In this document: in pieces, positions 1 to 64,000 of the stretch
Position numbering within the stretch: the stretch's first letter is position 1
Layout: each line of letters opens with the position of its first letter
Origin: Paenibacillus sacheonensis
GTDB lineage: Bacteria > Bacillota > Bacilli > Paenibacillales > Paenibacillaceae
NCBI RefSeq assembly: GCF_009909195.1
Contig: NZ_JAAAMU010000006.1
Span: forward strand, 310,001-374,000
Direction of reading: 5' to 3'
Length of the DNA stretch: 64,000 nucleotides
Position numbers and translations under genes: made by a program
Notes under the pieces: model-generated
Seen by the model: only the letters and a program-made list of their open reading frames with translations
Told to the model about the DNA's origin: nothing
The model's database searches: none

Positions 1-123
1 GTAGATCCACCGGTAGGAGATATAACCCGTCAATAATATGGGTATGATCGTCGCGACGGTCAGGATAACGGCTAATCTTCCCTTCAATGACCCGATCAGC
101 GAAAACCGGCGGATCGCTTCCAT
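1..123 (-). CDS. N-terminus of a membrane protein, probably a sensor histidine kinase (partial)
   Basis: An open frame runs from an ATG at 123 off the left edge, giving the first 41 residues of a larger protein. A good ribosome binding site (AAGGGGAG) lies just upstream of the ATG on the minus strand. The visible part has a short basic, polar start ([17 protein letters not shown]) followed by a hydrophobic segment (residues about 18-34) ending in GYISYRWIY. This is the usual start of YesM-type extracytoplasmic sensor kinases, in which the first membrane segment precedes an extracellular sensor region. No catalytic part is visible, so the class is inferred from the N-terminal pattern only; any membrane protein with one N-terminal anchor would also fit. 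Confidence 0.5.
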
Positions 124-366
124 GCTTCCGACTCCCCTTCGGCCTGCGCGTGCCGTCTCTCTCGTCTATCGGTCTATCGCGCGTTATCGATCAGCTTTAT
201 CGTAACACATGCCCTGCTCGGCTGGCTCGATGAAAAGGCGATGGCTGACTCCGTCCCGGCGACAGGCAGTCTATTACACGCCAATACGGGCTTCCTCCCT
301 ATCACGCAGTTTCTCTCTTCCTCATAAACTACTAAGAGTCGAACTATACGGAGGAGCCGTGATGCT

Positions 367-1287
367 ATGCAGGCGAAAAGCGCTAGCAATTTGAAAGTTA
401 TCGACGTTTCGCATTATCAGGGCAATGTCGATTGGAAAAAGGTGCGCGGGGACGGCGTCGTCGGCGCGTTTATAAAAGCTACGGAAGGCACGACCTTCAA
501 GGATTCCACCCTCTCCTCCAATGCGGTGAACGCGGCCGCGGAGGGCCTGCTCGTCGGTTTCTATCATTACGCGCATCCGGAAAAAACCGATGCCGTATCG
601 GAAGCGGCGTACTTCGCCTCCGTCATCGCCGGATACAAGTCGGATTTCCCGTATGTGCTGGATGTCGAGGGCGATGCGTCGAAGCTCGGCGCCGACAAGC
701 TGACGGACTGGTGCGTGAAGTGGCTTCAAGAGGTTAAGCGGCTGACGGGCCGCGATACGATGATATACTCCGGCGCCAGCTTCGCCAATTCGTACTTGGG
801 CAAGGCGCTCGGCCAATGGCCGCTGTGGATCGCGCACTACGGCGTCGACACGCCGATGGGCAACAACACGTGGAGCGAATGGGCGGTCTTCCAGTATACG
901 TCCACCGGAATCGTCGATGGCATCGCCGGCAACGTGGATGTCAACGCCATGGAGAAAGCCTTCTACGACAAATACGCCGGCGTCACCGTCGTGAAGCCGC
1001 TCAGCGAACTAGATACGATCAAGGTCGTCATCAACGATAAACTGGCCGCTTACGGACGCAACGTGAACGGCTCGGTCTATGCGCCGATCCGCCAATTCGG
1101 CGATGCCCTCGGCATGACCGTGTCCTGGAATGAAACCGAGAAGGTACCCTATCTGAACGACATCCCGTTCACGCAATATATCCTGTTCGAAGGATCGTCT
1201 TATGTCAGCGCGCGGTCCATCGGCGCGATCCTCGGCGGTACGGTGACTTGGGACGGCAAGACGCAAAAGGTGTACATCTACTATTGA
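367..1287 (+). CDS. GH25 lysozyme-like muramidase with C-terminal copper-amine-oxidase-type stalk domain
   Basis: The product has 306 residues. Residues about 9-200 match the glycoside hydrolase 25 (Chalaropsis lysozyme) fold: IDVSHYQGNVDW at the start, FIKATEG, GFYHYA and the acidic DVEGD that carries catalytic residues of the family. GH25 enzymes cleave N-acetylmuramyl bonds in peptidoglycan. Residues about 210-306 resemble the copper amine oxidase N-terminal-like domain common in Paenibacillus wall proteins (VINDKLAAYG, YAPIRQFGDALG, YVSARSIGAILGGTV). GGAGGAG sits 10 nt before ATG 367, which decides the start. No signal peptide is visible, odd for a wall hydrolase; spore release or mother-cell action is possible. 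It stands alone and ends at a terminator shared with glpD. Confidence 0.88.
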   Translation: MQAKSASNLKVIDVSHYQGNVDWKKVRGDGVVGAFIKATEGTTFKDSTLSSNAVNAAAEGLLVGFYHYAHPEKTDAVSEAAYFASVIAGYKSDFPYVLDVEGDASKLGADKLTDWCVKWLQEVKRLTGRDTMIYSGASFANSYLGKALGQWPLWIAHYGVDTPMGNNTWSEWAVFQYTSTGIVDGIAGNVDVNAMEKAFYDKYAGVTVVKPLSELDTIKVVINDKLAAYGRNVNGSVYAPIRQFGDALGMTVSWNETEKVPYLNDIPFTQYILFEGSSYVSARSIGAILGGTVTWDGKTQKVYIYY

Positions 1288-1358
1288 CTGGATACCGAAT
1301 AAGCAGTAACGAACGGTCGAATAACGCATGAGCGAATAACGAAAGTCATACGCGACAC

Positions 1359-1402
1359 GAAAAAACCGGGAAAGGGCAGAAGCTGCTCCTCCCGGTTTTC
1401 TT
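1359..1402. terminator. Bidirectional terminator between the GH25 gene and glpD
   Basis: AAAACCGGGA and TCCCGGTTTT form a stem around a loop of about 20 nt, with A-rich and T-rich flanks on both sides. It lies between two convergent genes and can serve both. Confidence 0.8.
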
Positions 1403-1425
1403 ATGCCGTCGTCTTCACGGTCCGC

Positions 1426-3108
1426 TCAACCCTGCGTCGGACCCGCCGCCTCGGCCAGCTGCCGCTCCAGCTCGGCCGCGTACGCGGAGCGCTGCTCCTT
1501 CGTCCACCGCAGCCGCTCCGCCATCGCGGCGACGACGGCGTCCTTCCAGCGGCGCACCTCCGCGATGCGGAAGAACATGCCGCCCGTGCGGCGAACGAGG
1601 AAATCGGCCGGCTTCACCGCCATCTCCGATTCCATCGCGTACCGCAGCGCGACCGCGAGCACGAGCGGCAAGCCATGCTTCAGCGCCCACGGCTTCGTCG
1701 GCGCCGCAAGCCCGAACAGCTGCGCGGCGTTGGAGCCGTAGCGCCGCGCTAGGAATGCGGCTTCGCCGGCGGTGAAGCCGCTTCGCTGTCCCTCGCCCGT
1801 CTTCGTGCGGACGAACGATTCGAAATTGCGCGAGCCGCCGACATCGCCGCCGGATAGCGGAATCCCTTTCGTCCGGCTCGCGCTCAGCGGAGGCTTCCCT
1901 TCCGCGCGGAGAAGCTCGTCGATTTTGTTCACGACCGTCTCGGCCATCTTGCGGTAGCCCGTCAGCTTCCCGCCGGCAATGGAGATCAGGCCCGAGGAAG
2001 AGACGAAGATCTCGTCCCGCCTCGATATCTCCGAAGGCGACTTGCCCTCCTGCTGAATCAGCGGGCGCAGCCCTGCCCAGCTCGACTCCACGTCCGCCGC
2101 CGTTAAGGCGAGGCTCGGGAACATCAAGTTGGCCGCCTCCAGCAGGTAGCTCCGGTCCTCTTCCGTTAGCGTCGGATGCGCCGTGTCGCCGGTATAATTC
2201 GTATCGGTCGTACCGAAGTAAGCCTTGCCCTCGCGCGGAATGGCAAACACCATCCGCCCGTCCGGCGTATCGAAATAGACCGCCTGCCGCAGCGGGAAAC
2301 GGCGCCCGTCGAAGACCAGATGCACGCCTTTGGTCAGGCGAAGCGTCTTCCCCTGCTTGGAGCCGTCCAAGTCGCGCACCTCGTCGACCCAAGGCCCGGT
2401 TGCATTGACGATCTTGTCGGCGCGGAGCGCATAGACCCCTCCGCCGATCAGGTCGCGGACGACTGCGCCGGTCAGCGTTCCGTTCCCGTCGTACTGTAGC
2501 TCCTCGACCTTGGCGTAGTTGACGGCAAGGGCGCCGTTCTGGACCGCCTTCTTCATGACCTCGATCGTCAGCCGCGCGTCGTCCGTCCGGTACTCGACAT
2601 AGTAGCCGCCGCCCTTCAGTCCTTCCCGCTTCAGCAGCGGCTCCTTCGTCAGCGTCTGCTCGGGACTCAGCATGACGCGCCGCTCCCCTCGCTTGACGCC
2701 GGCCAGAAAATCATACACCCGCAGACCCACGCTCGTGGACAGCTTGCCGAAGGTTCCGCCCGCGTACAGCGGCAGCAGCATCCACTCCGGCGTCGTCACA
2801 TGCGGCCCGTTCTCGTAGACGATCGCCCGTTCTTTGCCGACCTCCGCCACGACGCCGATCTCGAATTGCTTCAAATACCGCAGACCGCCGTGGACGAGCT
2901 TCGTCGACCGGCTCGAGGTGCCTGCCGCGAAATCCTGCATATCCACCACCGCCGTACGCAATCCGCGGGCAGCCGCATCCAGCGCGATGCCGGCTCCCGT
3001 AATGCCGCCGCCGATGACGAGCACGTCGAAGGGCTTGTTCGCCATATCCGTCAACAGAGCGGGCCGGTCTTCCGCCGCGAACCGGCCCGTTCTCGTAAAG
3101 GTTGTCAT
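1426..3108 (-). CDS. glpD: Aerobic glycerol-3-phosphate dehydrogenase GlpD
   Basis: The 560-residue product matches the FAD-dependent enzyme that oxidises glycerol 3-phosphate to dihydroxyacetone phosphate at the membrane and passes electrons to quinone. The FAD-binding glycine motif VIGGGITGAG lies near residue 32. Family blocks follow: GTSSRSTKLVHGGLRYLKQF, ENGPHVTTPEWMLLP, YYVEYRTDDARL, TKGVHLVF and SSWAGLRPLI. The sequence is close to B. subtilis GlpD along its length. An in-frame ATG lies 24 nt upstream (3132) but has no ribosome binding site of its own; the GGAGAAAGG overlapping it serves the ATG at 3108, so I chose the shorter form. It follows glpK on the same strand after about 150 nt, giving a kinase-dehydrogenase pair for glycerol use. 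No glpF or glpP is in the window. Confidence 0.96.
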   Translation of the reverse strand: MTTFTRTGRFAAEDRPALLTDMANKPFDVLVIGGGITGAGIALDAAARGLRTAVVDMQDFAAGTSSRSTKLVHGGLRYLKQFEIGVVAEVGKERAIVYENGPHVTTPEWMLLPLYAGGTFGKLSTSVGLRVYDFLAGVKRGERRVMLSPEQTLTKEPLLKREGLKGGGYYVEYRTDDARLTIEVMKKAVQNGALAVNYAKVEELQYDGNGTLTGAVVRDLIGGGVYALRADKIVNATGPWVDEVRDLDGSKQGKTLRLTKGVHLVFDGRRFPLRQAVYFDTPDGRMVFAIPREGKAYFGTTDTNYTGDTAHPTLTEEDRSYLLEAANLMFPSLALTAADVESSWAGLRPLIQQEGKSPSEISRRDEIFVSSSGLISIAGGKLTGYRKMAETVVNKIDELLRAEGKPPLSASRTKGIPLSGGDVGGSRNFESFVRTKTGEGQRSGFTAGEAAFLARRYGSNAAQLFGLAAPTKPWALKHGLPLVLAVALRYAMESEMAVKPADFLVRRTGGMFFRIAEVRRWKDAVVAAMAERLRWTKEQRSAYAAELERQLAEAAGPTQG

Positions 3109-3255
3109 GATTCCACGCCTGCCTTTCTCCATTCAGTGTACGCCGGAGACGCCGATGCTGCGCATGGCCGCGAACAGCCATAGCCCGTTAGATTCTGTAT
3201 TACCCTGCAGACGGACGGATGATACAAGAACCGCGCCCTCGATCGCAGCACTCAA

Positions 3256-4767
<1,512 letters not shown>

Positions 4768-5001
4768 TCACCGCTTCCGCGGCCGTTCATTCATGCGTTC
4801 GCCCGCCGCTTCCACGATGAACAATTCGTGCGGCAGGCGTGCTTTTGGTCACTCTCAATATGCCAAATTTCATCCGTTTTGACAATCGGGCGTAAACGAA
4901 TCGTAAGCGGCCCATGCATAATTCAGGCCATCATAGAAGCATATTGATAAGGAACCCTGTCGATGAAGAACACATATCGATCCAACGAAGGAGACTGCAC
5001 A

Positions 5002-5235
5002 ATGAATAAACTGCGCGCGCAAGAAATCGCGGCATCGCCCGTCATGGCCGAGGTGACCTGCGACGGTGTACCGGTCTACATTCAATATGTCGATGAAGAG
5101 AACGACACGGCCCGCATCTATCCGCTTGACCGTCCGGACGAGGAATCGACCGTCTCCTTGGGCAGTCTGACCGAACCGTCTCCATTCCAATCGGATGGCA
5201 TCCATATGATATGCCCGCCCTCCCAGCAGCAATAA
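5002..5235 (+). CDS. sspH: Small acid-soluble spore protein, H type
   Basis: From ATG 5002 the product is 77 residues: MNKLRAQEIAASP, then VPVYIQYVDEENDTARIYPL and STVSLGSL. This matches the H-type small acid-soluble spore proteins, minor proteins of the dormant spore core expressed in the forespore. B. subtilis SspH is 59 residues; here the C-terminus is longer and rich in Pro, Ser and Gln. AAGGAG lies 8 nt before this ATG; an upstream in-frame ATG at 4963 has no such site and lacks family similarity, so it was discarded. A GCATA block at 4916-4920 and CATATTG at 4940-4946 could form a forespore sigma promoter, but their spacing (19 nt) is slightly long. Confidence 0.88.
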   Translation: MNKLRAQEIAASPVMAEVTCDGVPVYIQYVDEENDTARIYPLDRPDEESTVSLGSLTEPSPFQSDGIHMICPPSQQQ

Positions 5236-5238
5236 ATC

Positions 5239-5300
5239 AAAAAAGAGACCCGCAGCAACGGGCTGCGGGTCTGAAGTCAATCTATATAATAGGGGGTTGA
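5239..5300 (-). ncRNA. Candidate small RNA, copy A (C-rich head, strong terminator)
   Basis: On the minus strand TATAAT (5306-5311) is followed by AAGACTCAACCCCCT and, after about 20 nt, by a strong stem-loop (AGACCCGCAGC / GCTGCGGGTCT, 5246-5272) with a T-run at 5239-5244. The T-run is only on the minus strand, so the hairpin terminates a minus-strand transcript, not sspH. The predicted RNA is about 60 nt with an exposed ACCCCCU, which could pair with AGGGGGU ribosome binding sites. A second copy at 17346-17406 keeps the promoter, C-rich head and terminator while the spacer differs, which argues for a gene rather than a bare terminator. Its targets and any link to known C-rich Bacillus small RNAs are unknown. 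Confidence 0.6.
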
Positions 5301-5305
5301 GTCTT

Positions 5306-5362
5306 ATTATAGGGACCGAAGATTAAAGGAACATGAAAATGGCATTGCAGTTCCGTTACAAT
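5306..5362 (-). promoter_or_regulatory. Promoter and upstream palindrome of small-RNA copy A
   Basis: The -10 box TATAAT is at 5306-5311. No good -35 box is at the standard distance. Thirty-two nt further upstream lies the imperfect 19-bp palindrome ATTGTAACGGAACTGCAAT (5344-5362), centred near -53 from the inferred start, a usual place for an activator. Copy B has the same palindrome at the same distance. Confidence 0.5.
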
Positions 5363-5455
5363 TCGATATCAAACGTAATATACAGTCACCTTCCCCGACT
5401 CATGAACCTGCCTGTTCTCGGCTCGAAAACCCGCTGGGCCGCTTGGCCCTTGCAG

Positions 5456-6787
5456 TCAGAACAACCATGCCACCCACAAGTACAGCATCACGAGCGTGAA
5501 AATGACCGTCACGGGAATGACCGCGATCGTGACTTTGATATACTGCTTCCAGCTTACCGCGACGCCGCCCTTGCGAACGATATGCATCCACATCAGCGTA
5601 GCGAGCGTGCCGATCGGCAGGAGCAGGGAACCCATGTCGCTTCCGATGACGCTGGAGAGGTACGAGAGCTTGAGCGTCAGCGGATCCAGATCCATATGCG
5701 TCAGCGTCAGCGTGCCCACCATCAGCGCGGGATGATTGTTGAACAGATTGGACAGCAGGCTCAGCAGGATGCCCATCAGGACGCTTGCGTTCAACAGGCC
5801 CGCGGCGACGATCGGCTCGAGGACCCGCACCAAGTAGTCGGTCAACCCCAGATTGTTCAACCCGTAGATGATGACGTACATGCTGAACGCGAACAGCAGG
5901 ATGTACCACGGCGTTTTCTTCAGGACGTCCACCGGCGGGACTTTCAAATAGAACCATCGCCAAACCAGCAGTACCGCGGATCCGATGACGGCCATAAGCG
6001 GCACGGGAAAACCGAAGTAGGAAGCGGCGAAGAGGCTGACGCGCACGGTGAATACGAAGAGCAGCACATTGCGCATGAATGCGCCCCGGTTCTCGCCCTG
6101 ATAAGGGTCCATGAGCGGATGACCGCCCGGAATGAACCCGAACTGCCCGAAAGCCGGAAGCTTCTTCGGCAGTACCCTGCTGAAGGTCAAGTACAGGAGT
6201 CCCGCCATAAGGAGAAGCCCGAGCGATGCCGGAACGAACATCATCGCGCTCTGCATGTAGAGACTCATATGAACGATTTTGAGCGCGATGAGATTGACGA
6301 TATTGCTGACGCCGATCGGGGCGCTCGAGGCGGTCGCTACAAGCGCGCCGGAGATGAGGTAAGGGATTTTCTGATGATTTTTCAAACCCATGTTCCGCAG
6401 CAGCATGAGCAGAATCGGCGTCGTGATGAGGATGCTTCCGTCGTTGTTGACGAACAACGTCATGAGGAAGCAGAACAAATTCGTCAGCCAGAAGAGGCGG
6501 ATGCCCGATCCCCTCGCTTTGCGGATCAATAATTCGGCGGCCCAGTAGAAGAAGCCGAAGCTCTCCAACACGATGGCCATGACGATCGTCGCGATAATCG
6601 TAATGGCCGCGCCGCCGATCGTCTCGGAGATGCTCCAAAGATCGGACAGCGAGACGCTGCCGCTCAGCAGCACGACGCAGGCACCGACGGTCGCAGGTAT
6701 CGCTTCGTTCACGTGGGGACGCCAGAAGATGAAGCCGATGGTGAACAAGAACGCGCAGATTGTCGTTAGAACCGTTAGATCATGCAT
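5456..6787 (-). CDS. ArsB/ion-transporter superfamily membrane permease
   Basis: The 443-residue product is almost wholly hydrophobic with about 11-12 predicted membrane segments. Typical superfamily features are a pseudo-duplicated fold, an LFVNNDGSILITTPILL segment in the first half and GALVATASSAPIGVSNIVNL, which resemble the ArsB arsenite permease blocks. The second half carries LSNLFNNHPALMVGTLTL and SVIGSDMGSLLLPIGTLATLMW. The substrate cannot be told from sequence: arsenite, another oxyanion or a carboxylate are possible. No arsR, arsC or arsA lies nearby, which weakens an arsenic role. AGAGAGG precedes the ATG. It is convergent with sspH and divergent from the following hydrolase. Confidence 0.75.
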   Translation of the reverse strand: MHDLTVLTTICAFLFTIGFIFWRPHVNEAIPATVGACVVLLSGSVSLSDLWSISETIGGAAITIIATIVMAIVLESFGFFYWAAELLIRKARGSGIRLFWLTNLFCFLMTLFVNNDGSILITTPILLMLLRNMGLKNHQKIPYLISGALVATASSAPIGVSNIVNLIALKIVHMSLYMQSAMMFVPASLGLLLMAGLLYLTFSRVLPKKLPAFGQFGFIPGGHPLMDPYQGENRGAFMRNVLLFVFTVRVSLFAASYFGFPVPLMAVIGSAVLLVWRWFYLKVPPVDVLKKTPWYILLFAFSMYVIIYGLNNLGLTDYLVRVLEPIVAAGLLNASVLMGILLSLLSNLFNNHPALMVGTLTLTHMDLDPLTLKLSYLSSVIGSDMGSLLLPIGTLATLMWMHIVRKGGVAVSWKQYIKVTIAVIPVTVIFTLVMLYLWVAWLF

Positions 6788-7223
6788 GACTCAACCTCTC
6801 TTTCCGATTCGAAATGGGAGCTGTCCTTGCTTGTATGCCCGGCGGAACGAAGCAGCCTATCCGCGATGCGATTTTCATAGATTACCTTCTTCGGAATGCC
6901 ACTGACAGCAAGGATGTACTGTATTTATACGTCCGTGACACATGGCTCGTACTGGTCGCTATACTTAACTCTATGAAAACCATCTCTTACCGCTTGGAGA
7001 CAGATGTCTCCGCATGACGTTTGATCGCTGCGGTCAAACGCCCGTCCCGGCCGCGGCGAAGCACGGCAATCGCCCTTGTTCCTGGGACTTGTCCGAACAC
7101 GGCGCTAAGCCCTCGGCATCGGACTGCCGGGGCCGTGCTTGCGCGATATTCGCTTGCCGGGTAACACCTCTGGGCGGCTGGGCGTATAGTAAATCATTCG
7201 ATCAGGAAAGGAACAACGATCCC
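6788..7223. other. Gene-free divergent control region
   Basis: This 436-base stretch separates two divergent genes and must hold their promoters. Short frames here have no ribosome binding site or recognisable product. I see no clear hairpin, riboswitch or repeat. Confidence 0.4.
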
Positions 7224-8132
7224 ATGATTCCTTATATGTTCAGTCCGTACGGTCCTTCCGGTCCATTCGGGCAAAATAGAGCCTTCGGTTACGGCCCCTC
7301 CTATCCGCCCGTGACCATTTATTACAGCTATCCGCCGCAGCCTTGGCAAGCCCATCCGGCTCCTTACCGGCATGAGCCGTCCCGCAAGAAGGAACAGCCG
7401 CTGACGTTCGTGCTCGTCCACGGCTCCTGGGCGGACGCCAGCTTCTGGGACGGCGTCGCCGCCGAGCTGCGCAAGCAGGGACATTCCGTCTACGTGCCCG
7501 AATATCCGGGCCATGGCGCGGATTTCATGAATACGACGGCCACGCATGCGATGATGTCCAAAGCCGTCGCGGACGACATCGAAGCGCTTGATCTGCACGA
7601 CGTCGTGCTCGTCGGCCACAGCTTCGGCGGCTCGGTCGTGCAGAAAGCCGCGGAGCTCGTGCCGGACCGATTGAAGCGGATCGTCTTCATCGACGGCTTC
7701 GTCGTGAAGGACGGCGGCACCTTGGCCGATGAATTCCCTCCCGAGCGTATCCCGATCTTCAGCAAGCTCATCGCCGACTCCAAGAACAACACGCTCATGC
7801 TGCCGTTCCCCTTCTTCCGCGAAACGTTCGTCAACTTGGCGAGCCTCGAGCTGGCCAAGAAGATCTATGCCGGCACCAAGCCCGAGCCCGCAGGGCCGCT
7901 GTTCGAGAAGCTGGACCTGAAGAAGTTCTACAGCCTGCCAACGCCGAAGAGCTACGTATACTTGACTTCCGACAACGTACTGCCGCAAGGCGAAGGCTTC
8001 GGCTGGCACCCCCACATGTCGAGCCGCCTCGGCTTGTTCCGGCTCATCAAGGGACATGGCGACCATATGACGACGTTCTATACGGAGCCGCGGAAGATCG
8101 CCGAACTGCTGTATGAGGCTGGGCGGGACTAA
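7224..8132 (+). CDS. Alpha/beta hydrolase with a Pro/Tyr-rich N-terminal extension
   Basis: From ATG 7224 (AGGAAAGG 13 nt upstream) the product is 302 residues. Residues 1-50 are a low-complexity leader rich in Pro, Tyr and Gly (MFSPYGPSGPFGQ, YYSYPPQPW), reminiscent of spore-coat-type sequences. From about residue 55 a normal EstC-type esterase fold begins: FVLVHGSWADASFW (oxyanion region), GHSFGG with the nucleophile serine, and HGDHMTT near the C-terminus with the catalytic histidine. Such enzymes hydrolyse small esters; the natural substrate is unknown. No signal peptide is present. The leader could target the enzyme to the spore surface, but that is inference. An upstream frame extension to 7014 lacks support. 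Confidence 0.8.
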   Translation: MIPYMFSPYGPSGPFGQNRAFGYGPSYPPVTIYYSYPPQPWQAHPAPYRHEPSRKKEQPLTFVLVHGSWADASFWDGVAAELRKQGHSVYVPEYPGHGADFMNTTATHAMMSKAVADDIEALDLHDVVLVGHSFGGSVVQKAAELVPDRLKRIVFIDGFVVKDGGTLADEFPPERIPIFSKLIADSKNNTLMLPFPFFRETFVNLASLELAKKIYAGTKPEPAGPLFEKLDLKKFYSLPTPKSYVYLTSDNVLPQGEGFGWHPHMSSRLGLFRLIKGHGDHMTTFYTEPRKIAELLYEAGRD

Positions 8133-8143
8133 GCGCCGGCATA

Positions 8144-8184
8144 TAAAAAAAGGGATGGAGCAGCGTTGAGCTGTTCCATCCCTT
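8144..8184 (-). terminator. Terminator oriented to the minus strand
   Basis: GGGATGGAGCAGC and GCTGTTCCATCCC pair with a short loop. The A-run at 8144-8151 gives a U-tract only on the minus strand, so it ends a transcript coming from the repeat region or decayed acetyltransferase to the right. It may also stop hydrolase transcripts less efficiently. Confidence 0.65.
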
Positions 8185-8283
8185 AGGCTGCCGAGAGCCT
8201 GTCCTCCGCATTTGGAGGAGTTCCGCAAACACCGATAGCTTCCGCCGGCCACGCAGCATACATGCGGGCTGACGCCGAAGCCT

Positions 8284-8548
8284 GTCGCCTAAGCGCCTGA
8301 CGTCTGATGCCCCAACGCCTGAGATCTGACGCGTAACGGTTGACGTCTAACGTCTAACTCCTAACCTCCGTCGCCTAGCGCCTGACATCTAAAGTCAAAC
8401 ACCTAACCTCCTTCGCCTAGCGTCAAACACCTAGCATCTATCGCCTAGCGGTGGACGTCTAACTTTAAACACCTAACATCTGTCGCCTTAGCGCCTGATG
8501 TCTGATGCCCCACGCCTGACATCTGATGCCTAGCGCCTGACGTCTAAC
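8284..8548. repeat. Degenerate tandem heptamer array
   Basis: The segment is built of 7-bp units of the type NNCTAAC or GCCTGAC. From 8324 to 8484 I count 23 consecutive units in perfect phase (ATCTGAC, GCGTAAC, GGTTGAC, GTCTAAC and so on), 22 of which end in C. The flanks continue with slips of one or two bases. No open frame of interest crosses it. It touches the first box of the four-box element to its right. Confidence 0.85.
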
Positions 8549-8728
8549 GATTGTCAGCGTCGCTATTTCCCCAAACATACAGCTAAATAAACGCTAACGA
8601 TTATTACAGACGCTAATGGACGTATAAAAGTCGATTTTGACGGTAAAATCTCGAAATAAGCCTCCTGGCAACCATTAGCGATATAAAATAGGCATATGGA
8701 GCCGATTAACGATCCGTGCAATCGTTAG
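8544..8728. repeat. Four-box palindromic intergenic element, copy 1
   Basis: Four 23-bp boxes start at 8544, 8594, 8656 and 8706 (spacings 50, 62, 50). The first two read CTAACGATT...CGCTAW on the plus strand; the last two are the same type on the minus strand. Each box is itself an imperfect dyad (YTAACGA, 9 variable bases, then a CGTTAK-like half). The element at 48378-48562 has the same box type and identical spacing. Confidence 0.8.
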
Positions 8729-8862
8729 CCAGGAATGCCTAATATACATGGCGGGAATCAAGCTCATTTCCAAGGCTGGTATCCTAACGTAGGTTCAATT
8801 TGTAAGCATGACTATAAATGGCATGTATGGCCTGCATTAACAAACAGCTTTCGATCTCACAC

Positions 8863-9147
8863 TCATCCGAAGAATTTCGCGAGCTCGATCTCGTCGTGAA
8901 TGGGGATGCCGTAATAATCTTCCTGAGGGATGACCGGCTTGAGCATCCTCGCCTCATTGACCGCGCCCGGATAGACGGCGACGATCCGATACCCGAGCCT
9001 CTGATAGAACCGCAGCGCATCCAGATTATCGTTGGTCGTGATCAACTGAAGCTGCTTGATCCCCGCTTGTCTTGCCGCTTCTTCGACGGCAAGCACCAGT
9101 CCCATTTCTTGCTTATTTCGTATGTCCAGATGACCGATTAGACTTCG
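8863..9147 (-). pseudogene. Remnant of a GNAT acetyltransferase
   Basis: Only the C-terminal half of a GNAT enzyme remains. Reading from an in-frame stop at 9148-9150, the frame gives IGHLDIRNKQEMGLVLAVEEA (the acetyl-CoA-binding helix region), then LQLITTNDNLDALRFYQRLGYR and KPVIPQEDYYGIPIHDEIE, all typical of a family of about 150 residues. The N-terminal half is absent in every frame upstream to about 9230. The first ATG in the remnant (9105) lies after the cofactor-binding start and has no convincing ribosome binding site. I therefore call it a decayed gene rather than an 80-residue protein. Confidence 0.7.
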
Positions 9148-9255
9148 TCATGCGGCGAACGTAGAATTGGAATAGGCGGATGCAGCCATAATAGCGATAG
9201 GTTTCCATCATGGCGAATTTCGTTAAACGATACTAGGAGAAAGGACGTGAATGCG

Positions 9256-9816
9256 ATGAGTACCCGGATGGCTGCAAGGGATGATGCGCCTCGGGTCATT
9301 CCGCTTCTGCTGGATGCGATCGGCGAGATCGCTTATTTGCTGACGGGGGCATCGGACGAAGCCGACTGCGCGCGGCGGTTGACGGATTTTTTCAAGCAGC
9401 CGGGGAACCGGATCAGCCGGGAGCATGTCATCGTGGACGAGCGGGACGGCGTCATCGCGGGGATGATCGTCGCCTACTCCGGCAACGACGCGCAGGTGCT
9501 GGACGAGCCCTTCCTGGAGCGGATGCGGCGTGACTTCGGCGAAGCCGAACGCGAGATCGTGAAGGAAGCTCGGAATGGCGAGTATTACATAGACGCGCTG
9601 GCCGTTGCGGAGGACTATCGGGGCCAAGGCATCGCGAAGGCGCTGATGGCGGCTGCGGAACAACGGGGCCGCGAGCTTGGGTTTGAACGCGCCTCGCTCA
9701 TCGTAGAGTCCTATAACGAGCGGGCCTACGGCATTTACGGGCGCGCGGGATACATCGAAGACGGGCTGCTGCGCATCGGAGGCAGCGATTATCGCCGCAT
9801 GGTGAAGCGGCTCTAG
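9256..9816 (+). CDS. GNAT family N-acetyltransferase
   Basis: The 186-residue product has the acetyl-CoA-binding core typical of GNAT enzymes: YIDALAVAEDYRGQGIAKAL (motif A with the R/Q-x-x-G-x-G/A loop) and SYNERAYGIYGRAGY (motif B). It transfers an acetyl group from acetyl-CoA to an unknown amine. Two starts are possible: GTG 9247, 7 nt after AGGAG, and ATG 9256, 10 nt after AAAGGA. I give the ATG form; the difference is three residues. It stands alone next to a decayed GNAT gene of the opposite strand, and its sequence is not a copy of that remnant. Confidence 0.83.
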   Translation: MSTRMAARDDAPRVIPLLLDAIGEIAYLLTGASDEADCARRLTDFFKQPGNRISREHVIVDERDGVIAGMIVAYSGNDAQVLDEPFLERMRRDFGEAEREIVKEARNGEYYIDALAVAEDYRGQGIAKALMAAAEQRGRELGFERASLIVESYNERAYGIYGRAGYIEDGLLRIGGSDYRRMVKRL

Positions 9817-9921
9817 TGTCAGGGAAGAGCAGCTTCAAGCGGCGAAACCAGCTGTCCGAGGCATAATACCCTCCATTTGTAAGTTAGCCAAACCCCGCCT
9901 CCCGCTCGGCAGCAATCGGAG

Positions 9922-10362
9922 TTACACCAACCGCTTTACGAACCCTCTCTTATCCGTTGAATACCCGATCGATTCGTAAAACTTATGCGCCGATTCCCGA
10001 TTGCCGGAGGACATCAGCATGGCGTAGCTGCATTTGTTCTTTTGCCCGAACTCTTCAAGGGCTTGCAGAAGCAGCTTCCCCACGCCCTGGCCGCGGTATT
10101 CGAATGAAACCACGACGTTCTCGATCAACATGAACGGATAACAATGACCGACCAAATCATAGCAAATAATCCCCATCGCCGTCCCGACGACTCGGTTGCC
10201 GTCGCAAGCGGCGGCAACGAAATAGTTGGGATGATTCGATAGGATTTCAAGCTGGTTTTTCATTGCGGCCGCATTGGACTTCTCGCCGATAAATTCGACG
10301 AATAGCTCGGAAAGCCCCTGAACATCACCGATCTCTGCTTTTCGAATCGCGATATGATCCAT
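9922..10362 (-). CDS. GNAT family N-acetyltransferase
   Basis: The 146-residue product is a compact single-domain GNAT. The cofactor loop is in LIENVVVSFEYRGQGVGKLL, and CSYAMLMSSGNRESAHKFYESIGY is the usual C-terminal motif in which a tyrosine acts as general acid in many relatives. AGGGGGTG lies 6 nt before ATG 10362; a GTG three codons upstream is less likely. The N-terminal IAIRKAEIGDVQGLSELF is the usual first strand and helix. The substrate is unknown. It is about 35 nt downstream of the DUF2500 gene on the same strand, so the two could be cotranscribed. Confidence 0.83.
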   Translation of the reverse strand: MDHIAIRKAEIGDVQGLSELFVEFIGEKSNAAAMKNQLEILSNHPNYFVAAACDGNRVVGTAMGIICYDLVGHCYPFMLIENVVVSFEYRGQGVGKLLLQALEEFGQKNKCSYAMLMSSGNRESAHKFYESIGYSTDKRGFVKRLV

Positions 10363-10396
10363 GGGCGACACCCCCTGCTAACACGTTTATGATTCG

Positions 10397-10828
10397 TCAG
10401 TTTCCTTCATTCATCGGCATGCCCGATCTGCGGAATTCCTTGAAGCGAGTTCCCTGGTATGTGAGCTCTCCTTGGTCGCCGATCACGATCAGACCGAACT
10501 TATTATCCCGGACTTGCAGCTCCAAGCGCGAGCGATCATGCATTTCGAAGGTCACGTAGTAGTTGGTGCTGGTGCTGGAATCCCCGGAACCGCCCCAGAC
10601 CTCCGTCCGTTTATCCACGACCGTCACGGCCTTCGTTACCAGATCGGCAGCATTGTTGGACGTCCACATCCACAAACCGCGAATGATGACATAGAGGAAG
10701 CCGCCGATAACGATGGCAAAGATGAGTCCTCCAAACAGTTTGAATAACAGCGGCATCTCCTCGATAAATCCCCAAAATCCGGTATGATCCGGAAAATCAT
10801 TCGGAAAATCGTTCGAAAAATCATTCAT
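10397..10828 (-). CDS. DUF2500-type membrane protein
   Basis: The 143-residue product has an acidic, Phe/Asn-rich N-terminus with repeated NDFPND-like units, one membrane segment at about residues 28-52 (LLFKLFGGLIFAIVIGGFLY), and a predicted beta-rich domain after it (VTKAVTVVDKRTEVWGG, TNYYVTFEMHDRSRLELQV, DQGELTYQGTRFKEF). This order is that of DUF2500 proteins, for which no function is established. The C-terminal domain probably faces outside, or the cytoplasm if the topology is reversed. GGAGAGGTAGC precedes the ATG. Expression with the downstream acetyltransferase is plausible. Confidence 0.75.
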   Translation of the reverse strand: MNDFSNDFPNDFPDHTGFWGFIEEMPLLFKLFGGLIFAIVIGGFLYVIIRGLWMWTSNNAADLVTKAVTVVDKRTEVWGGSGDSSTSTNYYVTFEMHDRSRLELQVRDNKFGLIVIGDQGELTYQGTRFKEFRRSGMPMNEGN

Positions 10829-11034
10829 GCTACCTCTCCTCTGGCTGACAATTTATCCATCATTTGCATGACGGCAAGTTATATCCTTATACGACGGAGG
10901 GGCCGATAACGTTGCGGGGGCGCTCCTATACATGCGAAAAACGACAGCCATTATGCTGGCCGCCGTCGCTTTATAACGATGAAGCTGTCGTTCCTCAAGC
11001 ATCTCTATGCTCAGGCATCCGGTTTCTCGGGAAG

Positions 11035-11826
11035 CTAAGCCAGCTTCGGCATCAAGCCGCCGCCAAGCACGTCGCCTTTCTCGAAACCCTGCCCGTCCGT
11101 GATCACGTGGTTCGCTCCGCTGTAGGTCGTGCCGTCCTCCATGAAAATAATCGCGAGCGCCCGGCGCGGTTTGTCCGTCTTGTTCGCATGCGCGAAGTGG
11201 AAGGTCATGCCGTCGTGGAACGTGGCGCTGCCTGCCTTCATCCGGCAGATGGCGGCCGTGTTGCGGTCGATGTCCTTGGCGCCCTCCTGAGCGAAAATAT
11301 CCTCCGGCGTCACCAGGTCGACGCCCTTCAGGTTGCGGATCTTCTGGGATTTCGGAACGAACATCATGCAGCCGTTGTTCTCGTCGACATCGTCGAGCGC
11401 GATCCAGATCGAGAAGGCGTTCAGCGGCTTCATCTCGCTCATCGGCCAGTACGGCCGGTCCTGGTGCCACGGCGTAACCTTCGAATCGCCCGGCATCTTG
11501 AGCAAGGCATGGTCGTGGAACAAGCGAATGCCCGCGAAGCCCGTGAGCTGCTTGCCCAAGTCGGCGAACCGCTCGCCGAGCACAAACCGTGCCATGCCGC
11601 CGTGATCCCGCCACGTATTCACGCGCTGATTCAGCACTTTGAAATACGCGCCGCCGTCTTGGTCCGTCTGCAAGCCGCGTCCGCCTTTATTGTTCATCGT
11701 CTCGTCCATATATTCCCGAAGCTCCTCGAGCTCCTCCTGCGACAGGATATTATCGATCTGCACGAAGCCGTTCTCCCGGTAAAACGCGACTTTCTCTTCG
11801 CTAATCTTCATGTTCGCTCGCAGCAT
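11035..11826 (-). CDS. Phytanoyl-CoA dioxygenase (PhyH) family oxygenase
   Basis: The 263-residue product belongs to the Fe(II)/2-oxoglutarate-dependent PhyH family. The metal triad is visible: H and D in TPWHQDRPYW, and a second histidine in FHDGMTFHFAHAN; RRALAIIFM carries the arginine expected to bind 2-oxoglutarate. NNGCMMFVPKSQ is a further family block. Bacterial members hydroxylate varied small molecules, so the substrate is unknown. AAGGGG lies 11 nt before ATG 11826; an in-frame ATG seven codons upstream overlaps this site. The gene is monocistronic and divergent from the SDR gene, with about 300 nt between them in which I see no structured element. Confidence 0.85.
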   Translation of the reverse strand: MLRANMKISEEKVAFYRENGFVQIDNILSQEELEELREYMDETMNNKGGRGLQTDQDGGAYFKVLNQRVNTWRDHGGMARFVLGERFADLGKQLTGFAGIRLFHDHALLKMPGDSKVTPWHQDRPYWPMSEMKPLNAFSIWIALDDVDENNGCMMFVPKSQKIRNLKGVDLVTPEDIFAQEGAKDIDRNTAAICRMKAGSATFHDGMTFHFAHANKTDKPRRALAIIFMEDGTTYSGANHVITDGQGFEKGDVLGGGLMPKLA

Positions 11827-12124
11827 CGTCGTCTCATTCCCCTTCATCTATCGGATACCTTAAAGATACACCGGGTATGCGCTTTCTTCTTGGTCGATAA
11901 GAGAAAAAACACGGTCGATCTGCCAAAATCAATTCCGCATCTACCAGGTAGGAGCTTCCGTCTTATACACTTAAACGTTTACCCTGACGGGAAGGGCGAG
12001 CAGCGATTTTCATAGACGTTTTCATAGGCATCGAGCCTGCTTTTCACTATAATGAAGCTGACGCGCGGACAATCCCGTACGCCGTATCCCCCTGTAAGAT
12101 CACCTGAAATGGAGGAAGCTTCTT

Positions 12125-12850
12125 ATGCCACGGAAGAGACAGGTTTGCATTACGGGCACCGATCGCGGGATCGGGCTCGAATTGGTCAAAGGCTTGCTGC
12201 AGGATGATTGCATCGTCTATGCGGGAGGCATCCTGAGCCCGAATCCCGAGCTGGAACGGCTGAAGGAGCAGTATCCGGGACAGCTTCATGATTTCCTGCT
12301 GGACGTCGGAAGCGACGTCAGCGTGCAGGAAGCCGCAGAACGGATTCGCAGCCTGACGCCAGAGCTCGACATGCTGATCAACAATGCCGCCCTGCTGGGG
12401 GACACCGGGCATACGATCGCGGATACGCTCGACTTCGACGAGATTCAACGGGTGTACAACGTCACGGCGCTGGGCGCGATCCGGACGTCGAACGCGCTGC
12501 TTGCGCCGATCATGAACGGCGGCAAGCTGATCGTCAACATTTCCTCGGAGGCCGGCAGCATCGGCAACAGCGGGCGCGAAGCCTGGTTCGGCTACTGCAT
12601 GGCCAAATCCGCGCTGAACATGGGCTCGACGATCATCCATAACCGGATTCGCAAGGAAGGCGGGCGCGTGCTGCTGCTCCACCCCGGCTGGGTCAAGACG
12701 TCGATGAGCGGCAGTTGGAACGACGCCGGCACGTTTACGCCGCAGGAAGCGGCGGCGAATCTATTGAACCGCATCGAAGAGCGGCGGCACGAGCTTCGCG
12801 ACCTGCCGCTGTATATTGAAGCGGATACCGGCAGCGAACTGCCTTGGTGA
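12125..12850 (+). CDS. Short-chain dehydrogenase/reductase
   Basis: The 241-residue product has classical SDR features: the dinucleotide loop TGTDRGIGLEL near residue 11, LDMLINNAALLG (NNA motif), the catalytic serine in NISSEAGS and the YCMAKSALN tyrosine-lysine pair. HPGWVKTSMSG follows the active site as in most members. It should use NAD(P)(H) to reduce or oxidise a carbonyl/hydroxyl in a small molecule; similarity to sniffer-type carbonyl reductases is apparent but the substrate is unknown. GGAGG is 9 nt before the ATG. The next gene starts 12 nt after its stop, so the two form a unit. Confidence 0.9.
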   Translation: MPRKRQVCITGTDRGIGLELVKGLLQDDCIVYAGGILSPNPELERLKEQYPGQLHDFLLDVGSDVSVQEAAERIRSLTPELDMLINNAALLGDTGHTIADTLDFDEIQRVYNVTALGAIRTSNALLAPIMNGGKLIVNISSEAGSIGNSGREAWFGYCMAKSALNMGSTIIHNRIRKEGGRVLLLHPGWVKTSMSGSWNDAGTFTPQEAAANLLNRIEERRHELRDLPLYIEADTGSELPW

Positions 12851-12862
12851 GGAGAGATGACG

Positions 12863-13513
12863 ATGAGCGAACCAACCGGGCAATGGCCTGTTAACGTCTT
12901 ATTGTTAGGTGATTTCACGGATGCCCCTTGGCACCCGCTCGAGCCTGCTCGAGCTGCCCTGCAGTCCATCCTCGAGCCTGCGTTCCGAATAACCGCGACG
13001 GAGAATTACGATGAACTCAGCCGGCTGAATCCAGCCGACTATCCGCTCTGCATCTCCTACACGGACTGCTGGAATCGCAAGCCGGCGCCGGAGCAGACGG
13101 CAGGCTTGCTTCGCTACGTTGCGGGAGGCGGCGGACTGCTCGTCATCCATAACGGCATCTCCTTGCAAGCCGGCGATGCGCTGGCGCAGCTGATCGGCGC
13201 CCGTTTCACCGGCCATCCGCCCTATCAGCCGCTTCGCTATGTTCCGATCGGCGAACACCCGGTGCTCGGCGGCGTCGATCCCTTCGACCTGGACGAAGAG
13301 CCGTACGCGTTCGAGCTCGATCCGCTGGCCGAGCGGACGGCATTTCTGGCATACGAATTCGAAGGCGCGCAGCATCCTGCCGGTTGGGAGCGCAGCTACG
13401 GGCTGGGCCGCGTCGTTTATGTACAGCCGGGGCATCATGCGCCGTCCTTCGAGCCGGCATCCTACCGGCGGTTGGTTCTGAATGCGGCGCATTGGGCCTG
13501 CGGAGGCAAGTAG
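12863..13513 (+). CDS. ThuA-like (trehalose utilisation) domain protein
   Basis: The 216-residue product resembles the ThuA family, a class I glutamine-amidotransferase-like fold found with sugar catabolism genes: VNVLLLGDFTD at the start, LRYVAGGGGLLVIHNGIS, LIGARFTGHPPY, and GRVVYVQPGHHAPSF with LVLNAAHWACGG at the end. The reaction of the family is not firmly established. ATG 12863 is chosen because GGAGAG lies 6 nt upstream; ATG 12857 would overlap that site. It is transcribed with the preceding SDR gene, suggesting a role in oxidised-sugar metabolism, but the link is only by position. Confidence 0.82.
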   Translation: MSEPTGQWPVNVLLLGDFTDAPWHPLEPARAALQSILEPAFRITATENYDELSRLNPADYPLCISYTDCWNRKPAPEQTAGLLRYVAGGGGLLVIHNGISLQAGDALAQLIGARFTGHPPYQPLRYVPIGEHPVLGGVDPFDLDEEPYAFELDPLAERTAFLAYEFEGAQHPAGWERSYGLGRVVYVQPGHHAPSFEPASYRRLVLNAAHWACGGK

Positions 13514-13566
13514 ACGATTGATAACCGACGCTTGCAGACTTCATAGAATAGAGCACTAGATTAAGA

Positions 13567-13611
13567 AAATAGCAGCCGCCTTGGACGAGACGTCCAAGGC
13601 GGCTGCTATTT
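13567..13611. terminator. Long bidirectional hairpin terminator
   Basis: AAATAGCAGCCGCCTTGGACG and its exact complement flank a 3-nt loop, a 21-bp perfect stem with A- and T-rich ends. It lies between the convergent ThuA and SUFU genes. Confidence 0.85.
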
Positions 13612-13651
13612 CATGGCGCTGACGTAATCCGCCGAAGCCTTGCCGAGTTTC

Positions 13652-14383
13652 CTAAAACAAGCCGAACCGTTTCTTGCACGTGTTTCTGCGATTCGGGTCG
13701 ACGATGTCGGTGACGCCAGCCTTATTGAGCTTTTCCAGCAGCGCCTCGGCTCCATGTTGGAGCTTGAAGTTCATTTCTTCGTTATACAGCGGCATTAAGC
13801 CGAAGAAGTGCACGTCCTTGCCGGGCGAGACCGTAAGCGTGAAGAACTCGTTGATGGATTCGACCGAGGAGGGAACGGTAACCATCATCCCGGCTAGTTT
13901 GGTATTGCTTGCATAGGGTTGGACGGGATTCCCGTTCGGAATCGTATGCGCCGCATACAGCCAAGTATTATATTCGTGCGGCAGGCGAGCAAGCGTCTTG
14001 AGGCTTCTGACCGGCCAATAGTTGTCTTCGTTCTTGAAGCTTTCATCGGACAGCTTCCAAGCGGCAGGAAGGCAAATCATCAGTTCCGCGTATCGAAAGG
14101 CCTCGGCTCCCTCGGGAACCGTCATCGGTAAATTGCTCATGCCGCACGTGATTAAGGTATAGTAATTACGCGCTGAGGAAGGAGCGACCAGCAGCACATC
14201 GAGATGGATTAGATCGGATACCATTTCGTGGAATACGGCCTCGATCGGTCCGATATGCTTCTCGATATGTTCGGATATCAGGTCGATGGATGCAGGTTCT
14301 CCGCTGGCGGGCGTTAACGGACGATCCGAGGACTGGTGTCGATAAATCAGGCTTCCGGATGGGGATCGCTCTGCTGTGCTCAT
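13652..14383 (-). CDS. Suppressor-of-fused (SUFU) domain protein
   Basis: The 243-residue product shows the bacterial SUFU domain: IDLISEHIEKHIGPIEAVFHEM, IHLDVLLVAPS with YYTLITCGMSN, RYAELMICLPAAW, and the SVESINEFFTLTVSPGKDVHFFGL block followed by YNEEMNFKLQHG. Bacterial SUFU proteins occur in polymorphic toxin loci, where they are predicted immunity proteins, but also alone. No toxin gene is adjacent here. There is no signal peptide, so a cytoplasmic place is expected. The start is chosen by length and by GGAGC upstream. It stands alone behind a strong terminator; its neighbours upstream are an acetyltransferase and a phosphotransferase on the same strand. Confidence 0.82.
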   Translation of the reverse strand: MSTAERSPSGSLIYRHQSSDRPLTPASGEPASIDLISEHIEKHIGPIEAVFHEMVSDLIHLDVLLVAPSSARNYYTLITCGMSNLPMTVPEGAEAFRYAELMICLPAAWKLSDESFKNEDNYWPVRSLKTLARLPHEYNTWLYAAHTIPNGNPVQPYASNTKLAGMMVTVPSSVESINEFFTLTVSPGKDVHFFGLMPLYNEEMNFKLQHGAEALLEKLNKAGVTDIVDPNRRNTCKKRFGLF

Positions 14384-14529
14384 GGGAATTGGGGCTCCTT
14401 TTCGTAGATAGAATTAGATAAATTATACAGGACAAACTATTATTTGGGAATAATAAGAAATTGCTGCATATAATTGGTTCATCCCGAATATATCGAATCC
14501 TATTTCTCCTCATTCACCATGGATATCGG

Positions 14530-14994
14530 CTACTGTACGCGTTTCGGAGGCCCGAGAAGCTCCCAATTCACCATGCCGTTCGCTGCTCCCGTTCGCTTCA
14601 TGCCCAGCTTCTCCAGTACTCGGGCCGACGGCAAATTGTCGACTAGGCACTCTGCCGTAATCCGGTTGGCTTTTCCGGTTGCAAACGCCCATTCCGTAAT
14701 AGCTTCGACCGATTCCGTGGCCATGCCCTTGTTATGCATCGCCGGAATAAACCCGAATCCGACCTCGGCCATCCCTTGATAATCAGGCTTCCCCTTGAAA
14801 CCAATGTCGCCAACCACTTGGCCCGTGTCGGCCAACGATACGAACCATACGCCCCAGCCGAGTAGTTCGGGGTCTTCCTGGAGGCGCTCTATGTAATTCA
14901 CGATGTGTGTTCCGATCGCATACGTTTCCGACACCCGTCCGACGTTGCCCGGGGTACAAGCTTCCACAACCAATCGTTTCGTACGCAGCTTCAA
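14530..14994 (-). CDS. RimJ/RimL-type GNAT acetyltransferase
   Basis: The 154-residue product has the ribosomal-protein-acetyltransferase-like GNAT pattern: LRTKRLVVEACTPGNV at the start, VGDIGFKGKPDYQGMAEVGFGF, the cofactor loop PAMHNKGMATESVEAITEWAF, and NLPSARVLEKLGMKRTG. A methionine and asparagine stand where R/Q-x-x-G-x-A is usual (HNKGMA), still compatible with function. The substrate is unknown; relatives acetylate protein N-termini or small molecules including antibiotics. It lies between a phosphotransferase gene and the SUFU gene on the same strand with gaps of 63 and 146 nt. Confidence 0.85.
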   Translation of the reverse strand: MKLRTKRLVVEACTPGNVGRVSETYAIGTHIVNYIERLQEDPELLGWGVWFVSLADTGQVVGDIGFKGKPDYQGMAEVGFGFIPAMHNKGMATESVEAITEWAFATGKANRITAECLVDNLPSARVLEKLGMKRTGAANGMVNWELLGPPKRVQ

Positions 14995-15057
14995 ACCGAA
15001 TCCTCCTGTAATTAGGATCGCAGACCTGTGATCGGGATTATTGTCGCGCCATCTCTG

Positions 15058-15993
15058 CTAATCCAAAATCATGCCCACCGCTTGCTTCGCGAACGCGGCA
15101 TAGGACTCGACCCGTTCCGGGCATCGGTCAAGCGCCCACCTGAGATTGTCGAACGCCTTGAGAAGCAGCAATGGTCTCGTAGCGGCAAAATCTGCCGCGC
15201 CGATGCCGTACCCGTCCAGAAAGGCTTGCAGTTCTTCCGGATTCGGATCCCCGTCCAGCATCTGCAGCTGCATCAGCCAATTTATATCTCCGTGCGGGAC
15301 CGGTCTGACTTCCGCATTGCCCCAATCCAAGACGATGACTTGTCCGGTCCGATCGACGATCGTATTCTTGATGGAGAGATCGCCATGGATCAGACCGAAG
15401 CGGAACGTTTGGTTCTTCAAATGCTCGAACAGTTCCCTGGCGCGGTTCGATTGCACCGGAGTGAGTACGCCAAGCTTAATCAACCGGTCATGCTCCGTCA
15501 GACTGTGGATATTATGCTTCACGTAGCCCAGCCAGCTGCCGTCCGACCCCGGATGAGGCGGGGAATGAAACTCGCCGTGTACGGGATCGATCAGATTTTC
15601 CCCGTATCCCTTCACCGGGATCGCATGAATTCGTTTGGCATACCGGCCAAGCTGTCTCCAAATCTCCGTATTCGGAACCGCGCTGTCTACCCCGTTGTCT
15701 CCATCGACAAAGGTTAGAATCATATAGGCCGTTTCGTCCGCGATGCCGATGGCTAACGCCTCGGGTCCGGGAATGCCGGCTGCAGCCGCTTGCTCCATGC
15801 ACCATTTTTCTTTCGCATAGTTCGGATAGGTCCCCGTATCGTTCATGCGAACGACGACTTTACGGCTCGCTGTCTTGACGACGCATACCTGATTGATGAA
15901 GCCTTTGCCTACGATCTGGTAGGAAGCTTTTACCTGTTCCTGAAGAAAATCGCCAGCGATTCGTTCCGCTTGCATAACTACTGCCTCTTCCAT
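15058..15993 (-). CDS. Aminoglycoside-phosphotransferase-family kinase
   Basis: The product (about 311 residues) has the APH/choline kinase fold: KVVVRMNDTGTY with the ATP-binding lysine region, the catalytic loop FGLIHGDLSIKNTIVD (H-G-D with downstream N) and the metal-binding IVLDWGNAEVRP. Members phosphorylate aminoglycosides, macrolides, homoserine or choline-like substrates; none can be chosen here. Starts are uncertain: ATG 16005 directly abuts AGAGGGG, ATG 15993 is 12 nt from it, and ATG 15975 has GGAAGAGG at 8 nt; I give the middle one. The frame upstream to 16077 lacks similarity and overlaps the neighbouring lipoprotein gene by 4 nt. Confidence 0.82.
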   Translation of the reverse strand: MEEAVVMQAERIAGDFLQEQVKASYQIVGKGFINQVCVVKTASRKVVVRMNDTGTYPNYAKEKWCMEQAAAAGIPGPEALAIGIADETAYMILTFVDGDNGVDSAVPNTEIWRQLGRYAKRIHAIPVKGYGENLIDPVHGEFHSPPHPGSDGSWLGYVKHNIHSLTEHDRLIKLGVLTPVQSNRARELFEHLKNQTFRFGLIHGDLSIKNTIVDRTGQVIVLDWGNAEVRPVPHGDINWLMQLQMLDGDPNPEELQAFLDGYGIGAADFAATRPLLLLKAFDNLRWALDRCPERVESYAAFAKQAVGMILD

Positions 15994-16073
15994 CGTTTCA
16001 TTCATCCCCTCTAGTATCGTGCTTCGTCCTATGAATAAGCCTAACGTAAATTGCAACAAACGGCGGCTTGCGT

Positions 16074-16469
16074 TCACGTCGTCAGTATTGATTGCTCCAA
16101 AAACTCCTTTACCCGACTCAGAAAAGGAGTTTTCAATACGATTCCATCGGCGTCAACGATAACGTACATCGGAAACGCCTTAACTCCGATTGCTGCGGCC
16201 CACTTCTTATTACGATCTTGTTCGTGGTCCCAGAATTGAACTTTCACGATGGCTTTCGTATATGCGGGATTGGAGTTATGAAATACGTTCACCGCTGTTG
16301 CTTCACTGTCCGGAAGATTGTTTTCGTAGAACAAATGTATGGCATAATTTTGCGTTTCCGCAGGCTTCAATTCATTCAAGACTTCTTCTTTCGTTGGACC
16401 TCCGCAGCCCGATACCAAAGAAACAGTAATCATGCTAACAACAATCAAAACAAGCATTTTAAGCTTCAC
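16074..16469 (-). CDS. Small lipoprotein with thioredoxin-like C-terminus
   Basis: The 131-residue product begins with a lipoprotein signal (MKLKMLVLIVVSMITVSLVSGC) whose lipobox LVSGC predicts lipidation at Cys22 and anchoring to the outer face of the membrane. The body ends with AIGVKAFPMYVIVDADGIVLKT, which resembles the cis-proline half of a thioredoxin fold (xxFPxxVVxDxxG). The N-terminal half of such a fold, with the CxxC active site, is not evident, so a redox role is doubtful. It lies 69 nt after the gene for another membrane-anchored protein, and both may be expressed together. Confidence 0.65.
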   Translation of the reverse strand: MKLKMLVLIVVSMITVSLVSGCGGPTKEEVLNELKPAETQNYAIHLFYENNLPDSEATAVNVFHNSNPAYTKAIVKVQFWDHEQDRNKKWAAAIGVKAFPMYVIVDADGIVLKTPFLSRVKEFLEQSILTT

Positions 16470-16538
16470 AAGCCCACCTTCTTATCTATGAAACTCGCGT
16501 GTTTCCACCGTTCCATACCGGCAGTCACCGCACCTTAT

Positions 16539-17189
16539 CTAATCTACCTTGGTCGTGCTGACTTGGTAAGGTCGAGACTCGTCCTTCGTTTCCTTGTGAA
16601 CCACGCTTCCATTGGCCGCATAACCGATAACGTCGAATTTGGTTCCTTGGGAAGGGTCGACAAATACATAAAACAGCTTAAAGTTCTGTTCCACTTCAAT
16701 GAGCTCGGCCTGCTTCTCCACTTCCGTCGAATAATCCTTAACCGTTATTCTGGCGATATCCGGATGGAGAACGACCCCGTAAACCATCGGGAACGGGGAA
16801 CTCCCGAAACTACTGCCGGCCGTACTAGGAAAATACTCCGCATGGAATGTTTCCTTCCTTGCCTCGGCATCGGTAAGGCCTAACCGATAATTCGATGCGC
16901 CGAAGCTGCCGCCGTACCCCCAGCTCCAGCCTTTCGAAGACTTTCTGACGAAGTCGGCAGCAATGCCGATTTGATCTTTCGATTCCTTCCGTATATAGAA
17001 AGCTACCTCCCCGCCCGGCACGGAATGCTCATGGATCATATACGAAACGAATCCCGATCCGCGCTCCTTCTCGACGGCAGCGATCGCTGTCGGGCTCGCA
17101 TCGGAACCGCGATTTGAAACCTTCATCCAAGTGCCAATTGCAACCACGGCCATGAGAATCAGCAGAATCAACAGGTTTCGAGTCGTCAT
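16539..17189 (-). CDS. Membrane-anchored protein of unknown function
   Basis: From ATG 17189 (AGAGAGGGG 5 nt upstream) the product is 216 residues. An N-terminal membrane segment (residues about 6-22, LLILLILMAVVAIGTWM) is followed by an extracytoplasmic region with no family I recognise. The body contains aromatic- and serine-rich stretches (SKGWSWGYGGSFGASNY, PSTAGSSFGSSPFP) and a C-terminal IARITVKDYSTEVEKQ...LFYVFVDPSQGTKFDVIGYAANG that looks beta-rich. An in-frame ATG 21 nt upstream overlaps the ribosome binding site and was not used. The downstream gene encodes a small lipoprotein, so the pair may be a cell-envelope unit. Confidence 0.6.
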   Translation of the reverse strand: MTTRNLLILLILMAVVAIGTWMKVSNRGSDASPTAIAAVEKERGSGFVSYMIHEHSVPGGEVAFYIRKESKDQIGIAADFVRKSSKGWSWGYGGSFGASNYRLGLTDAEARKETFHAEYFPSTAGSSFGSSPFPMVYGVVLHPDIARITVKDYSTEVEKQAELIEVEQNFKLFYVFVDPSQGTKFDVIGYAANGSVVHKETKDESRPYQVSTTKVD

Positions 17190-17345
17190 TGTTACCCCTC
17201 TCTCTCCCATTGTTTATAAAAGAGGCGCTTCGGATCATGAGCGATGAGCGTTCCGCCATTCCATCGATCCGTCAATAATACCTTAATTCTGTATGCCCGA
17301 GATAGAGGAATTACGACTATCCTGTCCGCCAGATCCTCCCCAGAC

Positions 17346-17406
17346 AAAAAGAGACCCGCAGCAACGGGCCGCGGGTCTAAAGTTTATATTTTAAAAAGGG
17401 GGTCGA
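17346..17406 (-). ncRNA. Candidate small RNA, copy B
   Basis: This is the paralogue of the copy at 5239-5300. On the minus strand TATAAT (17412-17417) is followed by AGAACTCGACCCCCT, an A/T-rich spacer, and the terminator stem AGACCCGCGGC / GCTGCGGGTCT (17352-17378) with a T-run at 17346-17350. The G/C change within the stem relative to copy A leaves a bulged or G-U type pairing. The promoter, C-rich head and terminator agree with copy A, whereas the linker differs, the pattern expected from selection on an RNA. No neighbouring gene is shared by the two copies (sspH there, a membrane protein and an ankyrin protein here). Confidence 0.6.
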
Positions 17407-17411
17407 GTTCT

Positions 17412-17468
17412 ATTATAGGCCAGCATTGTTAAGGCAAGATGAAACTAAGATTGCAATTCGATTACAAT
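17412..17468 (-). promoter_or_regulatory. Promoter and upstream palindrome of small-RNA copy B
   Basis: TATAAT is at 17412-17417. Thirty-two nt upstream lies the near-perfect palindrome ATTGTAATCGAATTGCAAT (17450-17468) with arms ATTGYAAT and a CGA centre. TTTCAT lies 21 nt and TTGCCT 14 nt from the -10 box, neither at standard -35 distance, suggesting dependence on an activator bound to the palindrome. Confidence 0.5.
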
Positions 17469-17502
17469 TTCCTTCCATCGTCAACCAATTCGTTACATCG
17501 CT

Positions 17503-18786
17503 CTATGCCTCAGGTGCATTCCCGACGCCATGACGCACCAACGCTTCCCGTACGTCTTCGCTGCCCGACGCTTGGCCCGGCAGTGGAGAGCCGGCTTGAA
17601 TGAGGCTTTCCGCCACCGCCGCATAATTCCCGGCCGGATCTCGAAAATGAACCGATCCCCATGCGCAGCTAGCCAAGGCATTCCCGCCGAATCCCTGGAC
17701 GAGATGCGTGGATGCGCCATGCGAAAGCAGCAGCCGTACCGCTTCGTCATTCCCCCGCATAGCCGCATTGTGAAGCGCCGTAAAATCCTTGTCCTCGCGG
17801 CGGGAATCCGCAGGGAACCCGACTTCGAGCATCGTCCGAACGGCCTCAATCTCGTTGTTCCATGCCGCATCGGCGATGAAGCTTAGATCCTCCGGAGAGA
17901 GCGACCGTACCCGGTTCGAATCCTGCTCGAGCATCCTCCGTACGGCAGTCCGGTCCGCCTGCACGCAAGCGATCAGCAGACGCTGATTGGGAGAACTATG
18001 CTCCGCGATGAGGTCGACGATCGCGGCATCGTTAAGACGTACCGCAAGGTAGAACGGCCGCGTATTGGCACCGAGCTTGTACGCGTAGATGTGACCCCCG
18101 TCCGAATCGCCGGACGTGAAACGGCCTCGGCCGACTTGCGCTTGCAGACACTCGGGGTCGGTACGCAGGATCGCGCGGACCAGCTCCGCGTCTCCGATCT
18201 GAATCGCCATGAAAATATCCGCTGCCGCGCCGCGCTCGATCAGATACCTGCATTTTGCCGCGTTATCGATCGCCCATTGCGCCGGCGTGCTGCCATGGTC
18301 GATGTCGCGCCGATCGATATCGGCGCCGCGGGCGAGGAGCAAATCGATGATGGCGCGATCCGTGGCAAAATGAAGCGGAACCTGCCCGTCGGGTCCTCGT
18401 TCATTGACCGCCTCGGGGTTCGATTCGATCCTGCCTTTCACGGTATCCAGCATGCCGAGCGCCGCTGCCGCGTGTATATCGACGGGAGCTCCCCGCTCGA
18501 TTAAATATCGGGACAGCTCATGATGGTCATGATGCAGCACGCCGAAGCCCCCAGCCCACCAGCTGCTCTTTGCATCCAGATCGGCGCCGTGCGCAAGCAG
18601 TACGTCCACCACATCGCGGCTTCCGCTCGCCGCTGCGGCCACGATCGCAGGCGTATCGAAGGCGAACCAGGGCTCGTTAATTTGTTCGGCCAGCGAGGGA
18701 TGCTCGTCCAGGCAACGGCTAGTCGCGATCGCATCACTGCTCGTGACCGCTTGTTTGAACTGTTCAATGACCTGTTGTTCGATCAT
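17503..18786 (-). CDS. Ankyrin-repeat protein
   Basis: The 427-residue product is made largely of ankyrin repeats. Clear units are TPAIVAAAASGSRDVVDVLLAHGADLDAK (cut here to its consensus ends: TPA...GADL), VPLHFATDRAIIDLLLARGADI, STPAQWAIDNAAKCRYLIERGA and TALHNAAMRGNDEAVRLLLSHG. About nine units can be traced, some degenerate. Such proteins are protein-binding scaffolds; no enzyme domain, signal peptide or membrane segment is visible. Bacterial ankyrin proteins of this type often occur near toxin-immunity genes. It starts 4 nt before the stop of the gene upstream (stop at 18791), so it is probably the second gene of a two-gene unit. Confidence 0.85.
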   Translation of the reverse strand: MIEQQVIEQFKQAVTSSDAIATSRCLDEHPSLAEQINEPWFAFDTPAIVAAAASGSRDVVDVLLAHGADLDAKSSWWAGGFGVLHHDHHELSRYLIERGAPVDIHAAAALGMLDTVKGRIESNPEAVNERGPDGQVPLHFATDRAIIDLLLARGADIDRRDIDHGSTPAQWAIDNAAKCRYLIERGAAADIFMAIQIGDAELVRAILRTDPECLQAQVGRGRFTSGDSDGGHIYAYKLGANTRPFYLAVRLNDAAIVDLIAEHSSPNQRLLIACVQADRTAVRRMLEQDSNRVRSLSPEDLSFIADAAWNNEIEAVRTMLEVGFPADSRREDKDFTALHNAAMRGNDEAVRLLLSHGASTHLVQGFGGNALASCAWGSVHFRDPAGNYAAVAESLIQAGSPLPGQASGSEDVREALVRHGVGNAPEA

Positions 18787-18790
18787 GTCT

Positions 18791-19393
18791 TCAGCCTCCT
18801 TCTACACTCGTTCTCAGTCTTGCCACTAACGCCTCACGGTCACGGCGCAAGCGAAATTCCCTGACGGTTGCCACCGCATAAAAAGGCATGACTTCCAGAC
18901 CTCCCAGAGGAAAAGCATCATAGACCAAGCTGATTTTCAGCGTCCTTGACGGTTCCGTATTCGTTGCCGCGAGATACTCCGCTAGACGAGAATACACGTC
19001 GTGATGATCATCGTTGCTAATCGAGCCTTCAAGGGCGAAGCTCCCGGCAAAGCTTCCCCACCAAACTTGGAACGACTTGTGCAGCTCATCATAGGCTAAC
19101 CGTCCAGCGTTGCCAGGCTGAAATAATTTTTCATGGAATCCCGCTTCATGCTGATGGAACAAGTGCAGATCATGAACGGGATTTGCAGCGATTTTATCGA
19201 TGACGTCGTTCCACAGCTCCTTGAACGCCGCAGCGAAGGCCGAATAAGAGAGAAACTCGTTATTCCAGCCCGTGTAGGGGAATTTGACCTCCCCGGCGTC
19301 CGTATGATGCTTGTTTAAAAAGGAGTTTTGAAGATAGACGAGGAAGTTCAGCGAATGCGAAGCTTCAACCGTCATGAACAGCGCGTTCTTCAA
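18791..19393 (-). CDS. Unrecognised 200-residue protein
   Basis: I do not recognise the family. The product is soluble-looking, rich in aromatic residues and histidine (HDLHLFHQHEAGFHEKLF), with a central WWGSFAGSFALEGS and a C-terminal TLKISLVYDAFPLGGLEVMPFYAVATVREF that looks like two beta strands. No signal peptide or membrane segment is present. It begins with GGGAGAGTAGCC before the ATG. It lies 4 nt upstream of the ankyrin-repeat gene, strongly suggesting cotranscription and perhaps a complex in which the ankyrin protein is the partner. Confidence 0.6.
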   Translation of the reverse strand: MKNALFMTVEASHSLNFLVYLQNSFLNKHHTDAGEVKFPYTGWNNEFLSYSAFAAAFKELWNDVIDKIAANPVHDLHLFHQHEAGFHEKLFQPGNAGRLAYDELHKSFQVWWGSFAGSFALEGSISNDDHHDVYSRLAEYLAATNTEPSRTLKISLVYDAFPLGGLEVMPFYAVATVREFRLRRDREALVARLRTSVEGG

Positions 19394-19470
19394 GGCTACT
19401 CTCCCTTCTATCGTTTTGCTTCTATCGCTATCTACTTATTCTCGGAAAGTTTGCGATTACCTATACGCCG

Positions 19471-20598
19471 CTACTCTTTAGACGAAATCGCGTACAACGC
19501 ATCGCCCCATCTCCCAACGAAAATGATATCGCTGCTCTGCCTCGGATCCCCGTCGCTATAGATCATCAGCGTTCCCGGCCCCCCGTCTCCGGGCGGAAAC
19601 CGCCCTTTCTCGCATGCCACGTAGCCATATTTCATCCCCGGCTCCCGGTCCGTTTTCTGGGCTGTCCGCGCATAGCTTCGCCCGGCCCACCGGAGCGCCT
19701 TCGGCGGCTTGTCGCAGGAAGCGGATGTCCCCAGAAGCCTTGCCGGCTCTTGCGGCGACGGAGCCTTCCCGCGCTTGATTTGCGCGGAGACGCCTCGAGA
19801 GCCGCCATCGGCGCCGCGAATCGTCAACTGAACGTCTCGGTCCGAGATGTGCGGGTCGTCTGGGATGACCTCCGTAACCTTGAATGCGCCGTGATCGGTC
19901 GCTGCCTCCGCGGTTCCGAGCACCTTGCCGTTCTGCTGGACTTCCACCGTTACGCTCGCATCCACCCAGCCGTTGCCCGACACCGTGAAGGGCTCGCCTG
20001 CCGTGATCGTCTGCGGATAGACGAGAGAGGCTCGTTCGGGCATCCACGCTTTATACGTCGAGTCCAGAAACTCGAACAATGCCGGGGAATGCGCAAAATA
20101 ATGCTCAGTTTCCTGGTTGCCGTCCGATAGCTTCATCGTTAGATAGACTTCATCTTGGACCGCATGGCATGTCATAGACTGGCTCCCGGTAGATTCGCTT
20201 GTATCCCTGCATTTCCAGGCAGGGGTAATGTCGATCATCCCGCCGTTCTTCAGAGCGATATGCAGGGCATAGCTCCGCTCCGGCTCGGATAGATCGGGGT
20301 TCGTATCCGGGGCTGCCGCTTCAAGCCATTGCAGCAATTGCCCGACCCGAGCGCCGTCCGTATCCGGAAACAGCGGCTGACTGACCGTATCGGACGGCAG
20401 CGGCGGCGTCATCGTCACCCACTTGGTATCCTCGACCATCCATCGCGGACCGCCTTCCGGCTGAGGATGCGCTTGCGCTTCTTGCGTCTGTTGAACGACC
20501 GGCTTCTTCTCGCCCGTCGGCCGCTCCGCCTTGCAGCCGGCAAGCAGCGCTATACCCAAAGAGAAAAGAAAGATCATACGAATCGGTAAACGCGGCAT
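19471..20598 (-). CDS. Lipoprotein of unknown function
   Basis: From ATG 20598 the product is 375 residues; AGGAGG lies 8 nt upstream, which rules out the in-frame ATG 66 nt further up. The N-terminus is a lipoprotein signal with lipobox ALLAGC, so the protein should sit on the outer membrane face of the cytoplasmic membrane. A Pro/Gln-rich linker follows, then a domain with two cysteines (AWKCRDTSES and MTCHAVQD), an Ig-like region (ITAGEPFTVSGNGWVDASVTVEV, DRDVQLTIRGADGGSRGVSA) and a C-terminal region with two more cysteines. Four cysteines suggest disulfides. No family is recognised. It is divergent from the HTH/dnaA unit. Confidence 0.65.
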   Translation of the reverse strand: MPRLPIRMIFLFSLGIALLAGCKAERPTGEKKPVVQQTQEAQAHPQPEGGPRWMVEDTKWVTMTPPLPSDTVSQPLFPDTDGARVGQLLQWLEAAAPDTNPDLSEPERSYALHIALKNGGMIDITPAWKCRDTSESTGSQSMTCHAVQDEVYLTMKLSDGNQETEHYFAHSPALFEFLDSTYKAWMPERASLVYPQTITAGEPFTVSGNGWVDASVTVEVQQNGKVLGTAEAATDHGAFKVTEVIPDDPHISDRDVQLTIRGADGGSRGVSAQIKRGKAPSPQEPARLLGTSASCDKPPKALRWAGRSYARTAQKTDREPGMKYGYVACEKGRFPPGDGGPGTLMIYSDGDPRQSSDIIFVGRWGDALYAISSKE

Positions 20599-20758
20599 GT
20601 CGATGACCTCCTGTGGTTTTGTCGTTATAGACTGAACGACCGGCGGGAAGGTTGCATTTTCCAATTCGGGGGCGTAATCGTTTTTATGCCTATCCTTCCT
20701 TTACATATCTCTTTCTGCCAATTACTATAAAGATAAATAAGGATAAGGGGCGAGGCTA

Positions 20759-21169
20759 TTGAATGCAAAGGAAGCATCGATATTGCTTGGCGTTCATTAC
20801 AAAACCATCCTTAACATGATCAACGACGGCCGGCTGGCAGCGGTGAAGAACGATTCCGGGGATTGGGACATCAGCGAGAGCGATCTTGCCGCCAGGGAGC
20901 AGCAGATCGAGGATAAAGAATTTTCCGCCATTTACACGCATATGGCAGTACAATTAATCGAGAAGGAGCACGGCCGTGCCGTGAACGCGGCCCGGGAGGA
21001 TTTGCTTCATATTGCCCGATCGATGGTCAAGAACGCCGAACAGCCGCTTGCGTTCAACCAGCACGTCAGTCGTCTGGCCAAAGCGCTCGATACCTACAAG
21101 GCAGCAGAAGCCTTTAACTATACGGTTGAATCGATTCGCAAAAAATGGGACGCTGAAGGTAATCGTTAA
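20759..21169 (+). CDS. Small helix-turn-helix protein of the excisionase/MerR-like HTH_17 type
   Basis: The product is 136 residues starting at TTG 20759, preceded by AAGGGGCGAGG. The only nearby ATG is out of frame. Residues 1-46 form a winged-helix of the HTH_17 type: MNAKEASILLGVHYKTILNM is the helix-turn-helix and INDGRLAAVKNDSGDWDISESDL the wing and closing helix. The rest is a predicted helical region with coiled-coil character (EQQIEDKEFSAIYTHMAVQL, then LARALDTYK-like heptads). It probably binds DNA as a dimer. It lies 74 nt upstream of a dnaA gene on the same strand, so it may regulate or assist that DnaA. Confidence 0.75.
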   Translation: MNAKEASILLGVHYKTILNMINDGRLAAVKNDSGDWDISESDLAAREQQIEDKEFSAIYTHMAVQLIEKEHGRAVNAAREDLLHIARSMVKNAEQPLAFNQHVSRLAKALDTYKAAEAFNYTVESIRKKWDAEGNR

Positions 21170-21243
21170 TCCAACAACTTGATCGCAGATGTGCATTTCA
21201 TTCGAATGTCGGTTCCCTGAAGAGTATGATCCGAAGGAGTTGA

Positions 21244-22632
21244 ATGAAAGTGGCGGTTCCGATCGAAGAATTGTGGCAGCAGGTATTGGATCAGATGAAG
21301 GCAAAAATAAGCAAGCCGAGCTTTGACACTTGGCTGTACGCATCCAAGGCGGTCGTCTTCAACGACTCGCAGCTGGTTGTAAGCGCACCCACGCAATTTG
21401 CCCAGGAGTGGTTAGAGAACCGTTATGTGAAGTTAATTCAGTCGACCGTATACGATTGTTTCCATTATCATGTCGAGGTCACCATTACGATGGAGAAAGA
21501 GACCATGCCGCCGCAGGCCGCCGCAGAGCATTCGCCCTTGCAAACGTCGCTTCCATCCCCGGCATCGGAGCCATTGTCCGTTGATCACGACCAGCTGTCT
21601 GGCATGACGCTGAACCGGAAGTACACCTTCGATACATTCGTCGTGGGCGCAGGCAATCGGTTTGCCCACGCAGCCGCGGTTGCCGTTGCAGAATCGCCGG
21701 GTAAGGCGTATAATCCACTTTTCCTGTACGGAGGGGTTGGTTTGGGCAAGACCCATCTCATGCATGCGATCGGGCACTACGTTCTGGAACATAAGCCGAA
21801 TGCCAAGGTACTCTATCTAACGTCAGAGAAGTTCACCAATGAATTCATCCAAGCCATCATGACTAACCGGGGACAAGCCTTCAGGAATAAATACCGCAGC
21901 ATTGACGTCCTGCTCATTGACGACATTCAATTTATCGCCGGCAAGGAACAGACCCAAGAGGAGTTTTTTCACACGTTTAACACACTTCAAGAAGCCAGCA
22001 AAGCCATCATCATCTCCAGCGACAGGAAGCCCAAAGAGATACCGACGCTCGAGGATCGTCTGCGTTCCCGATTTGAATGGGGACTGATTACGGATATTCA
22101 ACCTCCGGACCTCGAGACGCGAATCGCCATCTTACGCAAGAAATCGAAGGCGGAGAAGCTCGATATTCCCGACGAAGTGATGGCCTATATCGCCAGCCAT
22201 ATTCGGACCAACGTGCGCGAGCTGGAAGGCGCGCTCATTCGGGTCGTCGCTTATTCCTCGCTCATTAATCAGGATTACAGCGTTCAATACGCCGCGGAGG
22301 CGTTAAAGAACATCATTCCCTCCGACTCCCCTCGCGCCGTTACCATTCCCGTCATTCAACGCTGCGTCGCGCAAAGCTATGGCCTGCAAACCGATGATCT
22401 GCAAGGGCGCAAACGAACCAAGGCGATCGCTTTCCCGCGGCAGGTAGCCATGTATCTCGCAAGAGAGCTCACCGACCACTCGCTTCCGCAGATCGGCGAA
22501 GCCTTCGGAGGACGCGACCATACGACGATCATTCATGCGCACAAGAAGATTATAAAGAACATGAAACAGGATCAGGAGTTGGCCGGCTTGGTGGCTTCGT
22601 TGACGGAGAAGATTAATGCCGAGCTTGCTTGA
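21244..22632 (+). CDS. dnaA: Chromosomal replication initiator DnaA, orphan copy outside a dnaN context
   Basis: The 462-residue product is a complete DnaA: domain I ([26 protein letters not shown]), a variable linker (about 80-115), the AAA+ domain with Walker [10 protein letters not shown] and Walker [22 protein letters not shown], sensor [21 protein letters not shown], and domain IV with the DnaA-box-binding signature [16 protein letters not shown]. All catalytic and DNA-binding blocks are intact. AAGGAG is 4 nt before ATG 21244. Unlike the usual origin locus, dnaN, recF, gyrB and rpmH are absent; the neighbours are an HTH gene and repeats. It is therefore either a second dnaA or a relocated one. 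I see no TTATNCACA clusters nearby. Confidence 0.93.
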
Positions 22633-22662
22633 GCCTGGCCGAGGGATGCAGCGAAATGATTG

Positions 22663-22692
22663 CGGGGGGCCGAGAAGGCCCCTTCTTTTATT
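22663..22692 (+). terminator. Terminator of the HTH-dnaA unit
   Basis: GGGGCC, loop GAGAA, GGCCCC, then TTCTTTTATT. It lies 31 nt after the dnaA stop. Confidence 0.85.
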
Positions 22693-22820
22693 CCTCGTTG
22701 GGATTCGGTACGCGAACGTTACGTTCACCAAACCTTTCGCACTAGCGAGCGCCAGAAACTGCCCCCCTCTGAGTCCTTTCCCTATCCTGCACGACACCTA
22801 GCTCATAATTGCGCGAGTCA

Positions 22821-23002
22821 TAAGTGCATATCTGCAACTAATTGGCTGGAATTTCCCATCCCAAAGCGAAATAAGTGCATATGTGCAACTATTTCATGCG
22901 AATTGCCCTTTATCAGAGCCATCTCACGTAATTAGTTGCATATTTGCACTTAGTTTTCTCATATCGAGATTTCCACCGGGAATAGTTGCATAATTGCACT
23001 TA
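22821..23002. repeat. Four-box palindromic intergenic element, copy 2 (different box sequence)
   Basis: Four 20-bp boxes start at 22821, 22872, 22933 and 22983 (spacings 51, 61, 50). Boxes 1 and 2 read TAAGTGCATATNTGCAACTA on the plus strand; boxes 3 and 4 read the same on the minus strand. Each box has partial internal symmetry (TGCAWAT...TGCA). Order, orientation and spacing equal those of the elements at 8544 and 48378, although the box sequence is unrelated. No gene covers the region 22693-23116. Confidence 0.85.
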
Positions 23003-23116
23003 ATCCATACACACGATTAAACATCCTAACCCGCCGCAGCCTGCAGCAGCTGCACGCCATAGCGCGTGCCTCGCCCCTGCCCTGCTTCCGCGTAGTTGTT
23101 GGAATCCCGTCCTTCC

Positions 23117-24986
23117 TCAGTCCATTCCATCCGCCACCGTAACCGCCAGCAGCTTGCCGTCCGCCTTCGCTTCCTTATACGTGATGTTCATCATCCCGTG
23201 CGGAAACTGGACCGCTAGCTTATAAACGCCGATCTTCTCGTCGCTTAGCGTCGCTTGCTCGGCAGGTTCATACCCATTCTGAATGCCGGCGCGGGTCAGC
23301 AGCTCCAACGCCTCCGGCAATGGGGCGCCTTCGTAGCGGCTGCGCAGGTTGGCGGTCCACGCCGCCTCATCCCAATCGGGCGTGTTCACGTGCACGCCGT
23401 CCTGGCGCATCATCTCCAGCAGACTGACAACCATGCGTCCGTCTCCCTCCTGCATGGCACCGGCCAGCACCGTATAGGCCCGGTTAAGCGACGCGGTGTA
23501 ATTCGGAATGTTCTTGGCGGCCAGCAGGTCGAGCAGTTTGTCCGTAGAATGCGCTGCGCTGAACCAATACGCATGAAAATCCCCCGGATTCAACCGGCTT
23601 GTTCCCGGGATCAAGTACCGCCCGTTCTCCGACACGCGGAACACCGGATCGATCTCGAAACGCGCCGGGTACTGCATGACGAACACGTCGCTGCCATCCC
23701 CGCTGACCATCATCTGAACGGCGATCGGATCGCGCGGCCGCTCCTCTCCGAGCAGGATCGAAGCCGAGCCGCTCATGCTGGAATAATAGACGGTACCGTC
23801 GTTCGACGTCTCCCGGACGAGCCGGTACATGACCTTGCTCTTATGCGGAATAGGCCGCACGTCAATTTGGGTCGTATGACCGCTAACCGTACGGACTTCC
23901 TCGTCCACATGCCACGTGATGTCCGCGATCCCCCGCAGCTCGCCCGGCTTCTTCTCCCCGGACAAGTCCGGAAGCTTGATCGCGATGCGCTCGCCTCCGT
24001 TCTGCCATCGGTACGCCGTGTACCGCTGCTCGGATACATAGAAGACGTCGGAGAAATCCGCGTTGTACGCGATCCCGCCAAGCTGCGTTTTGCCGCCGAA
24101 ATCCAAGACGTTCAAGTGTTTGCCGGAAGCCGCATACATCCCCGCCGCGACGAGCAGCGGCACGAGCAGCACGATGGCCGCGTTCGCCGATTTGCGAGTA
24201 CGAACCCGATTCGCTGCCAGCGGCAGCGACGCCTGTCCGCCGTCTCCCTTCAGCTTCACGGCCAGCCGTCTCAACAGTTCATCGATCAGCCAGGTTCCGA
24301 CGCAGGCGTACGCGAGCAGCGGCACCCCGTATCCCCACGGGGGCGCCAAGGAACGGAACAGGCTGATGATCAGCGTGCCGAACAGCGCAAGCAGCGCAAG
24401 CGGGAACAGCGAACCGAAATAGCGTCGCAGCAATCGCGGAGCATCGGCCATGGCCTCGCCAACGTTCTTATCCTGAAGGACGATCAGATAAGGCGTGAGC
24501 GAGTAGAACAACATAGCAATCATCAATAGGATCCCGAACGGGAAGAAGGCTGCCGCGAGGAACACAACCAGCGCTCCGATGGCGGTTTGAAAGATCGACC
24601 AGATCAGCATATCCCCGAAATATTTGCGTCCGCTCGCGAATAGAGGGACAGACTGACGCTTCAAGGCCCATCCTTTCAGACCGCCGAGGTACATGCCCCG
24701 AACGAAGCTTTGCAAGACCATGAGCGCCGCCGACACGAGAAACCCCCGCAGCTCCCCACGCTTGCGTCCCGGCTTGAAGATAGGTGTAGGGAATTTTCAA
24801 ATCCTGCAGCGAAGGCATGTATAACGGAATGGTCGCATTGAAGCTGACGTTCTGCATACCCGTTGTCATGCCCGATGATGCCGTATACGGAAAAACGGAA
24901 AATCCGGCGTAAACGCCAATTCCGATGATCACCGTAATCAGGACCTCGAACGCCATTACCAAAACAATCAATCGTGCGTAAGCCAT
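23117..24986 (-). pseudogene. Polytopic membrane protein gene interrupted by a frameshift
   Basis: Two overlapping frames together make one protein. The first starts at ATG 24986 with AGGAGG 5 nt upstream and encodes a membrane segment (LIVLVMAFEVLITVIIGIGVYAG) and an extracellular loop. The second frame continues after a run of five C on the plus strand (24743-24747) with FLVSAALMVLQSFVRG and runs to 23117. With four instead of five bases in the run the frames join without loss. The joined product would be about 620 residues: five or six membrane segments, a short basic linker, another membrane segment (residues about 270-290) and a long extracytoplasmic domain. The family is not recognised. 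Either the gene is broken or the run contains a sequencing error. Confidence 0.75.
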
Positions 24987-25276
24987 CGCTGCCTCCTGCA
25001 TGTTCATATCCTCGAGACGACTTTTACAGCATCTCCCAGTATTTGACGCAATTGGGGTGCAATTGTTGCACCGACCCGTTGACTGCGCCAAGAAAAGCAG
25101 CCGGCCTTTGCCCGCTGCCCCCCTCCTAGTTCATGGTTGTGCTTCGAAACTCTTTCCTACGCTTGCAAACCGTGACCACCTTCATTTATTCTGAATTAGC
25201 CATCACCGGACCAATTCCCGATCGGACCGGAAGGAATCAGATGACGTCGCACTAATAGGCCTGGAGTGATGAACCG

Positions 25277-25786
25277 ATGAATAGAAACGAGTTAAACCGC
25301 CTGATCGAACGGCGCGAAGAAGGCCGGGCCAAGCAGGATCAAGCCATGCTGGCCGAGGTGAGGGAGCAATTGCTGACGCTGCTTGCCCATTATCCCGACG
25401 ACGCGCAAATCAACTATCAAACCGGGATCGCGCATGACAATTCGGGCCTCGGCCGGGAAGCGATTCCCTATTACGAGCGGGCGCTCGCGCTTGGCTTGGC
25501 CGGACCTGATCTGGAACGCTGCCTGATGGGACTCGGAAGCACGTACCGCTACTGGGGACACTACGAGCAGGCGGTGAGCACGCTGCGCAGAGGGGCGGAA
25601 GAATTCCCGGACAATCGGGCGATCCAAGTGTTCCTCGCCATGGCGCTGTATAATCGGCAGAGCTATAAGGAAAGCGTGGAGCAGCTGATTGCGACCCTGA
25701 TGGAGACGACCGCGGACGAGAAACTGCTGTATTTCAAACGCAGCATTCTCGGCTATGCGGAGGATCTCGACGAGACAGCCGAGTAA
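25277..25786 (+). CDS. Tetratricopeptide-repeat protein
   Basis: The 169-residue product has three TPR units: LLAHYPDDAQINYQTGIAHD with GREAIPYYERALALG, CLMGLGSTYRYWGHYEQAVSTL, and RAIQVFLAMALYNRQSYKESVEQL. An N-terminal charged helix precedes them (ELNRLIERREEGRAKQD). TPR units bind peptide or protein partners; no catalytic domain is present. Similar short TPR proteins are common in Paenibacillaceae and function is not known. GGAGTGATG lies about 9 nt before ATG 25277. The gene stands alone with its own terminator. Confidence 0.82.
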   Translation: MNRNELNRLIERREEGRAKQDQAMLAEVREQLLTLLAHYPDDAQINYQTGIAHDNSGLGREAIPYYERALALGLAGPDLERCLMGLGSTYRYWGHYEQAVSTLRRGAEEFPDNRAIQVFLAMALYNRQSYKESVEQLIATLMETTADEKLLYFKRSILGYAEDLDETAE

Positions 25787-25874
25787 CGCCGCTTTGTAAA
25801 AGCTCTGCTCGGGCTCGGTTCGAACCGCTTCGCCAGCTTCTATCAAGACGCCTCTTCATAGAGGCCGCCAATTT

Positions 25875-25914
25875 ATAGAGAAACCCGCGTTTCCTGCGAA
25901 ACGCGGGTTTCTCT
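25875..25914. terminator. Bidirectional terminator
   Basis: AGAGAAACCCGCGTTTC and GAAACGCGGGTTTCTCT pair perfectly around a 4-nt loop between the convergent TPR and propeller genes. Confidence 0.85.
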
Positions 25915-26006
25915 ATGACTTGCATGGATTTGATTCGCAAGGACTTGATTCGAAAACTCGATACGCCAAGGATTCCAGCAGCGGCATTAAAGCCCCTCTT
26001 GTCGAA

Positions 26007-27740
26007 TCACTTCGCCTTCGTCGACGTCGTGATCACGACATTCCGAGGGCCGGGTTCCCAGACGACGCCGATCCCAAGCAGCTTGCCGATATCGCCGATC
26101 GGGACGTAGAGGCTGCCGTTCAACGTCGCGGGCGCGTAGGACAGCGGGACCTGCTTGCCGTCCTGGGTCGCGAATGCGGAATCTTCTTTGATGATAAACG
26201 CGGTCGTTCCGTACGTAATTCTTACCTGTTTGCTCGCCGCGTCATAGCTGACCTTCGCGCCGATTGTCTCCATGAGGAATCGCATCGGAACGAACATCCG
26301 GTTACTCTGCGTCATCATGCCCGGCTGGAACTGCTTCTCTTTGCCGTCGATGATGAGGCCGGCCTGGGCTTTGACGAACGCGCCCGTCGATCCCGTAACG
26401 AGCGGCTTCGCCAGCTCCTCCGGCAGCGCGAACGCGTAGAGCTTGCCCTCCGCCTGCACGAGCAGCGTCCGGCCGGCGACCTGGAACGGTCCGAAGTTCC
26501 GGGCCTGCGTCTGGAACCTGAACTTCGCCTTGCCTGTGCTCACGTTCAGCGAATAGATTTCTCCGTCCGTCTGCCCGACGTACATCCCCGCGTTGATGAA
26601 ATCGACCCGGCTCGCCGGGTTGTCCAGTCCCTCATAATACACCGTCGATTGATCTGCCAGCTTGCGGCCGTGAATGCCTAGATTATTAGGGTTCTGGAAG
26701 AACATCTTGCCGTCGTACGGACCGGCTATGAAATCCCCCCTGTCCGAGACGCCGCCCGCTGCGACCACGTCGGGATCATCGTTCAAATTGTACGAGAAAA
26801 TGCTGTTGTCCTGCGTTAAGACATAGATGTCGTTGCCGTCGACCGTGACGAATTTGGGCGCCTGATAGAGCGGGTCTAGCGCCGTGCTGACGTTAACGTA
26901 TTGGCGGCTGCCCGTCACCTTGCCCGTCTTGGCATTCACGGTATCGACCGTTGCGACATGGGTCGACGTATCGTTGCGCGGCCAGTCATTGTTGAAATAC
27001 AGCCTATCCCCGTCCGCCTTGAGCAGCTTGTTATGACTGCCCTCGAGTTTCCACAGCGTCTTGCCCGTCGCCTTGTCGATCGCGTAATAGGTGTTCACCG
27101 TGATCGCGCCGGATTCGAAGGTGCCGACGAGCAGCATATCGTCCAGCATAATCGTCTCGTTATGACCCGCAGCATCTCCGCTGGCGGTCCACTTCAGCTT
27201 GCCCGTCGCGAGATCGATGGCGGCGAGCCCCGTGTTCGAGGAAACATACAGCGATGAACCGCCAAGATCGCCGGAAGCGTCCGTCTTGAGCGAGCCGAGC
27301 GTCTTATCCTTGGTCCGATACAGCCGCGTGCCCGCGCCGCTCGACGCGTTCACGCGATAGACGGTGCCGTCGGCGCTGCCGGCATAGACGTAACTGCCCG
27401 CAACGACTGCCGCGCCCTGCTGCAGCTTCGCGCCGAATGTCCACAGCGTCTTGCCCGTCGCGATGCTGCACGCGTTCAACGTGCCGTTCTTGATATAATA
27501 AACGGTCTTCGCGCCTACGACCGGAGGGAACAAGATCCGGTCGGTGCCGGAAGGCTTGTCCAGCTCCGCGCTCCACAGCGGAACGGCCGACGGAACGGGA
27601 TTCTCGAAGCCGTAGCTCGTATTCAGTCCGTAGCTTGGCGAACTGCCGAATTGCGCGGAAGCCGTGCCCGCGGCTCCGAGCGAAGCGGCAGCGAGTCCCG
27701 CTGCAAGCATGCCGAACAACGTGCGTCTGATCGCGTGCAT
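26007..27740 (-). CDS. Secreted PQQ-type beta-propeller protein with copper-amine-oxidase-like stalk domain
   Basis: The 577-residue product has a signal peptide (MHAIRRTLFGMLAAGLAAAS..., likely cut after ASA at about residue 29). Residues about 45-440 are PQQ/BamB-like propeller blades, each with the pattern YAGSADGTVYRVNASSG or LAAIDLATGKLKWTASG. Residues about 450-577 are the copper amine oxidase N-terminal-like domain (GLIIDGKEKQFQPGM, MFVPMRFLMETIGAKVSYD, TLNGSLYVPIGDIGKLLG), found in many Paenibacillus wall proteins and probably adhesive. No PQQ-dependent dehydrogenase residues are evident, so a structural or assembly role is more likely than an enzyme. It lies between two terminators and is monocistronic. 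Confidence 0.82.
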   Translation of the reverse strand: MHAIRRTLFGMLAAGLAAASLGAAGTASAQFGSSPSYGLNTSYGFENPVPSAVPLWSAELDKPSGTDRILFPPVVGAKTVYYIKNGTLNACSIATGKTLWTFGAKLQQGAAVVAGSYVYAGSADGTVYRVNASSGAGTRLYRTKDKTLGSLKTDASGDLGGSSLYVSSNTGLAAIDLATGKLKWTASGDAAGHNETIMLDDMLLVGTFESGAITVNTYYAIDKATGKTLWKLEGSHNKLLKADGDRLYFNNDWPRNDTSTHVATVDTVNAKTGKVTGSRQYVNVSTALDPLYQAPKFVTVDGNDIYVLTQDNSIFSYNLNDDPDVVAAGGVSDRGDFIAGPYDGKMFFQNPNNLGIHGRKLADQSTVYYEGLDNPASRVDFINAGMYVGQTDGEIYSLNVSTGKAKFRFQTQARNFGPFQVAGRTLLVQAEGKLYAFALPEELAKPLVTGSTGAFVKAQAGLIIDGKEKQFQPGMMTQSNRMFVPMRFLMETIGAKVSYDAASKQVRITYGTTAFIIKEDSAFATQDGKQVPLSYAPATLNGSLYVPIGDIGKLLGIGVVWEPGPRNVVITTSTKAK

Positions 27741-27853
27741 GATTGAATACCTCCTTCGAATCGCTAGCGTATGTCAAAGTAGACGGATGCAGGTCCCACA
27801 AAGTTACAGCAAGCGGCCGAATCGTGACGGAAGGCTTACCCGCCAAGGCAGCG

Positions 27854-27891
27854 CGAAAAGCCCGTTTACCCCTACTGAACGTAGGGTAAAC
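27854..27891 (-). terminator. Terminator downstream of folD
   Basis: GTTTACCCTAC and GTAGGGGTAAAC pair with one bulge; the minus strand then reads GGGCTTTTCG, a short U-rich tail. It lies 47 nt beyond the folD stop. Confidence 0.55.
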
Positions 27892-27937
27892 GAGCTATTT
27901 CGCCACAGGGTCGGCACAGGGTCGGCTTCGGGATGTC

Positions 27938-28798
27938 TTACTCCTTCCGATACGTTCCGAACTTCTCCGCCGCATCGACCGTATGCTTCAGCAGCGTTGC
28001 GATCGTCACCGGGCCTACGCCTGCCGGAACCGGCGTGATGGCTGCGGCATTCGCCAAGCACGCCTCATAATCCACATCCCCGACATTACCGGGATTGTAG
28101 CCTGCATCGAGCACGACGGCGCCCGGCTTGATCCAGTCGCCCTGCACGAAATTCGGCTTGCCGACGGCAGCGACGACGATATCCGCCAGCTTCACGATGG
28201 CAGGCAGATCGGTCGTCCGCGAATGACAGGTCGTTACCGTTGCATCCGCGTTCAGCAGCATGGCCGATACGGGCTTGCCGAGAATCGGGCTTCTGCCGAT
28301 GACGACGGCATGACGGCCCTGCACGGGCAGCTGGTAATAGTCCAGTATGGCCATGACCGCAGCCGGCGTGCAGGACGGATAATCCGCAAAGCCGAACGCG
28401 TTCTGCGCAAAGCCAAGCATCGTGACGCCGTCGACGTCCTTCTCGATGGCGATCGCTTCGAAAGCCGCGCGCTCATCGATGCCATGCGGCACGGGATGCT
28501 GCAGCAGGATGCCGTGAACGGATTTATCCGCGTTCAATTCGCGGATCGCGGCGACAAGCTCCTCCGTTGTCGTGTCAGCCGGCAGATCTACGCGAATCGA
28601 AGTCATCCCGAGCTTTCTGCAAGCATTTCCTTTCATCCGCACGTACGTCGCGGAGGACGGGTCGTCTCCGACCAGAATCGTAGCGAGACATGGCGTTATT
28701 CCCTTCTCCGCCAGCCCTGCGATGCGAGCAAACAACTGCGCCTTGATGCCGTCCGCGACCGCATTGCCGTCCAATATCAGCGTTTCCGTTTGCGACAT
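27938..28798 (-). CDS. folD: Bifunctional methylenetetrahydrofolate dehydrogenase/cyclohydrolase FolD
   Basis: The 286-residue product is a full-length FolD, which interconverts 5,10-methylene-THF, 5,10-methenyl-THF and 10-formyl-THF in the cytoplasm, feeding purine and formyl-methionine synthesis. Diagnostic blocks: TILVGDDPSSATYVRMKGNAC with the folate-site Y and catalytic K, GILLQHPVPHGID, KDVDGV, PSCTPAAVMAIL, the NADP loop VIGRSPILGKPVSAMLLNADATVTTCHSRT, and VPAGVGPVTIATLL. GAAAGGGTGAAG precedes the ATG. A ZTP riboswitch with its own terminator lies directly upstream, so expression should rise when ZTP (AICAR triphosphate) accumulates during 10-formyl-THF shortage. Confidence 0.97.
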   Translation of the reverse strand: MSQTETLILDGNAVADGIKAQLFARIAGLAEKGITPCLATILVGDDPSSATYVRMKGNACRKLGMTSIRVDLPADTTTEELVAAIRELNADKSVHGILLQHPVPHGIDERAAFEAIAIEKDVDGVTMLGFAQNAFGFADYPSCTPAAVMAILDYYQLPVQGRHAVVIGRSPILGKPVSAMLLNADATVTTCHSRTTDLPAIVKLADIVVAAVGKPNFVQGDWIKPGAVVLDAGYNPGNVGDVDYEACLANAAAITPVPAGVGPVTIATLLKHTVDAAEKFGTYRKE

Positions 28799-28831
28799 GA
28801 ATCTTCACCCTTTCCGATTGAGGCTGCCGTT

Positions 28832-28945
28832 AAAAACAGAAAGAGGCAAGGGATATGCTCCCTTACCTCTGCCCAGGCGTACGGCCGTATAAACGATGTG
28901 CTCCCCCGCGGTTCGCCGCGTTACGCCAGTCACACTCGCTTGTGA
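28832..28945 (-). promoter_or_regulatory. ZTP (pfl) riboswitch with transcription terminator, controlling folD
   Basis: On the minus strand the three conserved blocks of the pfl motif occur in order: GTGACTGGCG (28933-28924), CCGCGGGGGAGCA (28911-28899) and CGCCTGGGCA (28879-28870), with a GCGG-CGAA-CCGC hairpin between the first two. Directly after them AGAGGTAAGGGA and TCCCTTGCCTCT form a terminator stem with TTTCTGTTTTT. Known ZTP riboswitches act as ON switches for one-carbon genes, folD included; here ligand binding should stabilise the last block and block the terminator. The folD start lies 34 nt further downstream. Confidence 0.92.
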
Positions 28946-29096
28946 ATCGATAGTTGTAGGATACACCCGCAACGACGGCAAAGCAACCCCCGAACTAGAA
29001 GAAACCAACGCCGCATTAAGCAGAATGATATTGAATAATCCCCCGACAAGCAGTACAATATGGAAAATTTACCCATTATAAGGGGGCGCCTAGCCC

Positions 29097-29363
29097 ATGT
29101 TCGAGCAGTCGATCGACGATAGACTAGCATCATTAGGAATACTATTTCCCGCTGCTAGCGAACCGGCCGCAAAATACGCGAACTACGTGAACGCCGCGGA
29201 TCCGGATTTCGAAGAACACCACAAGGCGCTGAACGGATGCTCCGATCTCATGCTGGACGTATTCGGCAAACGTGGCCGGCACGCCCGCTCCGTCCTGGGA
29301 GCGGTTTCCGTGAGAGATAATCTGCCGATCATCGTGGATTCTATTTTTGAAGTCGAGGCATAA
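29097..29363 (+). CDS. RidA/YjgF-like protein with a large internal deletion
   Basis: The 88-residue frame is intact but matches only the two ends of the RidA/YjgF subfamily of about 150 residues. Residues 1-34 correspond to the family N-terminus (RLASLGILFPAASEPAAKYANYV). Residue 35 on continues with the C-terminal half (DPDFEEHHKALNGCSDLMLDVFG, RHARSVLGAVSVRDNLPIIV). The segment between, which normally holds two core strands and a helix (about 60-65 residues), is missing in frame. RidA proteins deaminate reactive imines as trimers; loss of these strands should abolish the fold. It may be a recent pseudogene or a minimal derivative. AAGGGGGC lies 11-12 nt before the ATG. Confidence 0.7.
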   Translation: MFEQSIDDRLASLGILFPAASEPAAKYANYVNAADPDFEEHHKALNGCSDLMLDVFGKRGRHARSVLGAVSVRDNLPIIVDSIFEVEA

Positions 29364-29429
29364 AAGCGATCGAACCTAAGTATGTTGTAATCCTGCAAGC
29401 GTGCATAGAGCTGCCGAGGAGGAGCGAGG

Positions 29430-30158
29430 ATGCGGCCAATCCGACTGATCTTATTCGATCTGGACGATACGCTCGTTCATTTCGACGATTACTGGGAGAT
29501 TTCCGTCAAAGAAACGTTTACGCAGCATGATTTGACGAGCGGGCTCGACACGAACGAGATGTTCGCGATTTTCGAACAAGTGAATGCGCGTTTGGTGGAA
29601 CAGCTGGATAAGCTGCAAATCACGGTGGAGGATTTTCGCATCCAACGCTTTCTGCATGCGATGGCGCTGGCCGGCAAGGAAGCGGACGCCGCGATGGCAA
29701 GCGATTTCGAGCAGCTCTACCAAGCGGCCAGCAAGCGTAACATGAAGCCCGATTCTGACGCCAACAAGCTGATCGGCGAGCTTCAAGGGCGCTATCAAGT
29801 CGGGATCATAACCAATGGGAGCAAGGATTGGCAGATGCATAAGCTCGAGGCCATCGAATTGAACGAGGCGATTCAAGCAGAGCTCCTGTTTATCTCCGGT
29901 GCCGTCGGGCACGAGAAGCCGACCCGTGAAATATATCAGCATATCGTGCGCGCCACCTCCCTTCAGCCGGATCAAATCCTCGTCGTGGGGGACTCCTGGA
30001 CGAACGATGTCGCGGGACCGATGGATAACGGCATGCAGGCCGTCTGGTTCAATAAGAAGGGCAAGCCGGTCCCCCAAGGACATCAACCGCTGGCCGTCAT
30101 TCGTCACTTGTCGGAATTACGAGCGCTGTTATTGTCTTCCGGGACGGAAGAAGTTTAA
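29430..30158 (+). CDS. HAD-family hydrolase, YjjG/pyrimidine-nucleotidase-like
   Basis: The 242-residue product has all four HAD motifs: LILFDLDDTLVHF (nucleophile and acid Asp), VGIITNGSKDWQ (Thr), GHEKPTREIY (Lys) and ILVVGDSWTNDVAGPMDNG (acidic pair). The helical cap follows motif I, as in subfamily I phosphatases such as YjjG and YfnB, which dephosphorylate nucleotides or sugar phosphates. The exact substrate cannot be told. GAGGAGCGAGG precedes the ATG. It follows the RidA-like gene by 66 nt and could share its transcript; a minus-oriented terminator lies after it. Confidence 0.88.
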   Translation: MRPIRLILFDLDDTLVHFDDYWEISVKETFTQHDLTSGLDTNEMFAIFEQVNARLVEQLDKLQITVEDFRIQRFLHAMALAGKEADAAMASDFEQLYQAASKRNMKPDSDANKLIGELQGRYQVGIITNGSKDWQMHKLEAIELNEAIQAELLFISGAVGHEKPTREIYQHIVRATSLQPDQILVVGDSWTNDVAGPMDNGMQAVWFNKKGKPVPQGHQPLAVIRHLSELRALLLSSGTEEV

Positions 30159-30168
30159 CCATAGTCAG

Positions 30169-30216
30169 AAAAAAAGCGGCAGTCCGTCTCGTGAATTCCA
30201 CGATCATGGGCTGCCG
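30169..30216 (-). terminator. Terminator of the minus-strand genes to the right
   Basis: CGGCAG(CCC) and (C)TGCCG form the base of a stem with an inner ATCGTGGAATTCACGA dyad; the minus strand ends in CTTTTTTTCTG. It lies between convergent genes and serves the gene ending at 30264. Confidence 0.7.
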
Positions 30217-30263
30217 TTGCTGTTGAATAAAGTTCAATTGTACGTGCGCTAGCTTCCCTCTGA

Positions 30264-30899
30264 TTAAGCTTGAATAGTCGGCAAGAAAATAGGGATTCGC
30301 TCGCTCAATGGACCAAAACAATCCTTGTCGATAAGCACGACCGCTAGCTCGTTGCCGGTATCCGAATAGAAGAACCGTTTGGGACTGCCGCTCGCAGCAA
30401 GCAGCTCGGAGAAGATCGCGAAGAATTCGAGGCTCAGCCAATCGTCGCTTAACGTAAGCTCATGACGGCAGTACGTACCGTTAGCGCAAAAGGAAATCCA
30501 GCACTCGCCCGTCTCCATATCCACGTAATCCTGGAGATTCGCGAGGACGATTTCCGGAGCAAGCATCATCGCGATTCGCTCAAGCTTCAGCACGTAATCT
30601 CCATGATCCTCGATACATTCCCGGTCGAAGCACCAGGCGTCATTGCTCAAGAATATGCCCTCGCACCCTTCTTCGCCGTCTAATTCCCGTCCCATTGTCA
30701 TCAACAGGTGAATAAAGGGGAGTCCTTCACGAGCTCCGCTCGCAGCGTCCATGATGCTGCTGCACTGCTCGATCTCTACATCCGGTTTCAACCTTATGCC
30801 AACGGCTTCAAGATGCTCCAGCTGCTTATCGATCGAAATATGGACACGCGATGGCATATCGCTTGCCGATCTGCGCTTGCGCTTAAATAGACCGAACAT
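30264..30899 (-). CDS. Unrecognised cytoplasmic protein
   Basis: From ATG 30899 (AGGGGAG 8 nt upstream) the product is 211 residues. I recognise no family. It starts with a basic stretch (MFGLFKRKRRSASDMP), then an acidic body with regular strand/helix alternation: LPFIHLLMTMGRELDGEEGCEGIFLSND, CIEDHGDYVLKLERIAMM, VDMETGECWISFCANG, and a C-terminal AVVLIDKDCFGPLSERIPIF. The spread of acidic residues and length recall small immunity proteins of contact-dependent toxins, but this is only an impression. No membrane segment is present. It is the last gene of a minus-strand run beginning with the ADH/cupin pair. Confidence 0.6.
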   Translation of the reverse strand: MFGLFKRKRRSASDMPSRVHISIDKQLEHLEAVGIRLKPDVEIEQCSSIMDAASGAREGLPFIHLLMTMGRELDGEEGCEGIFLSNDAWCFDRECIEDHGDYVLKLERIAMMLAPEIVLANLQDYVDMETGECWISFCANGTYCRHELTLSDDWLSLEFFAIFSELLAASGSPKRFFYSDTGNELAVVLIDKDCFGPLSERIPIFLPTIQA

Positions 30900-30946
30900 G
30901 TAACGGACTCCCCTCTGTGGCTCCAACCTGCTCACACCGCAGTCGC

Positions 30947-31423
30947 TTACACCGTGAACGTAACCATTCGCGCATACGCGTCGCGGTTCATGTACGCCTG
31001 CGCCAGCTCGGTCTTATTCGACTGGAGAAACATCCGCACGAGCGAGCTGCTCGTCTGAATATCCTTCAAATACGGGGACAGGTAGACGGTGTCCGCCTTG
31101 GTCGTGCTGCGCATGTACTGCTCCAGCTGCAGCTCGTACTCCAGGTCCGTCGAATTGCGAATGCCCCGGATGACGGCCTTGACGCCGTTGGCATTGACGT
31201 AGTCCGCGACGATGCCTTCGAACGGGACGACGACCGCATTGGACATATGGCCGATCGACAGCTGCACGAGCTCGGTACGCTGCGCGATGTCGAAGTAATG
31301 CTTCTTGCTCCGGTTATTCGCAATGATGACATGGACCTCGTCGAACAGACTCCCCGCCCGCTCGATGACCGAGATATGACCCAGCGTTATAGGATCGAAG
31401 CTTCCCGCATAGACCACCCTCAT
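30947..31423 (-). CDS. CoaD-like nucleotidyltransferase (phosphopantetheine adenylyltransferase family)
   Basis: The 158-residue product has the features of CoaD: VVYAGSFDPITLGHISVIERA (phosphate loop with TxGH), FDEVHVIIANNRSKKHYFDIAQRTELV, VKAVIRGIRNSTDLEYELQL and the ISSS-like DIQTSSSLVRMF. CoaD adenylates 4'-phosphopantetheine to dephospho-CoA. Differences from housekeeping CoaD include A for P in the first motif (AGSFDP), T for I in TSSS, and an unusual C-terminus. Its ATG overlaps the stop of the upstream metallophosphoesterase gene (ATGA at 31420-31423), so translation is coupled. Chromosomal coaD is usually next to rsmD, absent here, so this may be a paralogue with a different substrate. 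Confidence 0.75.
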   Translation of the reverse strand: MRVVYAGSFDPITLGHISVIERAGSLFDEVHVIIANNRSKKHYFDIAQRTELVQLSIGHMSNAVVVPFEGIVADYVNANGVKAVIRGIRNSTDLEYELQLEQYMRSTTKADTVYLSPYLKDIQTSSSLVRMFLQSNKTELAQAYMNRDAYARMVTFTV

Positions 31424-31932
31424 GACTGTTCCTCGCTCGGCACGACGGCATCGCGGATCTGCTCGAAAGTGAGCGGCGTATAATCCCAATGCTCCACGCT
31501 GACGTTGAAGTAGTGAATGCCCTCGTATTTCTGCCCATGGATATGGCCGTGCACGTTCACGTACGGCATATGCTTGTTCATGTACATCGGCTCATGCGAG
31601 AGGAAGAAGAAGTCCTTGTAGATGATCGGATGCTCGCTCACCTCGTCGAACCCGACGCTCAGCCACCACTGGCGCGAACGCCCCCGGTCGTGATTGCCGA
31701 GGATGAGATGCTTGTAGCCGTTCAGCCGCGAGACGATGGCCGCCGTCTTGTCGCGGTTCAGGAACGAGAAGTCGCCGAGATGGAACACCTTGTCCTCGGT
31801 TCCGACGACCGCGTTCCACTTCTCGATCATCGCCTCGTTCATTTCGTCGGCGTTCGCGAACGGCCGGGATTCGAAATCGATGATATGCTTGTGACCGAAA
31901 TGATGGTCGGAGATAAAAAACACCTTTGCCAT
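31420..31932 (-). CDS. Calcineurin-like metallophosphoesterase
   Basis: The 170-residue product is a compact binuclear metallophosphoesterase: FFISDHHFGHKHIIDF (D-x-H), VFHLGDFSFL (GD), HLILGNHDRG (GNHD), FLSHEP and VNVHGHIHG (GHIH). Close relatives are small phosphoesterases of phages and bacteria acting on phosphodiesters or nucleotide derivatives; no substrate is assigned. The start codon has GAGCGTGAAC upstream, a weak site. It overlaps the CoaD-like gene by 4 nt. Coupling of a nucleotidyltransferase with a phosphodiesterase suggests opposing steps on one nucleotide-linked substrate. Confidence 0.85.
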   Translation of the reverse strand: MAKVFFISDHHFGHKHIIDFESRPFANADEMNEAMIEKWNAVVGTEDKVFHLGDFSFLNRDKTAAIVSRLNGYKHLILGNHDRGRSRQWWLSVGFDEVSEHPIIYKDFFFLSHEPMYMNKHMPYVNVHGHIHGQKYEGIHYFNVSVEHWDYTPLTFEQIRDAVVPSEEQS

Positions 31933-31963
31933 CGGTTGCGTTCACGCTCCTTTATCGGTATCC

Positions 31964-32296
31964 TTACTCGCCGTCCGAGATCGTCGCGAGCAGGTCGGCC
32001 CGCAGCGGGGTAAACGTCTCCACGACGACCGTGTCCGCCAGCGCCGTTACTTCATGCACCGCACCGCCCGGAATGACGAATTGCTCGCCCGCTTCGGCGA
32101 CGGTAATCGCTCCGTTCATCTCGAGCTGCAGCCGACCGCTGACGACGAACGTCAGCTGCTCGTGCGGGTGCGAGTGCGCCGCTCCGACCGAACCGGACTT
32201 CAGAGACACCATCATGCTCATGATCGTCTCGCCCGGCGGGAAGATTTTGCGTTCGATCCCGGGACCCGAACCATGCCATTCGTTAAAACGCGGCAT
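31964..32296 (-). CDS. Small cupin-domain protein
   Basis: The 110-residue product is a single cupin barrel: GAAHSHPHEQLTFVVSGRLQLEM (motif 1, metal-binding H-x-H...E) and FVIPGGAVHEVTALADTVVVETF (motif 2 with the last His). Such proteins isomerise or oxidise small compounds or bind sugars; substrate unknown. Its ATG overlaps the stop of the upstream dehydrogenase by one base (TAATG), so the two are translationally coupled and probably act in the same pathway. The start MPRFNEWHGSGPGIERK is short of any signal peptide, so it is cytoplasmic. Confidence 0.83.
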   Translation of the reverse strand: MPRFNEWHGSGPGIERKIFPPGETIMSMMVSLKSGSVGAAHSHPHEQLTFVVSGRLQLEMNGAITVAEAGEQFVIPGGAVHEVTALADTVVVETFTPLRADLLATISDGE

Positions 32297-33336
32297 TATC
32301 GCTCACCTCCGGGCACCAACAATACTTTGGATACGCCGCCGGGCTGCTTCAGCAGCGTCTCGAACCAGCTTCCGCCCTCGGAGAGCGGCGCTTCGACCAC
32401 CCCGTCCGACAGGCCGATGCGGCCTTCCTCGATCCACTTCAAGGCCGTCCGGAAATTCAACGCCGAATAGGCAAATGCGCCCGTCATCGTCACTTCGTTC
32501 CGAATGGCGATATTGACCGGCAGCGCCGACTCCTCCTCGTGCAGTCCCGTGAAGACGGTACGTCCGCCGCCCTTGCAGGCCAGCACGCACTGCTTGCGCG
32601 TCAATCCCGCGCCGACCGCATCGATGGCAGCATCAACGCCGGCACTGCCGGTCAGCCGCTTCACTTCTTCCAGCGTATCCACGCCCGACGCCGGGCATAC
32701 GGTATGCTTCGCGCCCAGCTTGGCGGCGATCTCCAGCCTGTCCGCGTTCATGTCGACGGCGATGACGCGCTGAACGCCGTATTGAAGCACCGCCTGCAGC
32801 GCCAGCAGTCCGATCGGCCCCATGCCGATGATCAGCACCGTGTCCGTCGGCTTCGGCGAAGCCAGCTCGGCCGCGCGGATCGCGCACGCCGCCGGCTCCG
32901 TCATCGCCGCCTGCTGCAGCGTCACCGTGTCCGGCACGCCATAGACGAAGGCCGCGGGGATCTTGACATACTCGGCATTGCTGCCGGGCAGCGCCGCGGA
33001 TAGCAGCTTGCGCGAGGTGCACAGCTGCTGCCTGCCGCTCAGGCAAGGCTCGCATTGTCCGCAGGTGACGAGCGGATTCGCGGTGACGCGCTGGCCGATC
33101 TGCCACCGGCCCTCCGCTTCCGCCCGGCTGCCGATAGCGGCAATCGTGCCGGAAAATTCATGGCCGAAGACGAGCGGCGGCTTGCGGAGCGAGTTCTTGC
33201 CCAAATACCCGCTCAGCTCCGATCCGCAGATGCCGGAGTACGCGACGCGGATCAGAATCTCGTCCTCGCCGGCGGACGGGATGTCCACCTCCCTGATCGC
33301 CATTTCTTGCGGTCCTTCATAGATGAGTGCCTGCAT
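32296..33336 (-). CDS. Zinc-dependent medium-chain dehydrogenase, sorbitol/threonine-dehydrogenase type
   Basis: The 346-residue product is a medium-chain zinc dehydrogenase: catalytic-zinc region YSGICGSELSGYLG with downstream GHEFSGTI, four structural-zinc cysteines in CGQCEPCLSGRQQLC, and the NAD loop IIGMGPIGLLALQAVLQYG. It resembles polyol and threonine dehydrogenases; the substrate is probably a sugar alcohol or similar, judged from the family. GAGAGGGG lies 10 nt before ATG 33336; the upstream in-frame extension to 33456 has no ribosome binding site. It is the first gene of a unit with the cupin gene. Confidence 0.88.
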   Translation of the reverse strand: MQALIYEGPQEMAIREVDIPSAGEDEILIRVAYSGICGSELSGYLGKNSLRKPPLVFGHEFSGTIAAIGSRAEAEGRWQIGQRVTANPLVTCGQCEPCLSGRQQLCTSRKLLSAALPGSNAEYVKIPAAFVYGVPDTVTLQQAAMTEPAACAIRAAELASPKPTDTVLIIGMGPIGLLALQAVLQYGVQRVIAVDMNADRLEIAAKLGAKHTVCPASGVDTLEEVKRLTGSAGVDAAIDAVGAGLTRKQCVLACKGGGRTVFTGLHEEESALPVNIAIRNEVTMTGAFAYSALNFRTALKWIEEGRIGLSDGVVEAPLSEGGSWFETLLKQPGGVSKVLLVPGGER

Positions 33337-33779
33337 TGCTGAAAATCCCCTCTCGGAATTGTTAGATTCATGCTCATGGCGGCAATGGGGCGGAGGTCTC
33401 GGTAGTCGGCGCCATCGTTTCGATAGACTCTTAATCTGACAATCCCATGTTAGCACTTGCCCTAGAAACTATAAAGACCTAAACGAAGTCCACTCAACAA
33501 ATGCCGGCTTCCGCGCCTGATTCGACTTTATGCCGGCTTAGCCCGACGAACGCCCTCCCGTGACCGGATACATGCTGTTCAGATGCAAGGCGCAAACCGC
33601 AGAGACAGACATAAGAAGCTAGAAGAGAATGCAAGATGAAAGCGTATGATGAAAGTGCATGATGAAAACGCAAGAAAGCCTGCTTCGCCGCTGACGGCGG
33701 AGCAGGCTTCTATTCGTTTACACATTGGATTACGCATCGCTGCTCGCTGTTTCGGCGAGCCTTTGCTCCGGACTCTGAC
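33337..33779. other. Gene-free stretch with a minus-strand terminator
   Basis: The left part (33337-33480) should contain the dehydrogenase promoter. A hairpin at 33673-33711 (GAAAGCCTGCTTCGCCG / CGGCGGAGCAGGCTTC) ends with a modest U-rich tail on the minus strand and is the likely terminator of the GH38-like gene. The segment between them has no recognisable gene or repeat. Confidence 0.6.
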
Positions 33780-36548
33780 CTATTCGCTGCCGCATCCGCC
33801 GATGCGGACCGTGGCAAGGCCGAATTTCGGCAACTCCAGCCGTACCTTGCAGCCTTGATTCGGAAGCTTGGCAGGAGCCAGATCCGCCTTGTGCCTGCCG
33901 TCCAATTCGACCAGCGCGACAGAGGCCGGTTCGGCGCCGATCGTCAACGCGAAGTTTCTTGGCGCATCGCTCGCGTTGAACAGCCGCACCAGCAGATCCC
34001 GGCCGTCACGCTGGATCGAGGTCATCAGGACGGCCTCGTCCTCTACCCGAAGCAGCGAAGGCCATCCGGCTGCGGCCGAGAGCTGCGCGAGTATCGGAAG
34101 CAGCGGCTCCTGCCAGCGCATGCAAGCCTGCGGAACGCCTGCTTGATCCCAGCGGCCGCCATGCGGCAGGATGGAATAACGCGTTTCTTGCACGCCCTTC
34201 AGCGGGCATTTGCCCCACCAGAAGCCGCCTTCGCCGCTCCACCCGAGCGTCAATGCCAAGCCGTCTTCCCGCGAATGCGAGTATCCGGTCGTATGATCGG
34301 AGAACAAAGCGAACCCGCAGTTCTGCTCCTCGTCGTACGCGTCGATCCAATCCAGGATGTTGTTGTGCTTGATCTCGTCCCAGCGCTGAAAATACGTATC
34401 CGCATGCCGGCTCTCCGTCACGTCGAAGGCAGAATGCTTGAACAGGCGGGGATTGCTGCCAAGCGCCGCCTGAAACCGCGCCTGCAGCTTATACCGGGCA
34501 TCGTGATGCGATTTGCGCCGCTCCGTCAGCCGATTGGCCGGCTCGATGTCCCACGGGTCGCCGATCCAGGTCTCCTCCGCGAAGACGAAGCGCGCTTCGA
34601 AGTCCAGCCGCGGCTCTCCGGCGGCGACGGTCAGCACGGTAACGAATTCCGCGTCGGCGAATCGGCCCTTGATCTCGACCTTCGCCCGAAGCGGCCCGTT
34701 CTCGATGATCGTGACGACAGCCGGCGATTCGGTGCTGCTCGCCATCCGCCCCAGCTTGACCGCGTAGCCGGTGTATTCGTTCAACGGCGTTTCCGAGCCT
34801 GCATGGCAAAACGACCGCTGCAGCGTTTTATCGAAAAGCTCGGTGATGACGCCGCCCCTCGAAGCATCGATGCAAATATCGTACAGGTCCGTCGAGATAC
34901 GCGTATATCGTCCGTCGTCCGTTACCTGCGCCTCGGCAGCGGATGCCCATTCTCCTTCGCGATCCGAAGGCGCGATGGAATAATAGCTCGAGCCCGTCGC
35001 TGGTACCTCGGCTTCGAACAGCAGCTCGCCTGCATTCACGCTGCCGTCGCCGCGATAGGTTCGCGTCGGCACGAGCTGGCTCGGAATCTCTCGTCCCGCC
35101 GAATCCTTCACCCGCATCGATCTCGTGCCTGCCGGCGTCGCGATCGCGATGGCCGTCAGCTCCGTCCGCGGCCGACCGAACGTGTTGAACACCTGCACGC
35201 CATAATCTGCTTCGAACACGCCGCCTGCACTTGCGCTTGCTCTTGCACTTGCGCTTGCTCTTGCACTTGCGCTTGCTCTTGCGCTTGTACCCGCATCCGC
35301 ACTGCCGCTTACACTAGCGCCTGCACTTATTCCTGTACTTGTTCCTCCGCCTACACCTGTACCGCCATTCGCACCTGCGCTTACAGCTGCCCATTCACCC
35401 GCACCTGCCCCCACGTATGCACTCGTTCCGTCATCTACGACCGCACCCGCCGCGGAACGGAGGCTGTCCAAGGCGCCGACGCGGATCTCCTCGCAGAGCT
35501 GTTCCGCCATCCAAGTCTGAGCCCCCGCCTGCCAAGCCCATTTACCCCGGCCTTCCTTCGTCGTGGCGCATATCCAGGCGTCGTGATGCTGCGCGAGCAG
35601 CAGCTGATCCCACGCATCCTGGAGCTTCGCCGCCGGATAGGCGTACGAGGTCAGCACGCTCGCGAGCGCCGCGAGCTTCTCCGTCTGGAGCACCGCGTTC
35701 TCCGCGGCCCTGACCTCCCGAGCCATGCGCTGCAGCGTGCCTTCGCCCCACGGCAGCGTACAGCGGACGTCTTCTTGGGTAAACCGCCACTCCTGCTCCG
35801 GACGGGCAGCGATCTCCTCCACATATTCGCGCCAAGTGACATAGTGAACGGCGTCTCCGTCAAGCCACGGCTTCGATTGCCAGCCCAGGTCCTGCAGAAA
35901 GCTGCCTGCCGGATGCGCGATGCCGTTCGCGATGCATTTCCGCACGAATTCCGGCTTCATGTAACCCGCCTCGCTCTCCCAGCAGTTCACCAGCTCCTCG
36001 CACGCATAACGCGGCACGCACGGAATCGACGTGCCGTCCGGCCCGACCCACCATACCGTCTCCGCGTCGATGCCCGACGGATACCCGCCCCAGCCGGTGC
36101 CCGGATTCTTCAGCACGGCGCGCTTATAGCCCAGCGACCTCAGAATCTGCGGCAGGCTGCTCGTCCAGCACGGCTCCTGCGTGGCATACGTATCCACGAG
36201 CAAGCCGGGAAAATGCGCCTCGAGGAGTTGCCGTCCGCGGATCAAATGACGAATATTGCTCTCGCCGCCGATGACCCAGCCGAACGGCTGGGCATAGCTC
36301 CCCGCCAGCATTTCCATTCTGCCGCCTTCATCGTCCCCCAGGCGAGCCTTGACCGCGGCATAAGACTTCGGATCCGTGCGCCGCAGCGCCTCCCAGGAAA
36401 TCGGCTCGATATCCAAGCTCAGCTTCCATTGCGGATTCCGCTCCATCTGCCGAAGAACGTCCGCCCAGGAGCCCAGCGGCATATGGCCCTTGATTCCTCC
36501 GTGATACCCGTCCACGAAATACGCCTTCCCCACTTCTCCGTCCCCCAT
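33780..36548 (-). CDS. GH38-like glycoside hydrolase (alpha-mannosidase-related) with an Ala/Ser/Gly-rich insert
   Basis: The 922-residue product has the start AYFVDGYHGGIKGHMPLGSW and GRMEMLAGSYAQPFGWVIGGESN of GH38-related glycosidases, a central QLLLAQHHDAWIC and C-terminal beta-sandwich blocks (FDFEARFVFAEETWIGDPWDIEP, YSILPHG). Enzymes of this type release alpha-mannose or related sugars. Between the catalytic part and the sandwich (residues about 370-443) is a low-complexity run (SARASASARASASARASASA and Gly/Ser/Thr-rich flanks) encoded by 6-bp microsatellite units, absent from the family. No signal peptide, so it acts in the cytoplasm on imported oligosaccharide. The ATG has no clear ribosome binding site; GTG 36533 is a possible alternative. 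Confidence 0.78.
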   Translation of the reverse strand: MGDGEVGKAYFVDGYHGGIKGHMPLGSWADVLRQMERNPQWKLSLDIEPISWEALRRTDPKSYAAVKARLGDDEGGRMEMLAGSYAQPFGWVIGGESNIRHLIRGRQLLEAHFPGLLVDTYATQEPCWTSSLPQILRSLGYKRAVLKNPGTGWGGYPSGIDAETVWWVGPDGTSIPCVPRYACEELVNCWESEAGYMKPEFVRKCIANGIAHPAGSFLQDLGWQSKPWLDGDAVHYVTWREYVEEIAARPEQEWRFTQEDVRCTLPWGEGTLQRMAREVRAAENAVLQTEKLAALASVLTSYAYPAAKLQDAWDQLLLAQHHDAWICATTKEGRGKWAWQAGAQTWMAEQLCEEIRVGALDSLRSAAGAVVDDGTSAYVGAGAGEWAAVSAGANGGTGVGGGTSTGISAGASVSGSADAGTSARASASARASASARASASAGGVFEADYGVQVFNTFGRPRTELTAIAIATPAGTRSMRVKDSAGREIPSQLVPTRTYRGDGSVNAGELLFEAEVPATGSSYYSIAPSDREGEWASAAEAQVTDDGRYTRISTDLYDICIDASRGGVITELFDKTLQRSFCHAGSETPLNEYTGYAVKLGRMASSTESPAVVTIIENGPLRAKVEIKGRFADAEFVTVLTVAAGEPRLDFEARFVFAEETWIGDPWDIEPANRLTERRKSHHDARYKLQARFQAALGSNPRLFKHSAFDVTESRHADTYFQRWDEIKHNNILDWIDAYDEEQNCGFALFSDHTTGYSHSREDGLALTLGWSGEGGFWWGKCPLKGVQETRYSILPHGGRWDQAGVPQACMRWQEPLLPILAQLSAAAGWPSLLRVEDEAVLMTSIQRDGRDLLVRLFNASDAPRNFALTIGAEPASVALVELDGRHKADLAPAKLPNQGCKVRLELPKFGLATVRIGGCGSE
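35220..35445. repeat. In-frame hexanucleotide microsatellite inside the GH38-like gene
   Basis: From 35225 to 35290 the plus strand repeats CTTGCN units, with an 18-bp super-unit (CTTGCTCTTGCACTTGCG) present about three times. To the right, related but decayed six-base units (CACCTG, CCTGTA, TTCCTC) continue to about 35445. All are in frame and encode Ala-Ser, Ala-Arg and Ala-Gly pairs. Confidence 0.85.
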
Positions 36549-36616
36549 TCATGAATCGCATGATCGGCAAGCGTCCCTCCGCTGCAGCTGGGCGGCGGAG
36601 GGACGACGAATGATGT

Positions 36617-38215
36617 CTATTCGGCCGGACTCTGAACCGGCTGCAAGCCAAGACGCGGATCGCCGAGATCCAGCTTGTACATGACCTGATTGTAATTGTA
36701 GCGCGGCGTCGGAACATGCTCCGTGTACGTGTTCGTATACGTCGCCTCGAAGTAGATGACGCGACCGCCGTCCTTGCTGAAGATCGGATGCTGGGCCGGG
36801 TTATAGAAGGTGTAATTATCGTGCGTGATAATCTTCTTTCCCGTCGTCCACGGTCCTTGCGGGGACGCCGCTTCCGCGTACCAGATCTCGCCGAGCACCG
36901 ACGTCTTGCCGAACAGTTGCTGTCCGATCATGACATAACGCTGGCGGTACGGATTCCACTCGACGGAGGACTGCGCGAGCTGCACCTCTTCGCCGTCGTC
37001 CGCGCTCTTCAGTTGATAGTAGTGCGTATCGTCAGCCGTGATCAAGCCAAGCTGAATCAGCTCCTTCTCCTGGTCCTGCGAGACCGGCGGCGCGTTCTTC
37101 TTCCAGCCCCATACGAGCTTGCCGTTCGCGTCGCGCTCCAAGGAGCTGTTCGCGCCGTCGTAGGCGGTCCCCGGCATCAGGCAGGTGAAGGCCTCATATT
37201 GGTTCGGATCGATGATGGCCTCGTAGCTGGCCGCGACGCGCAAATTCGGAATGCGATGCTCCGTAAACAGCCAATAACCCTTGCCGTTCTCCTCGTAATA
37301 GCTCGCCTGCCCACCCGGATGGCGCCAGTCGTCCTTCGACGGAAATTGAACGACCTGCTCGAACTGCTCCGTCTCGTCATTGAAGGCGAGGATCCCATGG
37401 GATACCAGCTCCGGATTCAAGGTGCTGTAGCCGGCGAGCAGCCGTTCCTTGCCCGTGGCATCTTTGGCCGTCATCAGCCCGAAAACCCAGGCCATGTTCG
37501 CGCCGTCGGACAGCGGCGGCACCATGCTCTTCACGAATCCGTCCGGCTGGGTGAAATACTTGAGATCGACGCCGACGTCGGGATCCAGTCCGCCGTTCCC
37601 GGGCAGCTTCGAGGTCGCGCCCGTCGTACGGAAGTTACCCAGCGGATAGGCCGGCCGATCCGTATCGCCCCAGAACCAATACAGCTTGTTGCGGTACTTG
37701 ATCGTCTGCACGGAGTCCTGCCCCATGACCAGCCCGTTCACGACCGGCTCCTTGATGGGCGTATCGAGGCCGAGCAGCAGGCTGTCGCGATAGATGCCCT
37801 GTCCGGTCACCCGGTAGAGGCGCTCCGCGATGTTGACCCGGTTCATCTGAAGGGTGGCGCTGCCTCCGGGCGTTACCGTTACGGCCTGGCCATGATAACC
37901 GAAGAAATCCGCCGGAACTTCGTAGCCGTCGCTTGTCATATGGAAGAACACGCTTTGATCCATCAGCCCCGGCTCGTTGAACGCGGCTACGCCCGCGCTG
38001 TCCGTGTAATAGGAGATATTGTTCGTCGTCCGCAGCTCCACGAGCGGAATGCCCCGCCCCGTCTGCGAATCGACGACCTTGATCATAAACGGCGCGTGCT
38101 TGTCGGCATACCATTTCCCCCCGAGCTCGCTCGCGGAAGTAATGCCCGGCAGAACGGCCGTCGCGAATAATAGAATCGCCGCTAGTCCCGCTAGTTTCCA
38201 GAAACGCAGTTTCAT
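36617..38215 (-). CDS. Secreted propeller-like protein with a carboxypeptidase-regulatory-like N-terminal domain
   Basis: From ATG 38215 (AGGAGG 11 nt upstream) the product is 532 residues. Residues 1-28 are a signal peptide (LKLAG-type core, cut near TSAS). Residues about 45-115 look like a carboxypeptidase regulatory-like Ig domain (FMIKVVDSQTGRGIPLVELRT, SAGVAAFNEPG, TSDGYEVP). The remainder has repeated blade-like motifs typical of five-bladed glycosidase propellers: YRNKLYWFWGDTDRP, VFGLMTAKDATGKERLLAGYS, WRHPGGQASYYEENGKGYW and YFEATYTNTY. The order resembles DUF4185- or GH43-like proteins; I cannot fix the family. It sits 68 nt upstream of the GH38-like gene and is divergent from a GntR regulator. 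Confidence 0.65.
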   Translation of the reverse strand: MKLRFWKLAGLAAILLFATAVLPGITSASELGGKWYADKHAPFMIKVVDSQTGRGIPLVELRTTNNISYYTDSAGVAAFNEPGLMDQSVFFHMTSDGYEVPADFFGYHGQAVTVTPGGSATLQMNRVNIAERLYRVTGQGIYRDSLLLGLDTPIKEPVVNGLVMGQDSVQTIKYRNKLYWFWGDTDRPAYPLGNFRTTGATSKLPGNGGLDPDVGVDLKYFTQPDGFVKSMVPPLSDGANMAWVFGLMTAKDATGKERLLAGYSTLNPELVSHGILAFNDETEQFEQVVQFPSKDDWRHPGGQASYYEENGKGYWLFTEHRIPNLRVAASYEAIIDPNQYEAFTCLMPGTAYDGANSSLERDANGKLVWGWKKNAPPVSQDQEKELIQLGLITADDTHYYQLKSADDGEEVQLAQSSVEWNPYRQRYVMIGQQLFGKTSVLGEIWYAEAASPQGPWTTGKKIITHDNYTFYNPAQHPIFSKDGGRVIYFEATYTNTYTEHVPTPRYNYNQVMYKLDLGDPRLGLQPVQSPAE

Positions 38216-38442
38216 ATGAAAATAAGCCTCCTGAATGAGTCGATTTTCATTGCCGCTGCCTGATCCGTGATGTCGGTTGTTGTCCCCGCCTTCGTCATAC
38301 GCCCTTCTCCCGCTTAGATATGAAACGCTTTCACAAACGTGGTAATCAACGTTCCGCAAGACGTCCGCGCCTGTTCGATCACGGAGCTTCGCCCCCTTGC
38401 CGAATCATAAAACGCTCGCCCCCACCTCCGCCTCAAAGTTAT

Positions 38443-38691
38443 TATACTAAGATAAAACAACACATACTATGTTCGGCTTTATACTAAACCGAATCTCCAA
38501 CTTTTTCAAACTCTTTTTTGTAAAATTTATTTTAGATTTCCCGCTTAAGTCGCTTATTCGGACATCGAATCACTCCTATATTCCCACTCACCGAAGTAGA
38601 CACCTAAGAAATTCCAATAAAAACAAATAGAAAAAGGCGCTTGCTTGTCGTCAAAACTTAGTATACTATGTTACTAGGAATCCTGTATAAT
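38443..38691. promoter_or_regulatory. Control region with TATACTAA half-sites between the propeller-like and GntR genes
   Basis: The 500-bp intergenic region holds TATACTAA at 38443-38450 and 38480-38487, and the palindrome TTAGTATACTAT at 38658-38669. The motif ATACTATGTT occurs at 38464 and 38663. The palindrome overlaps the -35 zone of a promoter whose -10 is TATAAT (38686-38691) and which leads to the GntR gene. The motif distribution suggests autoregulation and control of the divergent secreted-protein gene. GntR-family regulators of the AraR type bind such palindromes, but the exact operator is inferred. Confidence 0.55.
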
Positions 38692-38722
38692 AAATAGAAA
38701 TGCCGATAAGAGGGTGGACACG

Positions 38723-39835
38723 GTGAACAAGAAAAATGTCGCGCAGCCAAAGTATCAGCTGGTCAAGGATTACGTGCTGTCCCAGATCGAAAACAACGAG
38801 ATGTCGCAGGATGATCGCATCCCAAGCGAATCCGAGTTCGCCAAGCTGCTGGACGTCAGTTCGATTACGGTGCGCAAGGCGCTGACGGATTTGGTTAACG
38901 AAGGGGTGATTTACCGGGTCAAGGGGAAAGGCAGTTTCGTGGCGGGCATGCATGCGCCTGCGGCGGACAAGTCCTCCAATCTGATCGCGTTCGTCATTTC
39001 CGGCATCGAAATGTACGACAGCTCCTATATGCAGATCATGAAAGGCGTTCAATCCTTCATCGCCAAGCACGATTTCAAGCTGATTATCGAGTTCGTCGAG
39101 AACGACGTCGAAGAAGAGCATGCGGCCATCATGAGCCTGATCGAATCGGAGGTGCGGGGCATTCTGATCTACTCCTCCAACCCGGATTCGGCCAAAACCT
39201 ACCTGGATGCGATTCGCAGAAACGCGATTCCGTTCGTCATGATGGACAGATTCCCTTCCGGCCATCCGGTGAATTGCATCTCCTGCAACAACCATGACGG
39301 AGCCTACGAAGCGGTGGAATACCTCATTCAGCTCGGTCATCGCGGCATCGGCTTCGCCGCGCTCGACTTTCACTTGAGCCCGGAGGTCGACCGCTATAAC
39401 GGTTACCGCAACGCCATGCTCGGCGCCAAGCTGCCGCTGAGCGAGGAGAACGTCTATCTGGATAAAACGATCGATTACGCGCAATTAGCGGCCCGGATTA
39501 ACGACGGCGCGCTCACGGCGATATTCTGCGTCAACGACAGACGGGCGATGGAGATGGTCGAGAATCTGATCGCGCAGGGCATCCGCATCCCCGAGCAGGT
39601 GTCGGTCATGGGCTTCGACGACTTCGAAAGCGCCAAGTACGCCAAGGTGGCGCTCAGCACGGTCAAGCAGCATTTCGACGTCCTCGGCTACGAGAGCGCG
39701 AAGCTGCTCATGGAGATCAGCAGCGCCTCCACCTACGGCTACAAGAAAATATTGCTGCCGACCAGCCTGGTCATCCGCGAGTCTACGAGCGCTCCCGGCA
39801 GTTCCGCGCAGCAAGCCTCCCGATCGAACGCGTAA
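38723..39835 (+). CDS. GntR-family regulator with LacI-type sugar-binding domain (AraR-like)
   Basis: The 370-residue product begins with a GntR winged helix (KYQLVKDYVLSQIENNEM, IPSESEFAKLLDVSSITVRKAL, YRVKGKGSFV) and continues with a periplasmic-binding-like sensor domain of the LacI type (NLIAFVISGIEMYDSSYMQ, GILIYSSNPDS, ISCNNHDGAYEAVEYLIQLGHRGIGFA, GFDDFESAKYA). This fusion is that of AraR, the arabinose repressor of Bacillus. The effector is probably a mono- or oligosaccharide. GTG 38723 is preferred: AAGAGGG lies 8 nt upstream, whereas GTG 38714 overlaps it. The regulator is divergent from the propeller-like/GH38-like genes it probably controls. Confidence 0.87.
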   Translation: MNKKNVAQPKYQLVKDYVLSQIENNEMSQDDRIPSESEFAKLLDVSSITVRKALTDLVNEGVIYRVKGKGSFVAGMHAPAADKSSNLIAFVISGIEMYDSSYMQIMKGVQSFIAKHDFKLIIEFVENDVEEEHAAIMSLIESEVRGILIYSSNPDSAKTYLDAIRRNAIPFVMMDRFPSGHPVNCISCNNHDGAYEAVEYLIQLGHRGIGFAALDFHLSPEVDRYNGYRNAMLGAKLPLSEENVYLDKTIDYAQLAARINDGALTAIFCVNDRRAMEMVENLIAQGIRIPEQVSVMGFDDFESAKYAKVALSTVKQHFDVLGYESAKLLMEISSASTYGYKKILLPTSLVIRESTSAPGSSAQQASRSNA

Positions 39836-40012
39836 TCGCGACAGCGCAAATTCCCCTGAATCGCCGCATGGGCATGCCAGGGGTTCATAACGCTTCTGTA
39901 TCGAACTTTCTCTTGTGCACGCAGCCGGGGAAGAGGCCGCCTGACGAGGCTAACCGACGCTGTCCGATATGCCGCTGTACGTCTTGCTCGTCCTGCACGC
40001 CGAACGATTTGC

Positions 40013-40591
40013 TTACGTCGTTCCTTGCAGCTCCCCATTTCGAAACAGCTTGTAATGATGATAAACCTCGCCGTCGATCGTCACGTCGCCTTGCAGCTTG
40101 AAGCCGCATTTCGCGATGACGCTGTTCGAGCCCGGATTGCTTACCAGGGCAAGGGCGTTCAGTTCGTCGACCAGCTCCCGTTCGAACAGATAGCGGATCA
40201 AGCCCGCCGCTGCCGACGTCGTGTATCCTTTGCCGCCGTACGCGCTTGCGATGCCGTAGACGATTTCCCGATTCGGCGCCGGCAGCTCGTCCTTGATGCC
40301 CGTGCATACCCAGCCGATGAACGCTCCCGTGCTTTTCAGCGTCATGACCAGCCGCAATTGCAGATCTCCGATATCCGTCCCCTGTCGCACCGCTTGAAGA
40401 AACCGCTCGTTCCCCGGGATTTCATAGTTCATTAGCCAGTCCGCGCGCATTTCCTTCGATGGCGCATTCCAGCCCGGCAGGAAACGCGCGATCTCCGGCT
40501 CATGCGTAATGCGGTGAAAGTCGTCCAAGTCCTCCGCGCGGAACAACCGCAGCACGATATCGCCGCAGTCGATGCTGAATTCATGATTCAT
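40013..40591 (-). CDS. GNAT family N-acetyltransferase
   Basis: From ATG 40591 (GGGGGATGG 8 nt upstream) the product is 192 residues and has the RimJ/RimL-type GNAT layout: DIVLRLFRAEDLDDF and RITHEPEIARFLPG at the start, LVMTLKSTGAFIGWVCTG, IVYGIASAYGGKGYTTSAAAGLI (cofactor loop), and SNPGSNSVIAKCGFKLQGDV. The upstream frame continues to 40822 through a duplicated GC-rich segment with no protein similarity and is not part of the gene. The substrate is unknown. It is convergent with the GntR gene, separated by about 180 nt with no recognised feature. Confidence 0.83.
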   Translation of the reverse strand: MNHEFSIDCGDIVLRLFRAEDLDDFHRITHEPEIARFLPGWNAPSKEMRADWLMNYEIPGNERFLQAVRQGTDIGDLQLRLVMTLKSTGAFIGWVCTGIKDELPAPNREIVYGIASAYGGKGYTTSAAAGLIRYLFERELVDELNALALVSNPGSNSVIAKCGFKLQGDVTIDGEVYHHYKLFRNGELQGTT

Positions 40592-40640
40592 GTATGTCCA
40601 TCCCCCAAATGACGATTTCATCGCCGGCAAGCGCCGCGCG

Positions 40641-40748
40641 GGTCTTTTCCATGCCCTGTAACGTCCGCTGCGCAGCCCGATCGGCGCTCCGCGGGGGGGT
40701 CTTTCCAAGCCCCAAGACGTCCGCCCCGCAGCCCGATCGGCGCTCCGC
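40641..40748. repeat. Two-copy direct repeat, 57-bp period
   Basis: The sequence GGTCTTTTCC...CCGATCGGCGCTCCGC at 40641-40692 recurs at 40698-40748 with few changes; the last 24 bases (GCAGCCCGATCGGCGCTCCG and flanks) are nearly identical. It lies in the 306-bp gap between the divergent acetyltransferase and lipase-like genes, upstream of both; the rest of the gap has no recognised feature. Confidence 0.7.
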
Positions 40749-40897
40749 TTGTGCCTTACCTCATTCTCTTCGCGTTTGCCATCTCCTGCCGATTTTAACT
40801 TATTTTGTGTAAGCGGCATCATCCCATTTCATAAATCCGATTCGATTGTGGTAAAGTTGAATTAGAGAAATGTTGGCAAGCGAGGAGGCTGCGGAAA

Positions 40898-41743
40898 ATG
40901 AAGGAGCGTATATACGAGCTGCGCTGCAGGGACGGCTCGCGCCGGTATGCGGCGGAATGGGAGCCCGAAGAAGAACGGGAAATCCTTGGCGTCATCGCGC
41001 TCGTGCACGGCATGGGCGAGCATATCGGACGCTATCTGCATGTCGCCGACATGTTTACGCGGGCAGGCTACGCCGTATTCGGCTTCGATCAGGTCGGCCA
41101 TGGACGGACCGAGGGCAAGCGCGGGCATACCAAATCCTATATCGCCTTAATGGACGGCGTCGATGCGATGCTGGCCGAGACGAAGCGGCGTTATCCCGAC
41201 AAGCCCTTGTTTCTGTACGGACACAGCATGGGCGGCAACGTCACGCTCAACTACGTGCTGCGACGCAAACCCGATATCGCCGGCGTCATCGTGACGGGGC
41301 CATGGCTGCGCCTTGCCTTCAATCCCCCGCCGCTGCAATTGATTATCGCCCGCGTCGTGAACCGGCTGTTTCCTTCCTATACGAACGACAGGCCGATGGT
41401 CGGGGATCACCTGACATCCGATCCCGTCATGGTGAAGCGGTACCAGGAGGATGAGCTCGGCCACGGCGCCATCACGGCGCGCTTCTTCCTCAGCGTGCAG
41501 GGAGCCGGATTATGGGCGTTGAAGCATGCCTCGGAATGGCGCGTCCCGCTTCTGCTCATGCACGGCGGTTCGGATAAAGTCACCTCCATCCTGGCCAGCC
41601 GGCAGTTCGCCGAAGCCGCGGGCTCCAAGTGCACGTTCATGGAATGGCCCGGACTCAAGCATGAACTGCATAACGAGCTGGACCGCGAGGAAGTATTCGA
41701 TGTCGCGCGGGACTGGCTGGAGGAGCGGCTGGAGGAGCTGTGA
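40898..41743 (+). CDS. Alpha/beta hydrolase, monoacylglycerol-lipase-like
   Basis: The 281-residue product belongs to the serine-aminopeptidase/monoacylglycerol-lipase group: GVIALVHGMGEHIGRYLHVADMF (oxyanion loop), FLYGHSMGGNVTLNY (nucleophile Ser), LLLMHGGSDKVTS (Asp) and GLKHELHNE (His). It should hydrolyse monoacylglycerol or lysophospholipid esters in the cytoplasm, by family resemblance. GAGGAGG is about 10 nt before the ATG. The gene is monocistronic; a strong terminator lies about 130 nt after its stop. Confidence 0.87.
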   Translation: MKERIYELRCRDGSRRYAAEWEPEEEREILGVIALVHGMGEHIGRYLHVADMFTRAGYAVFGFDQVGHGRTEGKRGHTKSYIALMDGVDAMLAETKRRYPDKPLFLYGHSMGGNVTLNYVLRRKPDIAGVIVTGPWLRLAFNPPPLQLIIARVVNRLFPSYTNDRPMVGDHLTSDPVMVKRYQEDELGHGAITARFFLSVQGAGLWALKHASEWRVPLLLMHGGSDKVTSILASRQFAEAAGSKCTFMEWPGLKHELHNELDREEVFDVARDWLEERLEEL

Positions 41744-41871
41744 AGCATGAGGAGCGCCGATCAATGACGGATATGCGATCGTCGCGCATCCGGCTGCAAA
41801 TGCAAATTGATTGTGCCGCCGTTTACAGGCACATGGCCACAGCGCATGCGCATCATCGCGCAGGAACGAAA

Positions 41872-41903
41872 AAACCGCCCGGCTCAAGAAGAGCCGGGCG
41901 GTT
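41872..41903. terminator. Bidirectional terminator
   Basis: AACCGCCCGGCTC, loop AAGAA, GAGCCGGGCGGTT. It lies between the convergent lipase-like gene and the small 69-residue gene; the A-run (41869-41875) favours the minus strand. Confidence 0.8.
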
Positions 41904-41907
41904 CCGT

Positions 41908-42117
41908 TTATGTCGCAAACGATGGCTTCCGTTCGGAAACCTTGCCGCTGATGATTTTCATATATTCCTTGTCCGTGCCTTCCACTGACGGTCCTACGAA
42001 GACATTGGATGAACTGTCATGCCGGATGAACGTCCCTCCGGCCATTGAAGCTTCACGCATGCCGCCGCTTGCGAGCTTGTAGGCGGATGCCCCCGTTTTC
42101 CCTGCGCGTCGTCTCAT
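41908..42117 (-). CDS. 69-residue protein coupled to the TIR-like effector gene
   Basis: The frame starts at ATG 42117, whose ATGA overlaps the TGA stop of the TIR-like gene (42114-42117); AGGAGGGG lies 7 nt upstream. The strong site and stop overlap make it a credible gene although short. The product is basic at the start (MRRRAGKTG) with SAYKLASGGM, MAGGTFIRHDSSSNVFVG, and TDKEYMKIISGKVSERKPSF at the end. I recognise no family. No membrane segment is predicted. Its position suggests a partner or control element of the TIR-like protein, or a peptide that sets the effector in a standby state; none of this is shown. Confidence 0.68.
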   Translation of the reverse strand: MRRRAGKTGASAYKLASGGMREASMAGGTFIRHDSSSNVFVGPSVEGTDKEYMKIISGKVSERKPSFAT

Positions 42118-43154
42118 CGTGAATCCCCTCCTACCAAATAGCTGATCGTGGACAGCAGCTCGTCGTTGACCGCAACGACTTCTGCCAGCCGATCGCCGCT
42201 GAGCGCGGCCGTCCCGGCAATATGGACGGACAGCACATGCTCCGTGCCTAAAGGATAACATAGGATATAGACCTCCGCAATCTCCCGGCGGTTGAAGAAT
42301 ACCCATTCTCCGGTGCGAAATGCATCCAGGACGTAAATATTCGATGCCCCGGCCGACTTGCCTTCGTTGGCCTTGATCGTGTACGTTCGGCCCCTGCCGA
42401 CGTTGCCGCCCGCTTGGCGGACATGCATGTCCCCTTCCTTCCGCCAGACCGCAGCGCCGGTCGTCCGGAACCCGGCAGGCGCAAGGAAGGAATTGCGGAT
42501 CGCTTCGGCAAACGCCGCATACCGCTGCTCGCCGTCGAGAATCGCCGCGTTGCGCACGTACTCCCAGAAGAAATGAAGAATGCTCTGCTTGCGCTCAAGC
42601 ACCGACTGCTGCTCCGCCAGCTGACGGATCGGATCGGAATAGAGCGACTCCCGCTCGATGATCGTCAGCAATTCCCCGCACGCCGTATCGACGGCCGCCG
42701 TGAACTTCCCGTCGGTCCGCGTCCCGTATTCCAGCAGCGTTAGACCGGCCAAGTCCGAGGGCAAATGAAGCTCCGCCGCCCCCGAGCCGGCGGCGATTCC
42801 GTCGGGGAACGAAGGGATGTCGCGGGGGATCATGCAGTATACCCGCCTGCGGCCAAGCTTGCCCCAAAACAAGCCAAGCTCGAAAAGCGTATTGTCGCGC
42901 GTGACGAACGTCAGCCGGCCGCGAATCATCGCCACGTCCTCCGCCGCGAAAATAAACACGCCGAAATCATTGGCCGCCAGTTCCCGCTCCAGCGCTTCCA
43001 TCGTATAATCGCCGGCGCCGAAGGTTCCCGCATACCACGGATTAACCTGCGCCTTCCGCTCCAGATGCGAAGCTGCAGCCCGCGCATAATCGATCGCTTC
43101 CCGCGAGCAGCCGATAAATACGTTCGGCTTTCGCGCCCTTGTCGTTGTCGTCAC
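42114..43154 (-). CDS. TIR-like (PF10137-type) effector with a GAF-like C-terminal domain
   Basis: The product is 346 residues from GTG 43154 (AGAGGAG 8 nt upstream). Residues about 10-150 match the predicted nucleotide-binding TIR-like domain known as CAP12/Pycsar effector TIR: NVFIGCSREAIDYARAAASHL, DFGVFIFAAEDVAMI, and the catalytic-glutamate block DNTLFELGLFWGKLGRRRVY. Enzymes of this group cleave NAD in phage defence. A helical linker (PIRQLAEQQSVLERKQSIL) leads to a C-terminal domain of about 150 residues (ILHFFWEYVRNAAIL, TYTIKANEGKSAGASNIYVLDAF, VYILCYPLGTEHVLSVHIAG) that looks GAF-like, in the place of a sensor. No cyclase gene lies nearby. It is coupled to a 69-residue gene downstream. 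Confidence 0.78.
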   Translation of the reverse strand: MTTTTRARKPNVFIGCSREAIDYARAAASHLERKAQVNPWYAGTFGAGDYTMEALERELAANDFGVFIFAAEDVAMIRGRLTFVTRDNTLFELGLFWGKLGRRRVYCMIPRDIPSFPDGIAAGSGAAELHLPSDLAGLTLLEYGTRTDGKFTAAVDTACGELLTIIERESLYSDPIRQLAEQQSVLERKQSILHFFWEYVRNAAILDGEQRYAAFAEAIRNSFLAPAGFRTTGAAVWRKEGDMHVRQAGGNVGRGRTYTIKANEGKSAGASNIYVLDAFRTGEWVFFNRREIAEVYILCYPLGTEHVLSVHIAGTAALSGDRLAEVVAVNDELLSTISYLVGGDSR

Positions 43155-43411
43155 CGCTTCCGCTCCTCTACCGCAAGCACATACGTTCCGGTTCATTTTC
43201 TGCCATTCTACCATAGTTCGCCAGAGAGGGCATTAAAGTTTCGTTTAAACGCTCGCAACGGGATAGCAGGTCACGATTCCCGCGGCACGCTTCGGTAGCC
43301 GGCTTATACGTTGAAAATAACACGAACAAGGCGGGAGATTCTCCCGCCCCGATTGGCGAAACGGCACATCCGGCATCAGGCACGCGGCGAAGTTCGCTGC
43401 TCAAGCCGTTG

Positions 43412-43469
43412 CTTCTACTTCTACTTCTACTTCTACTTCTACTTCTACTTCTACTTCTACTTCTACTTC
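43412..43469. repeat. Pure hexanucleotide microsatellite
   Basis: CTTCTA is repeated almost ten times without a mismatch. It lies 5 nt beyond the stop codon of the PhyH-family gene at 43475, thus in its 3' untranslated region, and about 250 nt upstream of the TIR-like gene start on the same strand. Confidence 0.95.
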
Positions 43470-43474
43470 AGCTG

Positions 43475-44386
43475 CTATTCTCTCCCCAGCGCCTGCCGGA
43501 TGCTGATCTCCACCGGCGAATAATCGTCCGGGTTGCTGCGAGCATAGTTCATTCGGGCCTTCAGCGGCGTCTTCTGGTTGCACATGAACCGCGGGATGCC
43601 GGAATGGTTCTGCGAAGGCGCGTGGTAGAGGAACGGATGGCACAAAATAATGTCGCCCGGGGAAGCGGTCGTCTCGGCAACGCGCAGCTTGAATCCGTCG
43701 GCATCCGTATGCCACTCGTCCATGAACCGGCGGATGCGGTCAGGTTCCGCGGAGTCAGACGTTCCAGGCCGGCCGGTCAGCTCCGCCAAGTACGGATGCT
43801 CCAGGTTCAGCATGTCGATGCCTTCCTGCGGCTCCAGCCCTTCGGGGTGCTTCTTCAGGAACCTCGCCACTACCTTATGGGAGCCTTCAACGACCAGCGT
43901 GCCGCCGCCCCGCGGGCCGATCTCCGAGAACATGCACAGGCACAGGATGCCTTGATCGGGACTATCCACGTAATGGCGGAAATGCCCGCCGTCCCAGTGC
44001 CAGCCTTCCTTCGGCACGTCCCATGGACGATCGGCGCCGAGGGAGAAGTTGACCGGCCACCAGCCCCAAGTGGCGACGACCTCTTCTATCCCGTACACGC
44101 CCCGGTCGATCCAACGGCCATGCCCGACCACATCCTCGATGGCATCCGCCATCCGTTGCGTGTTGCAGCGGTCGAAGGCGCCGCCGTCATACGCTTCGCG
44201 AAGGTAATACATCGGCCGCTCCCACGTGCTCGGGTCGCCCCGGTCGACGCCGAACTGCGCCAGCTTATCCCAGATGAACTGCTGGCATTCCAGCGCCAAT
44301 TCGCGCGGGTAAGCCTCCTCGACCTTCACCCAGCCGCGCTCCATGAACTGCTCGATCTGCTCCTTGCTCAGTACCTTGTTTTCCAT
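43475..44386 (-). CDS. Phytanoyl-CoA dioxygenase (PhyH) family oxygenase
   Basis: The 303-residue product is a second PhyH-type Fe(II)/2-oxoglutarate oxygenase: EGWHWDGGHF (metal HxD), LCHPFLYHAPSQN (second metal His), and IPRFMCNQKTPLK with the 2-oxoglutarate-binding Arg. GGGTLVVEGSHK is a further block of the family. It differs clearly from the copy at 11035. GGAGGCGGAGACGC precedes the ATG. It lies 133 nt downstream of the sugar ABC-transporter operon on the same strand, separated by a weak hairpin, so it may be read through as the last gene of that operon and act on an imported or secreted metabolite. Confidence 0.85.
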   Translation of the reverse strand: MENKVLSKEQIEQFMERGWVKVEEAYPRELALECQQFIWDKLAQFGVDRGDPSTWERPMYYLREAYDGGAFDRCNTQRMADAIEDVVGHGRWIDRGVYGIEEVVATWGWWPVNFSLGADRPWDVPKEGWHWDGGHFRHYVDSPDQGILCLCMFSEIGPRGGGTLVVEGSHKVVARFLKKHPEGLEPQEGIDMLNLEHPYLAELTGRPGTSDSAEPDRIRRFMDEWHTDADGFKLRVAETTASPGDIILCHPFLYHAPSQNHSGIPRFMCNQKTPLKARMNYARSNPDDYSPVEISIRQALGRE

Positions 44387-44418
44387 TGCGTCTCCGCCTC
44401 CTGCGCCAAATCATGAAA

Positions 44419-44448
44419 GGAAGCCAGTGCCGCAAGAGCACTGACTTC
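44419..44448 (-). terminator. Weak terminator after the solute-binding protein gene
   Basis: GGAAG(C)CAGTGC and GCACTG(A)CTTCC form a stem of about 11 bp with a 7-nt loop, followed on the minus strand by CCTTTCATGATTTG. The U-tract is poor, so partial read-through is expected. Confidence 0.5.
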
Positions 44449-44519
44449 CCGGCTTGTTGTGAACGAAATCCTGGATTCCTTCATCACTGTAAAGCTTAAT
44501 TCACTGCGAAACGCTTGAA

Positions 44520-46124
44520 TTACTGCGCCGCTCTCCAAGCATCGAGCTGCTTCTGCTGCTCCGCGATGACTTTATCGAGACCGGCCGCTTTCAGCTTGTC
44601 GATGTACTTCGGCAGGTACACGTTCGGATCGAGCGTACCGGAGCCGAGGCCAGAGTTGAATTCTTTGCCGACGTTCGTAATCGCGGCGACTTCGGTCTTC
44701 ACGTTCGTCGGATCGAAGACGAATCCGAGCAGGACGTCGTTCTTCGCCGCTTTGTTGAAGTCGGCGAACTTTTGCCATTTCTGCGGATCTTCATTGGCCC
44801 ACAGATAGTCGTTGAACTGATTGCCGAACAGCCATGCTTGGTTCAGGTTGTAACCAGACGTTTGCGCCGTGACGCCGTCCGCGAAATCGATCGTATTCTC
44901 GCCGACTTTCTTGTAATGCTTGCCTTCGATGCCGAACGCGAGCAGGTTGACCAAGTATTTATCCGTATACATCAGGTTGAGGAACATCATGACGCGCGCC
45001 GGATCCTTGGACGTTCTGGAGATCGAATCCATGGAGCCTTGCGTATCGCCCGTGCCGACGATCGGCTGCGTGAGCTCGACCTGCACCCATTGCACGCCGG
45101 TCTGCGTGCTGACTTCGGCGTCCTTGCCCGGTTTCAGCTGCTCCGGATAAGCGAACGCTTTGCCCGCTTTCAACCCGCCGCTCAAATCCTGCAGCGTTGC
45201 CGCGTCTTTGTTGACGTAGCCGCTTTGGTACCATTTGTGAATGAGATCGTAGCCGGCTTTCGCTTCGGGCGTCTCGAGACCGTTGATCAGCTTGAAGTCG
45301 GTCGTTCCTTTCGGAAGACTGCCGCCTCCGCTTTCGAAATGGTCGAAATGGTTGAGGTTCCAGACGTTGAGCAGCGAGATGTCTTTGTTCAGATAGAACG
45401 GCGTAACGCCCGGCTCTTTCGCCTTGATGGTATCGAAGTAAGGCTCGAGGTCTTCCAACGTCTTGATCGTGCTAATGTCGATGGCGTATTTGTCCACGAG
45501 ATCCTTGCGGAGCATGACGCCGAATTGGCTGGCCATTTCCTTATTGATCGGCATGCCGTAGTTCTTGCCGTTCACTTTGGAGCCTTCGAGCAGCGCGGGC
45601 TCGATGACGGCTTTCGCTTCCGGCGCGTACTTATCGATCAGATCCGTCATATCGATGATGTTGCCTTGCGCGATTTTCGTCGTGAATCCGTTCCAGTTGG
45701 CCGTATACAAGAGGTCGAACGGTTCGCTGGAGGCGAACTTCAGGTTCATTTTGTCGTCCCAGCTGCCCCAGTCGATAACTTCCAGATCCAGGGTCACGTT
45801 GATTTTGTCCTTCAAATATTTGCTGGCTTCCGCGTTGACCAAGTCCTGGTCCTTCAGTGCCGCGGCGCCCGGGACGAACCATTTGATCGTGTACGGCTCC
45901 AGCTTCGACGCATCGGTCGCGCCGTTGTTCGCCGTACCGGTATTGGCCGCTCCGTCATTCTTGGTTCCGTTATCCGTATTCGTCGCTGCGGGGGTGCTGT
46001 TTCCGCCTGCATTGCCGCCATTGTTCGCCGTGCTGCCGTTGTTGCTGCCGCAGCCCGACAGTATCAAGGATACGGCGAATGCGGCCGTTAACGCGGTAAA
46101 ACCGTTTCTTTTAAGGCCTTTCAT
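44520..46124 (-). CDS. Extracellular solute-binding lipoprotein of a sugar ABC importer
   Basis: The 534-residue product starts with a lipoprotein signal (lipobox LILSGC) followed by a Gly/Asn/Thr-rich tether (SNNGSTANNGGNAGGNSTPA). The body is a family-1 solute-binding protein of the LplA type: YTIKWFVPGAAALKDQDLVN, LDLEVIDWGSWDDKMNLKF, TANWNGFTTKIAQGN, and a C-terminal DUF3502-like region (DPQKWQKFADFNKAAKNDVLLGFVFDPTNV). It captures an oligosaccharide or polysaccharide breakdown product outside the cell. GGGAGGG lies upstream of the ATG. It is the third gene of the permease-permease-binding-protein operon. Confidence 0.92.
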   Translation of the reverse strand: MKGLKRNGFTALTAAFAVSLILSGCGSNNGSTANNGGNAGGNSTPAATNTDNGTKNDGAANTGTANNGATDASKLEPYTIKWFVPGAAALKDQDLVNAEASKYLKDKINVTLDLEVIDWGSWDDKMNLKFASSEPFDLLYTANWNGFTTKIAQGNIIDMTDLIDKYAPEAKAVIEPALLEGSKVNGKNYGMPINKEMASQFGVMLRKDLVDKYAIDISTIKTLEDLEPYFDTIKAKEPGVTPFYLNKDISLLNVWNLNHFDHFESGGGSLPKGTTDFKLINGLETPEAKAGYDLIHKWYQSGYVNKDAATLQDLSGGLKAGKAFAYPEQLKPGKDAEVSTQTGVQWVQVELTQPIVGTGDTQGSMDSISRTSKDPARVMMFLNLMYTDKYLVNLLAFGIEGKHYKKVGENTIDFADGVTAQTSGYNLNQAWLFGNQFNDYLWANEDPQKWQKFADFNKAAKNDVLLGFVFDPTNVKTEVAAITNVGKEFNSGLGSGTLDPNVYLPKYIDKLKAAGLDKVIAEQQKQLDAWRAAQ

Positions 46125-46185
46125 ATAAACCCTCCCATTTTGGAAATAAAAATGCTGTTCGATATGCTAACCGGCCGGGCCGGGA

Positions 46186-47145
46186 TTAGCCTTTCACCGC
46201 GCCGACCGTCAGACCGGCGACAAAATAACGCTGGAAGAACGGATACGCCAGTACGATCGGTCCCATGCCGATGATGCACATCGCCATGCGTACGGTTTCG
46301 TTCGGAATCTTGGCGATCTCCGCCGCGCCGATGGCGCTGCTGCTCTGCGCGTTGGACTGCAGAAACTGAAGATTGCGCATGACGCGGTACATCATATACT
46401 GCAGATTGACCATATCGTCGTTGCTGATGTACACGAGACTGTTGAACCAGTCGTTCCAATACGACAGCGTATAGAAGAGGCCGATCGTCGCCATGACCGG
46501 CAGCGACAGCGGCAGCACGATACCGAAGAAGATGCGAAACTCGCTTGCTCCATCGATCTGCGCCGATTCGAGAATCGACGGATGGATCGTCTGCTGGAAG
46601 AACGTCCGCGTCGTCAGAACCAGGAAAGCGTTCATGAGCAGGCCGGGGACAATGAGCGCGAACAGCGTATCCTTGATGTGAAACAGATTCGTATAGACGA
46701 GGTAGCTGGGCACAAGCCCGCCGCCGAAAATCATCGTAAAGAAGATGAAGAACGAGAAGAAGCTCCGGAATCCGAAATCCATGCGCGACAGCGGATAGGC
46801 GTACAACGCCGTTATCATCATGCCGATTAAGCTGCCGATCACCGTTGTCGCGATCGAGATGCCGTAGCCCGTTAAAATTTTGTGCATGTCGAACGTGAGA
46901 TAATGATAGGCTGCCGTGCTCCATACCCGCGGTATCAACGAGTACCCGTGGAGGGTGATCGCATTCTCGTCGGACAAGGAAGCCGAGATGACGAGAATGA
47001 CCGGGAGCAGGCAGGCGCAGCTGTAGATGAAGAAAAACAGGTTGACGATGAGATTGGAGGTCGGCGAGATGCTGTTGATGCGTTTTGCTGCCGGTCTGGA
47101 AACGGCGGCCGCGGCTGCGGGGGCCTTCACGGTCGTTGTACTCAT
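46186..47145 (-). CDS. Sugar ABC transporter permease, YtcP-like
   Basis: The 319-residue product has six membrane segments and the family motif at ILESAQIDGASEFRIFFGIVLPLSLPVM, the EAA loop that contacts the ATPase. The N-terminus is extended by a Lys/Arg/Ala-rich cytoplasmic tail (KAPAAAAAVSRPAAKR). It pairs with the upstream LplB-like permease to form the membrane channel of a CUT1-type importer. No ATPase gene is in the window; CUT1 systems of this order usually share a common MsmX-type ATPase. GGGAAGGAGCG lies upstream of the ATG. Confidence 0.92.
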   Translation of the reverse strand: MSTTTVKAPAAAAAVSRPAAKRINSISPTSNLIVNLFFFIYSCACLLPVILVISASLSDENAITLHGYSLIPRVWSTAAYHYLTFDMHKILTGYGISIATTVIGSLIGMMITALYAYPLSRMDFGFRSFFSFFIFFTMIFGGGLVPSYLVYTNLFHIKDTLFALIVPGLLMNAFLVLTTRTFFQQTIHPSILESAQIDGASEFRIFFGIVLPLSLPVMATIGLFYTLSYWNDWFNSLVYISNDDMVNLQYMMYRVMRNLQFLQSNAQSSSAIGAAEIAKIPNETVRMAMCIIGMGPIVLAYPFFQRYFVAGLTVGAVKG

Positions 47146-47165
47146 GTGCGGATGTCGCTCCTTCC

Positions 47166-48116
47166 CTAAAATAAAGCGTTCTCTTTATTGATCTTGCGAA
47201 CGATCAGGTTGACGCCGAGCACGAGCACGAAACCGACGGCCGACTGGTACAAGCCCGCCGCCGAGGACATTCCGATGTCTCCGAGCGTAATGAGGGCGCG
47301 ATACACGTAGGTATCGATGACGTTCGTGGTCGGATACAGCACGCCGGCATCCAGCGGCACTTGGTAGAAGAGTCCGAAGTCGGCGTTCAAGATATGTCCG
47401 ACGGCCAGCAGCATCAGGATGATGATGATCGGACGGATCTGCGGGAGCGTGATGCTTATCGCCTGGCGCCACTTCGACGCGCCGTCCATCAGCGCGGCTT
47501 CGTAGTACTCGTTGTCGATGCCGATGACCGCGGCCAAGTAGATGACGGTGGAGTAGCCGATGTTTTTCCAGATGTAGACGATCGGCAGGATGAACGGCCA
47601 ATACTTCGGTTCGCTGTACCACGCGACCGCATCGAAGCCGAGCGGTTCGAGCACGTGCGTATTGATGAAGCCGAACTCCGTGCTGAGCATCGAGTAGCCC
47701 AGATAGCCGACGACGACGGCCGACAGGAAGTAGGGCAGGAACATCACGCTTTGGTAGTACCTCGCCGCAAACCGGTTGCGCACCTCGTTCAGCAGGATCG
47801 CGAAGGTGACGGCGATGACCGGCGTAATGGTAATAAACAACGCGTTATACAAGATCGTGTTGCGGGTAATCGTCCAGGCGTCCGACGTCTTGAACAGAAA
47901 CTTGAAGTTCGTGAAGCCTACCCATGGACTATGGAGAATTCCTTTGCTGTAATCGATGCTCTTGAAAGCAATGACCGTGCCGAACATCGGCAAGTAGTTG
48001 TTGACCAGCAAATAAATCGTTCCGGGCAGCATCATCAGCAGCAAGTACCGATTCTTGATTACCTTGCGCCCGAATGCCGCAAATCCGTTTCGTTTCGCTT
48101 CCGTGTTCAGGACCAT
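47166..48116 (-). CDS. Sugar ABC transporter permease, LplB-like
   Basis: The product has about 316 residues and six membrane segments, with YYEAALMDGASKWRQAISITLPQIRP as the EAA motif. YLLLMMLPGTIYLLVNNYLPMFG is the usual first segment, and ENALF at the end is typical. Together with YtcP-like permease and the LplA-like lipoprotein it makes a CUT1 importer. The start is inferred: an ATG at 48116 follows a GAGGTG that almost abuts it, so a nearby codon may be used; the frame upstream to 48329 lacks similarity. It is the first gene of the operon, following a long repeat-rich gap after the regulators. Confidence 0.88.
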   Translation of the reverse strand: MVLNTEAKRNGFAAFGRKVIKNRYLLLMMLPGTIYLLVNNYLPMFGTVIAFKSIDYSKGILHSPWVGFTNFKFLFKTSDAWTITRNTILYNALFITITPVIAVTFAILLNEVRNRFAARYYQSVMFLPYFLSAVVVGYLGYSMLSTEFGFINTHVLEPLGFDAVAWYSEPKYWPFILPIVYIWKNIGYSTVIYLAAVIGIDNEYYEAALMDGASKWRQAISITLPQIRPIIIILMLLAVGHILNADFGLFYQVPLDAGVLYPTTNVIDTYVYRALITLGDIGMSSAAGLYQSAVGFVLVLGVNLIVRKINKENALF

Positions 48117-48377
48117 CACCTCGTGTTCATATCGGCATGTTGGATTCGTTCTTAAGGTAATTGTAAGAGAGAAGGGCAGGCGCCCGATAGGAACAGAAGT
48201 GACAAAGATAACGTTATTATGACAAACCCCCGCCGAGTGGCAGGGGTCTGTTTGGGGTGGAGCCGGTGTGGTGCCTTGCGCGGGGTCTTGGCGCGGATTG
48301 TCGCTCCCGGTTCTCGATGTTGCTAACACTGCGTACGAATGGCCTTCGTTCCGGAGTGCTTTGGAGCTGCGCCCAGG

Positions 48378-48562
48378 CTAACGAGTCTAGCAATCGTTAT
48401 TTGGCTCGTTTGAGGTCTTTTGGAATTCTAACGATTTTAGGAGACGTTATTGGAGCCAAAACAGACCGAAACTTGCGATATGGAGACAAATAACGATTGC
48501 AGCACTCGTTAGAATTTCAAACCTTCGTTTTTATGCCCAATAAGGCTGCTGATGCTCGTTAG
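48378..48562. repeat. Four-box palindromic intergenic element, copy 3
   Basis: Four 23-bp boxes start at 48378, 48428, 48490 and 48540 (spacings 50, 62, 50, identical to copy 1). Boxes 1 and 2 read CTAACGAG/T...CGTTAT on the plus strand; boxes 3 and 4 read the same on the minus strand. The stretches adjoining boxes also agree when outer units are compared on opposite strands (TTGGC after box 1, TTTGRAATT before box 2). The segment 48117-48377, towards the operon, has no recognised feature. Confidence 0.85.
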
Positions 48563-48599
48563 AATCTTGAACGTGCGCTTGGCGAGCCACCGCATTATC

Positions 48600-48989
48600 C
48601 ATTCGCGTTCCGGCGTTCGCATCCCCGGCTACCGCCATGCCCCTTAGCGCTCCATCCGTTCGCCATCCAGCGGTCCCAGCCTCGGTTACCGCCTCTGGCT
48701 GCATTGCGCATCAAAAGTTCGTTGTCCCGTATTCGCAGTCCCGGCCGCATCTGGCCTGCAGAGCGCATTATCCGTTCGCTCTCCTGCATTCCCAGCCCCG
48801 GCTACCGCCCCCCGGCCTCATCGCACATCAGCGGTTCGCCCTCCTGCATTCCCAGCCCCGGCTACCGCCGCCGGCCCGCATCGCACATCAGCGGTTCGCC
48901 ATCCAGCGATCGCAGCCTCGGCTACCGCCCCCTGGCCTGCATCGCACATCATCGGTTCGCTCTCCGGCAATCGCAGACCCGGCAAGCCC
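48600..48989. repeat. Tandem 57-60 bp minisatellite, about seven units
   Basis: Units start with GTTCG at 48658, 48717, 48774, 48834, 48894 and 48954, with a poorer unit at 48600. Each has GTTCGCYMTCCWGC, then CAGCCYCGGCTACCGCC, and ends CATCGCACATCA or a variant. The last three periods are exactly 60 bp. On the plus strand a frame with 20-residue repeats crosses it, but this frame continues antisense through the response regulator gene and has no ribosome binding site, so I treat it as non-coding. Confidence 0.85.
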
Positions 48990-49050
48990 ACGGCACCTTG
49001 TCTGTCCTCCCATCGTCAACCTTGCTCCATGCGACGGCGCCTCCCGCAGC

Positions 49051-50673
49051 TTAGCCTACGATGCCCTGATAGCGCTTACGATACTCCTGGGGAGAGATGC
49101 CCACGGTCTTCTTGAACACCTTTCCGAAGTACGAGAAATTCTCGTAGCCCAGAGAGTCGCCGATATCGCTGATCTTCTGGTTCGACTCCGTCAGCAGGAT
49201 CTTGGCCTGGTTGATCTTGGCCAGGATGATGAAGTCCATGAGCGATTGGCCCGTTTCCTTCTTGAAGAGGCGCGACAGATAAGCGGAGTTCAAATAGACA
49301 TGCGCCGCGAGATCCTCCCGGTTGACGTCCCGGATATGCTGCCCGATGTACTTCTTCACCTTCTCGATATTGGCGCGATGGTCTCCCTCATGCTGGCTGA
49401 AATACTCCATCCCGGCCGTGAGCAGCCGCTCTGCCCAGCTCTTCAGGCGGGGCAGCGACCGCGTCGCGGAGCCTTCCCCGCTCAGCAGCTTGCTGCCGAC
49501 CACTTCCTTGGCGGGCCAACCCTTCCGATGGGAGACATGGTAAACCATGTGAAGAAGCAGGTAGTACACGGCCTCCAACGATTCGTTCGTGACCGGATGC
49601 CCCGCCAGCTCCTTGAATGCCGCGTTCAGCCGTTCCATGAGCTCCGCCTTCTTGCCTGACTCGAACAGTACGGTCCATTCCGCCCAGTCGATGTTCGCCG
49701 GTTCCTTCGCCTGCTTGGAGCTGCCTCGCTCGAAGCCGTGGTCGCGCAGCAGCAGGACCGCTTCCGTCTCCGCCACGTTGCTCTGTTCCATCTCGAGCAA
49801 AGCATGATAGGTACCCGTCAAACCGCCGATGGTCGAAGGCTCGCCTACGTAACAGGACAAGCGGCAGTAGAAATACGAGGAGGACGCCTTCATGTAGGTC
49901 CTGCAGACAGCCGTCAGCTCTTGCGGATCCATGCCATGCTCATCCTCGTAAAGCAGCACGAACAGAATGCCGCTCGCATCCCGAATAATGCAGCCGCCGC
50001 GGGATTCCAAGAACATTTCCTCGGCGCTCTTGAGCAGCGCGTATTCCAGAATCTCCTCGTCCCGCTTGCTGAATGCCTCGCGGAACTCCTCCACGCTGAG
50101 CAGAATCGGTCTCACCCGCGTATCGGCCTCGATCGGCAAGCCGTACGCTTCGATCGCCTGCCCGAGCCGTTCTTCGGTCATCATGACGCGCGCGCCCAGC
50201 ACGTCCTGCCAGAACTTCTCCCATAAGAGCGGCTTCTGCGTCTCCCAGAGCTGGGCGTATTTCTCGTAGCGCTCCGAATACTGCCGCTTGTCCCGTTCCT
50301 GCTGCAGCTTCTCGCATGCCCGCGAGACAACATCGGCGATCTGCTTGTGCTTGACCGGCTTCAGCAAATAATCGAAGCTGCCGAGCTGGAGCGCTTGCTG
50401 CGCATAAGCGAAATTCGCATGCCCGGTGAAGAAAATCGTCAGCGTATTCGGCTTGTGCTCGTTCACCCACTCCAGCAGCTCGAGTCCGTTGCTGCCGGGC
50501 ATCTCGATATCGCACACGATGATATCGATCTCGTTCGCGAGCAGCTTCTCCTTCGCGGATCCGACGCCGTAGGCGCTGAATAGCCCGGTCACGCCGATCG
50601 ACGCCCAATCGATACAGCTCAGAATGGCTTCAACGGCATATTTCTCATCATCGACCACGAGCAAGTTATACAT
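49051..50673 (-). CDS. YesN-type response regulator with AraC DNA-binding domain
   Basis: The 540-residue product has a receiver domain (YNLLVVDDEKYAVEAIL, phospho-acceptor Asp in IDIIVCDIEMPGSNG, TIFFTGHANF and the lysine of YLLKPVKH), a long middle region (about 130-420) and a C-terminal double AraC helix-turn-helix (VKKYIGQHIRDVNREDLAAHVYLNSAYLSRLFKKETG and ISDIGDSLGYENFSYFGKVFKKTVGISPQEYRKRY; quoted in part). Such regulators activate sugar-transport operons. Start at ATG 50673 with GGGGGAGACAGC upstream, overlapping the kinase stop by 8 nt. It probably controls the ABC importer 930 bp downstream. Confidence 0.93.
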   Translation of the reverse strand: MYNLLVVDDEKYAVEAILSCIDWASIGVTGLFSAYGVGSAKEKLLANEIDIIVCDIEMPGSNGLELLEWVNEHKPNTLTIFFTGHANFAYAQQALQLGSFDYLLKPVKHKQIADVVSRACEKLQQERDKRQYSERYEKYAQLWETQKPLLWEKFWQDVLGARVMMTEERLGQAIEAYGLPIEADTRVRPILLSVEEFREAFSKRDEEILEYALLKSAEEMFLESRGGCIIRDASGILFVLLYEDEHGMDPQELTAVCRTYMKASSSYFYCRLSCYVGEPSTIGGLTGTYHALLEMEQSNVAETEAVLLLRDHGFERGSSKQAKEPANIDWAEWTVLFESGKKAELMERLNAAFKELAGHPVTNESLEAVYYLLLHMVYHVSHRKGWPAKEVVGSKLLSGEGSATRSLPRLKSWAERLLTAGMEYFSQHEGDHRANIEKVKKYIGQHIRDVNREDLAAHVYLNSAYLSRLFKKETGQSLMDFIILAKINQAKILLTESNQKISDIGDSLGYENFSYFGKVFKKTVGISPQEYRKRYQGIVG

Positions 50674-52450
50674 CGCTGTCTCCCCCTTCATTATCCCGCT
50701 CCACGGGCAGCCGGATGCTGACGATCGTGCCGTCCGGCTCCCTGCCCGAGAACCGGATCTCCGCCCGGTTTCCGTAAATCATGCCGAGCCGGCGCCGGAC
50801 GTTCCAGATGCCGAGTCCGCCTGCTCCCTGCCCCGCGCCTTCCGACTCGTTGCCTCGCTGCAGCTGCTGCAGCTTATCCGCCGTCAGCCCGCAGCCGTTA
50901 TCGGCAATGATGATCTCGCAGGAGCCGCTGTCTTCATGAAGCTCCTGCACCGTGATCGAGATGACGTACGGCCGCTCCCCTTCCGGCATGCCGTGTATGA
51001 CCGCGTTCTCGATGAACGGCTGAATGGTCAAGGGCGGCAGCGGGCAGCCGGCGAACCGCTCCGGCAGATCGACCTCGAACGCCAGCTTGTCCGGGAAGCG
51101 CAGCTTCTGAATCTCCAAGTAATTCGAGATATGGTCGATTTCCTCCGACAGCGTGATGAATTCGCGGTGCGCCCGCGTAATGAAGCGGAAGTAATCGGCG
51201 AGATGCTCGGTCATTTGCTCGACCAGCTCGTTCTTGCGCAGCGAGGACAGGCTGTAAATGATGTTCAGCGAATTCAAGTAAAAATGCGGGTTGATCTGCG
51301 CCTGCAGATGCTTGAATTCGGCCTCCTGCTTCTTCAGCAGGCCTTCGTAGACGTCGATCTTGAGCTTGCTGATCTGACCGGCCATGCCGTTGAACGTGTC
51401 GATCAGGAACGCGAACTCGAACGAGGATCCCTCTTTCAACCGAACGCTGAGGTCGCCGTGCATGATTCGCCTCATCCCGGACATGAGCGCCTGCATGGGC
51501 TGCAGCAGCGTCCGCTTCAAGAAGAACGAGTAGAACAGGATGACGACGAGCCCGATGACCGGAATTAAATAGATCGCCCATTGGAAATAGAACAGCTGCT
51601 TCAGCAGATTGTTCTCGGGCACGATCGCGATCATATGGATCGGCGCTTGGGAGAAAGCGGCGTTGACGGCCAGGTAGCCGAGACCGTTCGACCGGTTGAA
51701 TTTGCTGTACGCCTCGTTGTCCGGCTTCTTCAGGCTGTTCTCGATCTTCTCGACGTCGCCGGCGGTCAGCGAAGTCGCCGTGAGCGGCCTGCCGTCATTC
51801 GAGACGAGCAGTTCCTCCAGTCCCGAGTTCGAGGAAGCGACGTTTAATTCATCGATCATCTGCTCCGCCTTGATCAAGACCCCGACATATACGGTGGCAG
51901 CGGCATCGGCAACCTGCTCCAGGCGAACGAGATAGTACGCATTGTCCGCCTGGATGATGTCCCAATCATGGATGACGCGCCTCTTCTTATCCGCCAAATA
52001 CCGGTCCAGCACGAGATGGTACCGCTCGGTTTCCCAATACGTTCGCTGGCTCGTCAGCAGCCTGCCCGGCACGTCCAAATAGACGAAGAACGTGTCTACT
52101 TCCTTATAGACGGCCTGGTCCTTATCGAACGAAGTAAGCAGCGCCTGCTTGGCAAAGAAGTAATCGCCGCTTTCCTCCGGATACGATGAGAGCGTTAACA
52201 AATTAGGGTAGGACGGATTGGTGCTCACCTGCCTGAGCAGGTAATTGACCGTCTGGCCCAGCGCGATATCCTTCTTCGCGGCCTGGGTCGAGATCAGATT
52301 GTTGTTGGACTGGGACACCTGCTCCCGCACGACATTCATCGCATAATAATTGTTGTAGAATAAAAATAAAATCAAGGGCACGGTCACGATAACGAATCCG
52401 ATAATGAATTTATAACGCAGCGTACGCTTTTTTCGGACCATGACGATCAA
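50666..52450 (-). CDS. YesM-type sensor histidine kinase
   Basis: The 594-residue product has two membrane segments (residues about 12-32 and 295-315) enclosing an extracellular sensor (Cache-like) domain, a HAMP linker (RTLLQPMQALMSGMRRIMHGD), a His_kinase domain with the phospho-acceptor His in QINPHFYLNSLNIIYSL, and an HATPase domain (N box IENAVIHGM, G1 box IIIADNGCGL, GGLGIWNVRRRL). Kinases of this class sense extracellular saccharides or solute-binding proteins. TTG 52450, 6 nt after GGAGG, is the likely start; ATG 52441 is alternative. It forms a coupled pair with the response regulator. Confidence 0.93.
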   Translation of the reverse strand: MIVMVRKKRTLRYKFIIGFVIVTVPLILFLFYNNYYAMNVVREQVSQSNNNLISTQAAKKDIALGQTVNYLLRQVSTNPSYPNLLTLSSYPEESGDYFFAKQALLTSFDKDQAVYKEVDTFFVYLDVPGRLLTSQRTYWETERYHLVLDRYLADKKRRVIHDWDIIQADNAYYLVRLEQVADAAATVYVGVLIKAEQMIDELNVASSNSGLEELLVSNDGRPLTATSLTAGDVEKIENSLKKPDNEAYSKFNRSNGLGYLAVNAAFSQAPIHMIAIVPENNLLKQLFYFQWAIYLIPVIGLVVILFYSFFLKRTLLQPMQALMSGMRRIMHGDLSVRLKEGSSFEFAFLIDTFNGMAGQISKLKIDVYEGLLKKQEAEFKHLQAQINPHFYLNSLNIIYSLSSLRKNELVEQMTEHLADYFRFITRAHREFITLSEEIDHISNYLEIQKLRFPDKLAFEVDLPERFAGCPLPPLTIQPFIENAVIHGMPEGERPYVISITVQELHEDSGSCEIIIADNGCGLTADKLQQLQRGNESEGAGQGAGGLGIWNVRRRLGMIYGNRAEIRFSGREPDGTIVSIRLPVERDNEGGDSDV

Positions 52451-52517
52451 CCCGCACCTCCGTAATTCTCACGATTCTTACAGAAATTAGTATAAACCTA
52501 GAGTAGCATCCCGGCAT

Positions 52518-52552
52518 AAAAAAAAACAGCCCGTTTCCATTGGAAACGGGCC
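52518..52552 (-). terminator. Terminator after the PpiC/SurA-like gene
   Basis: GCCCGTTTCC and GGAAACGGGC pair around a 3-nt loop and the minus strand ends in TGTTTTTTTTTATG. It lies 108 nt downstream of the 52660 stop and about 70 nt upstream of the kinase start. Confidence 0.85.
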
Positions 52553-52659
52553 GTTCGGCGTTCGCGCCCGGCTCTGCGGCCGGGTAAACCGCGTGACTGC
52601 GGGTAGTTAAATTCACAGCGTTTGCGAGGCTTCCGATCTCCGATCGCCAGCACGGCAGC

Positions 52660-53784
52660 CTACCGAGCTTCAGGATCCATCCGGTCGTATACGTCCTGAT
52701 CGATAACGACCTTCGCGTCCGCCACGGCCTTGGCAACCATCGCGTCGTAGGCTTCGTCGGCCAGCTGCGCCGCGATGCCTTCCTTGACGTCTTCGAACGC
52801 ATAGGCTTTGCTTTGCTCGCGCGCCGTCACCACCGCGAGGACGTAGGCGCCGTTCTCCTTGAAGACCCCGGTATGCTGGCCCGGCTGGAGGTTCTGGACG
52901 CGCGATAGGAGCAAAGGCGTCTCGAGCGAGGCCGCCCTCGCCGTCTCGGCGTCCAGCATAACCGTTTTGACCGCGGCAGCGCCTTCGAACGCTTTTGCCG
53001 CGGCGGATGCAGACATGCCCGCGTCCAGCTGCTCCGCGATCTTCTTCGCCGCGGCCTCCGCTTCGGAATCGGCGAAGGAAGCGCCGTCTCCATAGGCCAC
53101 GGAGATGGTGTCCGCGCGAACCGAATCGCGGCTCGTGAATTGATCCGCGGCTTGCTCGTCGTAGAAGGCGCGAAGCTGGGCGTCCGTCCACGTCATGCTA
53201 CCTTCCAGCTTCTTCTTCAACTCGCCGATCAGATTGGAATTCAGCAGGCTGTAATAGGCCGATTCGGTGTACTGCTTCGGCCCGTACACGCCCGGCTGAT
53301 CGTCCCCGCCATGCGCTCTGCGTTCGTTCTCCGCCTTGAGCTCCTTCAGGAACGAGGTATACGTAATAACCGCCGTCAAGCCTTCGCGCTTGGCCATCGC
53401 CTGCTGCAGCTTCAGCCGCACGACCTGCGCCAGCGCATCCTTCTTCAGCTTCTCGGCCGGCACCTCGCCGTCGAACGATGCCGTCCAGAAGCCCGGCCCG
53501 GAATCGGCGTCGTACTTCGCTTTGAAATACGCCGCCGTCTTCGCCTTCTGCGCCGTAACGGCCTGTTGAAGCTCCTCCGCCGCGATCGGCTCGCCATTGA
53601 CGATTGCGGCGGCGTGAAGCTTGGCACCGCCTCCCCGCTGCTGCAGGATAGTCAAGACCGCGATAGCGGCCAGCAGCAGCGCCGCGGCTGCAATCGTCAT
53701 CGCTTGAAGCCGCTTCTTATGGAAGAATGCGGGCACAGGCCCGTTAATCGGGCGCGCCGGCGTTTTCAGAACTGCGTTTCTCAT
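52660..53784 (-). CDS. Membrane-anchored SurA/PpiC-type peptidyl-prolyl isomerase-like protein
   Basis: The 374-residue product has a short cytoplasmic N-terminus, one membrane segment (residues about 30-50, AMTIAAAALLLAAIAVLTIL) and an extracytoplasmic region with the SurA N-terminal pattern (AAIVNGEPIAAEELQQAVTAQK), a helical chaperone part, and a C-terminal domain (SFADSEAEAAAKKIAEQLDAG, LQPGQHTGVFKENGAYVLAVV) that resembles a parvulin without clear active-site residues. Such proteins assist folding of secreted proteins. It lies directly downstream of the beta-helix protein gene on the same strand and may assist the cluster's surface proteins. Confidence 0.75.
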   Translation of the reverse strand: MRNAVLKTPARPINGPVPAFFHKKRLQAMTIAAAALLLAAIAVLTILQQRGGGAKLHAAAIVNGEPIAAEELQQAVTAQKAKTAAYFKAKYDADSGPGFWTASFDGEVPAEKLKKDALAQVVRLKLQQAMAKREGLTAVITYTSFLKELKAENERRAHGGDDQPGVYGPKQYTESAYYSLLNSNLIGELKKKLEGSMTWTDAQLRAFYDEQAADQFTSRDSVRADTISVAYGDGASFADSEAEAAAKKIAEQLDAGMSASAAAKAFEGAAAVKTVMLDAETARAASLETPLLLSRVQNLQPGQHTGVFKENGAYVLAVVTAREQSKAYAFEDVKEGIAAQLADEAYDAMVAKAVADAKVVIDQDVYDRMDPEAR

Positions 53785-53849
53785 CGTCGCAAGTCTCCCT
53801 TCGCGTGCACGGCTTCAAGCCGGCTATGACGATCGCTTCTCATAGCAGA

Positions 53850-56759
53850 TCAGTGCGGAAACAGCGTTTTGGAAGCCAGCGGATGCATCGTGCCTTTACC
53901 GTCCCAGACGAAGGCGCGGATGCTCGCGCCGTTCGTATTCGCAGGCAGCACGATCGTCGCCGTCAGCGTCTGGTTCGTAAAGGTCTTCACGTTGGCGTTC
54001 TCGGTCGTGGACGCCAGCAGGCCGTTCGCATTATATACGCCCACGATGAGCGTGACGCTTTGGTCGGCGTCCGTAGAATTGACGATCGTCGTCGACACCT
54101 TCACGATGCCGCTCGGCTGGAGCGTCGTGATCGCGTTTCCGCTGCCGTCTTTGAAGACCGGCGTCGATACGGTCAATCCGTTTCCGACGATGATCGTCGC
54201 GTCATCGGAGGTAAGGTCATGACCGTTCACGGTGACGACCGCATGCACGTGCGCCGTGCCCGCGGCAACCGCGGTTATCGTGCCGTCCGCCGAGACGGAT
54301 GCAACCGATGGCGCGTCGCTGCTGTAAGCAATGGCGACATTTTCCGCTTTCAGGTCAAGCGTCTTGCCTGCATCGTCCGCTCCGATAACGGACAGGGACG
54401 TGGTATCGCCCGTCTTCAGCTGCGGTTTACCCGGTACTGCCGTCACCTTCGTGATGCTGTCCGGACCGAAGTCGGCCAAATACTCGAATTTCACGGCATC
54501 CGCTACCACTTTGTCATTGGCCAGATCGCTGAGCGTCACGGAACCGCCCGTGCCCGCCGCGAACTTGTGGTTGCCGAGCAGCAGCCACTGCCCTTGCGGG
54601 GACGTGTATTCATTGACGGCATACGATTTGGCGCCGCCGTCGAACTGAACGCGGAACGCGGCATTCGTCGCGCGGCTCTCGTTGGATACCCGCGGCGGCA
54701 GCCAATAATACACGGCGTAATAGCCGGCCGTCGGCAAATTCGGCGTCCACGCGACCGACTTCGCGCCGCTTCCCTTCGCCGCGTAGATGAATCCGCTGCC
54801 GTAGCCGCCCGTGCCGGCTGCCCATGCACCGGTCTTCGCGGCGTCCGCATCGTCTACGATGACGGAAGCGCTCGTCGTGCGGACGGCCAGCGTGCTGCTG
54901 GGCGCCGATTCATTGCCCGAGAAGTCCCGCGCGATGACGTAGAACGAATAGTCCGTGTCGGCGGTCAGTCCGGTCAGCGTCACGGTATTGCTCATGATCA
55001 CCGAGGCCAGCTTCTCGTCCGTGCCGGCATCATAGATGTCGCCATCCAGCGGCACGCCGCCCTCGGCGGCCGTCCAAGCCAGCTTCACCGTCGTGTCCGT
55101 CCGGTCCTTCGCCTGCAGACCCGTCGGCGCGCCCGGCGCCGCCGTGTCGTTCTTCGTGCTGGCCGGATCCTCGAACAGGCCGATATCCGGCGAACCCGTA
55201 TAGAGCGGGTTGCCGAAGAAGTCCTTGCCGCCGTTATCGGCGACGATCCGCCCTTCCCCGATCAGCGGAGAATCGGCGCGCAGCTTGAAGCCGGCCACCT
55301 TGTCGATGCCGTCCCCGCCCGTCGGGTCGACGAACTTCGGATCGACGGTCAGATTGCGAATGCCTTGGCTCGGCGGCGTCGAGCCGTAGAAATCGTTGTT
55401 GTAGAAGGCCGGTCCCTGCGGATACGGCGGGTTGCCCTGCGACGTGTAGAAAATATTGTTGATGAACGTGGATTTCGGGCTGTTCGACATGACGATGCCG
55501 TCGCCGTTGTCGTTATAGAACACGTTGTTGTAGAACAACCCTTTGTCGTTGGACGATATCGTCTGGCCGGATGCTTTATGATGCTGATCGTTGCGGCTGA
55601 GGTTGTAGCGGTAATAGTTCGTGCCGTCCTGCAGCTGCCCCATGTCCATGACGAAGCCGCCGGTGTTGTCGTGCGAGTAGTTGAACTCGTACAGATGGTC
55701 GCCTTTGGCCAGAATATCGGTATCGAAGGCGGCCGAGTCGGCCGACGCGGAGTTCAAATAATGAACGCGCGCCACTTCGTTGTGGCGGAAAATCGCGCCG
55801 TTCGTCTTCCACACCCAGATGCCGGCAATCCATTTGAAATCGTAGGAGTTGATGGCGACGTCGTACACGGCGTTGTTCTCGATGAGCGGATGGTCCGCCA
55901 CGCCGATGACGATGCCGTCGGAACCCGTCTTGTTGATCGTGTTGTTCCGAACGACGACGTTCTGATGGTACTTGGTCAGATCGTTCGTGTAGCCGTCCAT
56001 ATTGATGCCGATCGTCTGCACGTCATGAATGTTGTTGTCCTCGATCAACAGGTCCTTGAAGTACCCGTGCTTGTCGGCCGCCACGTTCGGCAGCCACTCC
56101 CACGCGTTGACCATGATCGCCGCGTTGTGGTTCTTGTTGACGGAGTCCCCGTCCGTATCGATGACCGAGTCTTCCCCGCTGACCGAGATGCCCGCGACGT
56201 CGTGAATGTCGAGATCCTTCAGCTGAATGCCGCTCATCACGCCTTCGTGGTGCGCGATGACCCATACGCCGGAGCGTCGATGGAATTCGGTCTTGTAATC
56301 GTTGGGATTCGCGGCGTTGAAATTCGTGATCTCGATATCCTGGAGCGTGACGTACTGCTCGTTCTCGATCCGCACGCCGTAGCTGCCGCCGCCGCCGTTA
56401 ATGATCGGTTTGACGTCGCCGCCGTAGGAGCCGATCGTGATCTGGCCGTCGGCGCTGCCCGAGAACGTAATATCCAAGGATTGATTCCACACGCTGCCCG
56501 ATTTCAACAGCACCTGATCGCCCGGATGCAGCTGCCCTGCGCCGCCTACCGTACTGACATGGCCCAGCGTCCGCCACGGCTGACCCGTGCTTGTTCCGCT
56601 GTTCGCATCGTTGCCGGATACGGAATCCACGTAATAGGTCGCACCCGTCGCTTCGGCCGCGGCCGTGCCGGCTGCCAAACTCCCCGCATCGGCCAATTGC
56701 AGCGTTAATGCGCTTAAGGCGGCCAATAGGCCTGCCTTCCATCGCTTGCTTGCTTTCAT
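53850..56759 (-). CDS. Secreted right-handed beta-helix protein with FN3, golvesin-like and Big2 domains
   Basis: The 969-residue product has a signal peptide (cut near AAAEA, residue about 37). Residues about 40-500 form a pectate-lyase-type beta-helix: TYYVDSVSGNDANSGTSTGQPW and repeated short strands (YVTLQDIEITNFN, NVVVRNNTINKTGSDGIVIG, GLFYNNVFYNDNGDGIV). An FN3 domain follows (GAPTGLQAKDRTDTTVKLAW), then a golvesin C-terminal-like domain (YGSGFIYAAKGSG, AGYYAVYYWLPPR), a Big2 Ig domain (IAYSSDAPSVASVSADGTI) and a C-terminal Ig-like domain. It is a polysaccharide lyase or glycosidase candidate; catalytic residues cannot be assigned. It is followed by the PpiC-like gene and preceded by the cohesin-SLH gene with a 5-nt gap. 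Confidence 0.82.
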   Translation of the reverse strand: MKASKRWKAGLLAALSALTLQLADAGSLAAGTAAAEATGATYYVDSVSGNDANSGTSTGQPWRTLGHVSTVGGAGQLHPGDQVLLKSGSVWNQSLDITFSGSADGQITIGSYGGDVKPIINGGGGSYGVRIENEQYVTLQDIEITNFNAANPNDYKTEFHRRSGVWVIAHHEGVMSGIQLKDLDIHDVAGISVSGEDSVIDTDGDSVNKNHNAAIMVNAWEWLPNVAADKHGYFKDLLIEDNNIHDVQTIGINMDGYTNDLTKYHQNVVVRNNTINKTGSDGIVIGVADHPLIENNAVYDVAINSYDFKWIAGIWVWKTNGAIFRHNEVARVHYLNSASADSAAFDTDILAKGDHLYEFNYSHDNTGGFVMDMGQLQDGTNYYRYNLSRNDQHHKASGQTISSNDKGLFYNNVFYNDNGDGIVMSNSPKSTFINNIFYTSQGNPPYPQGPAFYNNDFYGSTPPSQGIRNLTVDPKFVDPTGGDGIDKVAGFKLRADSPLIGEGRIVADNGGKDFFGNPLYTGSPDIGLFEDPASTKNDTAAPGAPTGLQAKDRTDTTVKLAWTAAEGGVPLDGDIYDAGTDEKLASVIMSNTVTLTGLTADTDYSFYVIARDFSGNESAPSSTLAVRTTSASVIVDDADAAKTGAWAAGTGGYGSGFIYAAKGSGAKSVAWTPNLPTAGYYAVYYWLPPRVSNESRATNAAFRVQFDGGAKSYAVNEYTSPQGQWLLLGNHKFAAGTGGSVTLSDLANDKVVADAVKFEYLADFGPDSITKVTAVPGKPQLKTGDTTSLSVIGADDAGKTLDLKAENVAIAYSSDAPSVASVSADGTITAVAAGTAHVHAVVTVNGHDLTSDDATIIVGNGLTVSTPVFKDGSGNAITTLQPSGIVKVSTTIVNSTDADQSVTLIVGVYNANGLLASTTENANVKTFTNQTLTATIVLPANTNGASIRAFVWDGKGTMHPLASKTLFPH

Positions 56760-56764
56760 CTCCC

Positions 56765-57793
56765 TTATCCTCCTTCAGCCATCTTGGCATCGTACATCTT
56801 CACTACTATCGCCGACGCTTCCGCGCGGGTCGTCGCTTCGTTCGGCGCGAAGAGATTGCTGCTCCGTCCGCCCATCAGCTTCCGCCCAGCGGCCAGCGAT
56901 ACGTATGGCCGTGCCCACGGAGCGATCGTCTTCGTATCGGCAAAAGCAAGCTTCGCCGCATTATCCGGCTGCCACCGAAGACCCCTGACGCTCATGGCCG
57001 ACAGCTCGGCGCGCGTAATCGGCTTGCCTGCGCGGAACGTGCCGTCGTCATAGCCGGTAATCCATCCCTCGAGCGCCGCGACGAACACCTCGCTCTTCCC
57101 CCAGGCGGGCAAGCTTGCCGCATCCTTGAACACGGCGGATTTACTGACCTCCGGCGACGGATTAAGCGCCCTCACCAGCATGACGGCGAATTCCGCCCGC
57201 GTAACCGGCTGGTCCGGCAGGAAACGGTCATCCGCGTAGCCCTGCACGATCCCGAGCGCCACGGCCCGCTTGATCGCGCTCTCCGCCCAATGGCCGGTTA
57301 TATCGCGAAGCGCATGCCCGTTCGCGATTACCGTCTTCACCTTGCTTGCGCCCGGATACGTCTTGGATTCGAGCCGGGCATTCACGAGCTTTGATTCCAT
57401 AAGCGATATCTCGGCCGCCCCGTTCGCCAGCGCCGTAAAGGTCAGCGTCGCCAGCGCGACGGTGCCGCTGTCGCCCGAACGATCGCCGATCTTCGTATGC
57501 GCGAACGTCACGCTATCGTTCTTCACGATCGGCTGCACGCTGAAGCCGTCCACCAGACTGACGGCGTTCTTCAGCTTCAGCCGCTTGGCGTCGAACCGGA
57601 CCGAGGCTTCGTAAGCATAGACATCGGCAAGCGAGCTGCCGGTTATCGTGACCTTCACTTCCGAGCCGACGGCAGCATCCTTCTTGTCGATGGATAAGAC
57701 GACGGAAGGCAGGGCCCCGGCAAATGCGAGCGATGGCAATCCGATGATGAGCAGCATGCTGAGCAGCAGCAGCGTGAATGCTTTTCTAACCAT
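56765..57793 (-). CDS. Cohesin-domain protein with three S-layer homology domains
   Basis: The 342-residue product has a signal peptide (MVRKAFTLLLLSMLLIIG..., cut near AFA). Residues about 28-155 are a cohesin domain (VVLSIDKKDAAVGSEVKVTITGS, AYEASVRFDAKRLKL, VALATLTFTAL). Three SLH domains follow (HWAESAIKRAVALGIVQGYAD with TRAEFAVMLVRAL; WGKSEVFVAALEGWITGYDDG with TRAELSAM; WARPYVSLAAGRKLMGG with TRAEASAI). SLH domains bind pyruvylated secondary wall polymer, so the cohesin is displayed at the surface, where it could hold dockerin-bearing proteins. The neighbouring upstream gene encodes a protein with a dockerin-like C-terminus; the downstream gene starts 5 nt after its stop. Confidence 0.88.
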   Translation of the reverse strand: MVRKAFTLLLLSMLLIIGLPSLAFAGALPSVVLSIDKKDAAVGSEVKVTITGSSLADVYAYEASVRFDAKRLKLKNAVSLVDGFSVQPIVKNDSVTFAHTKIGDRSGDSGTVALATLTFTALANGAAEISLMESKLVNARLESKTYPGASKVKTVIANGHALRDITGHWAESAIKRAVALGIVQGYADDRFLPDQPVTRAEFAVMLVRALNPSPEVSKSAVFKDAASLPAWGKSEVFVAALEGWITGYDDGTFRAGKPITRAELSAMSVRGLRWQPDNAAKLAFADTKTIAPWARPYVSLAAGRKLMGGRSSNLFAPNEATTRAEASAIVVKMYDAKMAEGG

Positions 57794-57941
57794 GGCGCAG
57801 CCCTCTTTCCTCTAACTCCCGCGCTGCTTGCCGGATCAGGACACGAGGCGTCCCGCTCCCGGCAAGTTAACTGCGGCTAGATGGTATAACTCGCGATGCG
57901 TGTCGTTCAACTATTCGTTCTGCATTCCGTAGTTCGTTCTG

Positions 57942-60900
57942 CTATTCGTTCAGCCAGTCGTCAAGGATCATTTGCGCGATGGCGGCCAGCGAACGAAGCG
58001 TGATTTCGCCTTCGTCGAACAGATCGGCTTTCTCGATCGCCGACCAGTTCGGATCGGAGGAAGTCATGCCGAAATATTTCGCGAGGATCGAGAGATCCCG
58101 AATCGTGATGCGCGTTTCGCCCGGTACGAGCGTTACCAGCTGGCCTTTGAACGTTCCGACGGCCGACTGGAGCGCCGTAACGGCCTGATCGACGGCGGCC
58201 TGCGCGGCGCCCGCATTGTTAAGCACGGCATTTGCTTGGCTGATGGCCGCTTGAAGCGCCGACTTGGCGGCTTGCGGATATTGGCCGACCTTGCTGCCTT
58301 CGACTGCCGCGTCATAGGTGGATTGCGCCGCTGCGATGGCATTCGCAAGGGCTGTTTTGTCCGCATCGACCACCGGAACGTTGACGCTGCCTTGGAACGT
58401 ATCGACGGCGGCTTGAAGCGCGGCTGCCGCATCGGCGATCTCTTCCCGGGTTGCGGATGCGTTGTCGGCGACCGCTTGCGCGGCGTCGATCGCAGCTTGA
58501 AGCGCGGCTTTGGCACCGGCAGGATATTGACCCGTCGCGCTGCCTTCCACGGCTTCGTCATGCGTCTGCTGCGCATCGGCGATGGCTGCCGCCAATGCGG
58601 AATGATCGGCTGCCGTCAGTCGAATCGTGGCGGAGCTGTCCGCTGCCGTGATCAGATCCGTTTCGCTCGACAGCTGGAATTCCCGCATGGAGACCGTCGT
58701 ATCGCCCGCCGCAGCGCCGGCTTTGGCCGTCGCGTGCAAGGTGAACAGGCGCCCCTGCGCGGCGAAATTCGGAACCGTGCTGCCGAGCAGCACCATAATC
58801 TCGCCTTGCGCCGGTTTGATTGCGGCATCGAGCACGTTCAAGCCCGATACGGCGGACGTAACGACGCCGGATGCCAGCCGCGACGGATGCTCGGAATCGA
58901 CCGCGAAGTCCAGCGTATCTTTGTCATAATGGATAACGGCCTGCATCACGTTGTATGACGCGTCGCCGCCTCCGAGGAAGCCGGCTTCCAGCCCGATGGC
59001 GCCGCCCGCCGGTGCGCTGGCCGGTCCGCTGAGCGTGCCTCGCGGTTCGCCGTTGTTCTCCGAGCCCGGTTCGCCCGGCGTGAAGTCGAACGTCGCGCTC
59101 GTCGCGCGAGCGATATCGTCTCCGCCGACGGATACGGTATAGAGACCGCTCGCATAGGCGCTGCCCGTAATCGGGAAGGTAAAGGAATAATGGCCTTGAC
59201 TGTCGCTTGGCGCTTGATCGATGTACGTGATCGCGCCGTTCGGGTCGGTCACGAGCAAGGTAACGTCCTTGCTGGAACCGTCGGCCCGTTGACCGGCGAC
59301 CGTAATCCGATTCGTGTTCTCGTCGACGATGACGTCGGCGGTTATGTCCTGCACGGGAGCCGAACCGGCTTCCAGATCCGCCTTGCCCCACTGTCCTCTG
59401 TTCTTCTTCAACGTCTCGCCGGTCGTCGTCCAGCCCCATTGGCCGCGGCCACTGGAGCTGCCGTCGTTCAGCACGGCGTTCAGCAGTATCCGCTTGTTGT
59501 CCCACGGATTCGTAATGCCGAGCTCGCTGAGCGGAATGGCCGCTTCCAGCGTATAGCTCTTGCCGTCCGCGGATTTCATGCCCGCGAGCGGGATCGTCGG
59601 GAACGAGAAGTTCGAATTGCGGTACACGTACGATTGCGGGCCGTTGCTGATGCTACCGCTGATGACGACCTGCACGTCGCTGGCCAGCATCGTATTCTTC
59701 TTGTCCGGGAACTGGCTGTAGTCGGTATCCTCCGTGCCGAAGAACAGCTCCAGATTATCTCCGCCCCACAGGTTCGTGCCCGTGTTCTCGTTGATCATCG
59801 GCGTCGGGTCCGCGATGACCGCGCCCACGTACAGATTGTCGGCGTCGTAGCTGAAGTACACCTTCGCGCCGTGATCGTCGCCGTTCGTATCCGTGATTCC
59901 GGTCAGCGTAATGGCGTTCGCGCCCTGCCATCCGCCTGTCGGCTTGCCGTTGTCGTCCAGCTCGACGGCGCCGTTAATGCTGATTGCCCCGGCCGCCTGC
60001 TTGATCGTCGTCTGCCCCGGCGTCTCGACCGGACCCGTGTCGTCCGCCGGATCCCCGTAGCCGATCGCCACGCGGGTCATCTTCGGATGCTTCATGCCGT
60101 ACAGCTCGCCCGACGTAAAGGCCGGCAGGCGGACTTGCACGAAGCGCGTTCCCGCCGGCAGGCTGCCGACATCGACCGACGTCGGTACCCAGTTGCTGTC
60201 ATAAGGGACGGCCGGTTTATGATAGGAACTGCTTTGCGTCGCGTTCGTGTAGGTCGCGCCGTCCGGAGACGCCCACACCTCGAAATATTTCGACGGAAGG
60301 AAGTTGAAATAGCCCTCCGCATAGACGCTCTTGGCTTCTTTGCCCGCAGGAACTTCGTACGTCAGCCCTTTGTCCTCCAGCGTCGCGTCGAGGCGCTCCA
60401 CGTTCGTCAGGTTGCTGAAGGTTTGCACGTCCCAGTCGACGTTCGCGACGGCATGCAGATTGCTCGTGACCGCGCCCGCGGCCAGCTTGTCGAAGGACGC
60501 CAAGGTATCCACGATGTAATCGTTCGACGCCGCGGAGGACGCCATGCTGGTGAGCGTTACGTTATCCAACGAAAAATTGCCGAACTCCGAGTTGTTGAAG
60601 AAACCCGCCTGCGGCAGCCGGATATGTAAATACTTCGTCCCCGCCGGTACGGGTCCGGATACATACGAAGCTTTCAGCTGATCGCGGCTTGTCAGCAGGT
60701 CCGGCTTCTGCTTCCGTACCATCATGACTTCGTCTCCGTCCGTGAACGTACCGGAGCCGCTGTCGTACTCGGCCTCGAACACCTTAAGATCATCCGCAGC
60801 CGTGTACTTGAGCGACCATTTGAAAGCGTTCACATCAATCGCCACGCCTTTGAAGCTCGTGCTGCCGGCGTAATAATACAGATCTCCCGGCCCCGTGACG

Positions 60901-61115
60901 CCTCCGCTTGCCGCGTTCACGCCTGATTTCATAAATACGTTGTCCAGCGTATCCAAGGTGTCTTTGAATTTGCCCGTCCCGTCGAACGCAACGGAGCTTC
61001 CCGTTATGTCCCCGGCTGCCGCGCTTGCCTCGCCCGCCGCAATCAGCCCGTTCGCGCTGCCCAGCAGCAGGCTCATCAGGCTCAGCGTTTTCAGCCATTT
61101 GAACTTCCCGCCCAT
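57942..61115 (-). CDS. Large secreted CBM9-cohesin-FIVAR-dockerin-like protein
   Basis: From ATG 61115 (AAGGAG 8 nt upstream) the product is 1,057 residues: signal peptide (cut near ASA, about 32); two beta-sandwich regions to about 340; a CBM9-like sugar-binding domain at about 380-600 (INGAVELDDNGK, DADNLYVGAVIADPTP, WGGDNLELFF); an Ig-like region; a cohesin domain at about 690-830 (NVMQAVIHYDKDTLDFAVD, GEIMVLLGST); two FIVAR/albumin-binding-like helical repeats of about 70 residues (LAAAIADAQQTHDEAVEGS, LANAIAAAQSTYDAAVEGS); and a C-terminal dockerin-like pair (ITIRDLSILAKYFG, ITLRSLAAIAQMIL) whose calcium loops have lost several acidic residues. It heads the surface cluster. Confidence 0.85.
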   Translation of the reverse strand: MGGKFKWLKTLSLMSLLLGSANGLIAAGEASAAAGDITGSSVAFDGTGKFKDTLDTLDNVFMKSGVNAASGGVTGPGDLYYYAGSTSFKGVAIDVNAFKWSLKYTAADDLKVFEAEYDSGSGTFTDGDEVMMVRKQKPDLLTSRDQLKASYVSGPVPAGTKYLHIRLPQAGFFNNSEFGNFSLDNVTLTSMASSAASNDYIVDTLASFDKLAAGAVTSNLHAVANVDWDVQTFSNLTNVERLDATLEDKGLTYEVPAGKEAKSVYAEGYFNFLPSKYFEVWASPDGATYTNATQSSSYHKPAVPYDSNWVPTSVDVGSLPAGTRFVQVRLPAFTSGELYGMKHPKMTRVAIGYGDPADDTGPVETPGQTTIKQAAGAISINGAVELDDNGKPTGGWQGANAITLTGITDTNGDDHGAKVYFSYDADNLYVGAVIADPTPMINENTGTNLWGGDNLELFFGTEDTDYSQFPDKKNTMLASDVQVVISGSISNGPQSYVYRNSNFSFPTIPLAGMKSADGKSYTLEAAIPLSELGITNPWDNKRILLNAVLNDGSSSGRGQWGWTTTGETLKKNRGQWGKADLEAGSAPVQDITADVIVDENTNRITVAGQRADGSSKDVTLLVTDPNGAITYIDQAPSDSQGHYSFTFPITGSAYASGLYTVSVGGDDIARATSATFDFTPGEPGSENNGEPRGTLSGPASAPAGGAIGLEAGFLGGGDASYNVMQAVIHYDKDTLDFAVDSEHPSRLASGVVTSAVSGLNVLDAAIKPAQGEIMVLLGSTVPNFAAQGRLFTLHATAKAGAAAGDTTVSMREFQLSSETDLITAADSSATIRLTAADHSALAAAIADAQQTHDEAVEGSATGQYPAGAKAALQAAIDAAQAVADNASATREEIADAAAALQAAVDTFQGSVNVPVVDADKTALANAIAAAQSTYDAAVEGSKVGQYPQAAKSALQAAISQANAVLNNAGAAQAAVDQAVTALQSAVGTFKGQLVTLVPGETRITIRDLSILAKYFGMTSSDPNWSAIEKADLFDEGEITLRSLAAIAQMILDDWLNE

Positions 61116-61459
61116 TCCTTCATCTCCTTTTTCGCCGTATGCAAGACTTGCCATGCCTTATAAGGGTACATTTCGTATCGAAGCGTTGACTAGGAACGAA
61201 TGTGCCGTAGTTAGCGTTTTTATGACTTCCTGGAAAATTGCGCGCTGACAAATCCTTCGTCGCCCCACGGGAAAATGATTCTTTTCGCCCTTGTTGGCCG
61301 CTAAGAAGGGAATTAGGTAACAATTTGTAGCTATCCGGTGTTTATAATGTCGAATTGCATTCTGCGAGGAGGCCGAGGGTTTAGGGTACGTAGCAAAAAA
61401 CCGCCCCTTGGGAGGGCGGCGCTTTCCGCGATTATGAAGTTATGGCCGGTGCTTGGTTT
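61116..61459. other. Gene-free stretch upstream of the surface cluster
   Basis: This 344-base gap should contain the promoter of the CBM9 protein gene and holds, at 61395-61420, a terminator for the gene to the right. I see no other structured element. Confidence 0.5.
61395..61420 (-). terminator. Terminator of the small membrane protein gene
   Basis: CCGCCC and GGGCGG pair with a CTTGGGA-type loop; the minus strand continues GGTTTTTTGC. It lies 40 nt beyond the 61460 stop. Confidence 0.75.
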
Positions 61460-61996
61460 CTAGCGCTCGAGAGATTTTTTATTGAAATCCTTAATGAGCT
61501 GCTCGGATTTCATCGTGGCTTCCGCTCGGTTTGCCGCAGGCGCCGTAATCATGAAGCCGCCCGATTCCGACCATGGACGCGCATCATCGTTCGCAATCAA
61601 TTTTACCGTGAACGCATTGAAATCGTCATTGATATAGATGGAGCCGTACATAAAGAGTTCCGGTACTTTTCGGCCTTCGGCGTTCGTCGTTTGGAATGAC
61701 GCAAACAGCGAGGTGAAATTTTCGCCGCCATAGTACAGCTCTAGTTCAGCGACATCCTTCGGTAGTCGCGGAAGCTGCTTCCCTTCGAAAACGACCTTGC
61801 CCTGAAACGACTTTTTCCCGTTGATATGATGTTGCAGCTTCCCGTCAAGATGCATGCGGATCGGCTCGATGATGCCTTCCCTGCCGAGTTGATAATAGAC
61901 GCCGTCGATCGTCTTCGCGTACCGTTTGGGCGTCAGATACCAGATGGAGAAGATGCTTATGGCAAGCAGCAGCACGACGATGATCTTGACCTTCAT
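61460..61996 (-). CDS. Small membrane-anchored protein of unknown function
   Basis: From ATG 61996 (GGAGGGATGC 6 nt upstream) the product is 178 residues. An N-terminal membrane segment (residues 2-20, KVKIIVVLLLAISIFSIWYL) is followed by an extracytoplasmic domain with alternating strands: TIDGVYYQLGREGIIEPIRMHLDGKLQ, KSFQGKVVFEGKQLP, LELYYGGENFTSLFASF, ELFMYGSIYINDDFNAFTVKLI and TAPAANRAEATMKSEQLIKDFNKK. I recognise no named family; it resembles other Paenibacillus proteins of the 'import' lipoprotein-like type without lipobox. It is 130 nt downstream of the DUF4179 gene and could belong to the same regulon. Confidence 0.65.
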   Translation of the reverse strand: MKVKIIVVLLLAISIFSIWYLTPKRYAKTIDGVYYQLGREGIIEPIRMHLDGKLQHHINGKKSFQGKVVFEGKQLPRLPKDVAELELYYGGENFTSLFASFQTTNAEGRKVPELFMYGSIYINDDFNAFTVKLIANDDARPWSESGGFMITAPAANRAEATMKSEQLIKDFNKKSLER

Positions 61997-62126
61997 TGCA
62001 TCCCTCCGTACGACCAATCCACTATATTAATCCACTATATTCCGAATGGCTGTTTTTCTATTCCCCATAGGAAAGGCATATCCGTTCGGCTGCCCTCTTC
62101 CATGTCCGTATGAAGGAGCGTTCACC

Positions 62127-63326
62127 TTAGCGCAACGCAGCGTCGGTAATCGGCACAACGATAGAAAACTGTTTCAAGATGACCTCCTTATACGCCTCCT
62201 TCTCCGTCTCCGGAAAGTCCATGAGCACAGGCGTAATGGTCACCGTTTTCGTACCCGAAGCTACCGGTTCGGCCAGCAGGCGGATATCTTCCAGATAGGT
62301 TTGTTCGGCCAACGGCAAGGTTCGATCATCAATGCGGTGGGAGGTGACTTCGGTTACAAAAGACAACACCTCGCCGTGATCGGTTTGAACGCTATATTTC
62401 ATTCTATACCGACCGCTCTCCATATACCGATCGACCAGCTGCTGCGGCAGTTCCCATTTCAGCCTCCACTCCGACGCAAGCGGAGAATTACGGGAACCTG
62501 TTGCTCTGAATAGGGCGCCGCCTTCCGTAACGGAATTGTCCGCGCCATATAAACGGGAAGAAACAGACCCCGTCTTGCGGACGTCGAGCTGGAAGCTCCA
62601 GTCGCCCGGCACGGTCGTTTGTCCATGATCCTCCCCGTTCATGAAAGCAAGCTGCGGTACCGTGACATGCAGCTCAAGAAGGTCCGGCATGTCTTGATCG
62701 AAGAAATAATTGACGATTCCCACGCGATCTTCGCCCCACTTCGCGCCGGAATCGGATTTCAGCATGCCCGGGTCGAGCTTCTTGATCTTCGAATCCAGCT
62801 GGAAAGCAGGCGTGATATAAAGCTTTCGGCCATCCTGCTTGCCTGCTCCGACCAACGAATAACTGAAGGACAAGCGTAATCCGTCGTATTTTGCTTCGTG
62901 AATGCGCAAGATGTATCCGTTGCTCTCTCGTTCAGCTAGAATCGGCAGCTCGGAAGCGGCAGACTGGGCACCGCTTCCGTCACCGGAGAGTCCTTTGTCT
63001 CCCTTCCAGGTGAAGATGGAATGGATAATGGGTTTGAACGCGTCCGCGAAGCTGCTGCTTCCCGCAGCGAATAACAGGCTACCGGCGATCGCGCAGATTG
63101 TCATGCACGCGACTATAGTACGTTTACGGCGCCCGGAAAAGGCACGCGATTTGACGGATGTGACCGGAATAACAGACGGATCGGATGATTCGGATTCGTC
63201 CGTCATTTTATTCGGGAGTCCCTCCAAGACGGCATCGATTCGCGCTTTGACTGCGTGCGGAACGCCGCTCTGCGGGCGTAGCCGATTCCTTATCTGATCA
63301 TCGATAGCAGAATGAATCCGATTCAT
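62127..63326 (-). CDS. DUF4179 membrane protein, probable anti-sigma factor
   Basis: The 399-residue product has a soluble N-terminal domain of about 60 residues (DQIRNRLRPQSGVPHAVKARIDAVLEGLP), one membrane segment at about 70-90 (RTIVACMTICAIAGSLLFAAG), and a large extracytoplasmic DUF4179-type region (SSSFADAFKPIIHSIF, HEAKYDGLRLSFSYSLVG, LLELHVTVPQLAF). Its ATG overlaps the stop of the sigma factor gene by 4 nt (63323-63326), the usual arrangement for an anti-sigma factor that holds the sigma at the membrane. The signal sensed outside is unknown. Confidence 0.85.
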   Translation of the reverse strand: MNRIHSAIDDQIRNRLRPQSGVPHAVKARIDAVLEGLPNKMTDESESSDPSVIPVTSVKSRAFSGRRKRTIVACMTICAIAGSLLFAAGSSSFADAFKPIIHSIFTWKGDKGLSGDGSGAQSAASELPILAERESNGYILRIHEAKYDGLRLSFSYSLVGAGKQDGRKLYITPAFQLDSKIKKLDPGMLKSDSGAKWGEDRVGIVNYFFDQDMPDLLELHVTVPQLAFMNGEDHGQTTVPGDWSFQLDVRKTGSVSSRLYGADNSVTEGGALFRATGSRNSPLASEWRLKWELPQQLVDRYMESGRYRMKYSVQTDHGEVLSFVTEVTSHRIDDRTLPLAEQTYLEDIRLLAEPVASGTKTVTITPVLMDFPETEKEAYKEVILKQFSIVVPITDAALR

Positions 63327-63847
63327 TTCAATCCCTCCAGCGCTTCCGTTTCTTTGAGCAATGAGGCAAGCTTCGCCCGTGCGCGATACAGCCTGGATTT
63401 AACCGTGTTTTCGGACAGGTCGAGCAGCTGCGCAATGTCTTTAATCGATAGATCATCGAGATAATAGAGGACGACAACTTCCCTATGGTCCAGGTCCAGC
63501 CCGGCCAATAGGTCCTCCATTTCCATCCGCTCGGAGGGGCTGGCGTCAATGACCCCCTGCGCATGGCTAATGGATAGGGGAATATACTTATTGTTTTGCC
63601 TGATCGTTTGTCGGCATTCGTTAATGAGAATCCGGATGAGCCACGTACGAAAATAAGCGGGGTCCCGCAGCTTGCCGATTCCGTTGTACGATTTCAGAAT
63701 GGTCTCTTGAATCGCATCGGCGATATCGGCATCATTCTTCAATAATCCTTTGCCGATTGCATACATCATCTGTTCGCTCTCGCGAATCAGCGAGATAAAC
63801 GCGTCTTTCGATCCGGCAATCGCCAAGTTGACGGCTTGTACGTTCAA
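63323..63847 (-). CDS. Extracytoplasmic-function sigma-70 family RNA polymerase sigma factor
   Basis: The 174-residue product has region 2 (DADIADAIQETILKSYNGI and KLRDPAYFRTWLIRILINEC, binding core polymerase and the -10 box) and region 4 (LSIKDIAQLLDLSENTVKSRLYRARAKL, the -35-binding helix-turn-helix). It starts at TTG 63847 with AAGGAG 8 nt upstream; no in-frame ATG lies near. It belongs to the SigV/SigW-like group of Bacillus. Translation is coupled to that of the DUF4179 protein. I looked for an autoregulatory promoter (AAC-N16-CGT type) in 63848-64000 and could not identify a good match. Confidence 0.9.
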   Translation of the reverse strand: MNVQAVNLAIAGSKDAFISLIRESEQMMYAIGKGLLKNDADIADAIQETILKSYNGIGKLRDPAYFRTWLIRILINECRQTIRQNNKYIPLSISHAQGVIDASPSERMEMEDLLAGLDLDHREVVVLYYLDDLSIKDIAQLLDLSENTVKSRLYRARAKLASLLKETEALEGLK

Positions 63848-64000
63848 TCGCTCTGCTCCTTCACCCTGTTCTATGCTTACGTTAATTAGATGTGATAAGG
63901 GGGGCAGCTGGTTGCATGAGTAAAAAATAAAAATAGAACCGGTCGAACTTACAGGAACGCCAACCTGTTATATGTCAGATTAATTTATATAGGGCGCATA

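Follow-up and report, generated by a model that had tools for sequence, protein, structure and literature searches.

Among the systems closest to the one reported here is REPIN-RAYT, a repeat family that travels with an enzyme gene. REPIN-RAYT repeats are described as short, palindromic in type and dispersed between genes, present as several types per genome, found in tandem clusters, adjacent to a gene for their own enzyme and co-evolving with that enzyme (PMC3116915). The ends of REP sequences are defined, in a second report, by a GTAG tag (PMC3733652). Here we describe dispersed intergenic repeats of a different build, represented in a 64,000-nucleotide stretch of the Paenibacillus sacheonensis genome (referred to here as the window). 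Our data suggest that these repeats form one half of a DNA-wrapping and perhaps also DNA-spreading system of two parts, which has not been described before. Genomes and loci are labelled below with G and L numbers, respectively, G000 being the source genome.

The window contains two type-1 four-box elements. The first, at 48378..48562, has boxes at 48378-48400 (+), 48428-48450 (+), 48490-48512 (-) and 48540-48562 (-). The other, at 8544..8728, has boxes at 8544-8566 (+), 8594-8616 (+), 8656-8678 (-) and 8706-8728 (-). All eight box starts agree with those reported by a first-pass annotation of this DNA, as does the 50/62/50 spacing common to both copies, and the geometry recurs at 51 places genome-wide. 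These were found in the 7.44-Mb source genome, allowing up to three mismatches, with the pattern CTAACG-N44-CTAACG-N73-CGTTAG-N44-CGTTAG (i.e., CTAACG at 0 and 50, CGTTAG at 129 and 179); the reversed control gave 0, and two of the 51 places represent a single five-box copy matched in two overlapping registers (C43:172250/172300). The copies of the source genome comprise one asymmetric main subfamily, which occurs in both orientations and includes the 8544 element, together with divergent members such as the 48378 element, which lies outside the main subfamily. Whole elements are also duplicated in tandem, with up to five copies at a pitch of about 280-310 bp, as at C43:266354/266666 in the source genome and at G058:C1:4465038-4466411.

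The annotation had named random box spacing across the genome as its counter-case; we found the spacing to be non-random. Among the loci fetched at that stage, 46 source-genome half-elements had no perfect partner at the standard offset, yet a search for partners out to 1.5 kb showed that 41 of them have one with three or fewer mismatches across a 61-63-bp central gap. Of the five exceptions, L018, L030, L232 and L233 have four to five mismatches there, and the partner of L237 lies 8 bp further out. Furthermore, the boxes occur mostly in fours and not singly: 30 of 40 loci fetched by a box with at most one mismatch carry a four-box element and 10 a lone match (6 matches were obtained with the reversed box as control). 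Sequence-agnostic scanning of the entire window detected three elements at a score of 8.5 or higher (8544, 48378 and 22819), and there were 0 four-box matches in a single block-shuffled sequence of 147 kb. Block shuffling served as the scan control because the forward, forward, reverse, reverse layout survives reversal of the window, which is thus unsuitable. The box itself, first described as an imperfect dyad, is a dyad only approximately; other genomes carry CTAACG...CTTATT boxes and the box is therefore more aptly regarded as a directional site.

A tandem array had been proposed to adjoin both window copies, and it does. A degenerate array at 8341..8545, with TRF periods of 42, 28 and 21 (multiples of 7), extends into the first box of the 8544 copy, and a 57-60-bp array at 48689..48983 lies some 127 bp past the fourth box of the 48378 copy. 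The association extends to 36 of 44 source-genome elements (array within 250 bp) but only to 63 of 172 elements of other genomes, and we therefore rejected the array as a defining part of the element. Elsewhere in the window are a perfect CTTCTA hexamer array (43412-43469) and an 18-bp CGCTTG-type array (35222-35287).

We found the type-1 pattern, with up to two mismatches, in 44 of 117 genomes (the source and its relatives) at 1-101 copies each, with controls of 0 in all; the search of relatives with a spacing model, which the annotation had suggested, thus recovers the geometry well beyond the source. A scan of named genomes yielded at least 113 stretches in Paenibacillus, Cohnella, Saccharibacillus, Fontibacillus, Gorillibacterium and unclassified Paenibacillaceae. 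The box sequence varies between genomes while the spacing hardly does. We tabulated 216 elements (44 from the source genome, 172 from other genomes), all found via their CTAACG hexamers. Their boxes mostly end in YTATT or YTAAT, and the variable bases in between read RTTG in the source genome and GAAC, AATC, GACG or GCGG elsewhere. In G065, 19 of 20 fetched copies are nearly identical over the element and its short flanks, which is a recent burst of spread. Plasmids and phages were rejected as carriers of the elements, which we found in one plasmid record and in no phage.

The A/T content of the elements in other genomes has a period of 10.0-10.25 bp over 185 bp, a pattern that ends at the element edges. 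When spacer bases alone are considered, the in-phase component at approximately 10.1 bp is positive in 44/44 source-genome and 172/172 other elements (z of 25.6 and 45.5, respectively, with flanks at about 0). Within the source-genome set alone, a 12-bp period outscores 10 bp in the spacers, so that the other genomes are the better guide to the period. Strong static curvature was rejected, as bending in a wedge model is predicted to be modest (end-to-end ratio of 0.90-0.92 vs 0.95-0.97 for flanks). The phasing may provide bendability for wrapping, as expected of bent or wrapped DNA.

Clustering of ORFs within 2.5 kb of the elements singled out one unnamed protein family for its closeness to them; the same clustering gave commoner families, at 13, 10 and 10 loci. 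In the discovery set of nine loci from eight genomes, the distance between gene and element is 0-66 bp in six cases, 126 bp in L196 and 185 bp in the source genome, where the type-1 partner gene (G000:C1:309663-310304) lies between two elements and outside the window. Of the 117 genomes, 91 encode homologues according to a profile search. Any homologue is present in 44/44 element genomes vs 47/73 others (Fisher 1.0e-6, shared ancestry uncorrected), and all 26 homologue-free genomes are without pattern elements. A strong homologue (E <= 1e-80, a cut chosen after the scores were known) is present in 36/44 element genomes vs 17/73 others (Fisher 6.9e-10, likewise uncorrected for shared ancestry), and the remaining 8 of the 44 have only weak or partial homologues. 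We also scanned protein loci for any four mutually similar boxes at about 50/62/50. An element was found at 30/30 protein-ranked loci, 4 of which were already in the discovery set, and 0 in one block shuffle. The scan can match GC-rich repeats: at L280, whose element was found in a shifted register, two such matches outscore the real element. Nine of the 30 loci come from genomes for which the CTAACG pattern had given 0, either because CTAACG is not the start of their boxes or because a gap is off by 1 bp.

Combining 26 protein-ranked genes with nine from element-fetched loci gave 35 distinct strong genes. A distance script located an element for 34 of them and missed that of L289, which other scans show; the nearest element is 3' of the gene in 31/34, at a median of 59.5 bp. 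Gene and box sequences co-vary, with a Mantel r of 0.72 over 41 pairs and a word r of 0.45 among the 35 strong genes. The box set for this test excludes L299 and L308 (whose matches are tandem arrays) as well as L298 and L302 (no element found), and the box words of L280 (register shift) and L289 (one tied base) were set by hand, here and in the residue count that follows. Base 6 of the word appears to track residue 185, with R185 in 0/10 proteins where the base is A and 18/25 where it is G (p 1.1e-4). This co-variation is confounded by phylogeny, as columns outside the helix rank as high, E97 being the top one.

Members of the partner family have roughly 216 residues, with a predicted N-terminal Vsr/DUF559-like (EDxHD-type) endonuclease domain and a predicted C-terminal winged helix. 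The catalytic domain is modelled with an EDxHD/Vsr-like fold (pLDDT 90.6); Foldseek alone gave no strong nuclease match. E60, D72, E85 and H92 are present in 44/44 family sequences and D95 in 43/44, residues which we take to correspond to the EDxHD catalytic-type motif. The DUF559 (PF04480) gathering score is passed by three of six paralogues tested, and two type-1 members, including that of the source genome, have no significant Pfam or NCBIfam match. Membership of an anti-phage family was rejected, the only PADLOC match being sub-threshold (HEC-02A, E 0.017).

The source genome encodes four further family members, one of them a fragment. About 400 bp beyond the paralogue on C10 lies an element with boxes of the form AATAAGTGCA-N4-TGCACTTATT, referred to here as type 2. 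The type-2 box has 122 matches per strand in the source genome, the sites being near-palindromic, and 0 in the control. All 20 of the type-2 sites fetched are four-box elements, 13 with exactly 50/62/50 spacing and seven in which one gap or two gaps deviate by 1, and the A/T phase of 12 exact elements is that of type 1. Judging by adjacency, the C10 paralogue is the putative partner of the type-2 elements. One type-2 element lies in the window at 22819..23004, with 24-bp boxes like ATAAGTGCA-N4-TGCAACTA at 22819-22842 (+), 22870-22893 (+), 22931-22954 (-) and 22981-23004 (-) and gaps of 51/62/50, between a DnaA ORF (+) and a membrane-protein-like ORF (-). The DnaA ORF (21244-22632) is a second full-length one, the other strong DnaA match of the genome being at C45:249482-250795, and is preceded by a short helix-turn-helix-like ORF (20759-21169). 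The window also contains a ZMP/ZTP riboswitch at 28864-28943 (-) (Rfam RF01750, 52.8 bits).

More distant relatives extend the range of boxes. Six of ten weak paralogues (L300 and L303-L307) adjoin four-box elements with other boxes, including TTGTACTTTGTAC- or AGGGAAA-type, at a spacing of 50-51/61-62/50-51, and no four-box element was detected in the loci of L298 and L302. Downstream of the paralogue genes in L299 (2200-2490) and L308 (2170-2560) are tandem arrays of 50-51-bp units that are not four-box elements; each unit of the L299 array contains a 24-bp palindrome. Outside the order the family is rare (4/299 genomes of the phylum), with three of these genomes belonging to the same family as the source and the fourth, that of L302, to a different group. 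L302 (G241, another class) holds a lone family member outside Paenibacillales, a possible case of horizontal transfer. Selection on the geometry, which the annotation had proposed from two diverged copies, is strongly supported: two types within the source genome have unrelated boxes and the same spacing, and the spacing is kept across the order despite changed boxes.

We examined 239 distinct elements with mechanical ORF calls. The flanking ORFs are convergent for 85 of these, divergent for 30 and co-directional for 87, while seven elements overlap an ORF and 30 are at a locus edge; convergent gene pairs thus exceed divergent ones (p 2.9e-7). After tandem clusters were collapsed (19 to 16 in G070; 31 to 20 in G058, with the copy on a second contig excluded), elements are closer to dnaA than expected in three of six closed genomes, G070, G098 and G058 (P 3e-4, 3e-4 and 0.0075), and show no such bias in G065, G024 (11 of 13 copies used) and G032. 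Origin-proximal placement was therefore rejected as a general rule. So was terminator-targeting: outward-pointing terminators at 20-40 bp accompany 5/18 G065 copies, 1/46 source-genome elements and 2/138 others. In several recent G065 copies (L212-L230), the conserved block stops just before intrinsic-terminator hairpins that differ from one another, and the block ends look as if insertion had occurred at the hairpin base.

At orthologous sites with both flanks matched, boxes (hexamers excluded) are more conserved than spacers in 6/6 pairs (e.g., 0.85 vs 0.67 and 0.79 vs 0.58); the pairs, not all independent, come from P. timonensis strains (counted as separate species in the genome set), P. 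mellifer and P. rubinfantis. The same holds for 50/51 pairs of a wider list, many of which are not independent or not truly orthologous, the exception being L072-L073. P. oralis is without an element that is present in two P. timonensis strains, an untidy case that we rejected as a clean empty site. Neither a target-site duplication nor a clean empty site was found at the copies and the presence/absence case compared.

What holds the geometry in place? The annotation offered two explanations, nested pairing of boxes 1-4 and 2-3, or a multimer bound on one face of the helix. A structured RNA or cruciform DNA, with the spacing kept by the fold, would account for single-sequence RNA folds that beat shuffles (z of -4.42 for 48378 and -2.45 for 8544), for boxes that are imperfect dyads and for type-2 boxes that are near-perfect palindromes. 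However, the two window copies fold into differing topologies, and there is no Rfam match at elements of 8 loci (E <= 5) or at the elements of the window examined. The box words also speak against pairing. When the 172 elements from other genomes are pooled, word similarity is 0.81 (1-2) and 0.79 (3-4) for same-direction boxes and 0.76-0.79 for opposed boxes (0.76 each for 1-4 and 2-3), against 0.42 with elements shuffled. Sharing is thus no higher in the boxes that should pair, and same-direction boxes, which cannot pair, have a word in common that a shared recogniser explains better. In the source genome the box-word signal is weaker and mixed, as expected from its one main subfamily. Furthermore, spacer 1 and the reverse complement of spacer 3 have no complementarity in other genomes (0.403 identical vs 0.400 shuffled) and fall below chance in the source genome (0.431 vs 0.497). 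On word sharing, spacer non-complementarity, differing folds and the Rfam null, we rejected an RNA element and regard pairing as very improbable. The multimer is favoured by one word in all four boxes, the A/T phasing at approximately 10.1 bp and the winged-helix protein encoded adjacent, and the interpretation of the annotation is thus partly supported, in its geometry and protein multimer and not in its nested pairing.

How the elements came to be dispersed admits further readings. Mobilisation of REP/REPIN elements by RAYT, an HUH Y1 transposase, would fit a similar population structure (i.e., dispersed intergenic repeats, tandem clusters and a copy beside the enzyme gene). A Y1 transposase is indeed present in 3/13 element-rich genomes tested (G038, G058 and G100) and in 6/26 genomes searched overall, but Y1_Tnp is absent from G000, G003, G004, G014, G053, G062, G065, G070, G075 and G078, which refutes RAYT mobilisation for ten of the 13 and leaves this reading scarcely credible. 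An ordinary MITE of a DDE-transposase insertion sequence, its boxes being multiple terminal transposase sites, is improbable, even though recent amplification in G065, tandem duplicates, inverted outer ends (CTAACG/CGTTAG) and patchy presence would all be expected of it. The linked gene is unlike a DDE transposase, we saw no target-site duplication, and at orthologous sites boxes are kept while spacers decay. Nor did we find a gene-containing autonomous copy within 1.5 kb of the source-genome half-elements, since these are nearly always partnered at the 61-63-bp gap, although the five exceptions could hide a longer one. Finally, the protein might be a host chromosome-organising or regulatory protein derived from an endonuclease, with the elements as immobile binding sites multiplied by ordinary duplication. 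In situ box conservation, the excess of convergent gene pairs (85 vs 30, p 2.9e-7) and origin-proximal bias in G070, G098 and G058 agree with such a role. We consider it unlikely given the G065 burst of near-identical copies, the lack of origin bias in G065, G024 (11/13 copies) and G032, and the near-invariance of catalytic-type residues, which is unexpected if binding alone were needed.

We therefore favour, at a probability of roughly two in three, a two-part binding, wrapping and spreading system of which the four-box elements would be the DNA half and the nuclease/winged-helix protein the other half. This reading draws on features visible in the sequences, namely geometry, shared words, A/T phasing, gene-element linkage, co-variation, active-site-like residues and slow box change. 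The cognate oligomer probably binds and bends the element, and its nuclease probably assists spread. The winged helices of the oligomer would bind the four directional boxes, and the 50/62/50 spacing together with the 10.1-bp A/T phasing would let 185 bp bend or wrap round it into a compact particle. Cutting or nicking by the nuclease domain may have driven element copying and tandem duplication from a founder beside the gene, and selection may now maintain the copies at gene 3' ends, possibly in the role of local DNA-topology or domain sites. More tentatively, and with some doubt on our part, endonuclease-derived proteins of Paenibacillales might assemble sequence-addressed, nucleosome-like particles, in which 185 bp of A/T-phased DNA with four directional sites would wrap round an oligomer, the words being independently re-programmed in many paralogues while the geometry stays fixed; such particles would be both a selfish replicating unit and selected chromosome-structure sites at gene ends. 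The paralogues, with differing words and one geometry, are a natural experiment on changes of winged-helix specificity. The system would also make it possible to test directly whether sequence-directed particles of wrapped DNA are built in bacteria, and bears on why scattered repeats persist at gene 3' ends.

In the parts of the open-licence literature consulted, we found no description of the four-box element or its partner protein and no link of DUF559 to dispersed repeats. With respect to DUF559/Vsr-like proteins (PF04480), the Pfam gathering cut-off is exceeded by three of the six paralogues examined, and two type-1 members differ in having no significant Pfam or NCBIfam match. What sets the four-box partner apart from EDxHD homing endonucleases (I-Bth0305I) is a chromosomal gene that stands free, a winged helix at the C-terminus and linkage to a four-site element present in many copies. 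Bacterial MITEs and BIMEs are likewise short, gene-free intergenic repeats biased to convergent gene ends, but the four-box elements have an unusual 10.1-bp phasing, no target-duplication signature that we could find and a linked gene unlike a DDE transposase. With REPIN-RAYT the four-box system has in common dispersed intergenic repeats of several types, tandem clusters, co-variation and a repeat copy that adjoins the putative cognate enzyme gene. The enzyme differs, being a Vsr/DUF559-like nuclease with a winged helix here and an HUH Y1 transposase in RAYT. So does the repeat, which has four directional boxes, near base-exact spacing and phased A/T tracts in place of two hairpin-forming REPs. 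Its ends read CTAACG in type 1 (the hexamer used in the search) or AATAAGTGCA in type 2, and not the GTAG tag. If our reading is true, this is a repeat-plus-enzyme system unlike REPIN-RAYT, pairing an enzyme of homing-endonuclease fold with a rigid four-site DNA architecture.
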